DNA of 33,549 nt from Vulcanimicrobiota bacterium (GTDB lineage: Bacteria; Vulcanimicrobiota; Vulcanimicrobiia; Vulcanimicrobiales; Vulcanimicrobiaceae). The notes beneath the pieces were generated by a model. The model ran no database searches. It was not told the origin of the DNA and saw nothing but the letters and a program-made list of their open reading frames with translations. The DNA lies in assembly GCA_003158195.1 (NCBI GenBank), contig PMHP01000188.1, positions 1-33,549 on the forward strand. The letters are read 5' to 3'. Each line of letters opens with the position of its first letter. The first letter of the stretch is position 1. Of this stretch, positions 1 to 33,549 are shown piece after piece. The position numbers and the translations under genes are program-made.

Positions 1-68
1 CGCGCAGTCGAAGGGCAGACGGCGCACGGCCACATCGCGCCGGCGCTTCGACAAGCTCAGCGTTACAT
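1..68. repeat. Dispersed REP/MITE-like repeat, copy 1 (cut by the window edge)
   Basis: The first bases match the middle and end of the repeat at 28060-28190. Both share CGCGCAGTCGAAGGGC, then GACGG, GCACGGC and ATC at the same spacing, then a CGCTTCGAC block and a right end like GCTCAGCGT. The left end lies outside the window. It sits just beyond the stop codon of the acyl-CoA dehydrogenase gene, so it may act as a 3' hairpin. Function is inferred from position only. Confidence 0.7.
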
Positions 69-80
69 GCTTGACAGGTC

Positions 81-1904
81 TTAGGCCAGGGCTAAGCTCT
101 TGCGGTCGATGTCGAACTGGTCTTCGGTGAGGGCCATCGTGCTCGGGCCGCCGTGCTGGATTTCGTGCGCGAGGGCGCTCGTCTTTGGGAGCACGTGTTC
201 GGCGTAGTAGCGGGCCGTCACGAGCTTGGCCGCGTAGAACTCGTCGTCCGGTTTCTTGGCGGCGACGAGTGCGGCTTTGCCCATCATCCACCCGCCCGCG
301 GTGTAACCCCACAGCATCAGATAGGGAACGGAGCCCGCGAACATCGCCTTCACGTCGCCCTTGCCGGAAAGCGCAAGCATGCCTTGCCCACCGAGCCACT
401 GCGACGAGGCGGCAAGCGCCCCGGCCGCAACCCCGAGTTGCTTGCCGATGGCCCGCAGGTCGTCGCGCTCGGACGCTTCGAGTTCCTTGACCGTTGCCTG
501 GATCTGGCCGATCACTTTGAGGGCAGTCTTGCCGTTGTCCTTAAGGAACTTGCGCCCGAGCAAGTCGTTGCTCTGAATGCCCGTCGTGCCTTCGTAGATC
601 TGGCAGATGCGAATGTCCCGATAGTACTGCGCGACGCCGGTCTCTTCGATGTACCCCATCCCACCGAACACTTGCAGCGCTTCCGAAGCGAGCCCGGTCG
701 ACACTTCCGTCGACCACGCCTTTACGAGCGGCGTGAACAACTCGACGAGTGACTGGGCCTCGGCCTTGGCGGCCTCGTCGGGATTCGCGTGCGCGTGGTC
801 GAGCATCGCCGCGGTGTAGAATCCGAGCGACCGCATCGCCTCGATCTGGCTCTTCTGGTTCATCAACATGCGCCGTACGTCGGGATGCTCGATGATCCGA
901 ACCGGCGTCCACTCCTTGGCCGCAATATCCTTGGACTGCACGCGGTCGCGCGCGTACGAGAGCGCGGCCTGGAACGCCCGGTCTGCGATCGAGTAGCCTT
1001 GCACGCCGACGGAAAAACGAGCGGCGTTCATCATGATGAACATGTACTTGAGGCCTTCGTTCTCCTTGCCGATCAAGTAACCGGTCGCGCCGCCCTTTTC
1101 GCCGTAGTTCATCGTGCACGTGGGCGAAGCGTGGATGCCCATCTTGTGTTCGATGCCCGCGCACACGATGTCGTTCGGCTCGCCGAGCGACCCGTCCGCG
1201 TTCACCAAGCGCTTGGGCACGACGAAGAGCGAGATGCCCTTGACGCCTTCAGGGGCCGTCGGCGTGCGCGCTAAGACCAAGTGGACGATGTTGTCGGTAT
1301 AGTCGTGCTCGCCGTACGTGATAAAAATTTTCTGACCGCTGATCAAATAATGGTCGCCCTGGGGAACGGCCTTCGACTTTACTTGCGCGAGATCCGAACC
1401 GGCTTGCGGCTCGGTAAGGTCCATCGTGCCGGTCCATTCGCCGCTGACGAGCTTGGGGATGTAGCGCTTCTTCTGTTCGTCCGTGCCGCAGAGCAAGATC
1501 GCCTCGATCGCGCCCTGGTTGAGGAGCGGCCCGTTCGAGAACGCCATGTTCGCGGACTGCCACATCTCGAGCACCGCCGTGCTGAGGGTCATCGGCAAGC
1601 CTTGGCCGCCATATTCGGGCGGCATCGGAAGACCGATCCAGCCGGCTTGCGCAAACTGCCGAAAGGCTTCCTTGAAGCCCTTCGGCAGCGTCACCTTGCC
1701 GTTGTCGAAGTGCGCGCCTTCCTTATCGCCCGTCTTATTGAGCGGGTCGAGCACGTTGGCTGCAAAATTGCCGGCCTCTTCGAGGATCGCCTCGAGAACG
1801 TCGGTCGTCTCTTCGTAGCCGGGCAGCTTCGCGACGCCGTCGATGTCCGCGATCTCTTTCATGTTAAACAGAAGGTCGCGAAGCGGTGCTTGATATTGGC
1901 TCAT
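81..1904 (-). CDS. Acyl-CoA dehydrogenase, large DmdC-type
   Basis: This 607-residue FAD enzyme should introduce a trans-2 double bond into an acyl-CoA and pass electrons to an electron-transfer flavoprotein. It has the usual order of N-terminal helical, middle beta and C-terminal helical domains, plus the extra C-terminal region that marks the roughly 600-residue class. That class includes 3-methylmercaptopropionyl-CoA dehydrogenase (DmdC) and many fatty acyl-CoA dehydrogenases. The motif YEGTTGIQ places the catalytic glutamate at about residue 438. The frame stays open to 2129, but the ATG at 1904 has a GAAAGAGAG ribosome site just upstream and begins where the family begins, so I chose it. 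A DmdB-like acyl-CoA ligase lies at 29791-31446. Substrate is unknown: DMSP breakdown is possible, ordinary fatty acid oxidation at least as likely. Confidence 0.93.
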   Translation of the reverse strand: MSQYQAPLRDLLFNMKEIADIDGVAKLPGYEETTDVLEAILEEAGNFAANVLDPLNKTGDKEGAHFDNGKVTLPKGFKEAFRQFAQAGWIGLPMPPEYGGQGLPMTLSTAVLEMWQSANMAFSNGPLLNQGAIEAILLCGTDEQKKRYIPKLVSGEWTGTMDLTEPQAGSDLAQVKSKAVPQGDHYLISGQKIFITYGEHDYTDNIVHLVLARTPTAPEGVKGISLFVVPKRLVNADGSLGEPNDIVCAGIEHKMGIHASPTCTMNYGEKGGATGYLIGKENEGLKYMFIMMNAARFSVGVQGYSIADRAFQAALSYARDRVQSKDIAAKEWTPVRIIEHPDVRRMLMNQKSQIEAMRSLGFYTAAMLDHAHANPDEAAKAEAQSLVELFTPLVKAWSTEVSTGLASEALQVFGGMGYIEETGVAQYYRDIRICQIYEGTTGIQSNDLLGRKFLKDNGKTALKVIGQIQATVKELEASERDDLRAIGKQLGVAAGALAASSQWLGGQGMLALSGKGDVKAMFAGSVPYLMLWGYTAGGWMMGKAALVAAKKPDDEFYAAKLVTARYYAEHVLPKTSALAHEIQHGGPSTMALTEDQFDIDRKSLALA

Positions 1905-1917
1905 GCGCTCTCTTTCA

Positions 1918-1929
1918 AAACCCGGGTTT
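1918..1929. promoter_or_regulatory. Perfect 12-bp palindrome upstream of the acyl-CoA dehydrogenase
   Basis: AAACCCGGGTTT is fully self-complementary and lies 13 bases upstream of the dehydrogenase start, just before its ribosome site. It could be a repressor operator, but no second copy or known regulator links to it here. The remainder of the 106-base gap to the next gene shows nothing I can name. Confidence 0.25.
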
Positions 1930-2010
1930 CGTAAAACGGTGGAAAGGGAGAAAGAACATTCGCTTGCCTGGGCCGGATCCCCGGCAAAACGCATATAGCT
2001 TCCAACGTTT

Positions 2011-2514
2011 TCATGACTCGGAATCTGCGACAAAAGCGGCAGTGTGGATCCGTTCGGCGATCGAGCGCGCCGCCGGCGACGGCAAGAACCCGAGTATGGC
2101 GCCGTTCCCGGAGCCGTAACAGACTTCAAGGACGGTGAAAAAGTGGTAGTCCCGCCGGCGCGCCGAGACGATCTGGGTCCACGGAATACAAACCTTGCCG
2201 AAGGCGAGGTCGAACGGCCGCATCGGGTGCAGGACGATCCCGGCGGCGTCCAGACCGATGCGCAGGGGCGGCCCGTTAAAGCCGAGCGGGCCGATGATCA
2301 CGCCGCCGGCCATCTCGGTACCCGCGCGGCTCGACCACGGGAAGCGCCTCGCGAGGGTGTGCCATCCCGTCAAGTACGCGAAGACGAACAGCATCGCGGC
2401 AGAAATCAGGAGCGCCACGACCAGGAACGATCCGAACAGCACCGCCGCGCTGCCGGCCGAGATCTCATCAGCCGCTCCGACCATCATCGGGAGGCGGACT
2501 TCGACGGTTCTCAT
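2011..2514 (-). CDS. Small membrane protein of unknown function, PH-like C-terminal part
   Basis: This is a 167-residue protein. A strongly hydrophobic stretch at roughly residues 25-55 should cross the membrane once or twice. The C-terminal half has alternating beta-type segments, with an IPW motif followed by a basic patch, which recalls bacterial PH-like domains. That resemblance is by pattern only. The ATG at 2514 overlaps the stop codon of the upstream recombinase gene in an ATGA arrangement, which suggests translational coupling or chance joining after an insertion. A longer frame runs to 2589, but its extra residues are Arg/Pro-rich and look like out-of-frame recombinase sequence. No TnpB motif (RuvC-like DED or zinc ribbon) is present. 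Confidence 0.6.
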   Translation of the reverse strand: MRTVEVRLPMMVGAADEISAGSAAVLFGSFLVVALLISAAMLFVFAYLTGWHTLARRFPWSSRAGTEMAGGVIIGPLGFNGPPLRIGLDAAGIVLHPMRPFDLAFGKVCIPWTQIVSARRRDYHFFTVLEVCYGSGNGAILGFLPSPAARSIAERIHTAAFVADSES

Positions 2515-3077
2515 GGGGTGTTCTTCGCACACGTGACCGCGCGCAGGGCGCGGTTGCGGGCGCCGCGCCGGCCGTAAATGCGAGCACAAAACGACGTGAG
2601 CACTTCGATCATGTCGCGCACAAGATCGTCGTTCTGCTCGTTTTCATCCACGACCAGGATGCGCCGTCCCTGCGCGGCCAGCGCCGACTCCAGGTACTCG
2701 ACACCAAAGCGCGCGAGCCGGTCGCGATGCTCGACGACAATGGGCGAGAGTGACGGATCGGAGAGTACGCGGCGAAACCGAACGCGTCGCCCATTCATCG
2801 CTGAACCGACTTCGGTCACGACTTCGACGACGGGAATCTTTGCTTGCGTTGCCCACGAGGCAATGCGCGCGACTTGGCGGTTGAGATCGTCGCGCTGATC
2901 GTGGCTGCTAACGCGAGCGTAGATGACCGCGCGGGTTTGCCGCTCTGGCGCAACGTCGACAAGGATCGTCCCGCTGTGTGTTTGGTGCGCGGGCACGGGC
3001 AGCGTCCCATCGCGCCACCAGCGGTAAGCGGTCAGGTAATGCACGCCTTGGAGTTTAGCCCAATCCACCAGCCGCAT
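2511..3077 (-). CDS. tnpA: IS607-family serine recombinase (TnpA), without TnpB
   Basis: This 188-residue protein has an N-terminal MerR-like helix-turn-helix at about residues 5-40, then a serine recombinase domain. Its motif YARVSSHDQ places the catalytic serine near residue 57. The ending, with ARIYGRRGARNRALRAV, is the normal end of the family, so the gene looks complete. IS607 elements usually carry tnpB directly after or overlapping tnpA. Here the next frame is an unrelated membrane protein, so the element is either a remnant or a domesticated recombinase. A palindrome lies 8 bases upstream of the start (3085-3108). No strong ribosome site is visible. Confidence 0.88.
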   Translation of the reverse strand: MRLVDWAKLQGVHYLTAYRWWRDGTLPVPAHQTHSGTILVDVAPERQTRAVIYARVSSHDQRDDLNRQVARIASWATQAKIPVVEVVTEVGSAMNGRRVRFRRVLSDPSLSPIVVEHRDRLARFGVEYLESALAAQGRRILVVDENEQNDDLVRDMIEVLTSFCARIYGRRGARNRALRAVTCAKNTP

Positions 3078-3084
3078 CTGGGCC

Positions 3085-3108
3085 GTATACGAGCATACGT
3101 TCGTATAC
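3085..3108. promoter_or_regulatory. Dyad just upstream of the IS607-type recombinase
   Basis: Perfect arms GTATACGA (3085-3092) and TCGTATAC (3101-3108) flank an 8-base centre. The site abuts the recombinase start. MerR-type proteins bind such dyads, so it could be an autoregulatory operator, the element's end bound by TnpA, or both. The function is inferred; the symmetry is read directly. Confidence 0.5.
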
Positions 3109-3147
3109 TCCTGCTAAATATCGTCAGAGCAGTTCGCGTACCCCTCC

Positions 3148-3777
3148 CTAGTACGGATAGTTCGTGGCTCGGGGCGTCGGGGTTGCGGTGGGCGCGCCGC
3201 TCGGCGTGGCGGTCGCGTGCGGCGTGGCGGTCGGCACGGCGGTCGCAGTCGGGGTCGGCGCGGGCGTCGGGCTTCCTGCCGGGACGGCGCTCGGGGTTGC
3301 AGTCGGGGCCGGGGTCACCGACGCGAGCGGGCGCGCTAAGCTGAAGCCTTCCGTTCCGTTGCCGGTGGACACGCCCGGCGAGTCTCCGGTAAACGTGTAC
3401 AGCGGTGCGCCGTTGTACGCGAGTTGCTTCTGGCCGTTATCGCTGCGCGTGAAGGACGACCACGGCGCAGAAAGCGCTCCCGCCGGCGGCGGTACGGACG
3501 GCCATGCGGCGAGGCATCCGCCCGTGCAGTTCGATTTATCCGCCGTGTCGCCGTCGAACGTGTAGACCGGCAGATCCGAGGACGTAACGAATGTGGGAGC
3601 GCCATCGATGTTCGCCGTTTGTAGAACGCTACTTCCGGCCGGTGCGGAGGTTGGTGACGCGGTGGATCGGGTTGCGCCGGGAGCCATGTACGAACTGCTG
3701 CCGCCGCCTCCGCCGCTGCAGCCGGTGACGAACATGATCCCGGCAAGTCCGAACGTTGCGAGTGACTTGTGTTGCAT
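3148..3777 (-). CDS. Secreted lipoprotein with YxxxxD-type repeats (Lipoprotein_15-like), copy A
   Basis: This 209-residue lipoprotein has a lipobox VTGC with lipidated Cys at about residue 20, then a Gly/Ser linker. Next come two units of the YTFDGD / YTFTGD kind, separated by a CTGGCLAAWP segment, as in the Lipoprotein_15 family (COG4315). A Pro/Thr/Ala-rich tail of about 55 residues ends the protein. The role of the family is not known to me. The frame is open to 3831, but the start at 3777 aligns with the start of the tandem paralogue at 3899-4465. The two genes also share sequence upstream (TCAGA, CGTA, TTCGT blocks). No clear ribosome site is seen for either. Confidence 0.85.
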   Translation of the reverse strand: MQHKSLATFGLAGIMFVTGCSGGGGGSSSYMAPGATRSTASPTSAPAGSSVLQTANIDGAPTFVTSSDLPVYTFDGDTADKSNCTGGCLAAWPSVPPPAGALSAPWSSFTRSDNGQKQLAYNGAPLYTFTGDSPGVSTGNGTEGFSLARPLASVTPAPTATPSAVPAGSPTPAPTPTATAVPTATPHATATPSGAPTATPTPRATNYPY

Positions 3778-3846
3778 GACGACGAACGTACGATGCATAT
3801 CTGAATGAAGTGTGAAAATAACGGCACGCAATCATTCATGAACACT

Positions 3847-3882
3847 GAAGCCCTGCGCGGGATCCGCGCAGGGCTTCTTTTT
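3847..3882 (+). terminator. Rho-independent terminator between the two lipoprotein genes
   Basis: A perfect 14-bp stem starting GAAGCCCTGCGCGG, with a GAT loop, is followed on the plus strand by TTTTT. On the minus strand, along which both flanking genes are read, the stem is followed by CAGTGTTC, a poor U-tract. The hairpin is certain. It would end antisense transcripts efficiently and could still slow transcription leaving the 3899-4465 gene. Confidence 0.8.
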
Positions 3883-3898
3883 CCGGATCGTTATCGTT

Positions 3899-4465
3899 CT
3901 AGTATGGGTTTGGCGCGGGCGTCGGCGTTCTCGTCGGAGCGGCAGTCGCCGACGGCGTAGCGCTCGGGCGAGCAAGGCTGAAGCCCATGACCCCTTGACC
4001 GCTCGCTACGCCCGGCGAATCGTCGGCGAACGTGTAGAGCGGCTGACCGTTGTATGCGAGCTGTTTTTGGCCGTTGTCGCTGCGCGTAAACGAAGACCAG
4101 GGTGAAGGCAGCGTTCCAGCCGGCGGCGGTACGGACGGCCATATGGCAAGACATCCGCCGGTGCAGTTGGATTTGTCCGTCGTGTCGCCGTCGAACGTGT
4201 AAACCGGAAAGTCCGACGACGTGATGAAAGCCGGGCCGCTATCGAGATTTTGCGTCTGAAGGACGCTTTGCGCCGATGGCGCTACCGTTGGGGCTGACGT
4301 TGGGGCTGACGTCGGGGCTGACGTCGGCGCCGACGTGGGCGTCGAAGAGGTCGAATGTGTCGTTGTCGCCGGCGTGATCGGCGAGCTGACGCCGCCTCCG
4401 CCGCTGCAGCCGGTGATCGCGATGATGCCGGCGAGGCCGAACGTGATGAGTGAAGTGCGTTTCAT
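3899..4465 (-). CDS. Secreted lipoprotein with YxxxxD-type repeats (Lipoprotein_15-like), copy B
   Basis: This 188-residue paralogue of the next gene downstream has the same N-terminal pattern (TFGLAGI, then ITGC with lipid Cys at residue 20). The core is nearly the same: YTFDGD, CTGGCLAIWPSVPPPAG, FTRSDNGQKQLAYNG and YTFADD. It differs in the linker after the lipobox, which holds four PTSA repeats (coding repeat at 4290-4337), and in a shorter Pro/Thr tail. The close core identity with divergent linkers points to a tandem duplication followed by linker expansion. Presumed surface-exposed; function unknown. Confidence 0.85.
   Translation of the reverse strand: MKRTSLITFGLAGIIAITGCSGGGGVSSPITPATTTHSTSSTPTSAPTSAPTSAPTSAPTVAPSAQSVLQTQNLDSGPAFITSSDFPVYTFDGDTTDKSNCTGGCLAIWPSVPPPAGTLPSPWSSFTRSDNGQKQLAYNGQPLYTFADDSPGVASGQGVMGFSLARPSATPSATAAPTRTPTPAPNPY
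4290..4337. repeat. 12-bp tandem repeat encoding PTSA units
   Basis: There are three near-identical 12-bp units (GGGGCTGACGTT or GGGGCTGACGTC on the plus strand) and a degenerate fourth. They encode a Pro-Thr-Ser-Ala linker in the lipoprotein read on the minus strand. A 12-bp unit keeps the frame, so copy number could change without breaking the protein. Confidence 0.85.
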
Positions 4466-4519
4466 AGTTCACGAAGATACGGGGTAGGTCTGAACGAAAT
4501 CTGAAGCCCGCGATGAACC

Positions 4520-5851
4520 TTACGCCGAGCGGCGGCCCGATTCCAATAGGTCTTCGACCGCGTCTTCGAGGTGGCGCAGACGATTGCACACCGTCGCGAC
4601 GTGACAATACGGCAGGTAACGCAACATGACGGAGTCGTCGAGGCCCCACGAAACGCGCGGTTCCGGGTTCAGCCAAACGACGCGCTTCGCGCGCTCGTAG
4701 AGATGTTTGAGGACGTCGATGCGCGGTTCGCCGTAATTCGAGCGGCCGTCGCCGAGGATGACGACCGTCGTGCGCCGATCGACGGCGTCGGCAAACGCGC
4801 TTTCGAAATCTCCGAGGGACCGTCCGTAGTCCGAGGACCGGAAGCCAAGCGCGTCCATCACTTCAACGATCGCCTCTTCGAAGGATTTCGTTTCGAAGAT
4901 CTCGCTCGTTTCGATCAGGCGGTTCGCAAAAGCAAACGAGCGGACGTCGGCGACCTCTTCGGTGAGCGCGTAGACGAAAAGCAGCAAGAAGTGTGCGAGC
5001 GCGGCGACCGACCCGCTGACGTCGCAGAGCAGCATGATGCGCGGCTTCTCGATTCGCACCCGGCGCCACGCCGTGCGAAACGGAACGGCGTCGAAGGCGA
5101 TGTTGCGGCGCAGGGTGCGGCGTACGTCGAGCCGGCCGCGGCGCGCCCGGCGGTGCAGGCGGCCGTAGCGGGTCGCAAGGCGCCGGGCCATCGCGCGCAC
5201 GATCCCGCGCATCCGTTCGACGTCACGCCGGTCGACGTTGATCAGGCGGGCGTCGCGCAGGAACTCATCGCGCGCGGCTTCGGGCGCACCCCCGGCCGTC
5301 GGCGCTAAGCGCCGCTCGACGATGTCGCGCGCCAGTTCGGCGACCGCGCGGCGCCGTTCGTCGAGAAACTCCGCAATCCGCGCGTCCTCGGGGTTACCGG
5401 TTGCGCGAAACCGGGCGATCGTCTCTTCGAGCCCGGCGATGCCCATGATCTCAAGGATGCGCCGCGCGTAGCGGTTGATCTGCGTGAACAGCCGTACGTC
5501 CGAGACGTTCGCTTCCGCGGCCGCGGCAAACAGCGCGCGAATCAGCGCGGCCCGATCGTCGTCGAGCAGGATCTGCGCGAGCGTGGAATCGACCTGCGCG
5601 TCGATCGGCGCCCGCTCGTCCGGCGGCAGTTCGAGGTTCGCAAGTCCGAAGTAGCGTTCGAAGCACTGATCGAACCGCTCGCGCTCGTCGTCGTCCTTCG
5701 CAAGGACGAGCTGCAGCGTGTCCTTGAGGAGCTGCCGATCCTCGTAGCCGACCAGCTCCGTCGCCTCGAACGCCTCGATGCTCTCGGCCACCGAGATCGC
5801 AATCCCCGCATTCCGCGCGACGTTCAGGAATCCGATCAGCGGTGCTTTCAT
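4520..5851 (-). CDS. CoxE-type VWA domain protein
   Basis: This 443-residue protein has an N-terminal helical half with many charged residues. Its C-terminal half is a von Willebrand factor A domain of the VWA_CoxE class. The metal-binding DVSGS motif starts near residue 277, followed by a long hydrophobic helix. Such proteins act with MoxR-type AAA ATPases in metal insertion or assembly of other proteins. A MoxR ATPase is encoded at 9309-10256. The frame is open to 6085, but the first 78 residues are Arg-rich and run into the divergent gene; the ATG at 5851 starts a normal family N-terminus. No good ribosome site is visible there. The gene is divergent from the hydrolase at 5962, leaving a 110-base shared promoter region with no obvious operator. 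Confidence 0.85.
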   Translation of the reverse strand: MKAPLIGFLNVARNAGIAISVAESIEAFEATELVGYEDRQLLKDTLQLVLAKDDDERERFDQCFERYFGLANLELPPDERAPIDAQVDSTLAQILLDDDRAALIRALFAAAAEANVSDVRLFTQINRYARRILEIMGIAGLEETIARFRATGNPEDARIAEFLDERRRAVAELARDIVERRLAPTAGGAPEAARDEFLRDARLINVDRRDVERMRGIVRAMARRLATRYGRLHRRARRGRLDVRRTLRRNIAFDAVPFRTAWRRVRIEKPRIMLLCDVSGSVAALAHFLLLFVYALTEEVADVRSFAFANRLIETSEIFETKSFEEAIVEVMDALGFRSSDYGRSLGDFESAFADAVDRRTTVVILGDGRSNYGEPRIDVLKHLYERAKRVVWLNPEPRVSWGLDDSVMLRYLPYCHVATVCNRLRHLEDAVEDLLESGRRSA

Positions 5852-5961
5852 TGGAGTTGGGAGTTTCGAGCGTCGCCGTGGCACAAACCTTGGGGCTTCG
5901 CGCAGGCTTCGAGGGGCGCACACTTGCGGCCATCTTGAAAAGCGTGGTTGAATCGAAGCGC

Positions 5962-6747
5962 ATGAAATTCGCGACGATCGTGACGGCCTTTCTGTGCGCG
6001 GCTCTGCTCGGCGCGCCCGGGGGCGCCGGCGCCGCCGAGAAGACCAGTATCCCGGCGACCACCACGACCCCGCAGTTGCCCGCATATCTCGCGCGCCCCC
6101 AGAACGCTGCGCCGGCGCCGGGCGTGCTTATCCTTCACGATTGCAAAGGCCTCAGTCCCCACTACGAAAAGGTCGCCGAGCATTTCGCAAGCCGCGGTTA
6201 CGTCGCGGTCGCCATCGACTCGCTGTCCCCGCAAAAACTCTCCTCCGGTTGCACGGACGTAGCCGGCCAGGCGCGCACGCAGGCTGCTTACGCCCGCGCC
6301 GCGCTCGACTGGATGCGCGCGCAACCCTACATCGACGGTACGCGCCTGGGGCTCTTGGGATACTCGATGGGGGGCATCGCGGCGCTCGACATCGTCGACT
6401 CACCGGAGGCAAGCGCAATCCCGGCCGGCCTTCGAGCGGTGGTGGCGTACTACCCCGTCTGCCGCGACCGCGATCCCAAGCGCGTCGCGCTGCCGATTCG
6501 GATCCTCGACGGCGGCGACGACGACTGGGCGCCTGCAGCGCCATGCCAGGCGCTCGCCGACGCCGCGACGGCAGCCGGAAAGACGGTTACCATCACGACG
6601 TATCCGGGCGCGACCCACGCCTTCAACTTCGATGCCCCCGACCGCATCGAGTTCGGACATCCGATGCGCTACAACGCCGAGGCCGCCTACGAGGCCGGCG
6701 CGGAGACGATCATCTTTTTCCACCGGTATCTGAGCGCGACGCCGTAG
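5962..6747 (+). CDS. Exported dienelactone hydrolase-family alpha/beta hydrolase
   Basis: This 261-residue protein has a clear signal peptide (about residues 1-24, ending GAGAA), so it probably acts outside the cytoplasm. The alpha/beta hydrolase core carries the nucleophile in GYSMGG (Ser in place of the Cys of classical dienelactone hydrolase), the acid in a DGGDDDW segment and the histidine in GATHAFNF. The family hydrolyses esters or lactones; substrate unknown. The frame is open from 5842, but the ATG at 5962 begins the signal peptide. It is a single-gene transcript, divergent from the CoxE-type gene and convergent with the lipoprotein gene 10 bases further on. Confidence 0.85.
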   Translation: MKFATIVTAFLCAALLGAPGGAGAAEKTSIPATTTTPQLPAYLARPQNAAPAPGVLILHDCKGLSPHYEKVAEHFASRGYVAVAIDSLSPQKLSSGCTDVAGQARTQAAYARAALDWMRAQPYIDGTRLGLLGYSMGGIAALDIVDSPEASAIPAGLRAVVAYYPVCRDRDPKRVALPIRILDGGDDDWAPAAPCQALADAATAAGKTVTITTYPGATHAFNFDAPDRIEFGHPMRYNAEAAYEAGAETIIFFHRYLSATP

Positions 6748-6757
6748 TCGACTCGAA

Positions 6758-8443
6758 CTAGAGTGCGGCTGAACCGTTCGGTGACGAGCAGCCGCGCGGG
6801 ATGTTGTCGACCTTCGAGACGAGACTGAGCGGCGGCTTGATCTCGACGAGCGATCCGTCGGCCTGGAGTGTCTGGAGGTTGAACGCGCGTAGGAAAAAGT
6901 TGATCCCGTCGACGAGTGCCTGCGGCATTTTGTAGCCGATACCGCCGCCGAGATCGATGTCGAACGTCCCCTGATTGCACGGCATCATACCGACGCCGCC
7001 CGCCACCATTCCGGGCCCGGCGCCGTTGCCCATCGACGGGGCCCGCAACGCGGATGCGCCGGCGCTGAACGAGACGTACGGTCCCGTCGCAAAGCCGAAG
7101 GCACCGATCCCGACCATGACGCGCGCGCCGTAAGCGAGGACGAGCGAGTTGATGCCGGCAGACATCCCGTCGATGTCTTGCGCGAGATTGTGGTCGGTGT
7201 GCAATTCCGAGGGGCCGCCCACGGCCTGCCAGCGGCCATTGACGTACCCGACCGTCAGCGAGCCCGCCATGCGATAGTCGGCCTTCGCGCTCAGCGTCGA
7301 GTTCTTGACGCTGAAGCCGGTGCTGAGGGTGATCGAGTTGCGCGCCGTGACGGAGAGCGGAACGGCCATGCCGCCGATGGGCCACGTGATGTCGACCGGC
7401 ATGTAGATCGTTTTATGCACGTTGCCGCTCAGTCCGACCGGCGATGCGGCGTCGAAGCTTACGTGCAGACCGGCCGCGCCATAAACGGTTACGTCCGCGT
7501 CGGTGACCGTACCGTGGACGATTTTCAGACGGAAGTAGATTCGCGGTGCGGACAGTGTGAACGATGTCGCTGCGTCGATCGCGAGATTCGGATCCTTATG
7601 CGAAAGGCTCAACCCCAGACCCTCGCACCCGCACGGTCCTAACTGAAAGCCTTGAATGTCGCGCATCTGCGGCAGCGCTCCGATCGTCGGCTCGGGAATC
7701 CCGTTCGCGCCGCTCGCGGCATTGCCGATCGCGTTTGCGGCCCCGGCCGGCAGGTTGGGGTCTGCCGGTGCGATCTGCATGTCGGAGGCGAAACGGACGA
7801 ACCCGCCGTCGGAGGGCTGCCCAGGCATCTCCGGGATCGGAGCGTACGCGACGTTCCGGCGTGAGTCGCCGATTGCGCCGGGATAGTCCGGCGCGTAGTA
7901 GTTGATCGAGTTGCCTTGATCGATCGACTGACTGGCGACGAAATCGCCTTCCTTGATGACGTCGTTGATCTGGGCCGGGCCGAGGATCACCGAGACGGCG
8001 TCGGCGGTGCGTTCCACGTGCAGGACGCGTCCGACGGCGCGGCTCGTTGCGAAAAGGATCTTGCCTTCGGCAATCTGGTCCGCGCCGGGCGCATGCGCGT
8101 CGATCGTCCAGGTCATTCCATTCGTCGCCGCCGCTTGGATCGCGCGGTCACCGTTTTCCATCAGGACGACGTCGTCGCCGTACGTTACGCGTGAATCGCG
8201 TTTGGGGGCGGTCCCGTAGTGCAGTTCGGTCGGCGTGAGCGCGTGTGGATCGACGGGTTGCCCGACGATCGTGTCCGGACCATACGGCTCCTCGCCGGCC
8301 GGCGGCGGAGGCATATCGGCGATCGTAAGCGTGCGGCCGGGAGCTGCGGGGGCCGTGGCGTCCGTCGCGTCATGGTGCGCGCAGCCGCTCAGCATGGCGA
8401 GCACGGTAAGAAGCGCGACGCCGCGGTCGCAGAATGTCGACAT
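6758..8443 (-). CDS. Large lipoprotein of unknown function
   Basis: I do not recognise this 561-residue protein. Residues 1-21 form a lipoprotein signal with lipobox LSGC and lipid Cys at residue 21. A Pro/Ala-rich linker follows. Next is a segment (about 85-180) where short beta-like stretches mention exposed Gly/Asp turns (YGDDVVLMENGDRAI and similar), then a Gly/Ala-rich middle. The last 250 residues are alternating polar and hydrophobic beta-type sequence with many Gly, ending in FLRAFNLQTL and a SPNGSAAL tail. A strong ribosome site (GAAGGAGA, 5 bases before the ATG) supports the start. The beta-rich C-terminal half could be a sandwich or barrel. Convergent with the hydrolase gene. Confidence 0.8.
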   Translation of the reverse strand: MSTFCDRGVALLTVLAMLSGCAHHDATDATAPAAPGRTLTIADMPPPPAGEEPYGPDTIVGQPVDPHALTPTELHYGTAPKRDSRVTYGDDVVLMENGDRAIQAAATNGMTWTIDAHAPGADQIAEGKILFATSRAVGRVLHVERTADAVSVILGPAQINDVIKEGDFVASQSIDQGNSINYYAPDYPGAIGDSRRNVAYAPIPEMPGQPSDGGFVRFASDMQIAPADPNLPAGAANAIGNAASGANGIPEPTIGALPQMRDIQGFQLGPCGCEGLGLSLSHKDPNLAIDAATSFTLSAPRIYFRLKIVHGTVTDADVTVYGAAGLHVSFDAASPVGLSGNVHKTIYMPVDITWPIGGMAVPLSVTARNSITLSTGFSVKNSTLSAKADYRMAGSLTVGYVNGRWQAVGGPSELHTDHNLAQDIDGMSAGINSLVLAYGARVMVGIGAFGFATGPYVSFSAGASALRAPSMGNGAGPGMVAGGVGMMPCNQGTFDIDLGGGIGYKMPQALVDGINFFLRAFNLQTLQADGSLVEIKPPLSLVSKVDNIPRGCSSPNGSAAL

Positions 8444-8564
8444 GAAATCTCCTTCGCAGGTGATGTTTCACGTCGATCATGGAGCCCGTGCGTCCATTGC
8501 GCGTCCATTTCGTTCCATTTGGGCGCCGGAGGGCGGACGCGTAGGGACCGGGACCATCGGCCCG

Positions 8565-9290
8565 CTATCGCTTTCCCTTGCCAATGTAGGCGGCGAACGG
8601 ATCGTCTTTCGTGTCATCGACAAAGTTCGAAAGATGAAATCCCGCTACGCGGCGGTACCCGATGTCGGCAACAAAGCTGTGGGCGGTCGTTTGCGGCTTG
8701 CGCGCCGCGACGGTCGTGCACGCATCGAGGAACGCCGGGATGAAGTGGGTGCGCGGGGCCGCATTGAGAACGGCGACAATGTCGCGCCGTTTGAGAACTT
8801 CCAGCATATTCCCGAAGTCCGCCGAGACGCCGGCATGTACCAGCTGCACTTCGGGCTCCTTCCAGCGCGCAATGCCGCCATTGTCGTGAAGCGCGACAGC
8901 ATCCCAAACGAGGCCGGCTCGCGCGTCGTTTATTGCGTGGCGTTCCAGCAACGACCGTGCGACGTCGGCGCCGTCAACCTCAAAGCAACGATCGGCGCTC
9001 ATATACCGCGCGCTCAGACCAGTATCGTGGACGATTGAAGCGACATAGACGAGCTCCGTGTCGTGCGAAGTGCGGTGCGCGCGCGCCAGCAGCTCCGCGA
9101 AGAGAAACGTGCGTAGCGAATGATTGAAAATTTCAGCCGAGACCGCATTTCGCGCAATCTCCGTTGCCTCTTTGGCAAGCGCGCTGTCGGGAATTCGAAT
9201 GCCGGCGATGCTGCGCGGCAGCGACGTATCCTGCGACCGAGCAACCAGCGCTGACGCCGTTGAGGCTGCGAGAAAATCCGCCCTTTTCAC
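8565..9290 (-). CDS. HD-domain phosphohydrolase-like protein with a possible export signal
   Basis: This 241-residue protein carries an HD-domain metal site: His57 in NHSLR, the His88-Asp89 pair in IVHDTGL, and a later HD at about 135-136. Overall it resembles the small HD proteins annotated as cyanamide hydratase-like, but the substrate is not known. The N-terminus (KRADFLAASTASALVA) looks like a weak twin-arginine-type signal with KR in place of RR, so export is possible but unsure. It lies 18 bases downstream of the MoxR gene on the same strand and may be the last gene of the crotonase-SDR-MoxR operon. Confidence 0.75.
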   Translation of the reverse strand: MKRADFLAASTASALVARSQDTSLPRSIAGIRIPDSALAKEATEIARNAVSAEIFNHSLRTFLFAELLARAHRTSHDTELVYVASIVHDTGLSARYMSADRCFEVDGADVARSLLERHAINDARAGLVWDAVALHDNGGIARWKEPEVQLVHAGVSADFGNMLEVLKRRDIVAVLNAAPRTHFIPAFLDACTTVAARKPQTTAHSFVADIGYRRVAGFHLSNFVDDTKDDPFAAYIGKGKR

Positions 9291-9308
9291 CTCGAACTCA
9301 TACTGCCG

Positions 9309-10256
9309 TCAGTTAAACGTCCCGTACCGGCTCACGACGTCGCGGACGAGCGCGTCGACCTGACGGTTCGCCGCCACGACGTCCGCTTCGTACTTGAGCA
9401 GCAGATTGAGGGTCGCGCGCACGATCTCCGGCTCGAGGTCGGCGACGTGCAGGAGCAGCAGCGCGCGGGCCCAGTCGATCGTCTCGCTGACCGACGGGAG
9501 CTTCTTGAGTTCGAGACCGCGCAGACGCTGCACGAAGGCGACCAGCTGACGGCGCAGGCGATCTTCAATCTCCGGGACGCGCACCTCGATGATGCGCTGC
9601 TCGAGCGTCTGGTCCGGGTAGCCGATGTGCAGGTGCAGGCAGCGCCGCTTGAGCGCGTCACCGAGATCGCGTGAATTGTTCGATGTCAGCACGACGAGCG
9701 GCGGAACGATCGCGGTGAACGTGCCGAGTTCGGGAATCGTTATCGCATAGTCGGAGAGGATCTCGAGCAGGAACGCTTCGAATTCTTGATCGGACTTGTC
9801 GACCTCGTCGACGAGCAGCACGGCGCCGTGCGGCTGGCGCAGGGCGCGAAGCAGCGGCCGCGGCTCGAGGAATTGCTCCGAGAAGAACGCTTCGTCGATG
9901 TCGCCGAGCTTTGCCAGCGACGCCTCGAGCCCGACGACATCGCGCAAGGTCTCGCTCATCTTATCGCGCAAGATCTGCGTGTACAGGAGCTGCTTGCCGT
10001 ACTTCCACTCGTAGATCGCCTTGGCTTCGTCGAGGCCCTCGTAGCACTGCATGCGGATCAGGGGCAAACCGGTGAACGCCGCCGTCGCTTTGGCGAGCTC
10101 GGTCTTTCCGACGCCGGCCGGACCTTCGACGAGGATCGGCTTGCGCAGGTGATGCGCGAGATAGATTGCGGTCGAAACCTGGCGGCTCGCGATGTACCCG
10201 GCCGAGGCGAGCCCGGCTTCGATTTCGTCGATCGAGCCGACGCGCGATGCGTCTAT
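9309..10256 (-). CDS. MoxR-family AAA ATPase
   Basis: This 315-residue ATPase has Walker A GPAGVGKTE at about 45-53, Walker B LLVDEV, sensor 1 SNNSRD and an arginine region KRRCLHLHIGYP. These are typical of MoxR proteins that remodel VWA-domain partners, here probably the CoxE-type protein at 4520-5851. The frame is open up to 10778, but no ATG, GTG or TTG lies near the expected N-terminus. Family members start 15-25 residues before the AGYIA segment. The fitting position is an ATA codon at 10254-10256, which overlaps the TAG stop of the SDR gene, just as ATGA overlaps do elsewhere in this window. I therefore set the start there with reserve. Confidence 0.85.
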   Translation of the reverse strand: MDASRVGSIDEIEAGLASAGYIASRQVSTAIYLAHHLRKPILVEGPAGVGKTELAKATAAFTGLPLIRMQCYEGLDEAKAIYEWKYGKQLLYTQILRDKMSETLRDVVGLEASLAKLGDIDEAFFSEQFLEPRPLLRALRQPHGAVLLVDEVDKSDQEFEAFLLEILSDYAITIPELGTFTAIVPPLVVLTSNNSRDLGDALKRRCLHLHIGYPDQTLEQRIIEVRVPEIEDRLRRQLVAFVQRLRGLELKKLPSVSETIDWARALLLLHVADLEPEIVRATLNLLLKYEADVVAANRQVDALVRDVVSRYGTFN

Positions 10257-11056
10257 TCGAAACCGCCGATCGTCGTGCCGCCGTCGATCACGATCGTTTG
10301 CCCGGTGATGAACGAACCGGCCCGCGACGCGAGCATTACCGCGACCCCGGCGACATCGTCGGGGACGCCGAGGCGCCCGATCGGATACTGCCGGATGACG
10401 AACTTCTCGGTCTCGGGGTTCTCGTACAGCGCCTTGGCAAAGTCGGTCTTGATGACGCCGGGGGCGAGCGCATTCACCCGTACGTTCTTGTGGCCCCACT
10501 CGACGGCGAGGTTGCGCGCGAGCGCCGAGTCCGCAGCTTTCGAGAGACCGTAGGCTCCAAGCATCCGCGTCCCTTTGATGCCGGCGATACTCGAGACGAT
10601 GATGACCGCGCCGCCGCCGCGCGCGGCCATCTGCGGCAGCACCATGTTGCACAACCAGAGATTCGAGCGCACGTTCGAGGCCATGATCTTGTCGTAGGCG
10701 TCGTCCGGGATGTTGGCGAGCGGGCCAAAATACGGATTGATCGCCGCATTGCAAACGAGGATGTCGATGCCGTCCCACTCGGCAACCGTCTTGTCGACAA
10801 GCGCCTGCAACTGCTCTTTGTAACTGATGTTGCAGGGGGCCGCGAGCGCCTCGCCCCCCGCCTCGGCGATCTCGGAGCGCACGGCTTCGACGGCGTCAGC
10901 CTTGCGGCTCGAGATAACGACGCGGGCGCCGTGACGCGCGAAGTGTTTCGCGATCGCGAGGCCGATGCCGCGGGTCGAACCGGTGATCAGTGCGACCTTT
11001 CCGCCCAGATCGAAGAGGTTGTCGCTCCCGACCGCTGGTTGCGCCGTCGTACTCAT
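10253..11056 (-). CDS. SDR-family oxidoreductase
   Basis: This 267-residue classical short-chain dehydrogenase/reductase binds NAD(P) through TGSTRGIG (25-32) and has the NAA segment near 103-105. The catalytic Ser is at 155/156, Tyr169 and Lys173 lie in AYGLSK, and a GGT ending precedes the C-terminus. It should interconvert a hydroxyl and a keto group, perhaps on a 3-hydroxyacyl-CoA given the overlapping crotonase gene. The ATG at 11056 overlaps the TGA of the upstream crotonase (ATGA). The frame is open to 11350, but the extra residues are shadow sequence. Its own stop overlaps the start of the MoxR gene. Confidence 0.9.
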   Translation of the reverse strand: MSTTAQPAVGSDNLFDLGGKVALITGSTRGIGLAIAKHFARHGARVVISSRKADAVEAVRSEIAEAGGEALAAPCNISYKEQLQALVDKTVAEWDGIDILVCNAAINPYFGPLANIPDDAYDKIMASNVRSNLWLCNMVLPQMAARGGGAVIIVSSIAGIKGTRMLGAYGLSKAADSALARNLAVEWGHKNVRVNALAPGVIKTDFAKALYENPETEKFVIRQYPIGRLGVPDDVAGVAVMLASRAGSFITGQTIVIDGGTTIGGFE

Positions 11057-11847
11057 CGGCCGGCGAACGCGGGCGTCCGCTTCTCCATGAATGCCGTGAC
11101 GCCTTCGCGCAAGTCGGGCCCCTTGGCGGCTTCGTCTTGAATCTCGGCTTCCTCGTCGAGCCATTGCGCAAGATGCGGGATCATTGAGCGATTGAACGCG
11201 CGTTTCGTCAGACCGACCGCAATCGGCGACAGCGCGGCGAACCTCTGGGCGTAGACGAGGGTCTCGATTTCGAAATTCGCCGCCGGCACGACCCGGTTGA
11301 CGAGACCGATGCGCTGCGCCTCGTGCGCGTCGAGTTTGTCGCTCGACCACGCAAGTTCGAGGCCGCGTCCGAATCCGGCGAGCAGCGGAAGCATCAGGCT
11401 TCCGCCGCCGTCGGGAATCAACCCGATCTTCGAGAAGCCCAAGGTCAGCACGGCGTCGTCGGCCGCGATGCGCAAATCGCAGGCGAGCGCAATCGAGAGC
11501 CCGACGCCGGCCGCAATGCCGTTGAGCGCCGCGATGACCGGCTTCTCGATCGTCCGGATCTGCGTGACGAGGTGGTTGTAGCCGCGCCGCAGGTGATCGG
11601 CGACCGAAACGGGCGTCGGGCTCAGCTGCATTCGCACGAACGCTTCGAGGTCTTGGCCCGCGCAGTAGCCGCGCCCCGTGCCGCCGAGGACGATCGCGCG
11701 TACGCTCGGGTCGCGCCCGGCGTCCGCGAAGGCCGCGATCAGTGCCTCGGTCATCTCCTCGTTGAGGGCGTTGAGTTTGTCGGGCCGGTTCAGGCGAATC
11801 GTCACCACGGGGCCGGAGGCGGATTGAAGGACGACAGGCTCACTCAT
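11053..11847 (-). CDS. PaaG-like enoyl-CoA hydratase/isomerase (crotonase family)
   Basis: This 264-residue crotonase has the CAGQDL oxyanion segment and KPVIAALNGIAAGVG. The two glutamates of typical enoyl-CoA hydratase are replaced by Ser118 and Lys140. An aspartate in GLIPDGGG (Asp146) sits where PaaG, the 1,2-epoxyphenylacetyl-CoA isomerase, has its catalytic Asp. So isomerase chemistry is more likely than hydration. No other phenylacetate genes lie nearby, so the substrate is open. It heads the overlapping run crotonase-SDR-MoxR, and is divergent from the MsrB gene across a 91-base region. Confidence 0.88.
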   Translation of the reverse strand: MSEPVVLQSASGPVVTIRLNRPDKLNALNEEMTEALIAAFADAGRDPSVRAIVLGGTGRGYCAGQDLEAFVRMQLSPTPVSVADHLRRGYNHLVTQIRTIEKPVIAALNGIAAGVGLSIALACDLRIAADDAVLTLGFSKIGLIPDGGGSLMLPLLAGFGRGLELAWSSDKLDAHEAQRIGLVNRVVPAANFEIETLVYAQRFAALSPIAVGLTKRAFNRSMIPHLAQWLDEEAEIQDEAAKGPDLREGVTAFMEKRTPAFAGR

Positions 11848-11900
11848 AGACCGCCCCGGTTCGGCGGGGCGAGGCCGAATCCGCCTCAGCGAAAAGGCGT

Positions 11901-11914
11901 GTAAGGCAACCTAC
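11901..11914. promoter_or_regulatory. Imperfect GTAAG/CTAC dyad between crotonase and msrB
   Basis: GTAAGGCAACCTAC lies in the divergent promoter region. A similar 14-mer, GTAAGTCGCCTTAC, lies at 27489-27502 between the second MFS gene and the thioredoxin-like gene (10 of 14 bases alike). It may be a shared operator or a chance match. Confidence 0.2.
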
Positions 11915-11938
11915 GTCTTTTGAAAGGGTTTCTACGTT

Positions 11939-12445
11939 ATGCTGATCGTGATGGATGGGAAGATTTCGCGAATGAAGATGGTGGGTGGACTCTGCAGCCT
12001 GGCCGCGGCTCTGGGCATTCCGAGCAAGCCGGCGGACGCCGGGGAGCAGCATTTCGAGGTGACGCATACCGATGCGGAGTGGCGTGCGCGTCTGACGCCG
12101 GCGAGTTACGCCGTGCTGCGGCAGCACTCGACCGAAGCGCCCGGTTCGAGCCCCCTGGACCACGAGAAGCGGGCCGGGACCTATTTGTGCGCGGGCTGCG
12201 AACTTGCGCTGTTCGACGCGAAGACAAAGTTCGATAGTGGAACGGGCTGGCCGAGTTTCTACGAACCCCTCAAGGATGCGGTCGAGATGTCACAGGACTT
12301 CTCGATGATCGTCCCGCGCACCGAAGTTCACTGCCGGCGCTGCGGCGGCCACCTCGGGCACGTCTTCGATGACGGGCCGAAGCCGACCGGACTGCGCTTC
12401 TGCATGAACGGCGTCGCGCTCGACTTCAAGGTGAAACCGGCTTAG
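11939..12445 (+). CDS. msrB: Peptide-methionine (R)-S-oxide reductase MsrB
   Basis: This 168-residue protein repairs methionine-R-sulfoxide in proteins. It has both zinc CxxC pairs (CAGC and CRRC), the GTGWPSF segment and the catalytic cysteine near residue 155 in RFCMNGVAL. The first 35 residues are unusual for MsrB: MKMVGGLCSLAAALGIPSKPADAG reads like a short signal peptide or membrane anchor if translation starts at the ATG at 11972. I keep the first ATG at 11939 because AAAGGG lies upstream, but ATGs at 11951 and 11972 are possible. It stands alone, followed 31 bases later by treZ. Confidence 0.92.
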   Translation: MLIVMDGKISRMKMVGGLCSLAAALGIPSKPADAGEQHFEVTHTDAEWRARLTPASYAVLRQHSTEAPGSSPLDHEKRAGTYLCAGCELALFDAKTKFDSGTGWPSFYEPLKDAVEMSQDFSMIVPRTEVHCRRCGGHLGHVFDDGPKPTGLRFCMNGVALDFKVKPA

Positions 12446-12476
12446 GCCCACTCGCGGGCGGGTACAGCTTGGGCGA

Positions 12477-14273
12477 ATGTCCAGCTACCGTCACGAGATG
12501 CCCTTCGGCGCATCTCTAATAGACGGCGATGGCGGTGTCCGCTTTCGTCTCTACGCGCCCGGCAACGAGCGCGCCGACCTGCTCTACGACAGCGGAAGCG
12601 GCGAACGGCGCGTCCCCCTCGAGAGCCGCGCCGACGGCTGGTTCGAGGCCGTGCGCGCCGATGCGCGGGCCGGGACGCGCTACCGCTTCGCGATCGGCGA
12701 GTTGCTCGTTCCCGATCCGGCTTCGCGCTTTCAACCTGAGGGCGTCCATGAGGCAAGCGTCGTCGTCGACCCGCGCGCGTTCGCGTGGCCGGACGACGCG
12801 TGGAATGGGCGCCCTTGGAACGAGCACGTCTTCTACGAACTGCACGCTGGGACGTTTACGCCCGAAGGAACGTACGCGGCCGCGCAGACGAAGCTCGATC
12901 ACCTCGCGGCGCTCGGCGTGACGGCGGTCGAGCTGATGCCGCTCGCGGACGTTCCTGGGACGCGGAATTGGGGATACGACGGAGTCCTCGCGTTTGCGCC
13001 GTCGCACAACTACGGGACGCCCGAGGACCTCAAAGCATTCATCGTCGCGGCGCACGCGCGAGGATTGGCCGTCTTTCTCGACGTCGTGCACAACCATTTT
13101 GGCCCCGAAGGAAATTATCTGCACGCGTACGGTAAAGTCTTTTACACCGACCGCTTCTCCACGCCCTGGGGCTCGGCGATCGACGTCGTCGACGACGACC
13201 GCGAGACGGTACGCCAGTTCTTCATCGAAAACGCGCTGTACTGGCTCGAAGAATATCGCTTCGACGGCCTGCGTTTCGATGCGGTCGACGAAATCTACGA
13301 TCACCCTCAGCGCCGTTTCCTGCGACAACTCGCACGCACGGTCGAGGAACGCATCGATCGCCCCGTTTACTTGGTGATCGAGAACTACCGCAACGAAGCG
13401 GGCCTGTTGGAATCGGGCTACCGCGCGCAGTGGAACGACGACGCACACCACGCCGCCCACGCCGCGATTACGGGTGAAGCCGACGGATACTATCAGGACT
13501 ACGCCAAGCATGCCCCGGCGTTGCTGGCTCGAACGCTGACGCAGGGATTCGCCTATCAGGGCGAGCGCTCGACGTTTCGCGATATCCCGCGCGGCGAACC
13601 GAGCGCGCATTTGGAACTCGGTTCGTTCGTAACGTTTCTGCAGAACCACGATCAAGTCGGAAACCGGGCATTCGGCGACCGCATCGCGACGCTGGCACCG
13701 GCCGATGCGCTGCGCGCGGCGCTGGCGGTTCTTTTTCTCGCCCCGTCGCCGCCGCTGCTCTTCATGGGCGAAGAGTGGGCGGCGAGTACGCCCTTTCTCT
13801 ACTTCTGCGATTTCGAACCGGAGCTTGCGCGCAAGGTGACGGAAGGGCGGCGCAACGAGTTTCGCACGTTCGCATCGTTCGCGGACCCCCAGGCCCGCGA
13901 GCGCATCCCCGACCCAACGGACCCCGCAACGTTCGAGAAGAGCAAGTTGCGCTGGGACGAGGCCCTGCGCGAGCCGCACCGGGGATGGCTTGCGTACTAC
14001 ACGCGGCTGCTGGAAATCCGGCGCGAACAGATCGCGCCGCGAGTCGCTGGCGTGCGCGGTACAGACGCCGGCTTCGAGCTCATCGGGGCGGCCGGCATTC
14101 GTGCGCGCTGGCGGCTCGCAAGCGGCGTCCTACGCCTCGATGCAAATCTCGGGCCGAGCACCGAGGGCGGATTTGACGTGACGCCCGAAGGAACGCTTGT
14201 GTTCTGTACGCACGAGCCCACCTACGCGGGCGGCCGAGCGCCCGCGTGGAGCGCGCGTTGGTCCATCGGGTGA
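12477..14273 (+). CDS. treZ: Malto-oligosyltrehalose trehalohydrolase TreZ
   Basis: This 598-residue GH13 enzyme releases trehalose from maltooligosyltrehalose made by TreY. It has an N-terminal CBM48-like beta domain (about 1-95), then a TIM barrel beginning with FYELHAGTFTPEGT. The catalytic set is visible: nucleophile Asp268 in GLRFDAVD, acid/base Glu302 in VIENY and Asp392 in QNHDQVGN. It overlaps the start of treY, so the two are co-translated and form the TreY-TreZ route from glycogen or maltodextrin to trehalose. The debranching enzyme TreX is not in the window. Confidence 0.97.
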   Translation: MSSYRHEMPFGASLIDGDGGVRFRLYAPGNERADLLYDSGSGERRVPLESRADGWFEAVRADARAGTRYRFAIGELLVPDPASRFQPEGVHEASVVVDPRAFAWPDDAWNGRPWNEHVFYELHAGTFTPEGTYAAAQTKLDHLAALGVTAVELMPLADVPGTRNWGYDGVLAFAPSHNYGTPEDLKAFIVAAHARGLAVFLDVVHNHFGPEGNYLHAYGKVFYTDRFSTPWGSAIDVVDDDRETVRQFFIENALYWLEEYRFDGLRFDAVDEIYDHPQRRFLRQLARTVEERIDRPVYLVIENYRNEAGLLESGYRAQWNDDAHHAAHAAITGEADGYYQDYAKHAPALLARTLTQGFAYQGERSTFRDIPRGEPSAHLELGSFVTFLQNHDQVGNRAFGDRIATLAPADALRAALAVLFLAPSPPLLFMGEEWAASTPFLYFCDFEPELARKVTEGRRNEFRTFASFADPQARERIPDPTDPATFEKSKLRWDEALREPHRGWLAYYTRLLEIRREQIAPRVAGVRGTDAGFELIGAAGIRARWRLASGVLRLDANLGPSTEGGFDVTPEGTLVFCTHEPTYAGGRAPAWSARWSIG

Positions 14274-17071
14274 GCGTCTCGGCGGCGCCGCTCTCGACGT
14301 ATCGTCTTCAGTTCACACCGCAATTTCGCTTCGAAGACGCGCGCGCGATCGTGCCGTACCTCGCAGCGCTCGGGGTCGGGTGCGTGTACGCTTCGCCGTA
14401 CTTGAAGGCCCGGCCGGGCAGCACCCACGGCTACGACGTCGTCGATCCGAACGCCCTCAACCCCGAGATTGGAACGCCGGCAGAGCACGCGGCAATGATC
14501 GACGCGGCGCAAGCCGCCGGCCTCGGACATCTGCTCGACTTCGTCCCCAATCACATGGGCATCGGCGGAAGCGAGAATCCGTGGTGGCAAGACGTGCTCG
14601 AGTGGGGCGAGGCCTCGCCGTACGCCGACTATTTCGACATCGATTGGCATCCGTTGCGCGCGGAGATGAGCGGCAAGGTCCTCGTCCCGTTCCTCGGCGA
14701 CTACTACGGCCGCGTTCTCGAGCGCGGCGAGCTCGTGCCGCGTTTCGACGCCGCGAGCGGGGCGTTCGCGATCGCGTACGGCGAGCGGCGTTTCCCGCTA
14801 GCGACGAGATCGTACGCGGCGCTGCTGGCGGTCGCAGCCGGGCGGCTCGACGGGTCGGCATGGCCGCTGCGTGCTTTGGCGGCGGAGTTCGCGGGCGCCT
14901 CGCGCAACCGCGCCATCGAATTGAAAGCGGAGCTTGCGGGCGTCGCGCGCGAGCCGGCGACCGCCGCGGCGATCGAAGCGGCGCTGTCGACGGTTCGTGT
15001 CGGCGACGGGCCGGCCGCCGTCGACCGGCTCGACAAGCTCTTGGCCGAACAGCACTACCGCCTCGCGTACTGGCGCGTATCGGCCGACGAGATCAACTAC
15101 CGCCGTTTCTTCGATATCAACGATCTCGCGGGCGTGCGTGTCGAAGACGCTCTGGTTCTTGCCGAGACGCATCGATTCGTCTTCGAGCTAATCGGGTCGG
15201 GCCGCATCCAAGGCCTGCGGATCGACCACGTCGACGGCCTGTTCGATCCCGGCGGCTACTGCGCGCTCCTTCAAGACCGCGCGGAGGCACTGGGTCACCC
15301 GCAATATCTCGTCGTCGAAAAGATTCTCGCGCCCTACGAGCGCCTTCGCGACGATTGGGGGATTGCGGGCACGACCGGCTACGATTTCATGAACCTGGTC
15401 AACGGCCTGTTCGTCGACGACCGGGCCGAACTCGCCTTCGATCGCATCTACCGGCGTTTCGCGGGAATCGGTACGGGCTTCGACCAGTTCGCTTATCGCG
15501 CGAAAAAAGACATCATGCGCACGGCGCTCGCAAGCGAAATCGAAGTGCTGACGACGATGCTCGACCGGATCGCGGAGATGGATCGCCGCTCGAACGACTA
15601 TACCTTCAACGTCCTGCGCGACGCGCTCGGCGAAGTCGTGGCGTCCTTTCCCGTCTACCGGACCTACGTGACCAGCGAAGTTCTCGAAAGTGATGACCGC
15701 AAGTACATCGGTTGGGCGATCGGCGCCGCGCGCAAGCGCAGCGAGCTCGGTGACGAGCTCGTTTTCAGTTTCATCGAAGACGTGCTCACGGTCGCGGCCC
15801 CGGAGCAATCGGCAAACTACGATCGTCGCGAGATCCTTCGGTTCGCGATGAAGTTTCAGCAATACACGAGCCCCGTGATGGCCAAGGCCGTCGAGGACAC
15901 CGCCTTTTACCGGTACGTGCGCCTGGTTTCGCTCAACGAAGTCGGCGGGGATCCGCGCCGCTTCGGGAGGTCGCCGGCGGAGTTCCATCGGGCGAACACC
16001 GAGCGCGCCGAAAGATACCCGCAGACGCTGCTGTCCACCGCGACCCACGATCACAAACGCGGCGAGGATACGCGCACGCGCATCGACGCGCTCTCGGAGC
16101 TGCCCGGGGTGTGGGATCGCGCCATCCGGCGCTGGAATCGCTTGAATGCCCGCCGCAAAGTCGAGGTCGACGGGGCGCCCGCACCGACGGAGAACGACGA
16201 ATACCACCTCTACCAGGTGCTGATCGGCACGTGGCCGGCAAACTGGCTCGGCCCCCCGGGCCCGAGCGCCGCCGAGCGCGCCGCTTACCTCATCCGCATT
16301 TGCGACTATTTGCGCAAGGCGATGCGCGAAGCGAAGTTTCGCACGAGCTGGACGAACCCGAACGTCGCGTACGAAGAAGCCGCGTTGAATTTCGCACGGG
16401 CGATCCTCGACGACGAGCGCGAGACGCCGTTCCTGCGCGAGCTGCGTGAGCTCGCTTGGGAGTGCGCGACGATTGGCGCGGTGTCGAGCCTAGCTCAGAC
16501 GACACTGAAGCTAACGTGTCCCGGCGTGCCGGACATCTATCAAGGTTGTGAGTTCTGGGATCTGTCACTCGTCGATCCCGATAACCGCAGCCGCGTCGAC
16601 TACCCACTGCGCGCGCGCACGATCGAGGCTTTCCGCGAGCGCGTCGAGCGCGGCGAAAGCGCGGCGCTCGCGCGCGAACTCGTCGACACGTGGCACGACG
16701 GGCGCGTAAAAGCCTATGCCACCTGGCGTCTTCTGCATTTGCGCCGCGAACGCAGCCGGACGTTCGGCCGCCAAGGCGGATACACGACCCTCGAAACGAG
16801 CGGCTCGCGCGCCGAGCACCTCGTCGCGTTCGCGCGCGACGACGTCGTGGTGGTCGCGCCGCGCCTCGTGCGCCGTCTCCTCGAACACCTCGACTCGCCG
16901 AAGCTCGTTTTCACCGACGAACGGATCGTCTTGAATCCCGGCGCTCCACGAACCTACACCGATCGCTTCACAGGCGCCGCGCACTCCGCTAAAATCGACG
17001 CCGAAGCCCCCTTTCTCGAGGCCCGCGAGCTCTTTGCGGACTTCCCGGTCGCCGTGCTCGAGCCGGCTTGA
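14270..17071 (+). CDS. treY: Malto-oligosyltrehalose synthase TreY
   Basis: This 933-residue GH13 enzyme turns the reducing end of a maltooligosaccharide into an alpha,alpha-1,1 linkage by intramolecular transglucosylation. Landmarks are the start STYRLQF, GYDVVDP, DFVPNHMG, nucleophile Asp319 in LRIDHVDGL, Glu350 in VVEKIL, and Asp594 in THDHKRGED. The GTG at 14270 overlaps the treZ stop (GTGA), fits the family N-terminus and is preferred. Another in-frame GTG at 14246 would add eight residues. Convergent with the MFS gene, with an 18-bp palindrome between. Confidence 0.96.
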   Translation: MSVSAAPLSTYRLQFTPQFRFEDARAIVPYLAALGVGCVYASPYLKARPGSTHGYDVVDPNALNPEIGTPAEHAAMIDAAQAAGLGHLLDFVPNHMGIGGSENPWWQDVLEWGEASPYADYFDIDWHPLRAEMSGKVLVPFLGDYYGRVLERGELVPRFDAASGAFAIAYGERRFPLATRSYAALLAVAAGRLDGSAWPLRALAAEFAGASRNRAIELKAELAGVAREPATAAAIEAALSTVRVGDGPAAVDRLDKLLAEQHYRLAYWRVSADEINYRRFFDINDLAGVRVEDALVLAETHRFVFELIGSGRIQGLRIDHVDGLFDPGGYCALLQDRAEALGHPQYLVVEKILAPYERLRDDWGIAGTTGYDFMNLVNGLFVDDRAELAFDRIYRRFAGIGTGFDQFAYRAKKDIMRTALASEIEVLTTMLDRIAEMDRRSNDYTFNVLRDALGEVVASFPVYRTYVTSEVLESDDRKYIGWAIGAARKRSELGDELVFSFIEDVLTVAAPEQSANYDRREILRFAMKFQQYTSPVMAKAVEDTAFYRYVRLVSLNEVGGDPRRFGRSPAEFHRANTERAERYPQTLLSTATHDHKRGEDTRTRIDALSELPGVWDRAIRRWNRLNARRKVEVDGAPAPTENDEYHLYQVLIGTWPANWLGPPGPSAAERAAYLIRICDYLRKAMREAKFRTSWTNPNVAYEEAALNFARAILDDERETPFLRELRELAWECATIGAVSSLAQTTLKLTCPGVPDIYQGCEFWDLSLVDPDNRSRVDYPLRARTIEAFRERVERGESAALARELVDTWHDGRVKAYATWRLLHLRRERSRTFGRQGGYTTLETSGSRAEHLVAFARDDVVVVAPRLVRRLLEHLDSPKLVFTDERIVLNPGAPRTYTDRFTGAAHSAKIDAEAPFLEARELFADFPVAVLEPA

Positions 17072-17080
17072 AGCCGTTGT

Positions 17081-17098
17081 GATTTGCCTAGGCAAATC
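17081..17098. terminator. Perfect 18-bp palindrome between convergent treY and MFS genes
   Basis: GATTTGCCTAGGCAAATC is fully self-complementary and occupies most of the 34-base gap between two convergent stops. As RNA it could form a 7-bp stem with a CUAG loop from either strand. There is no T-run, so a bidirectional terminator role is only inferred from position. Confidence 0.4.
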
Positions 17099-17105
17099 GT
17101 CCTGC

Positions 17106-18401
17106 TTACGGCGGAAGCTGTTCGCCGCGCGTCTCCAATGCGAGCGGTATCAAGAGCAAACCGAGCCCGAACGCGATTGCGGTGAGCGCGATCGGCGTCC
17201 CGAGCGTTCCCATGCCGCGTACCATTGCCGCGACTGCGAAGTTGATGCCCGCGCCGATGAAGCGGCCGGCCGACGTGCAGAACGCAAATGCCGTCGCGCG
17301 CACGGAGGTCTCGTACTGTTCCGGAAGCCAGAGGCTGAACAGCGCGAAATTCCCGCCCGCGAAACCGAGGAAGAACAGCGCGGCGATGAACGGAAAAAGA
17401 CCACTCGGCAAATAGAAGAATACACCGAAGCAGAGGACGATCATGATCGCCATGCCGGCGAAGTACGCGGCGAGCGCCGCACGGCGCCCTATCCGCTCGG
17501 CAAGCACGGGAGCGAACAAACAGCCCAGAATCGTTCCAACCGAAAGGATCGCGGTTCCCAGGGAAGCGAGCTTGATCGCGCCCGGTTTGCCGTATCCGGC
17601 TGCTTTGGCGAGTTGCTGGATCGCGGTCGGCTCGTAGACGGCGCCCGCCCAGAGCCCGATGATCGCGACCGTTAAGAGTCCTGCGTTCACGAGCGTCCGT
17701 TTGCGATACACGGGCGAGAAGATTTCCGCAAGCGGGCGATGGCGCGGAGCGTCGGAAGCGGCGGCGACCCAGCGTTTGGGTTCTTGGACGCGCAGCAACG
17801 TCGCGATCGACAGGATCACGGGGATGAGTCCGACCGCAAACATCGCGCGCCAGCCGTAGTGCGCGCCGATCGTGAAGTTCGCCGCGGCGGCGAGGAAGAA
17901 TCCGGCGTAATAGCCGGTCTGCAGGTATCCCGCACCATTCTTGCGCCGGTCCTCGGGCCATGCTTCGGCGACATACGTTCCCGCCATCGCCCATTCACCG
18001 CCGATGCCGATACCGGCGAGAAAACGAAAGAACCCGAGCTCCCAAACGTTTTGCGACAACGCCGCGGCGCCGGTAAAAACCGCAAAAACGGCGATCGTCA
18101 ACGCGAGGGTCCGCGTTCGGCCGAAACGATCGGCAACCGGACCCCAGATGAACGACATGCCCCAACCGGCGAGGAAAAGCGCGAACAGAATCGAGCCGAC
18201 CACCGCGACGTCGGCCGGTGCGGCGGAATAGCCCGAATTCGGAAGCAGTTCGGTAAGCGCCGGGGTCAGCACCAGCGCGTAGATGAACGAGTCCATGCCG
18301 TCGAGCGTCCAACCGCCCCAGGCGGCCCAAAAGCCGAGAATTTGCTGGCGGTTAAGCGGTGTCTTTGCGGGCTTCGCAAGAACGCCGATGGCTGAGGACA
18401 T
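17106..18401 (-). CDS. MFS transporter, SHS-like; probable malonate or monocarboxylate carrier
   Basis: This 431-residue protein has 12 predicted membrane segments, the GxxxDRFGRT loop after the second segment and the GIGIGGEW motif of acid/sugar-type MFS proteins. It resembles the SHS (lactate/sialate) group. The ATG at 18401 has a GGGGGTGGT ribosome site; the longer frame to 18485 adds non-hydrophobic residues. The gene lies 80 bases after the malonate regulator on the same strand. Its promoter (-35 TTGTTT, -10 TACCAT) is preceded by a LysR box matching that of mdcA at the same distance. I infer that it imports malonate, since the mdc operon lacks MdcL/M or MdcF. Confidence 0.85.
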   Translation of the reverse strand: MSSAIGVLAKPAKTPLNRQQILGFWAAWGGWTLDGMDSFIYALVLTPALTELLPNSGYSAAPADVAVVGSILFALFLAGWGMSFIWGPVADRFGRTRTLALTIAVFAVFTGAAALSQNVWELGFFRFLAGIGIGGEWAMAGTYVAEAWPEDRRKNGAGYLQTGYYAGFFLAAAANFTIGAHYGWRAMFAVGLIPVILSIATLLRVQEPKRWVAAASDAPRHRPLAEIFSPVYRKRTLVNAGLLTVAIIGLWAGAVYEPTAIQQLAKAAGYGKPGAIKLASLGTAILSVGTILGCLFAPVLAERIGRRAALAAYFAGMAIMIVLCFGVFFYLPSGLFPFIAALFFLGFAGGNFALFSLWLPEQYETSVRATAFAFCTSAGRFIGAGINFAVAAMVRGMGTLGTPIALTAIAFGLGLLLIPLALETRGEQLPP

Positions 18402-18440
18402 ACCACCCCCACGGATCGGAAAGCGGATAACGCTGGCGCG

Positions 18441-18470
18441 ATGGTAGCTCGTCGAAGGGCTTTGAAACAA
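18441..18470 (-). promoter_or_regulatory. Predicted promoter of the MFS transporter gene
   Basis: On the minus strand, -35 TTGTTT (18465-18470) and -10 TACCAT (18441-18446) are 18 bases apart. The predicted RNA start is near 18434, 33 bases before the ATG. The LysR box at 18490-18508 would be centred near -65, the usual recognition position for LysR activators. The mdcA promoter has the same layout. Confidence 0.5.
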
Positions 18471-18481
18471 GAAACTTTCCT

Positions 18482-19387
18482 TCACTTTTCGTTACGCTGC
18501 ACGTAACGAACGCCGGCGTTCAGGAAAGCGCGCAGCGCGGCATGCTGGTTCTGCGCCGTCAAGTGCGCGATCCCGACCGTCCGCGTCGTCGGCACCGTCT
18601 CGCGCAACGGCACGCGCACGACCCGGCGCCCACCGTGATCGGCGATCAGCTCCGGCAAAACGGCAACCGCAAGCCCCGCCCCGACGAAGCCTTCGACGGT
18701 AAAGATGTCGCCCGCGTTAAACGCGATGTGCGGTACGAAGCCGGCCCGCGCGCACGCTTCAAGCATAAAGCGGCGCGTGCCGAATCCTTCGCGCAGCGCG
18801 GCGAACGGACGGCTGCGAACCTCGCGAAGATCGATGCGCGCGCGCCGGGCGAGCGGGTCGCCGGCGGGCACGCTCAAGCGAAAATGCTCCGTAAAAAGCG
18901 GGAAGACCGAGACGTCGGGGAGCGACGGGAGCGGCGCGACGCAGACGGCGTCGAGCGTCCCCGAGAGCAGCGCGTCGACCAGCTCGTCCGTTGCGCCGTG
19001 GCGAAGCTCGACGCGAAGCTTCGGTTCGCGCTCGAGCACGTCGGCCACAAGGTCGGGAAGCACCCGCAGCCCGAGCGAGTACATGTAGCCGATCCGCAAC
19101 ACGTGGCGCTCGCGCCCGGCCGCCACGAGCACCGCATCGATCGCGTCGCTGCGCGCCCGAATCACCCGCGCCGCTTGATCGGCGAGAATGCGCCCCGCGT
19201 GAAGCAGCCGAACCCGCCGCCCGTCGCGGCGGACGAGAGGAACGCCCAGGCGGCTTTCCAGCGCTCGAACCGTGCGTTGGACGGCCGGAACGCTCAAATC
19301 GAGGGCCTCGGCGGCTCGGCCCAGATGCTCGAGTTCCGCGAAGGCCAAGAAAACCTCGAGATCGTGAAAGCTTACCTCTTCGCCCAT
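18482..19387 (-). CDS. mdcR: LysR-type regulator of malonate use (MdcR-like)
   Basis: This 301-residue LysR protein has a winged helix-turn-helix at about residues 5-65 (FLAFAELEHLGRAAEALDLS, then AVQRTVRALE) and an effector domain of two alpha/beta lobes from about 95. It is divergent from mdcA with 78 bases between. A CGTTACG-type dyad lies 13-31 bases upstream of its own start, so binding there could both activate mdcA and repress mdcR. A second, better dyad overlaps the end of this gene, upstream of the MFS gene. The name MdcR rests on this context; the effector (malonate) is inferred. Confidence 0.85.
   Translation of the reverse strand: MGEEVSFHDLEVFLAFAELEHLGRAAEALDLSVPAVQRTVRALESRLGVPLVRRDGRRVRLLHAGRILADQAARVIRARSDAIDAVLVAAGRERHVLRIGYMYSLGLRVLPDLVADVLEREPKLRVELRHGATDELVDALLSGTLDAVCVAPLPSLPDVSVFPLFTEHFRLSVPAGDPLARRARIDLREVRSRPFAALREGFGTRRFMLEACARAGFVPHIAFNAGDIFTVEGFVGAGLAVAVLPELIADHGGRRVVRVPLRETVPTTRTVGIAHLTAQNQHAALRAFLNAGVRYVQRNEK
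18490..18508. promoter_or_regulatory. mdcR box: LysR-type box, MFS side (perfect dyad)
   Basis: CGTTACG, five bases, CGTAACG: a perfect 7-bp dyad that contains GTT-N11-AAC, the T-N11-A form of LysR sites. It lies within the last codons of mdcR. On the MFS sense strand it is exactly 19 bases before the -35 TTGTTT. Confidence 0.6.
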
Positions 19388-19399
19388 CGCCGAAAAATT

Positions 19400-19418
19400 C
19401 GTTACGCCGGACGCAACT
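19400..19418. promoter_or_regulatory. mdcR box: LysR-type box, mdcR-mdcA intergenic
   Basis: CGTTACG, five bases, CGCAACT: the left half matches the box at 18490-18508 and the right half differs at two positions. It contains GTT-N11-AAC. The box ends exactly 19 bases before the proposed mdcA -35 (TTGCTT, 19438-19443). Confidence 0.6.
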
Positions 19419-19437
19419 ACCGTTGAGCTCGATAATG

Positions 19438-19467
19438 TTGCTTCGCCGCGAGCCCGGCCGGTACGAT
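19438..19467 (+). promoter_or_regulatory. Predicted promoter of the mdc operon
   Basis: -35 TTGCTT (19438-19443) and -10 TACGAT (19462-19467) with an 18-base spacer mirror the MFS promoter. RNA would start near 19474, beside the second ATG of mdcA (19475), giving a nearly leaderless message. A GATAAT at 19431-19436 is an alternative -10, but would put the LysR box at about -34. Confidence 0.4.
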
Positions 19468-21118
19468 GGTGGAAATGCTCGCGCTCGAAGGTCGCTGGAA
19501 CTCACGTGCCGCCGACAAGGCTGGGCGCCTCGCCTCGATCGCATTCGCACGAAACGGCAAGATTCTCGACGCCGGGCACATCGTCGAGGTGCTGGAACGC
19601 CTCATTCGGCCCGGCGACCGCGTGTGTGTGGAAGGCGACAACCAGAAACAAGCGGACTTTCTCTCCCGCAGTCTGGCCGCGGTCGACCCCGAGCGCGTCC
19701 ACGACGTGCACCTCGTGCTCTCGGTGCTCGGACGGCCGGAGCACATCGATCTCTTCGAACGCGGCATCGCGCGGAAAGTCGACTTTTCGTTTTCCGGTCC
19801 GCAGAGTTTGCGGCTCGCGCAACTCGTCGAAGACGGGCGCGTCGAAATCGGCGCGATTCATACGTATCTGGAACTTTTCGGCCGGTACTTCGTCGATCTC
19901 ACGCCGAACGTCGCGCTCGTCGCCGCCGATTCGGCCGACGCCGCCGGCAATCTCTACACCGGCGCAAATACGGAGGAAACGCCGACCGTCGTCGAGGCGA
20001 CCGCGTTTCGCAACGGCATCGTGATCGCCCAGGTCAACGAAATCACGGGCGTCCTACCGCGCGTCGACATCCCGGGGTCGTGGGTCGACGCCGTTGTCGT
20101 CGCCGACCGGCCCTACGCGATCGAACCGCTGTTCACGCGCGACCCGGCAGAAATCGACGACGTCGCGATCCTGATGGCGATGCTGGCGATTCGCGGCGTC
20201 TACGAACCGCATCGCGTCCGGCGCTTGAACCACGGCATCGGATTCGATACGGCCGCAATCGAGTTGATCTTGCCGACGTTCGGCGAGTCGCTCGGCCTGC
20301 GCGGTGAGATCTGCACACATTGGGCGCTCAACCCGCATCCCACCTTGATTCCGGCGATTGAAAGCGGCTGGGTCGAAAGCATTCATTGCTTCGGCGGGGA
20401 GCTCGGCATGGAGCGCTACATTGCCGCGCGTTCCGACGTTTTCTTCACGGGTCCCGACGGCTCGCTCCGTTCCAATCGCGCGCTCGCGCAGACGGCCGGC
20501 CTCTATGCGACCGACCTGTTCATCGGATCGACGTTGCAGCTCGATCGGGATGCGAACTCGTCGACGGCCACGCGCGGCCGCATCGCCGGCTTCGGCGGGG
20601 CACCGAACATGGGCAGCGATCCCCATGGCCGCCGCCATGCAAGCGCTGCGTGGCTTGCGCTCGCGCGCGGCGAAGACGGGATTGCGCGCGGGCGCAAAAT
20701 CGTCGTCCAGCTCGTCGAAACCTTTCGCGCGTCGGGCGTGCCGACGTTTGTCGAGCGCTTGGATGCAGCCGACATGGTCGGGAAGGCGGGTTTCGCGATC
20801 GCGCCCGTGATGATTTACGGCGACGACGTCACGCACGTCGTGACCGAAGAGGGCGTCGCGTATCTGTACCGTGCCGCTAACGTCGACGATCGGCGCGCGG
20901 CGCTGGCCGCGATCGCCGGCGTGACGCCGGTCGGCATGGAGCGCAGGCAGGAGCGAACGACGGCGTTGCGCGCGGCCGGGGTCGTCGCGTTTCCCGAAGA
21001 TCTCGGCGTGCGTCGCGGCGATGCGCGGCGCTCGCTCTTGGCGGCGACCTCAATGGCCGACCTCGTGCGCTGGTCGGACGGCCTGTACGATCCGCCGGCC
21101 CGTTTCCGGAGCTGGTGA
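19466..21118 (+). CDS. mdcA: Malonate decarboxylase alpha subunit (acetyl-S-ACP:malonate ACP transferase)
   Basis: This 550-residue protein is full length for MdcA, a CoA-transferase-fold subunit. It exchanges acetyl for malonyl on the ACP thiol, releasing acetate. Conserved-looking stretches include GDNQKQADFLSR, NEITGVLPRVDIPGSWVD, GGELGMERYIAARSDVFFTGPDGS and GGAPNMGSDPHGRRH. The first ATG (19466) lies in the proposed -10 element, so the ATG at 19475, preceded by GGTGGAA, may be the true start, three residues shorter. The stop overlaps the mdcC start. First gene of a seven-gene overlapping operon. Confidence 0.96.
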   Translation: MVEMLALEGRWNSRAADKAGRLASIAFARNGKILDAGHIVEVLERLIRPGDRVCVEGDNQKQADFLSRSLAAVDPERVHDVHLVLSVLGRPEHIDLFERGIARKVDFSFSGPQSLRLAQLVEDGRVEIGAIHTYLELFGRYFVDLTPNVALVAADSADAAGNLYTGANTEETPTVVEATAFRNGIVIAQVNEITGVLPRVDIPGSWVDAVVVADRPYAIEPLFTRDPAEIDDVAILMAMLAIRGVYEPHRVRRLNHGIGFDTAAIELILPTFGESLGLRGEICTHWALNPHPTLIPAIESGWVESIHCFGGELGMERYIAARSDVFFTGPDGSLRSNRALAQTAGLYATDLFIGSTLQLDRDANSSTATRGRIAGFGGAPNMGSDPHGRRHASAAWLALARGEDGIARGRKIVVQLVETFRASGVPTFVERLDAADMVGKAGFAIAPVMIYGDDVTHVVTEEGVAYLYRAANVDDRRAALAAIAGVTPVGMERRQERTTALRAAGVVAFPEDLGVRRGDARRSLLAATSMADLVRWSDGLYDPPARFRSW

Positions 21119-21408
21119 TGCAGCGCATCGTCGTCGAACGCTCCGGCGGAGTTCCGGTAACAAAACGCGCGCACGTCGGAGCCGTCGCCTCGGGGAATCT
21201 CGAAGTGCTCTGCGAGCCGCCGGCGGAAGCGCGCGCGACGATCGTCGTGTCGACGAGCGTCGACGGCTTCGAGCCGGTCTGGCGGGCCACACTCGAACGG
21301 TTCCTCGAGCGCTACCCGATCGCCGCCGCAATCGAGATCAACGATTTTGGCGCGACCCCCGCAATGGTGTCGCTGCGGCTCGAGCAGGCTCTGGAGCTCG
21401 CGCGATGA
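21118..21408 (+). CDS. mdcC: Malonate decarboxylase acyl carrier protein (delta subunit)
   Basis: This 96-residue protein carries the 2'-(5''-phosphoribosyl)-3'-dephospho-CoA group that holds acetyl or malonyl during turnover. Counting from the ATG at 21118, the serine of the SGNLEVL motif is residue 25, the position I recall for the Klebsiella carrier serine. This supports that start over the GTG at 21115. GGAG lies 6 bases before the ATG. Start and stop overlap mdcA (TGATG) and mdcD (ATGA). Confidence 0.93.
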   Translation: MQRIVVERSGGVPVTKRAHVGAVASGNLEVLCEPPAEARATIVVSTSVDGFEPVWRATLERFLERYPIAAAIEINDFGATPAMVSLRLEQALELAR

Positions 21409-22166
21409 CCCCGACCGCCCTGCGCCGCTCCTACGTCGAGTCGACGCCGCGCGAACGGATTGCGGCGCTCGCCGATCCCGGCTCGTTTCGCGAGATTCTC
21501 GATCCGTTCGCGCGCTGCAGTTCGCCGTATCTGGCGGAGCAGGGCGTGGTCGCACAGCGAGACGACGGCGTCGTCGTGGGCCGCGCGCTCCTGGGGGGCC
21601 GCGACGTCGCTGCCGTCGCGGTCGACGGCCGCTTCTTGGGCGGTTCCATCGGAGAAATCGGCGGCGCGAAGATCGCGCGCGTGCTCGAGCGCGCGCGTGA
21701 CGGCGCGTTCCTGCTGTTGGATACGGGCGGTATCCGTCTTCAGGAAGCCAATCTTGGATTGCTTGCGATCGCGGAGATTTGCGATGCCATCGTGGCCCTG
21801 CGGGAGCGCGCACCGGTCGTTGCAGTCGTTGCCGGTCGCGTCGGATGTTACGGTGGGATGAGCGTCGCGGCCGCGCTCTGCTCGCAGATCATCATGAGTC
21901 CGGTCGGGCGATTCGGCCTCAACGGGCCCGAGGTCGTCGAACAAGAAGCCGGCATCGAAGAACTGGACGCACGCGACCGTCCGGCGATCTGGCAGGCGAC
22001 GGGCGGCGTGCGCAGGGTCGAGCAAGGGCACGCGGACGTCTTGGTTGAGGACGATCTCGACGAGCTTGCGCGCGCGCTGCGCGATGCGTTCCGGGCGAGC
22101 CCGAATCGCGAACGTCTTTCGCTCGAGCGTCTGAGAAATCGCTTCGCGCAAGAAGCGCCGAGGTGA
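21405..22166 (+). CDS. mdcD: Malonate decarboxylase beta subunit
   Basis: This 253-residue crotonase-fold subunit, with MdcE, decarboxylates malonyl-S-ACP to acetyl-S-ACP. Features seen are GGSIGEIGGAKIARVLERA, LLLDTGGIRLQEANLGLLAIAEI and AGRVGCYGGMSVAAALC, where Gly-rich turns suit an oxyanion hole. The ATG at 21405 overlaps the mdcC stop and has GGAG eight bases upstream. The longer frame from 21021 is shadow sequence over mdcA. Confidence 0.95.
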   Translation: MTPTALRRSYVESTPRERIAALADPGSFREILDPFARCSSPYLAEQGVVAQRDDGVVVGRALLGGRDVAAVAVDGRFLGGSIGEIGGAKIARVLERARDGAFLLLDTGGIRLQEANLGLLAIAEICDAIVALRERAPVVAVVAGRVGCYGGMSVAAALCSQIIMSPVGRFGLNGPEVVEQEAGIEELDARDRPAIWQATGGVRRVEQGHADVLVEDDLDELARALRDAFRASPNRERLSLERLRNRFAQEAPR

Positions 22167-22939
22167 GGGGCGCGATCTGGGCTCGGGCGTTGCTCGAAGG
22201 CGCTCGCGCCGCCGGCGGCTTCCCCGAATCGGTTGTCGTCCGGGACGGGACGATCGCCGGGCAAGCGTATCGCGCGATCGCCGTGGTTCCACATTCCGGC
22301 GCGCGATTTCCGCGCGCGCGCGCGGGCGAGTTTGGACTCGACGAGGGCATCGGAGTCGCCGAAGCGGTGCGCGACGCGCCACCCGATGCCGCGATCGTTT
22401 CGATCGTCGACGTCCCCGGCCAAGCGTTCGGGCGCCGAGAGGAAGCCGCCGGGCTGCACCTCAGTCTCGCGGCGGCGGTCGAGGCGTACATCGGCGAACG
22501 CCGCCGCGGGCGCCAGCTCTTTAGCCTTATCGTCGGGAAGGCGATTTCCGGCGCGTTCCTCGCCCACGGCATGCAATCGGGATGGATCGGCGCGCTCGAC
22601 GATGGCGGCATCGAGGTTCACGTGATGCCGGCAGCGTCGGTCGCGCGCGTCACGCGTTCGAGCGACGATGAAGTCGCGCGCATCGCAACCGTCGTGCCGG
22701 CGACGGCTCGCGATGTCGCGACGTTCGCGCGTTTTGGTGCGCTCGACGCCGTCTTTGACGTCGCCGATCCGCTCGCACCGGCAGCCGGCGAGATCGAACG
22801 GGTGCGGACCGCGATCGACCGCGCGCGACGCGCGCAACTCGGTACGCGAGCACCGGTGGAACGCCTTCAATCACCGGCGGCCCACGCACACCGCGCGCTC
22901 GCGCGTGAGGTGCGGCGCCGCGTCGACCAGGCGTGGTGA
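22163..22939 (+). CDS. mdcE: Malonate decarboxylase gamma subunit
   Basis: This 258-residue partner of MdcD in the malonyl-S-ACP decarboxylase is also of crotonase/carboxyltransferase type. Recognisable parts are the VDVPGQAFGRREEAAGLHLSLAAAVEAY helix and GKAISGAFLAHGMQSGWI, with its Gly-Ala turn. The start is GTG at 22163, overlapping the mdcD stop by four bases. The C-terminal 35 residues are Arg/Ala-rich. Confidence 0.93.
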   Translation: MRGAIWARALLEGARAAGGFPESVVVRDGTIAGQAYRAIAVVPHSGARFPRARAGEFGLDEGIGVAEAVRDAPPDAAIVSIVDVPGQAFGRREEAAGLHLSLAAAVEAYIGERRRGRQLFSLIVGKAISGAFLAHGMQSGWIGALDDGGIEVHVMPAASVARVTRSSDDEVARIATVVPATARDVATFARFGALDAVFDVADPLAPAAGEIERVRTAIDRARRAQLGTRAPVERLQSPAAHAHRALAREVRRRVDQAW

Positions 22940-22940
22940 G

Positions 22941-23543
22941 GTGAACGCGTACCGCGTTCACGATCTCTTGCAGATCGATCCGGCCGTAGCAGGTCAATGG
23001 AGCGACGCGCCTTCGTGGGTCGGCTGCGCGCTCGAGCGAGCACCGTGGGTTGTCGTGCGCCGGACGGTCGCGCCGAATGGCATCGCGGTCGGCGTGCGCG
23101 GTTCCGGGCGCGGGCGGCGCTACGCCGCCGTGATAGCTCCGCAGGACGTGCGCGACGTGCGAGTGCCCGAAGATCTGATCGCTCGCGCGGACGGCGCGGG
23201 ACGTTTGGGACGGGCGTTTGGCGCCTGTTCGACGGGCGCGCGCGCGCATGGCTTGACGGTCGCGCCGATCGGTGCCTACGGTTTCGCATTAGCCAGCGGA
23301 TCGCCGGCGACGCACGCTCGCAGCGATCTCGATCTTCTCCTCCGCGCCGAAACGTTCGCGCTCGAATCCCTGCGCGCGTTCGCGGCCGCCTGCGCAAGCG
23401 TGACGAGCCGACTCGGGGTTGCAATCGACGTCGAGCTAGCGTTCGGCGCAAACGGCCTGGCATTAGCCGAAGTGCTCGCCGGCGGCGCCGCCGTCGTCGC
23501 GAAGACCCCGCACGGCCCCAAGTTCGTCGCGTGTTTGAAGTAA
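22941..23543 (+). CDS. mdcG: Malonate decarboxylase holo-ACP synthase (phosphoribosyl-dephospho-CoA transferase)
   Basis: This 200-residue nucleotidyltransferase-like enzyme attaches the prosthetic group to MdcC. The motif GSPATHARSDLDLLL gives the metal-binding Asp129 and Asp131, the DxD pair known in MdcG and related CitX-type chemistry. The start is GTG at 22941, one base after the mdcE stop, with GGTGAG before it. The larger frame from 22668 overlaps mdcE and is shadow sequence. Confidence 0.92.
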   Translation: MNAYRVHDLLQIDPAVAGQWSDAPSWVGCALERAPWVVVRRTVAPNGIAVGVRGSGRGRRYAAVIAPQDVRDVRVPEDLIARADGAGRLGRAFGACSTGARAHGLTVAPIGAYGFALASGSPATHARSDLDLLLRAETFALESLRAFAAACASVTSRLGVAIDVELAFGANGLALAEVLAGGAAVVAKTPHGPKFVACLK

Positions 23544-24319
23544 CGACCCTTTCTGGGGCGGCGACACGTGCATTGCTCGATGAGCTCGACACGACGCCGA
23601 AGCCGGGCCTGGTCGATCGCGACGGAAGCGGGGCGCACGCCGACCTCTCCTTCTCGCGTCTTCATGCATCGGCGCTGGCGCTCGAGCCCGTGTTCGCGAA
23701 GCTCGCGGACGTCGCTGCCGGGGAACAACCTTCGCGCGAGCTTCGCGAAGAGATCGGCGAGATCGGGCGCCACGGCGAACGCGCGATGCTGCGTGAAAGC
23801 GGCGGCACCAACACGCATCGCGGCGCGCTTTGGGCGCTAGGGCTGCTCGTCGCCGCCGCGGCGTCGACGAGGGCCCGAGATGCCGATGCGATCGCGGAAC
23901 GCGCGGGCGAGTTCGCACGCCTGCCGGATCGATTCGCTCGCTACGGGCATTCCCACGGGCGCATCGCCAACAGACGCTTCGGAGCGCGCGGCGCGCGCGG
24001 CGAGGCCGCGGCTGGATTTCCGCAGGTCGTGCGGGTCGCGCTGCCGGCGCTGCGCCGCGGCGTCGCGCCGCCCGATGTCTTGTTGCGCATCCTCGCGACG
24101 CTCGACGACACCTGTCTGTTGCATCGCGGCGGCGCTGCGGCCCTGACCGTCGCGCGCCGCGGGGCACGCGAGAGTCTGCGCGCCGGCGGCATTGCGACGC
24201 ACCGCGGCCGCGCCGCGCTCGAGCGGCTCGACTCCGCACTGCTCGCGCGCAACGCCTCGCCGGGCGGCTGTGCGGACGTGCTCGCCGCAGCCTTCTTCGT
24301 GCACGCGATCGCGGGATGA
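23531..24319 (+). CDS. mdcB: Triphosphoribosyl-dephospho-CoA synthase
   Basis: This 262-residue CitG/MdcB-family enzyme makes 2'-(5''-triphosphoribosyl)-3'-dephospho-CoA from dephospho-CoA and ATP, the precursor used by MdcG. Family motifs are TPKPGLVD (22-29) with GAHADLSF, and GGTNTHRGALWALG from about residue 91. The GTG at 23531 overlaps the end of mdcG by 13 bases, the longest overlap in the operon. In Klebsiella mdcB follows mdcA; here it sits between mdcG and mdcH. Confidence 0.93.
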   Translation: MFEVTTLSGAATRALLDELDTTPKPGLVDRDGSGAHADLSFSRLHASALALEPVFAKLADVAAGEQPSRELREEIGEIGRHGERAMLRESGGTNTHRGALWALGLLVAAAASTRARDADAIAERAGEFARLPDRFARYGHSHGRIANRRFGARGARGEAAAGFPQVVRVALPALRRGVAPPDVLLRILATLDDTCLLHRGGAAALTVARRGARESLRAGGIATHRGRAALERLDSALLARNASPGGCADVLAAAFFVHAIAG

Positions 24320-25233
24320 TCGCGCTGTTGTGCCCCGGTCAAGGCTCGCAGCGCCCCGGTTCTCTTCATGCGGCCGCACGGCTGGCGCACGGAGCTGCGC
24401 TCCTCGACGAGGCTTCCGAGCTTCTCGAGGTCGACGTTTTGAGTGAAGACGATGAGCCGGCGCTTTTGCGAACCGACGTTGTCCAGCGCAATACGTTTCT
24501 CGCGAGCGTGGCTAGCGCGCGCGCGCTCGAGGATGCGGGGCTGCGCACCGCAGCAGTCGCAGGGCACTCGATCGGTGCATTCGCGGCCGCGGTAGCGGCC
24601 CGCGCGCTCGAATTTCCCGATGCGCTAAAGCTCGTCGACTTGCGCGGTCGCGCGATGGGTGCGGCCTTCGGCTCCGGGCACGCGATGGGTGTCGTCAGCG
24701 GCCTCGACGAACGCGCCGTCAGCGCAATCGCGCAACAGGTCCCGGGCGTTTTCGTTTCCGCCGAGAACGCGCCCGATCAAATCACCATAGCCGGCACGAG
24801 CGCCGGCGTGGATCGCACGCTCGCGGCAGCGCACGCGCAGGGAGCGCGGACGGCCCGCCGGCTCGAGGTGACCGTCCCGTCGCATACGCCGCTGATGAAT
24901 CCGGTCCGCGATCTCTTGCGCGAGGCGGTGCGCCGGGTCCCATTTCACCGCCCGATCGTGCCGTACGCGGCGAATTGCGATGGGCGCGCGAAATTCGAGG
25001 GCGCCGATGTCGCAGCCGACCTTGCCGAGAGCGTCGCGCTTCCCGTGCGCTGGTTCGAGGCGACGCAGATGCTCTACGAGCGCGGCGCACGAACCTTCGT
25101 CGAAACGCTTCCGGGTGACACGCTCGCGACGCTGGCCGCCGCCACTTTCCCGGGCGCAATCGCCGTGTCGGTCGAGCAAAGCGGGATTGCCGGCGCGCTC
25201 GAACGGGCACGAGTCGCGCAGAAAGACACCTAG
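24316..25233 (+). CDS. mdcH: Malonyl-CoA:ACP transacylase of malonate decarboxylase
   Basis: This 305-residue FabD-like acyltransferase primes the carrier by loading malonyl from malonyl-CoA on the decarboxylase ACP. It has the opening PGQGSQ, nucleophile Ser85 in GHSIG, the LRGRAM arginine segment and His190 in VPSHTPLM. The ATG at 24316 overlaps the mdcB stop (ATGA). Last gene of the operon: the next gene is 63 bases on, and a weak GC-rich hairpin followed by ATTTTT (about 25255-25276) may end the transcript. Confidence 0.93.
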   Translation: MIALLCPGQGSQRPGSLHAAARLAHGAALLDEASELLEVDVLSEDDEPALLRTDVVQRNTFLASVASARALEDAGLRTAAVAGHSIGAFAAAVAARALEFPDALKLVDLRGRAMGAAFGSGHAMGVVSGLDERAVSAIAQQVPGVFVSAENAPDQITIAGTSAGVDRTLAAAHAQGARTARRLEVTVPSHTPLMNPVRDLLREAVRRVPFHRPIVPYAANCDGRAKFEGADVAADLAESVALPVRWFEATQMLYERGARTFVETLPGDTLATLAAATFPGAIAVSVEQSGIAGALERARVAQKDT

Positions 25234-25296
25234 TCAAACGCGCAAAAACAGACCAGGCGCCAGGCCGGCATTTTTGCTGTCCGAAGGGAGGCCGCC

Positions 25297-26007
25297 ATGA
25301 AGCCGACACCCTCGCCGCAGGTCTACGCACGGGCGGCGGGACTGCTCTACCTCGTCGAAATCGCCTTAGCATTTGCCGTGAATCCCGTGTGGTCGAAGCT
25401 CTTCGGCGCCGGCGGCGTTTCGGTGAGCGCGGCGCAAATTGCAGCACCACTCTCGCCCTGGCGATTGGCCTTCGCCGGCGAGGTGTTGACGTACGTGTGC
25501 TACGCTGCGATCGCCGCTCTCTTCTATGCCTTGCTGCGCCCGGTCGACGCGACGCTCGCCGTCCTGTCGGCCTTCCTCATGTTGGCCCACGCCGCGATCG
25601 GCGCGGCGAGCGCCCTGGGACGGCTCGCGGCGCTGCTGCTGCTCGGCGGATCGGCCGGCCTCGCAGCGATCGACGCACGGCAGCTCCACGCGATGGCTTC
25701 GCTTGCGCTCCAGTTACACAACGACGGCCATGACGTGGGACTGGTCTTTTTCGCTTTTCATTGCGCGGTGCTCGGCTATCTGATCTACCGATCCGGATAT
25801 CTTCCGAAGGCCTTCGGCGTGCTCTTCGCTTTGGCATCGATCTGTCTGCTGACGAGTGTCGCCACGAGCTTCCTCGTCCCGGCGATCAATGCGGCGATCT
25901 TCCCTGCGATCGTTTTGCCGCTTTTCCTAACGCAACTGTTCTTCGCGTTGTGGCTTACGATTATCGGCGTCAACGTTCGGCGGTGGCCGATCGAATTTTC
26001 ATCCTGA
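25297..26007 (+). CDS. DUF4386-like integral membrane protein
   Basis: This 236-residue protein has six or seven predicted membrane helices. The layout (short N-terminus, GLLYLVEIALAFA, central YALLRPVD, LQLHNDGHDVGLVFFAFHC, then GYLPKAFGVL) matches DUF4386 proteins, whose function is unknown. A strong GAAGGGAGG ribosome site precedes the ATG. It lies 63 bases downstream of mdcH and could be read through from it, but nothing links it to malonate. Its end overlaps the end of the convergent MFS gene by nine bases. Confidence 0.82.
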   Translation: MKPTPSPQVYARAAGLLYLVEIALAFAVNPVWSKLFGAGGVSVSAAQIAAPLSPWRLAFAGEVLTYVCYAAIAALFYALLRPVDATLAVLSAFLMLAHAAIGAASALGRLAALLLLGGSAGLAAIDARQLHAMASLALQLHNDGHDVGLVFFAFHCAVLGYLIYRSGYLPKAFGVLFALASICLLTSVATSFLVPAINAAIFPAIVLPLFLTQLFFALWLTIIGVNVRRWPIEFSS

Positions 26008-27453
26008 CATCGCCTTAGCGGATCGCTGCGGTGACGCGCTGAGCGGTGCGGCAATGTCCTCGAGGCGGCGGCGGGCGGCTTCCACGCCGTAACGCAGTTC
26101 GAGCGCGGCGGCCACCAGCATGACGAACGCACCCAAGAGATAGCCGTCGAAGACGCGGTCGGGTGATTTGGTCGCGATCAGCGCGCCGAAGAGTGCCGGC
26201 GCGAGCGCGCCGCCTGCGAATGTGCCGGCGGCATAGACAAGCGCAATCGCCATCGCGCGGATTTCGAGGGGAAAGGTCTCGCTGACCGTGAGGTATGCTG
26301 CGCTCGCGCCCGCGGACGCGAAGAAGAACACGATGCACCAGCAGAGCGTGATCGAGCGAGCGTCCAACATCCCGCGCACGAACAAGACGCCCGTCGCGAT
26401 CAGGAGCACGCCCGAGAGGGCATACGTCGCGGCAATCATCGGCTTGCGTCCGATCGAGTCGAAGAGATGGCCGAGGACGAGCGGCCCCAAAAGATTACCG
26501 AGCGCGAACGGGAAGATGTAGTAGCCGACGCTCTGCGCCGGTACGCCGAAGAACGTCGCGAGCACGAGCGATTCGGTGAAAAAGATCGCGTTGTAGAGAA
26601 ACGCCTGCGAAATCATAAGCGCGAGCGCGACGAACGTCCGCTGCGGATACGTGCGGATCATCGTGCGCCACACGTCCGCCAGGCCGTGACGTCGCTCGAG
26701 ATCGATCGCGATGACGCCCTGGGGCTCGGGCAGCACGCACCCGCCGAGCCCGCGACGCACGCGGTCCTCGATTGCACTCGTCACGCGCTCGGCTTCTTCG
26801 GATTGCCCGTGCGTCAGAAGCCAGCGCGGGCTCTCCGGAATCGCGCGTCTTACGAAGACGATCGCGAGCGCGAGCACCGCGCCGATCGCGAAGGCGATGC
26901 GCCAACCGTAGCGTTGATCGACGACGTGCGGGTCGAGCAGCGGTATGCTGGCTGCGCTACCGAGGATCGCGCCGAACCAAAACGTTCCGTTGATCGCGAG
27001 GTCGACCCAGCCGCGCCGCGCGGCGGGGATAAGTTCGTCGATCGTCGAGTTGATCGCCGAATACTCGCCCCCGATGCCGAGCCCGGTCAAGAAACGGAAG
27101 AACATGAAGCTCGCAAAGTCCCATGACGTCGCCGTCAGCAAGGTCGCGCATAAGTACCAGACGAGCGTCACCAAGAAAAGGCGTTTTCGGCCGTAACGGT
27201 CGGTGAGGTAGCCGAATCCGAGCGCGCCCGTTACCGCGCCCACCAGATATGCGCTCGCACTCAGTCCGACTTGCGTCGCCGAGAGGCCGAGCGTCGTGGC
27301 GTCCTGCAAGCGTGCGCCGATCGAGCCGACGATCGTCACCTCGAGGCCGTCGAGGATCCACGTGATGCCGAGGCCAATCACGACCGTCCAGTGCCAGCCG
27401 CTCCACGGCAGCCGGTCGAGCCGGTGCGGGATGCCGGTACGCAGCTCTGCCAC
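25999..27453 (-). CDS. MFS transporter, metabolite/sugar-type
   Basis: This 484-residue protein has 12 predicted membrane helices. Motifs are GYLTDRYGRKR after helix 2, GLGIGGEYSAINS, PESPRWLL at the central loop and the repeated GHLFDSIGRKP in the second half, with ETFPLEIRAMAIA after helix 10. These fit the metabolite:H+ symporter or sugar porter branches; substrate cannot be named. The start is GTG at 27453, with GGCGG upstream. It is divergent from the thioredoxin-like gene, with 94 bases between that hold a GTAAG-N4-CTTAC dyad. Confidence 0.87.
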   Translation of the reverse strand: MAELRTGIPHRLDRLPWSGWHWTVVIGLGITWILDGLEVTIVGSIGARLQDATTLGLSATQVGLSASAYLVGAVTGALGFGYLTDRYGRKRLFLVTLVWYLCATLLTATSWDFASFMFFRFLTGLGIGGEYSAINSTIDELIPAARRGWVDLAINGTFWFGAILGSAASIPLLDPHVVDQRYGWRIAFAIGAVLALAIVFVRRAIPESPRWLLTHGQSEEAERVTSAIEDRVRRGLGGCVLPEPQGVIAIDLERRHGLADVWRTMIRTYPQRTFVALALMISQAFLYNAIFFTESLVLATFFGVPAQSVGYYIFPFALGNLLGPLVLGHLFDSIGRKPMIAATYALSGVLLIATGVLFVRGMLDARSITLCWCIVFFFASAGASAAYLTVSETFPLEIRAMAIALVYAAGTFAGGALAPALFGALIATKSPDRVFDGYLLGAFVMLVAAALELRYGVEAARRRLEDIAAPLSASPQRSAKAMSG

Positions 27454-27488
27454 CCGCCGTCGTTCCCACGCGGGTCAGCGGTAAGCCT

Positions 27489-27502
27489 GTAAGTCGCCTT
27501 AC
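27489..27502. promoter_or_regulatory. GTAAG-N4-CTTAC dyad between MFS and thioredoxin-like genes
   Basis: Perfect 5-bp arms sit 36 bases upstream of the MFS start and 46 upstream of the thioredoxin-like start. A related 14-mer is at 11901-11914. A further GTAAG lies 8 bases to the left, so a direct repeat is also present. The regulator is unknown. Confidence 0.25.
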
Positions 27503-27547
27503 TCGACTTTCGCGCCGGGCGCGCTATGCTTGCTGCGGAGGCCCTTC

Positions 27548-28069
27548 ATGAAATTCACGCTCACGGTTGCGCTGATCGCAGCTGTCTTCATCCTTCGCGG
27601 TGCCGGCTTCGCGCCGCCCGCATCCGCCGCGCCGACCCTCGCGCCGCTCGTCGCCTACGGCGATTGGCTTTCCGCGCGACCCACAGCGAGCGATCTTGCC
27701 GGCAGGGTCGTCGTCGTCGACGTCTTCACGTTCGGCTGCTACAACTGCAAGAACGTCGCGCCCAACCTGCGCGCGCTGAACCGGCGGCACGATCCGCATC
27801 TGGCGATCGTCGGCGTGCACACCCCCGAGACGCCGTACGAAACCCAACGCAGCAACGTCGTCACGAACCTTGCAGCCCAAGGCATTGTCTGGCCCGTCGC
27901 GATCGACAACGCCCACACGCTGTGGAACGCCTACGGCATCGAATCCTGGCCGACTCAGCTCATCTTCGACAAACACGGAACCCTGCGCAAAACGATCGTC
28001 GGCGACTCCCAAGACCAAGCCCTCAACGACGCCGTCGCCCAACTGCTAGCAGAAAACGTGTCACCCTGA
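27548..28069 (+). CDS. Exported thioredoxin-like protein
   Basis: This 173-residue protein has a signal peptide (about 1-28, ending ASA), then a thioredoxin fold with the redox pair Cys64-Cys67 in TFGCYNCKNV. The cis-proline region is ESWPTQLIF. It resembles the C-terminal domain of DipZ and other NHL/thioredoxin proteins and probably acts in periplasmic disulfide exchange or peroxide reduction. GGAGG is six bases before the ATG at 27548; an upstream TTG at 27530 lacks a site. The last residues (VSP and the stop) are encoded by the left end of a dispersed repeat, so the original C-terminus may have been replaced. Confidence 0.85.
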   Translation: MKFTLTVALIAAVFILRGAGFAPPASAAPTLAPLVAYGDWLSARPTASDLAGRVVVVDVFTFGCYNCKNVAPNLRALNRRHDPHLAIVGVHTPETPYETQRSNVVTNLAAQGIVWPVAIDNAHTLWNAYGIESWPTQLIFDKHGTLRKTIVGDSQDQALNDAVAQLLAENVSP

Positions 28070-28190
28070 GCGAAGCGGCGCAGCCGCGCAGTCGAAGGGC
28101 CGACGGTGCACGGCGATATCCCGTCGACGCTTCGACTGCGCGCCGGAGCCTGTCCTGAGCCTGCGAAGGGGCGCTCCGCTCAGCGTGAAG
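28060..28190. repeat. Dispersed REP/MITE-like repeat, copy 2
   Basis: The left end TCACCCTGAGC and the right end GCTCAGCGTGA are inverted with one mismatch. Inner parts include CGCGCAGTCGAAGGGC and CTTCGACTGCGCGCC, also inverted. It fills the entire gap between two convergent genes: it supplies the stop codon of the thioredoxin-like gene and ends one base before the aceA stop. It probably folds into a long hairpin and could act as a two-way terminator. Confidence 0.8.
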
Positions 28191-29492
28191 CTAGTGGGCG
28201 GCGGCGGTTTCGAACTGGGCTTCTTCGGTTGAGCCGTGGAGGGCGGTCGTCGACGATTTGCCCTCGGCGACGACCTGGGCGATCTCGTCGAAGTAGCCGG
28301 CGCCGACTTCGCGCTGGTGGCGGGTCGCCGTATAGCCGGATTCCTCGGCAGCAAACTCTTCCTGCTGCAGCTCCGAGTACGCGGCCATCCCGCGCACCTT
28401 GTAGTCCTTCGCGAGTTGGAACATCGAGTGGTTCAGCACGTGGAAGCCGGCAAGGGTGATGAACTGGAACTTGTAGCCCATCGCCGCGAGCTGCTGCTGG
28501 AACGTCGCGATGTCGCTTTCGGAAAGCTTGAGCTTCCAATTGAATGACGGCGAGCAGTTGTAGGCGAGCAATTTGCCCGGGAATTTGGCGCGGATTCCGT
28601 CGGCGAAACGCTGCGCGTCGGCGATGTTGGGCTCCGAAGTCTCGCACCAGATGAGGTCGGCGTAGGGCGCGTAGGCGAGCCCGCGCGAGATCGCCATGTC
28701 GAGACCACCCTTGCCGTTCTTGAGACGGAAGAAGCCTTCTTCGGTCCGTTCGTCGGTGATGTACGGGCGGTCGTACGGGTCGGCGTCGCCGGTGATCAGC
28801 TGCGCGGCGTCGGCATCGGTGCGCGCGACGATGATCGTCGCGACGCCGAGCAAGTCGGCCGCGAGCCGTGCGGAGACGAGATTCTGCACGGCAAGCTTCG
28901 TGGGCAGGAGCACCTTGCCGCCCATGTGCCCGCATTTCTTGGCGCTCGCGAGCTGGTCTTCGAGGTGGATGCCGGCCGCGCCGGCTTCGATAAAGGACTT
29001 GACGATTTCGTGCACGTTGAGCGCGCCGCCGAAGCCGGCTTCGGCGTCAGCGAGAATCGGCAAGAAGTAGTCGACGTCACCCTTGCCTTCCATCGTTTGG
29101 ATCTGATCCGCACGCTGGAATGCGTTGTTGATCCGCTTCACGAGCGCGGGCGCCGAATTCGCCGGATAGAGGCTTTGGTCGGGATAGGTTTGCGCGGCGA
29201 GATTCGCATCGGCGGCGACTTGCCAGCCGGAGAGGTAGATCGCGGTCAGTCCGGCTTTAGCCGCTTGAACCGCCTGGCCGCCGGTCAGCGTGCCCAAGGT
29301 GGCAACATACGGCTCGCTCGCGAGCGACTTCCAGAGCCGATTCGCTCCCAGGCGGGCGAGCGTGTAATCGATATGCACGGAACCGCGAAGACGAACGACG
29401 TCCTCGCCGTTATACGGTCGCTTGATCCCAGCCCAGCGCGGATCCGATTCCCACATCAATGCGAGCTGCTTGGCATCGGTGAACTCTGGCAC
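28191..29492 (-). CDS. aceA: Isocitrate lyase
   Basis: This 433-residue enzyme splits isocitrate to succinate and glyoxylate, the first step of the glyoxylate shunt for growth on C2 units. The catalytic Cys187 lies in KKCGHMGGK. Other marks are [28 protein letters not shown], the Mg site around DAEAGFGG and YNCSPSFNW. The GTG at 29492 gives a family-like N-terminus ending in [14 protein letters not shown]. An ATG at 29543 would add 17 residues but has no ribosome site and would sit in a hairpin. Malate synthase is not in the window. It fits acetyl-CoA supply from malonate and acyl-CoA catabolism nearby. Confidence 0.95.
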
Positions 29493-29543
29493 GGCGGCTT
29501 TTCGTCCTCTCAAGAGCGGGGGTGGAGAATACGGTCTACCCAT

Positions 29544-29588
29544 ATTGGGTGAGCAAGACCCAATCGATGGACCGGTGCGTTCCGCACC
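29544..29588 (-). promoter_or_regulatory. Structured leader upstream of aceA (two inverted repeats)
   Basis: ATTGGGT-N7-ACCCAAT (29544-29564) and GGTGCG-N3-CGCACC (29574-29588) are both perfect inverted repeats within 100 bases upstream of the aceA GTG. They may be operators or RNA hairpins controlling aceA. The rest of the 298-base gap to the acyl-CoA ligase holds the repeat at 29671-29763 and otherwise nothing I recognise. Confidence 0.4.
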
Positions 29589-29670
29589 TAATGGCGAAAA
29601 TCCCTGCTGGGACTCGTTCCGCGTTGTGAAATTGTGTTGCGGGCCTTTTGGCGCCGTGTAATGTCGCGAA

Positions 29671-29763
29671 TGTCACCCCGAGCTTGTCGAGGCGCCGACG
29701 GGATTTCGCCGACGCCGTTTGCCCTTCGACTGCGCGCCTTCGGCGCTCCGCTTCAGGGTGACA
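29671..29763. repeat. Dispersed REP/MITE-like repeat, copy 3
   Basis: Perfect 8-bp terminal inverted repeats, TGTCACCC (29671-29678) and GGGTGACA (29756-29763), bound a 93-bp unit. It contains GCCCTTCGACTGCGCGCC, the inverse of a block in copies 1 and 2. It lies between the acyl-CoA ligase stop and the aceA leader, so it may separate the two transcripts. Confidence 0.8.
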
Positions 29764-29790
29764 CCGCAGTGGCCGGAGGCCAGGCCTAAT

Positions 29791-31446
29791 TCAGGCTGAT
29801 GACGAGAGCAGGTCCCGGTATTTTTCGCGGAGCTCGCGTTTGAGGAACTTGCCGACTCCGGTGCGGGGGATGGCGTCGACGAAGATGATGCGGTCGGGGA
29901 CCATCCACTTGGCGATGCGTTCGCCCAACCACGCCTTTAATGAAGGTTCGTCGACCTGTTGACCGTCGCGTAGCGCGACGACGGCGACCGGGCGCTCGAC
30001 CCACTTCTCGTGGGGAAGGCCGATGACGGCGGCCTCGCGCACGGCGGGGTGGCCCATCAGGGTGTTCTCGAGATCGACGCTTGAGATCCACTCGCCCCCG
30101 GATTTCACGAGGTCTTTGGAACGGTCGACGAGCTGGAGATAGCCGAGCTCGTCCATCGTGCAGACGTCGCCGGTGTGGAACCAGCCGTCTTTGAAGCACG
30201 GCAGATCACTGCCGACGCGATAGTAGGAAGCGGTGACCGACGGACCGCGGACCCAGAGGTCGCCCGCGGTTTTGCCGTCGCGCGGGACGTCGTTACCGTT
30301 TTCGTCGAGGATCTTCCACGCGACCAGCGGGGCGAAGCGGCCCTGCTTGAGGCGCTTCTCGCGTTGCACGGCGTGCGGCGCATCGGCGAGTTCGGCGACG
30401 ATGCGCGAAACGGTTCCGATCGGGCTCATCTCCGTCATGCCCCACGCGTGGACGACGGAGATCCCGCGCTTGTCGAGATCGTCGTAGAGCGACGGCGGGA
30501 CGGCCGAACCGCCGATGACGAGCGTCTTCAGCGTCGGCAGGTACGCATCGTTCTTCTCGAGCAGATCGCGCACCGCAAGCCACACCGTCGGGACGCCGAG
30601 CGAGACCGTGACGGCCTCGGAGTTGACGAGGTCGACGACGCTTTGCGGGTCGAGCTTGGCGCCCGGCAACACGAGCTTCGCACCGATCATCGGGATGAGG
30701 TACGGTACGCCCCACGCGTTGACGTGGAACATCGGCACCACCGGCAGCACGGAGTCGCTCCCTTTGAAGCCGAGCGTTTCGCTGAGCCCGGCACAGAGCG
30801 CATGTAAGACGGTCGATCGATGGGTGAAGAGCACGCCTTTGGGATCGCCGGTCGTCGCCGAGGTATAGCACAGGATCGCTGCGCTTCGCTCGTCGACGTC
30901 AGGCCACGGGAACTCCTCCGGCTGCCCGGCGAGCAGCGCCTCGTAGTCGTCTGCGCCGGCGAGCGCATCGCTCTCGCCCATGACCACAAACGAAAAGTTC
31001 TTCTCGGCTTGCGTCGTTGCGCACGCGCGCGCGACGACCGGCGCAAGCGACGCATCGACGAAGACGAGCTTGTCGCCGGCGTGCTCGAACACCCACACGA
31101 CCTGTTCCGGAAAAAGCCGGATGTTCACCGTGTGCAGTATCGCGCCGATCATCGGCACCGCGTAGTAGAGTTCGAGGTGACGGTGCGTATTCCAGCCGAA
31201 GCTGGCCACGCGATCGCCCGGCTTGACCCCGAGCGCGACGAGCGCGTTCGCGAGTTGCGCGACCCGTTTGCCGAAATCGGCATACGTGTAGCGGAACGTC
31301 GTGCCGTCGTCGAGACGCGCGACGACCTGGCGCGAACCGTGGTTGCGCAAAACGTGTTCGAAGACCCAGCCGATGTTCAGCGGGACGTCCATCATCGTCC
31401 CGCCGAGCGTCGTCGAAAGATCCAAACGCGTGTCTAAGGTGTTCAT
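29791..31446 (-). CDS. Acyl-CoA ligase (AMP-forming; FadD/DmdB-like)
   Basis: This 551-residue ANL-superfamily enzyme activates a carboxylic acid with ATP to an acyl-AMP, then to acyl-CoA. The P-loop is [11 protein letters not shown] (194-204), with Ala in place of the usual first Gly. It also has GMTEMSP, the hinge [16 protein letters not shown] and the C-terminal catalytic Lys in [12 protein letters not shown]. Overall it resembles medium/long-chain ligases, including methylmercaptopropionate-CoA ligase DmdB. The DmdC-type dehydrogenase at 81-1904 is a possible partner. A CAGGAG ribosome site supports the ATG. It lies 18 bases after the DUF885 gene, likely one transcript. Confidence 0.92.
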
Positions 31447-31464
31447 GCGCGTCTCCTGTGAGCG

Positions 31465-33201
31465 TTAGAGCAGCTTGCCGTCGTCGTCGGCGCCGAGAAC
31501 GATTTTGCGGACGATCGCAATCGGCGGATCCCCGTGCGCGAGAAAGGCGTCGTGGAAGTTCTGCAGACTGTAGTGACTGCCGGCGGCCTTGCGGAAGTCG
31601 TCGCGAAGTTTGAGGAGCTCGAGTTTTCCGAGCGTATAGTAGCCGTAGAGCGGGTCGTTCGTGCCGCGGAGGGCTTCGCGGCGCGCGGGCTCCTCCCCCA
31701 TGAAGGCGTTGGTTTCGAAGAAGGTCGTGGCCGCTTCGACGCTCATGTTCTGCGTGTGTTCGCGCAGGCCGACGAGGTAGCGGCATTCGCGCTGCAGCGC
31801 CAACAGCAACTGCGCGAGCCGCACCTTCGGATCGCCGTCTCCCCAGCCTTCATCGACCATCATCTGCTCGTCGTAATGCGCCCAGCCTTCGGCGAACGAA
31901 GGGCTGGGCAGGAGGCGCCGGATCAACGAGAGTTTTTCGTGCGCGTCGAGCGCGAAGTTGACATAGTGTCCCGGCATCACCTCGTGCGCGCTGATCAACG
32001 GAAACGCGTAGTCGTTGAAGAACTCCAGATGCTGCTCTTTGCGCGTCGCGGACCAGTTTGGCTCGACCGGCGTGACGTTGTAGTAGGCTTGCGTCGCGTG
32101 CGCCTCGAGCGGCCCGGGAGCGTCCATCGACGCAAACGTCGTCGAACGTTCGAATGGCGGCGTCGCGACGACCTTCACGTCGTCCTCCGGGGGCAAGGTG
32201 ACGATGTGGTGCGCGATGACGAAGCGCCGCAGCGCAACGAGATCGTCGGTCGCCTTCTTCAGCAGGCCGTTCTCGGACGGGTGTTGCGCGCGCAACTCCA
32301 CGACGACGGCTTGGGGGGATTTTTGCGCGTCGATCGCTTTGGCCGTTGCCAGGAGCTCGGCTTGCGTCTTGGCAAGCGCCGACACCCCGACGCGCTCGTA
32401 TTCCTCGAGCGAGATCGGCACGAGCTCCTGAAGCCGCAGCATCTCGGCGAAATGCTCGCGACCGAGCGCAAACGTTCCGCTCGGGCGCGCGAACTGACGG
32501 GCCTCGAGCGTCGCGAGATACGCTCGCAAGCCGGCCACGGCGGTCGCATTGGCGCTCGCAAACTGCCCCTTCAACGATGCGTCGCGCAGCGGCGCGACCG
32601 CGACGGGAACGGACACGGAGAAAAATTCGATCGCTCCGGTGACGTCTTCGCGCGCGATTTGCGCCGTGACGGCGTCGACCGTCGTCACGTTCGACTGCGC
32701 GTCTTGCAGCATGCCCGGGATCTGCTTCTCACGCGCGATGACCGAGCGCACGCGCTGGGGAAGCGGCGCGAAATCGCGTGCTAGGAGTCCGTACACGCCG
32801 TTCGATGCCGCGCGCGTATAGAGCGCCGGATCGTGCCGCCAGCGTTCGAGCGTGCCGAGCTGCAGAATCGTATCCTCGAGCCGGCTTTCGAGGATTTGTG
32901 CGTCGTAGGTCGCTTCGGCGCCCATCGTGCCGGGATCGATCGCCCGCAGCTGATCGAGATAGCGGCGGGCGAAATCGAGCCGCTCGCCAAACCCATCGGC
33001 CCCGAACGAACCCAGCTTGTCGTCGTAGTCGTGCACGCCGGCTCGCGTCGCCTCGATCGGGTTGAGGCGCCATTGGTCATTGAAATAGCGCGTTGCGAGC
33101 GCATCGAGACGCGCGTCCCCAAGCGGCCGTTCCGGCTGGGCTCCCGCCGGGCCCACGAGCAGCGCAAACGCCGCAAGACCGGCGAGCCATCTTAGTCTCA
33201 G
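31465..33201 (-). CDS. Exported DUF885-family metallopeptidase-like protein
   Basis: This protein has about 578 residues and belongs to the DUF885 family. It carries the zinc-type motif HEVMPGH and the downstream glutamate in EGWAHY, as in gluzincin-like peptidases. The usual start codons give only a GTG at 33156, inside a signal peptide. The codons before it read MRLRWLAGLAAFALLVG if the CTG at 33199-33201 is taken as the start. That completes a textbook signal peptide cleaved after AGA. An in-frame TGA lies ten codons upstream, so no ATG/GTG/TTG alternative exists. I set the start at CTG with reserve. Presumed periplasmic or secreted peptidase. Confidence 0.85.
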   Translation of the reverse strand: MRLRWLAGLAAFALLVGPAGAQPERPLGDARLDALATRYFNDQWRLNPIEATRAGVHDYDDKLGSFGADGFGERLDFARRYLDQLRAIDPGTMGAEATYDAQILESRLEDTILQLGTLERWRHDPALYTRAASNGVYGLLARDFAPLPQRVRSVIAREKQIPGMLQDAQSNVTTVDAVTAQIAREDVTGAIEFFSVSVPVAVAPLRDASLKGQFASANATAVAGLRAYLATLEARQFARPSGTFALGREHFAEMLRLQELVPISLEEYERVGVSALAKTQAELLATAKAIDAQKSPQAVVVELRAQHPSENGLLKKATDDLVALRRFVIAHHIVTLPPEDDVKVVATPPFERSTTFASMDAPGPLEAHATQAYYNVTPVEPNWSATRKEQHLEFFNDYAFPLISAHEVMPGHYVNFALDAHEKLSLIRRLLPSPSFAEGWAHYDEQMMVDEGWGDGDPKVRLAQLLLALQRECRYLVGLREHTQNMSVEAATTFFETNAFMGEEPARREALRGTNDPLYGYYTLGKLELLKLRDDFRKAAGSHYSLQNFHDAFLAHGDPPIAIVRKIVLGADDDGKLL

Positions 33202-33225
33202 CGCATCGACCCGCGGCGCAAAGCG

Positions 33226-33549
33226 TCAGTCCTCGGTTTCATGAAGATGTAAGTGCGTTCCGTCTTCCGCTTCGTCGAGGACTTCGCGCGCCTCGGCGAG
33301 CACGGCTGCGGACAGGTCGACCCCGCCGTCAATCGTTCCGTCGGCGGCCAAGAATTCGGACTCCGACCAGTCCTCCCACGTTTCCAGCGGCTCGCCGTCC
33401 ACCTCCGCGGGGAAGCGAACGCAGAAGCCCTGCTCGAGGTGAAGCCCGGCGACCATGACCCGCGTCCCGCGTGGGAAGTAGGTGCCGTCCTTCCAGAGCG
33501 TCCCGTACGTCGTTTGATAGTCTTCCCCGATGCGTAGCGCTTCGATCGT
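33226..33549 (-). CDS. Acidic protein of unknown function (5' end outside the window)
   Basis: The frame is open to the right edge, so the N-terminus is missing; at least 107 residues are seen. An internal ATG at 33456 gives 76 residues, but the upstream part (ALRIGEDYQTTYGTLW, then GTYFPRG) reads like real protein. It is rich in Glu/Asp, contains ETWEDWSESEF and ends in a His/Glu tail HLHLHETED. I do not recognise it. It lies 24 bases upstream of the DUF885 gene, on the same strand and in the same frame. Confidence 0.6.
   Translation of the reverse strand, partial: TIEALRIGEDYQTTYGTLWKDGTYFPRGTRVMVAGLHLEQGFCVRFPAEVDGEPLETWEDWSESEFLAADGTIDGGVDLSAAVLAEAREVLDEAEDGTHLHLHETED

Follow-up and report, generated by a model that had tools for sequence, protein, structure and literature searches.

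In a 33,549-nt stretch of contig PMHP01000188.1 from Vulcanimicrobiota bacterium (GCA_003158195.1), hereafter the window, we identified what is in all probability (roughly 0.85) the left part of a decayed insertion sequence of the IS607 family (IS1535 type) from which tnpB and the right end have been deleted, an event that brought an unrelated open reading frame (ORF) behind tnpA. We regard it as an ordinary decayed IS607 element. A preliminary description had offered two readings, a decayed element in front of a host gene and a recombinase recruited for another job. The first is supported: the left end is present, tnpB and the right end are gone, the genome holds a second broken copy and a relative has decayed in parallel. 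The second is not, as there is no conserved pair of tnpA and membrane protein gene in 98 genomes, and 149 genomes from the phylum yielded no orthologue of the ORF. The features are listed in Table 1.

Table 1. Positions of the element and the adjoining ORF in the window.
Feature	Position	Strand	Description
Left end of IS607-type element	3121-3144	-	GGGG (candidate GG crossover), then TACGCGAACTGCTCTGACGA
Subterminal inverted repeat GTATACGA-ACGTATGC-TCGTATAC	3085-3108	-	Read from sequence; same in L002
tnpA	2511-3077	-	Open frame of 188 codons; complete IS607-family serine transposase; matches NF033518 and PDB 6dgb
ATGAGAACC	2506-2514	-	ATGA overlap of tnpA stop and tnpB start; first three codons as in tnpB of L007, L015 and L019
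167-aa ORF	2011-2514	-	Begins at the ATG in the ATGA of the tnpA stop; one predicted N-terminal helix; orphan

A complete tnpA behind a conserved left end

The window TnpA matched NF033518 (transpos_IS607) with 202.5 bits (cut-off 110) over model positions 2-187 of 187, and a search of PDB sequences aligned its residues 50-188 with the TnpA of IS1535 (PDB 6dgb). It has the architecture of IS607 transposases, an N-terminal DNA-binding domain followed by a resolvase domain (Pfam Resolvase, residues 50-177), and its YARVSS motif is intact at residues 53-58. We take S57 of this motif (2907-2909) to be the catalytic serine. The full-length match and the presence of YARVSS bear out the earlier claim that TnpA is intact.

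The left end, GGGGTACGCGAACTGCTC (3144-3127), starts 3 bases past the stop codon (3148-3150) of the preceding lipoprotein gene. It aligned with the left ends found in eight further copies or elements, the consensus being GGGGTTGCGAACTGTTCGG, and the homology of the window element with a second copy in the genome, L002, ends at the same point. According to two published accounts, IS607 goes into GG sites, produces no target duplication there and requires TnpA alone (PMC6188088, PMC4058570). The GG-type junction that the preliminary description had suggested looking for was found on the left side as GGGG followed by the conserved left-end sequence, and matched the eight others. The subterminal inverted repeat, which has no further copy downstream in the window, may be a TnpA binding site and promoter region.

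The preceding gene is one of two tandem secreted-repeat lipoprotein genes (3148-3777 and 3899-4465; Pfam Lipoprotein_15) whose products are 71% identical and have proline/threonine-rich tails. An 8.3-kb block (1905-10252) between a short-chain dehydrogenase gene and an acyl-CoA dehydrogenase gene holds an AAA ATPase gene, a VWA/CoxE gene, two lipoprotein genes, tnpA, the ORF and others; the ATPase frame has no common start codon directly past the dehydrogenase stop. In five related genomes (G014, G021, G031, G003, G007), genes for enoyl-CoA hydratase, short-chain dehydrogenase and acyl-CoA dehydrogenase adjoin, the middle one having been found by tblastn in four of them and read from the DNA in G021. 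No tRNA genes were found in the window, and Rfam returned one chance match, below its cut-off, in 1800-3900.

The tnpA stop codon and the missing tnpB and right end

The ATGA overlap between the tnpA stop and the start of the next ORF is present as the preliminary description had stated. That description took it as a hint of a joined pair. From the collected loci we obtained 31 distinct tnpA genes in which a catalytic and C-terminal motif could be recognised, the window's own and 30 others (tnpA of L033 and L042 escaped the motif filter and lie outside the 30). ATGA stands at the tnpA stop in 14 of the 30 and in all eight full-length IS607 tnpA genes from genomes in the family and order of the host. 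In 24 of the 30 a second ORF, 300 aa or longer, lies at the stop; two of the other six run off the locus (L031, L040) and four have broken or short second genes (L004, L014, L030, L086). Seven second ORFs were scanned against curated families: three of six carried TnpB Pfam domains, and the remaining three, together with that of L015, matched TIGR01766 (TnpB-related) above cut-off. Because so many tnpA genes share ATGA and a second ORF at their stop, and the ORFs scanned are TnpB-like, we conclude that ATGA is the normal tnpA/tnpB junction of the family. On these comparisons the overlap in the window is inherited from that arrangement and does not point to any special partnership between tnpA and the ORF.

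Among the IS607 elements, six (L007, L015, L019, L036, L041, L044) have a long second gene of 488 to 590 aa. At E 0.001 Pfam gave no TnpB match for the three that were scanned, and four of four scanned reached the TIGR01766 cut-off; judged by sequence, these genes represent a divergent type of TnpB. A lone tnpB with TnpB Pfam domains was also found in L079 (G000 contig 40, 2477-3574), with no IS607 tnpA detected nearby; its flanking genes are presumably trpD and trpC.

The inherited junction bears directly on the idea that the host recruited the recombinase as a regulator or switch working with a membrane protein. An intact tnpA and frames coupled in ATGA would suit such a role. However, the coupling comes with the tnpA/tnpB arrangement, relatives of tnpA are patchy (matches at E ≤ 0.001 in 11 of the 98 genomes, the host's own included, with none elsewhere closer than 64% identity), and the other 97 genomes lack the ORF, making recruitment extremely unlikely. 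The host genus contributes one genome to this set.

The preliminary description had reported tnpB missing. In agreement with this, the best E was 0.34 when the six frames of 1501-3600 were searched with a profile built from 18 TnpB-like proteins, and neither tblastn nor the profile found a tnpB remnant above noise, or one longer than a few codons, behind tnpA. A tnpB behind tnpA is usual in IS607 elements, although movement is possible without it. As tnpB is absent, we file the window element as a decayed remnant and not as an intact element.

The right ends of intact relatives close with ..AACGG, and we found no convincing candidate for such an end downstream of tnpA. AACGG occurs at 2273-2277, 2102-2106 and 2050-2054 and within the acyl-CoA dehydrogenase gene, always inside ORFs. 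None of these lies next to a copy of CGTATAC, the element's own motif, which is present only at the left end. Could the element instead have ended at the tnpA stop, as a minimal tnpA-only version? The sequence there, ATGAGAACCG, resembles the right-end core AGAACGG and shows a one-base likeness to the right ends of elements such as L008 (GAGAACGG). However, this join lacks GG, has no subterminal motif ahead of it and includes ATGAGAACC, which in L007, L015 and L019 is an ordinary tnpB start; we consider a tnpA-only element very improbable.

Origin of the ORF behind tnpA

By codon usage relative to the window's genes, the frame of the ORF was the best of six, with a score of 0.33 per codon compared to 0.51 for the acyl-CoA dehydrogenase gene, and on this basis it looks coding. 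Its structure model was poor (mean pLDDT 51.8) and confident only for an N-terminal helix at about residues 20-57, which is probably a membrane segment. The earlier PH-like label gained no confirmation: family searches returned nothing up to E 10, PDB sequences gave no match, and the model is too poor past residue 58 to bear on it. Searches of Pfam, NCBIfam, PHROGs and PDB sequences with the ORF gave no match; no homologue at E ≤ 0.001 was found in any other of the 149 genomes of the phylum, where five matches with E 0.003 to 0.05 were short and partial, and none in plasmids, phages or IMG/VR.

An ORF so restricted might be an acquired gene, carried as cargo in place of tnpB by a mobile IS607 element with its right end past the ORF. 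Such a version could move if TnpA alone is sufficient for transposition, as the two accounts have it (PMC6188088, PMC4058570). Yet downstream there is no ..AACGG core beside the CGTATAC motif, and the pair of tnpA and ORF has no second copy in the host genome and none in relatives, plasmids or phages. We therefore judge cargo improbable.

We favor loss of tnpB by deletion, with the join at about tnpB codon 3 to 9. Past its first few codons the ORF appears to be unrelated to tnpB. Its first three codons, ATGAGAACC, encode M-R-T and match base for base the start of tnpB in L007, L015 and L019; AGA is scarce in the host, where 18 genes contain 650 arginine codons, of which 6 are AGA. A profile built from 16 TnpB starts was not significant, as 44 of 493 ORF starts, real TnpBs included, scored as high as that of the ORF. 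Scored against six types of TnpB start, an analysis done post hoc, after the likeness had been noticed, the ORF reached 22; of 434 ORF starts, only six others got as far, all of them real TnpBs. These data are suggestive only of first codons derived from tnpB.

In the sequence of events that we propose, the element would have inserted by its left GG directly behind the lipoprotein gene. A later deletion would have taken almost the whole of tnpB, any DNA that followed it and the right end. It would have spared tnpA and moved the unrelated ORF up to where tnpB once started, so that the ORF now begins at or very near the tnpB ATG. The ORF may then be translated by coupling to tnpA, and we infer that it is expressed. 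A more specific version, in which an in-frame fusion of the first tnpB codons with a membrane-protein ORF of the host formed a new chimeric gene driven by the left-end promoter and coupled to tnpA, is possible but rather doubtful.

Broken copies and comparison with known IS607 elements

The deletion was not seen directly because the genomes searched contain neither an intact copy of the window element nor an empty site. The flanking genes offered no usable one, as the acyl-CoA dehydrogenase and lipoprotein genes are not neighbours in the same arrangement in relatives. The host genome has one further copy, L002, which is 97% identical at the DNA level over 158 bp, beginning at the left end and reaching tnpA codon 39, and then gives way to unrelated DNA. 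A polymer-depolymerase gene fragment seen by eye behind L002 had no Pfam match and is not claimed. In G062, a genome from the same order, the tnpA of L014 is open and tnpB is cut after its first 14 nt, followed by an ORF that we read from its translation as DoxX-like; by sequence, L014 is a parallel loss of tnpB just past its start. The tnpB of a second locus in G062, L004, has an internal loss.

A membrane-type ORF follows tnpA in both the window and L014 after loss of tnpB. An ATGA behind an IS607 tnpA is the residue of a tnpB start, so a gene placed there after tnpB is lost can mimic an operon partner. If expressed, the window's ORF would provide a minor example of a host gene taking over the expression signals of a transposon.

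The window element resembles IS1535 of Mycobacterium tuberculosis, an IS607-family element, in its TnpA catalytic domain, whose alignment runs from residue 50 through the final one (197 bits), and its left end is of the same type as those of IS607 elements on mycobacterial plasmids. By contrast with IS1535, it lacks tnpB and a right end. Its closest counterparts are eight IS607 elements found in the family and order of the host (L004-L008, L014, L015, L019), with TnpA 57-64% identical and ATGA at every tnpA stop. Six of the eight differ from it in keeping a second gene of at least 300 aa, whereas L004 has the internal tnpB loss and L014, like the window element, has lost tnpB.
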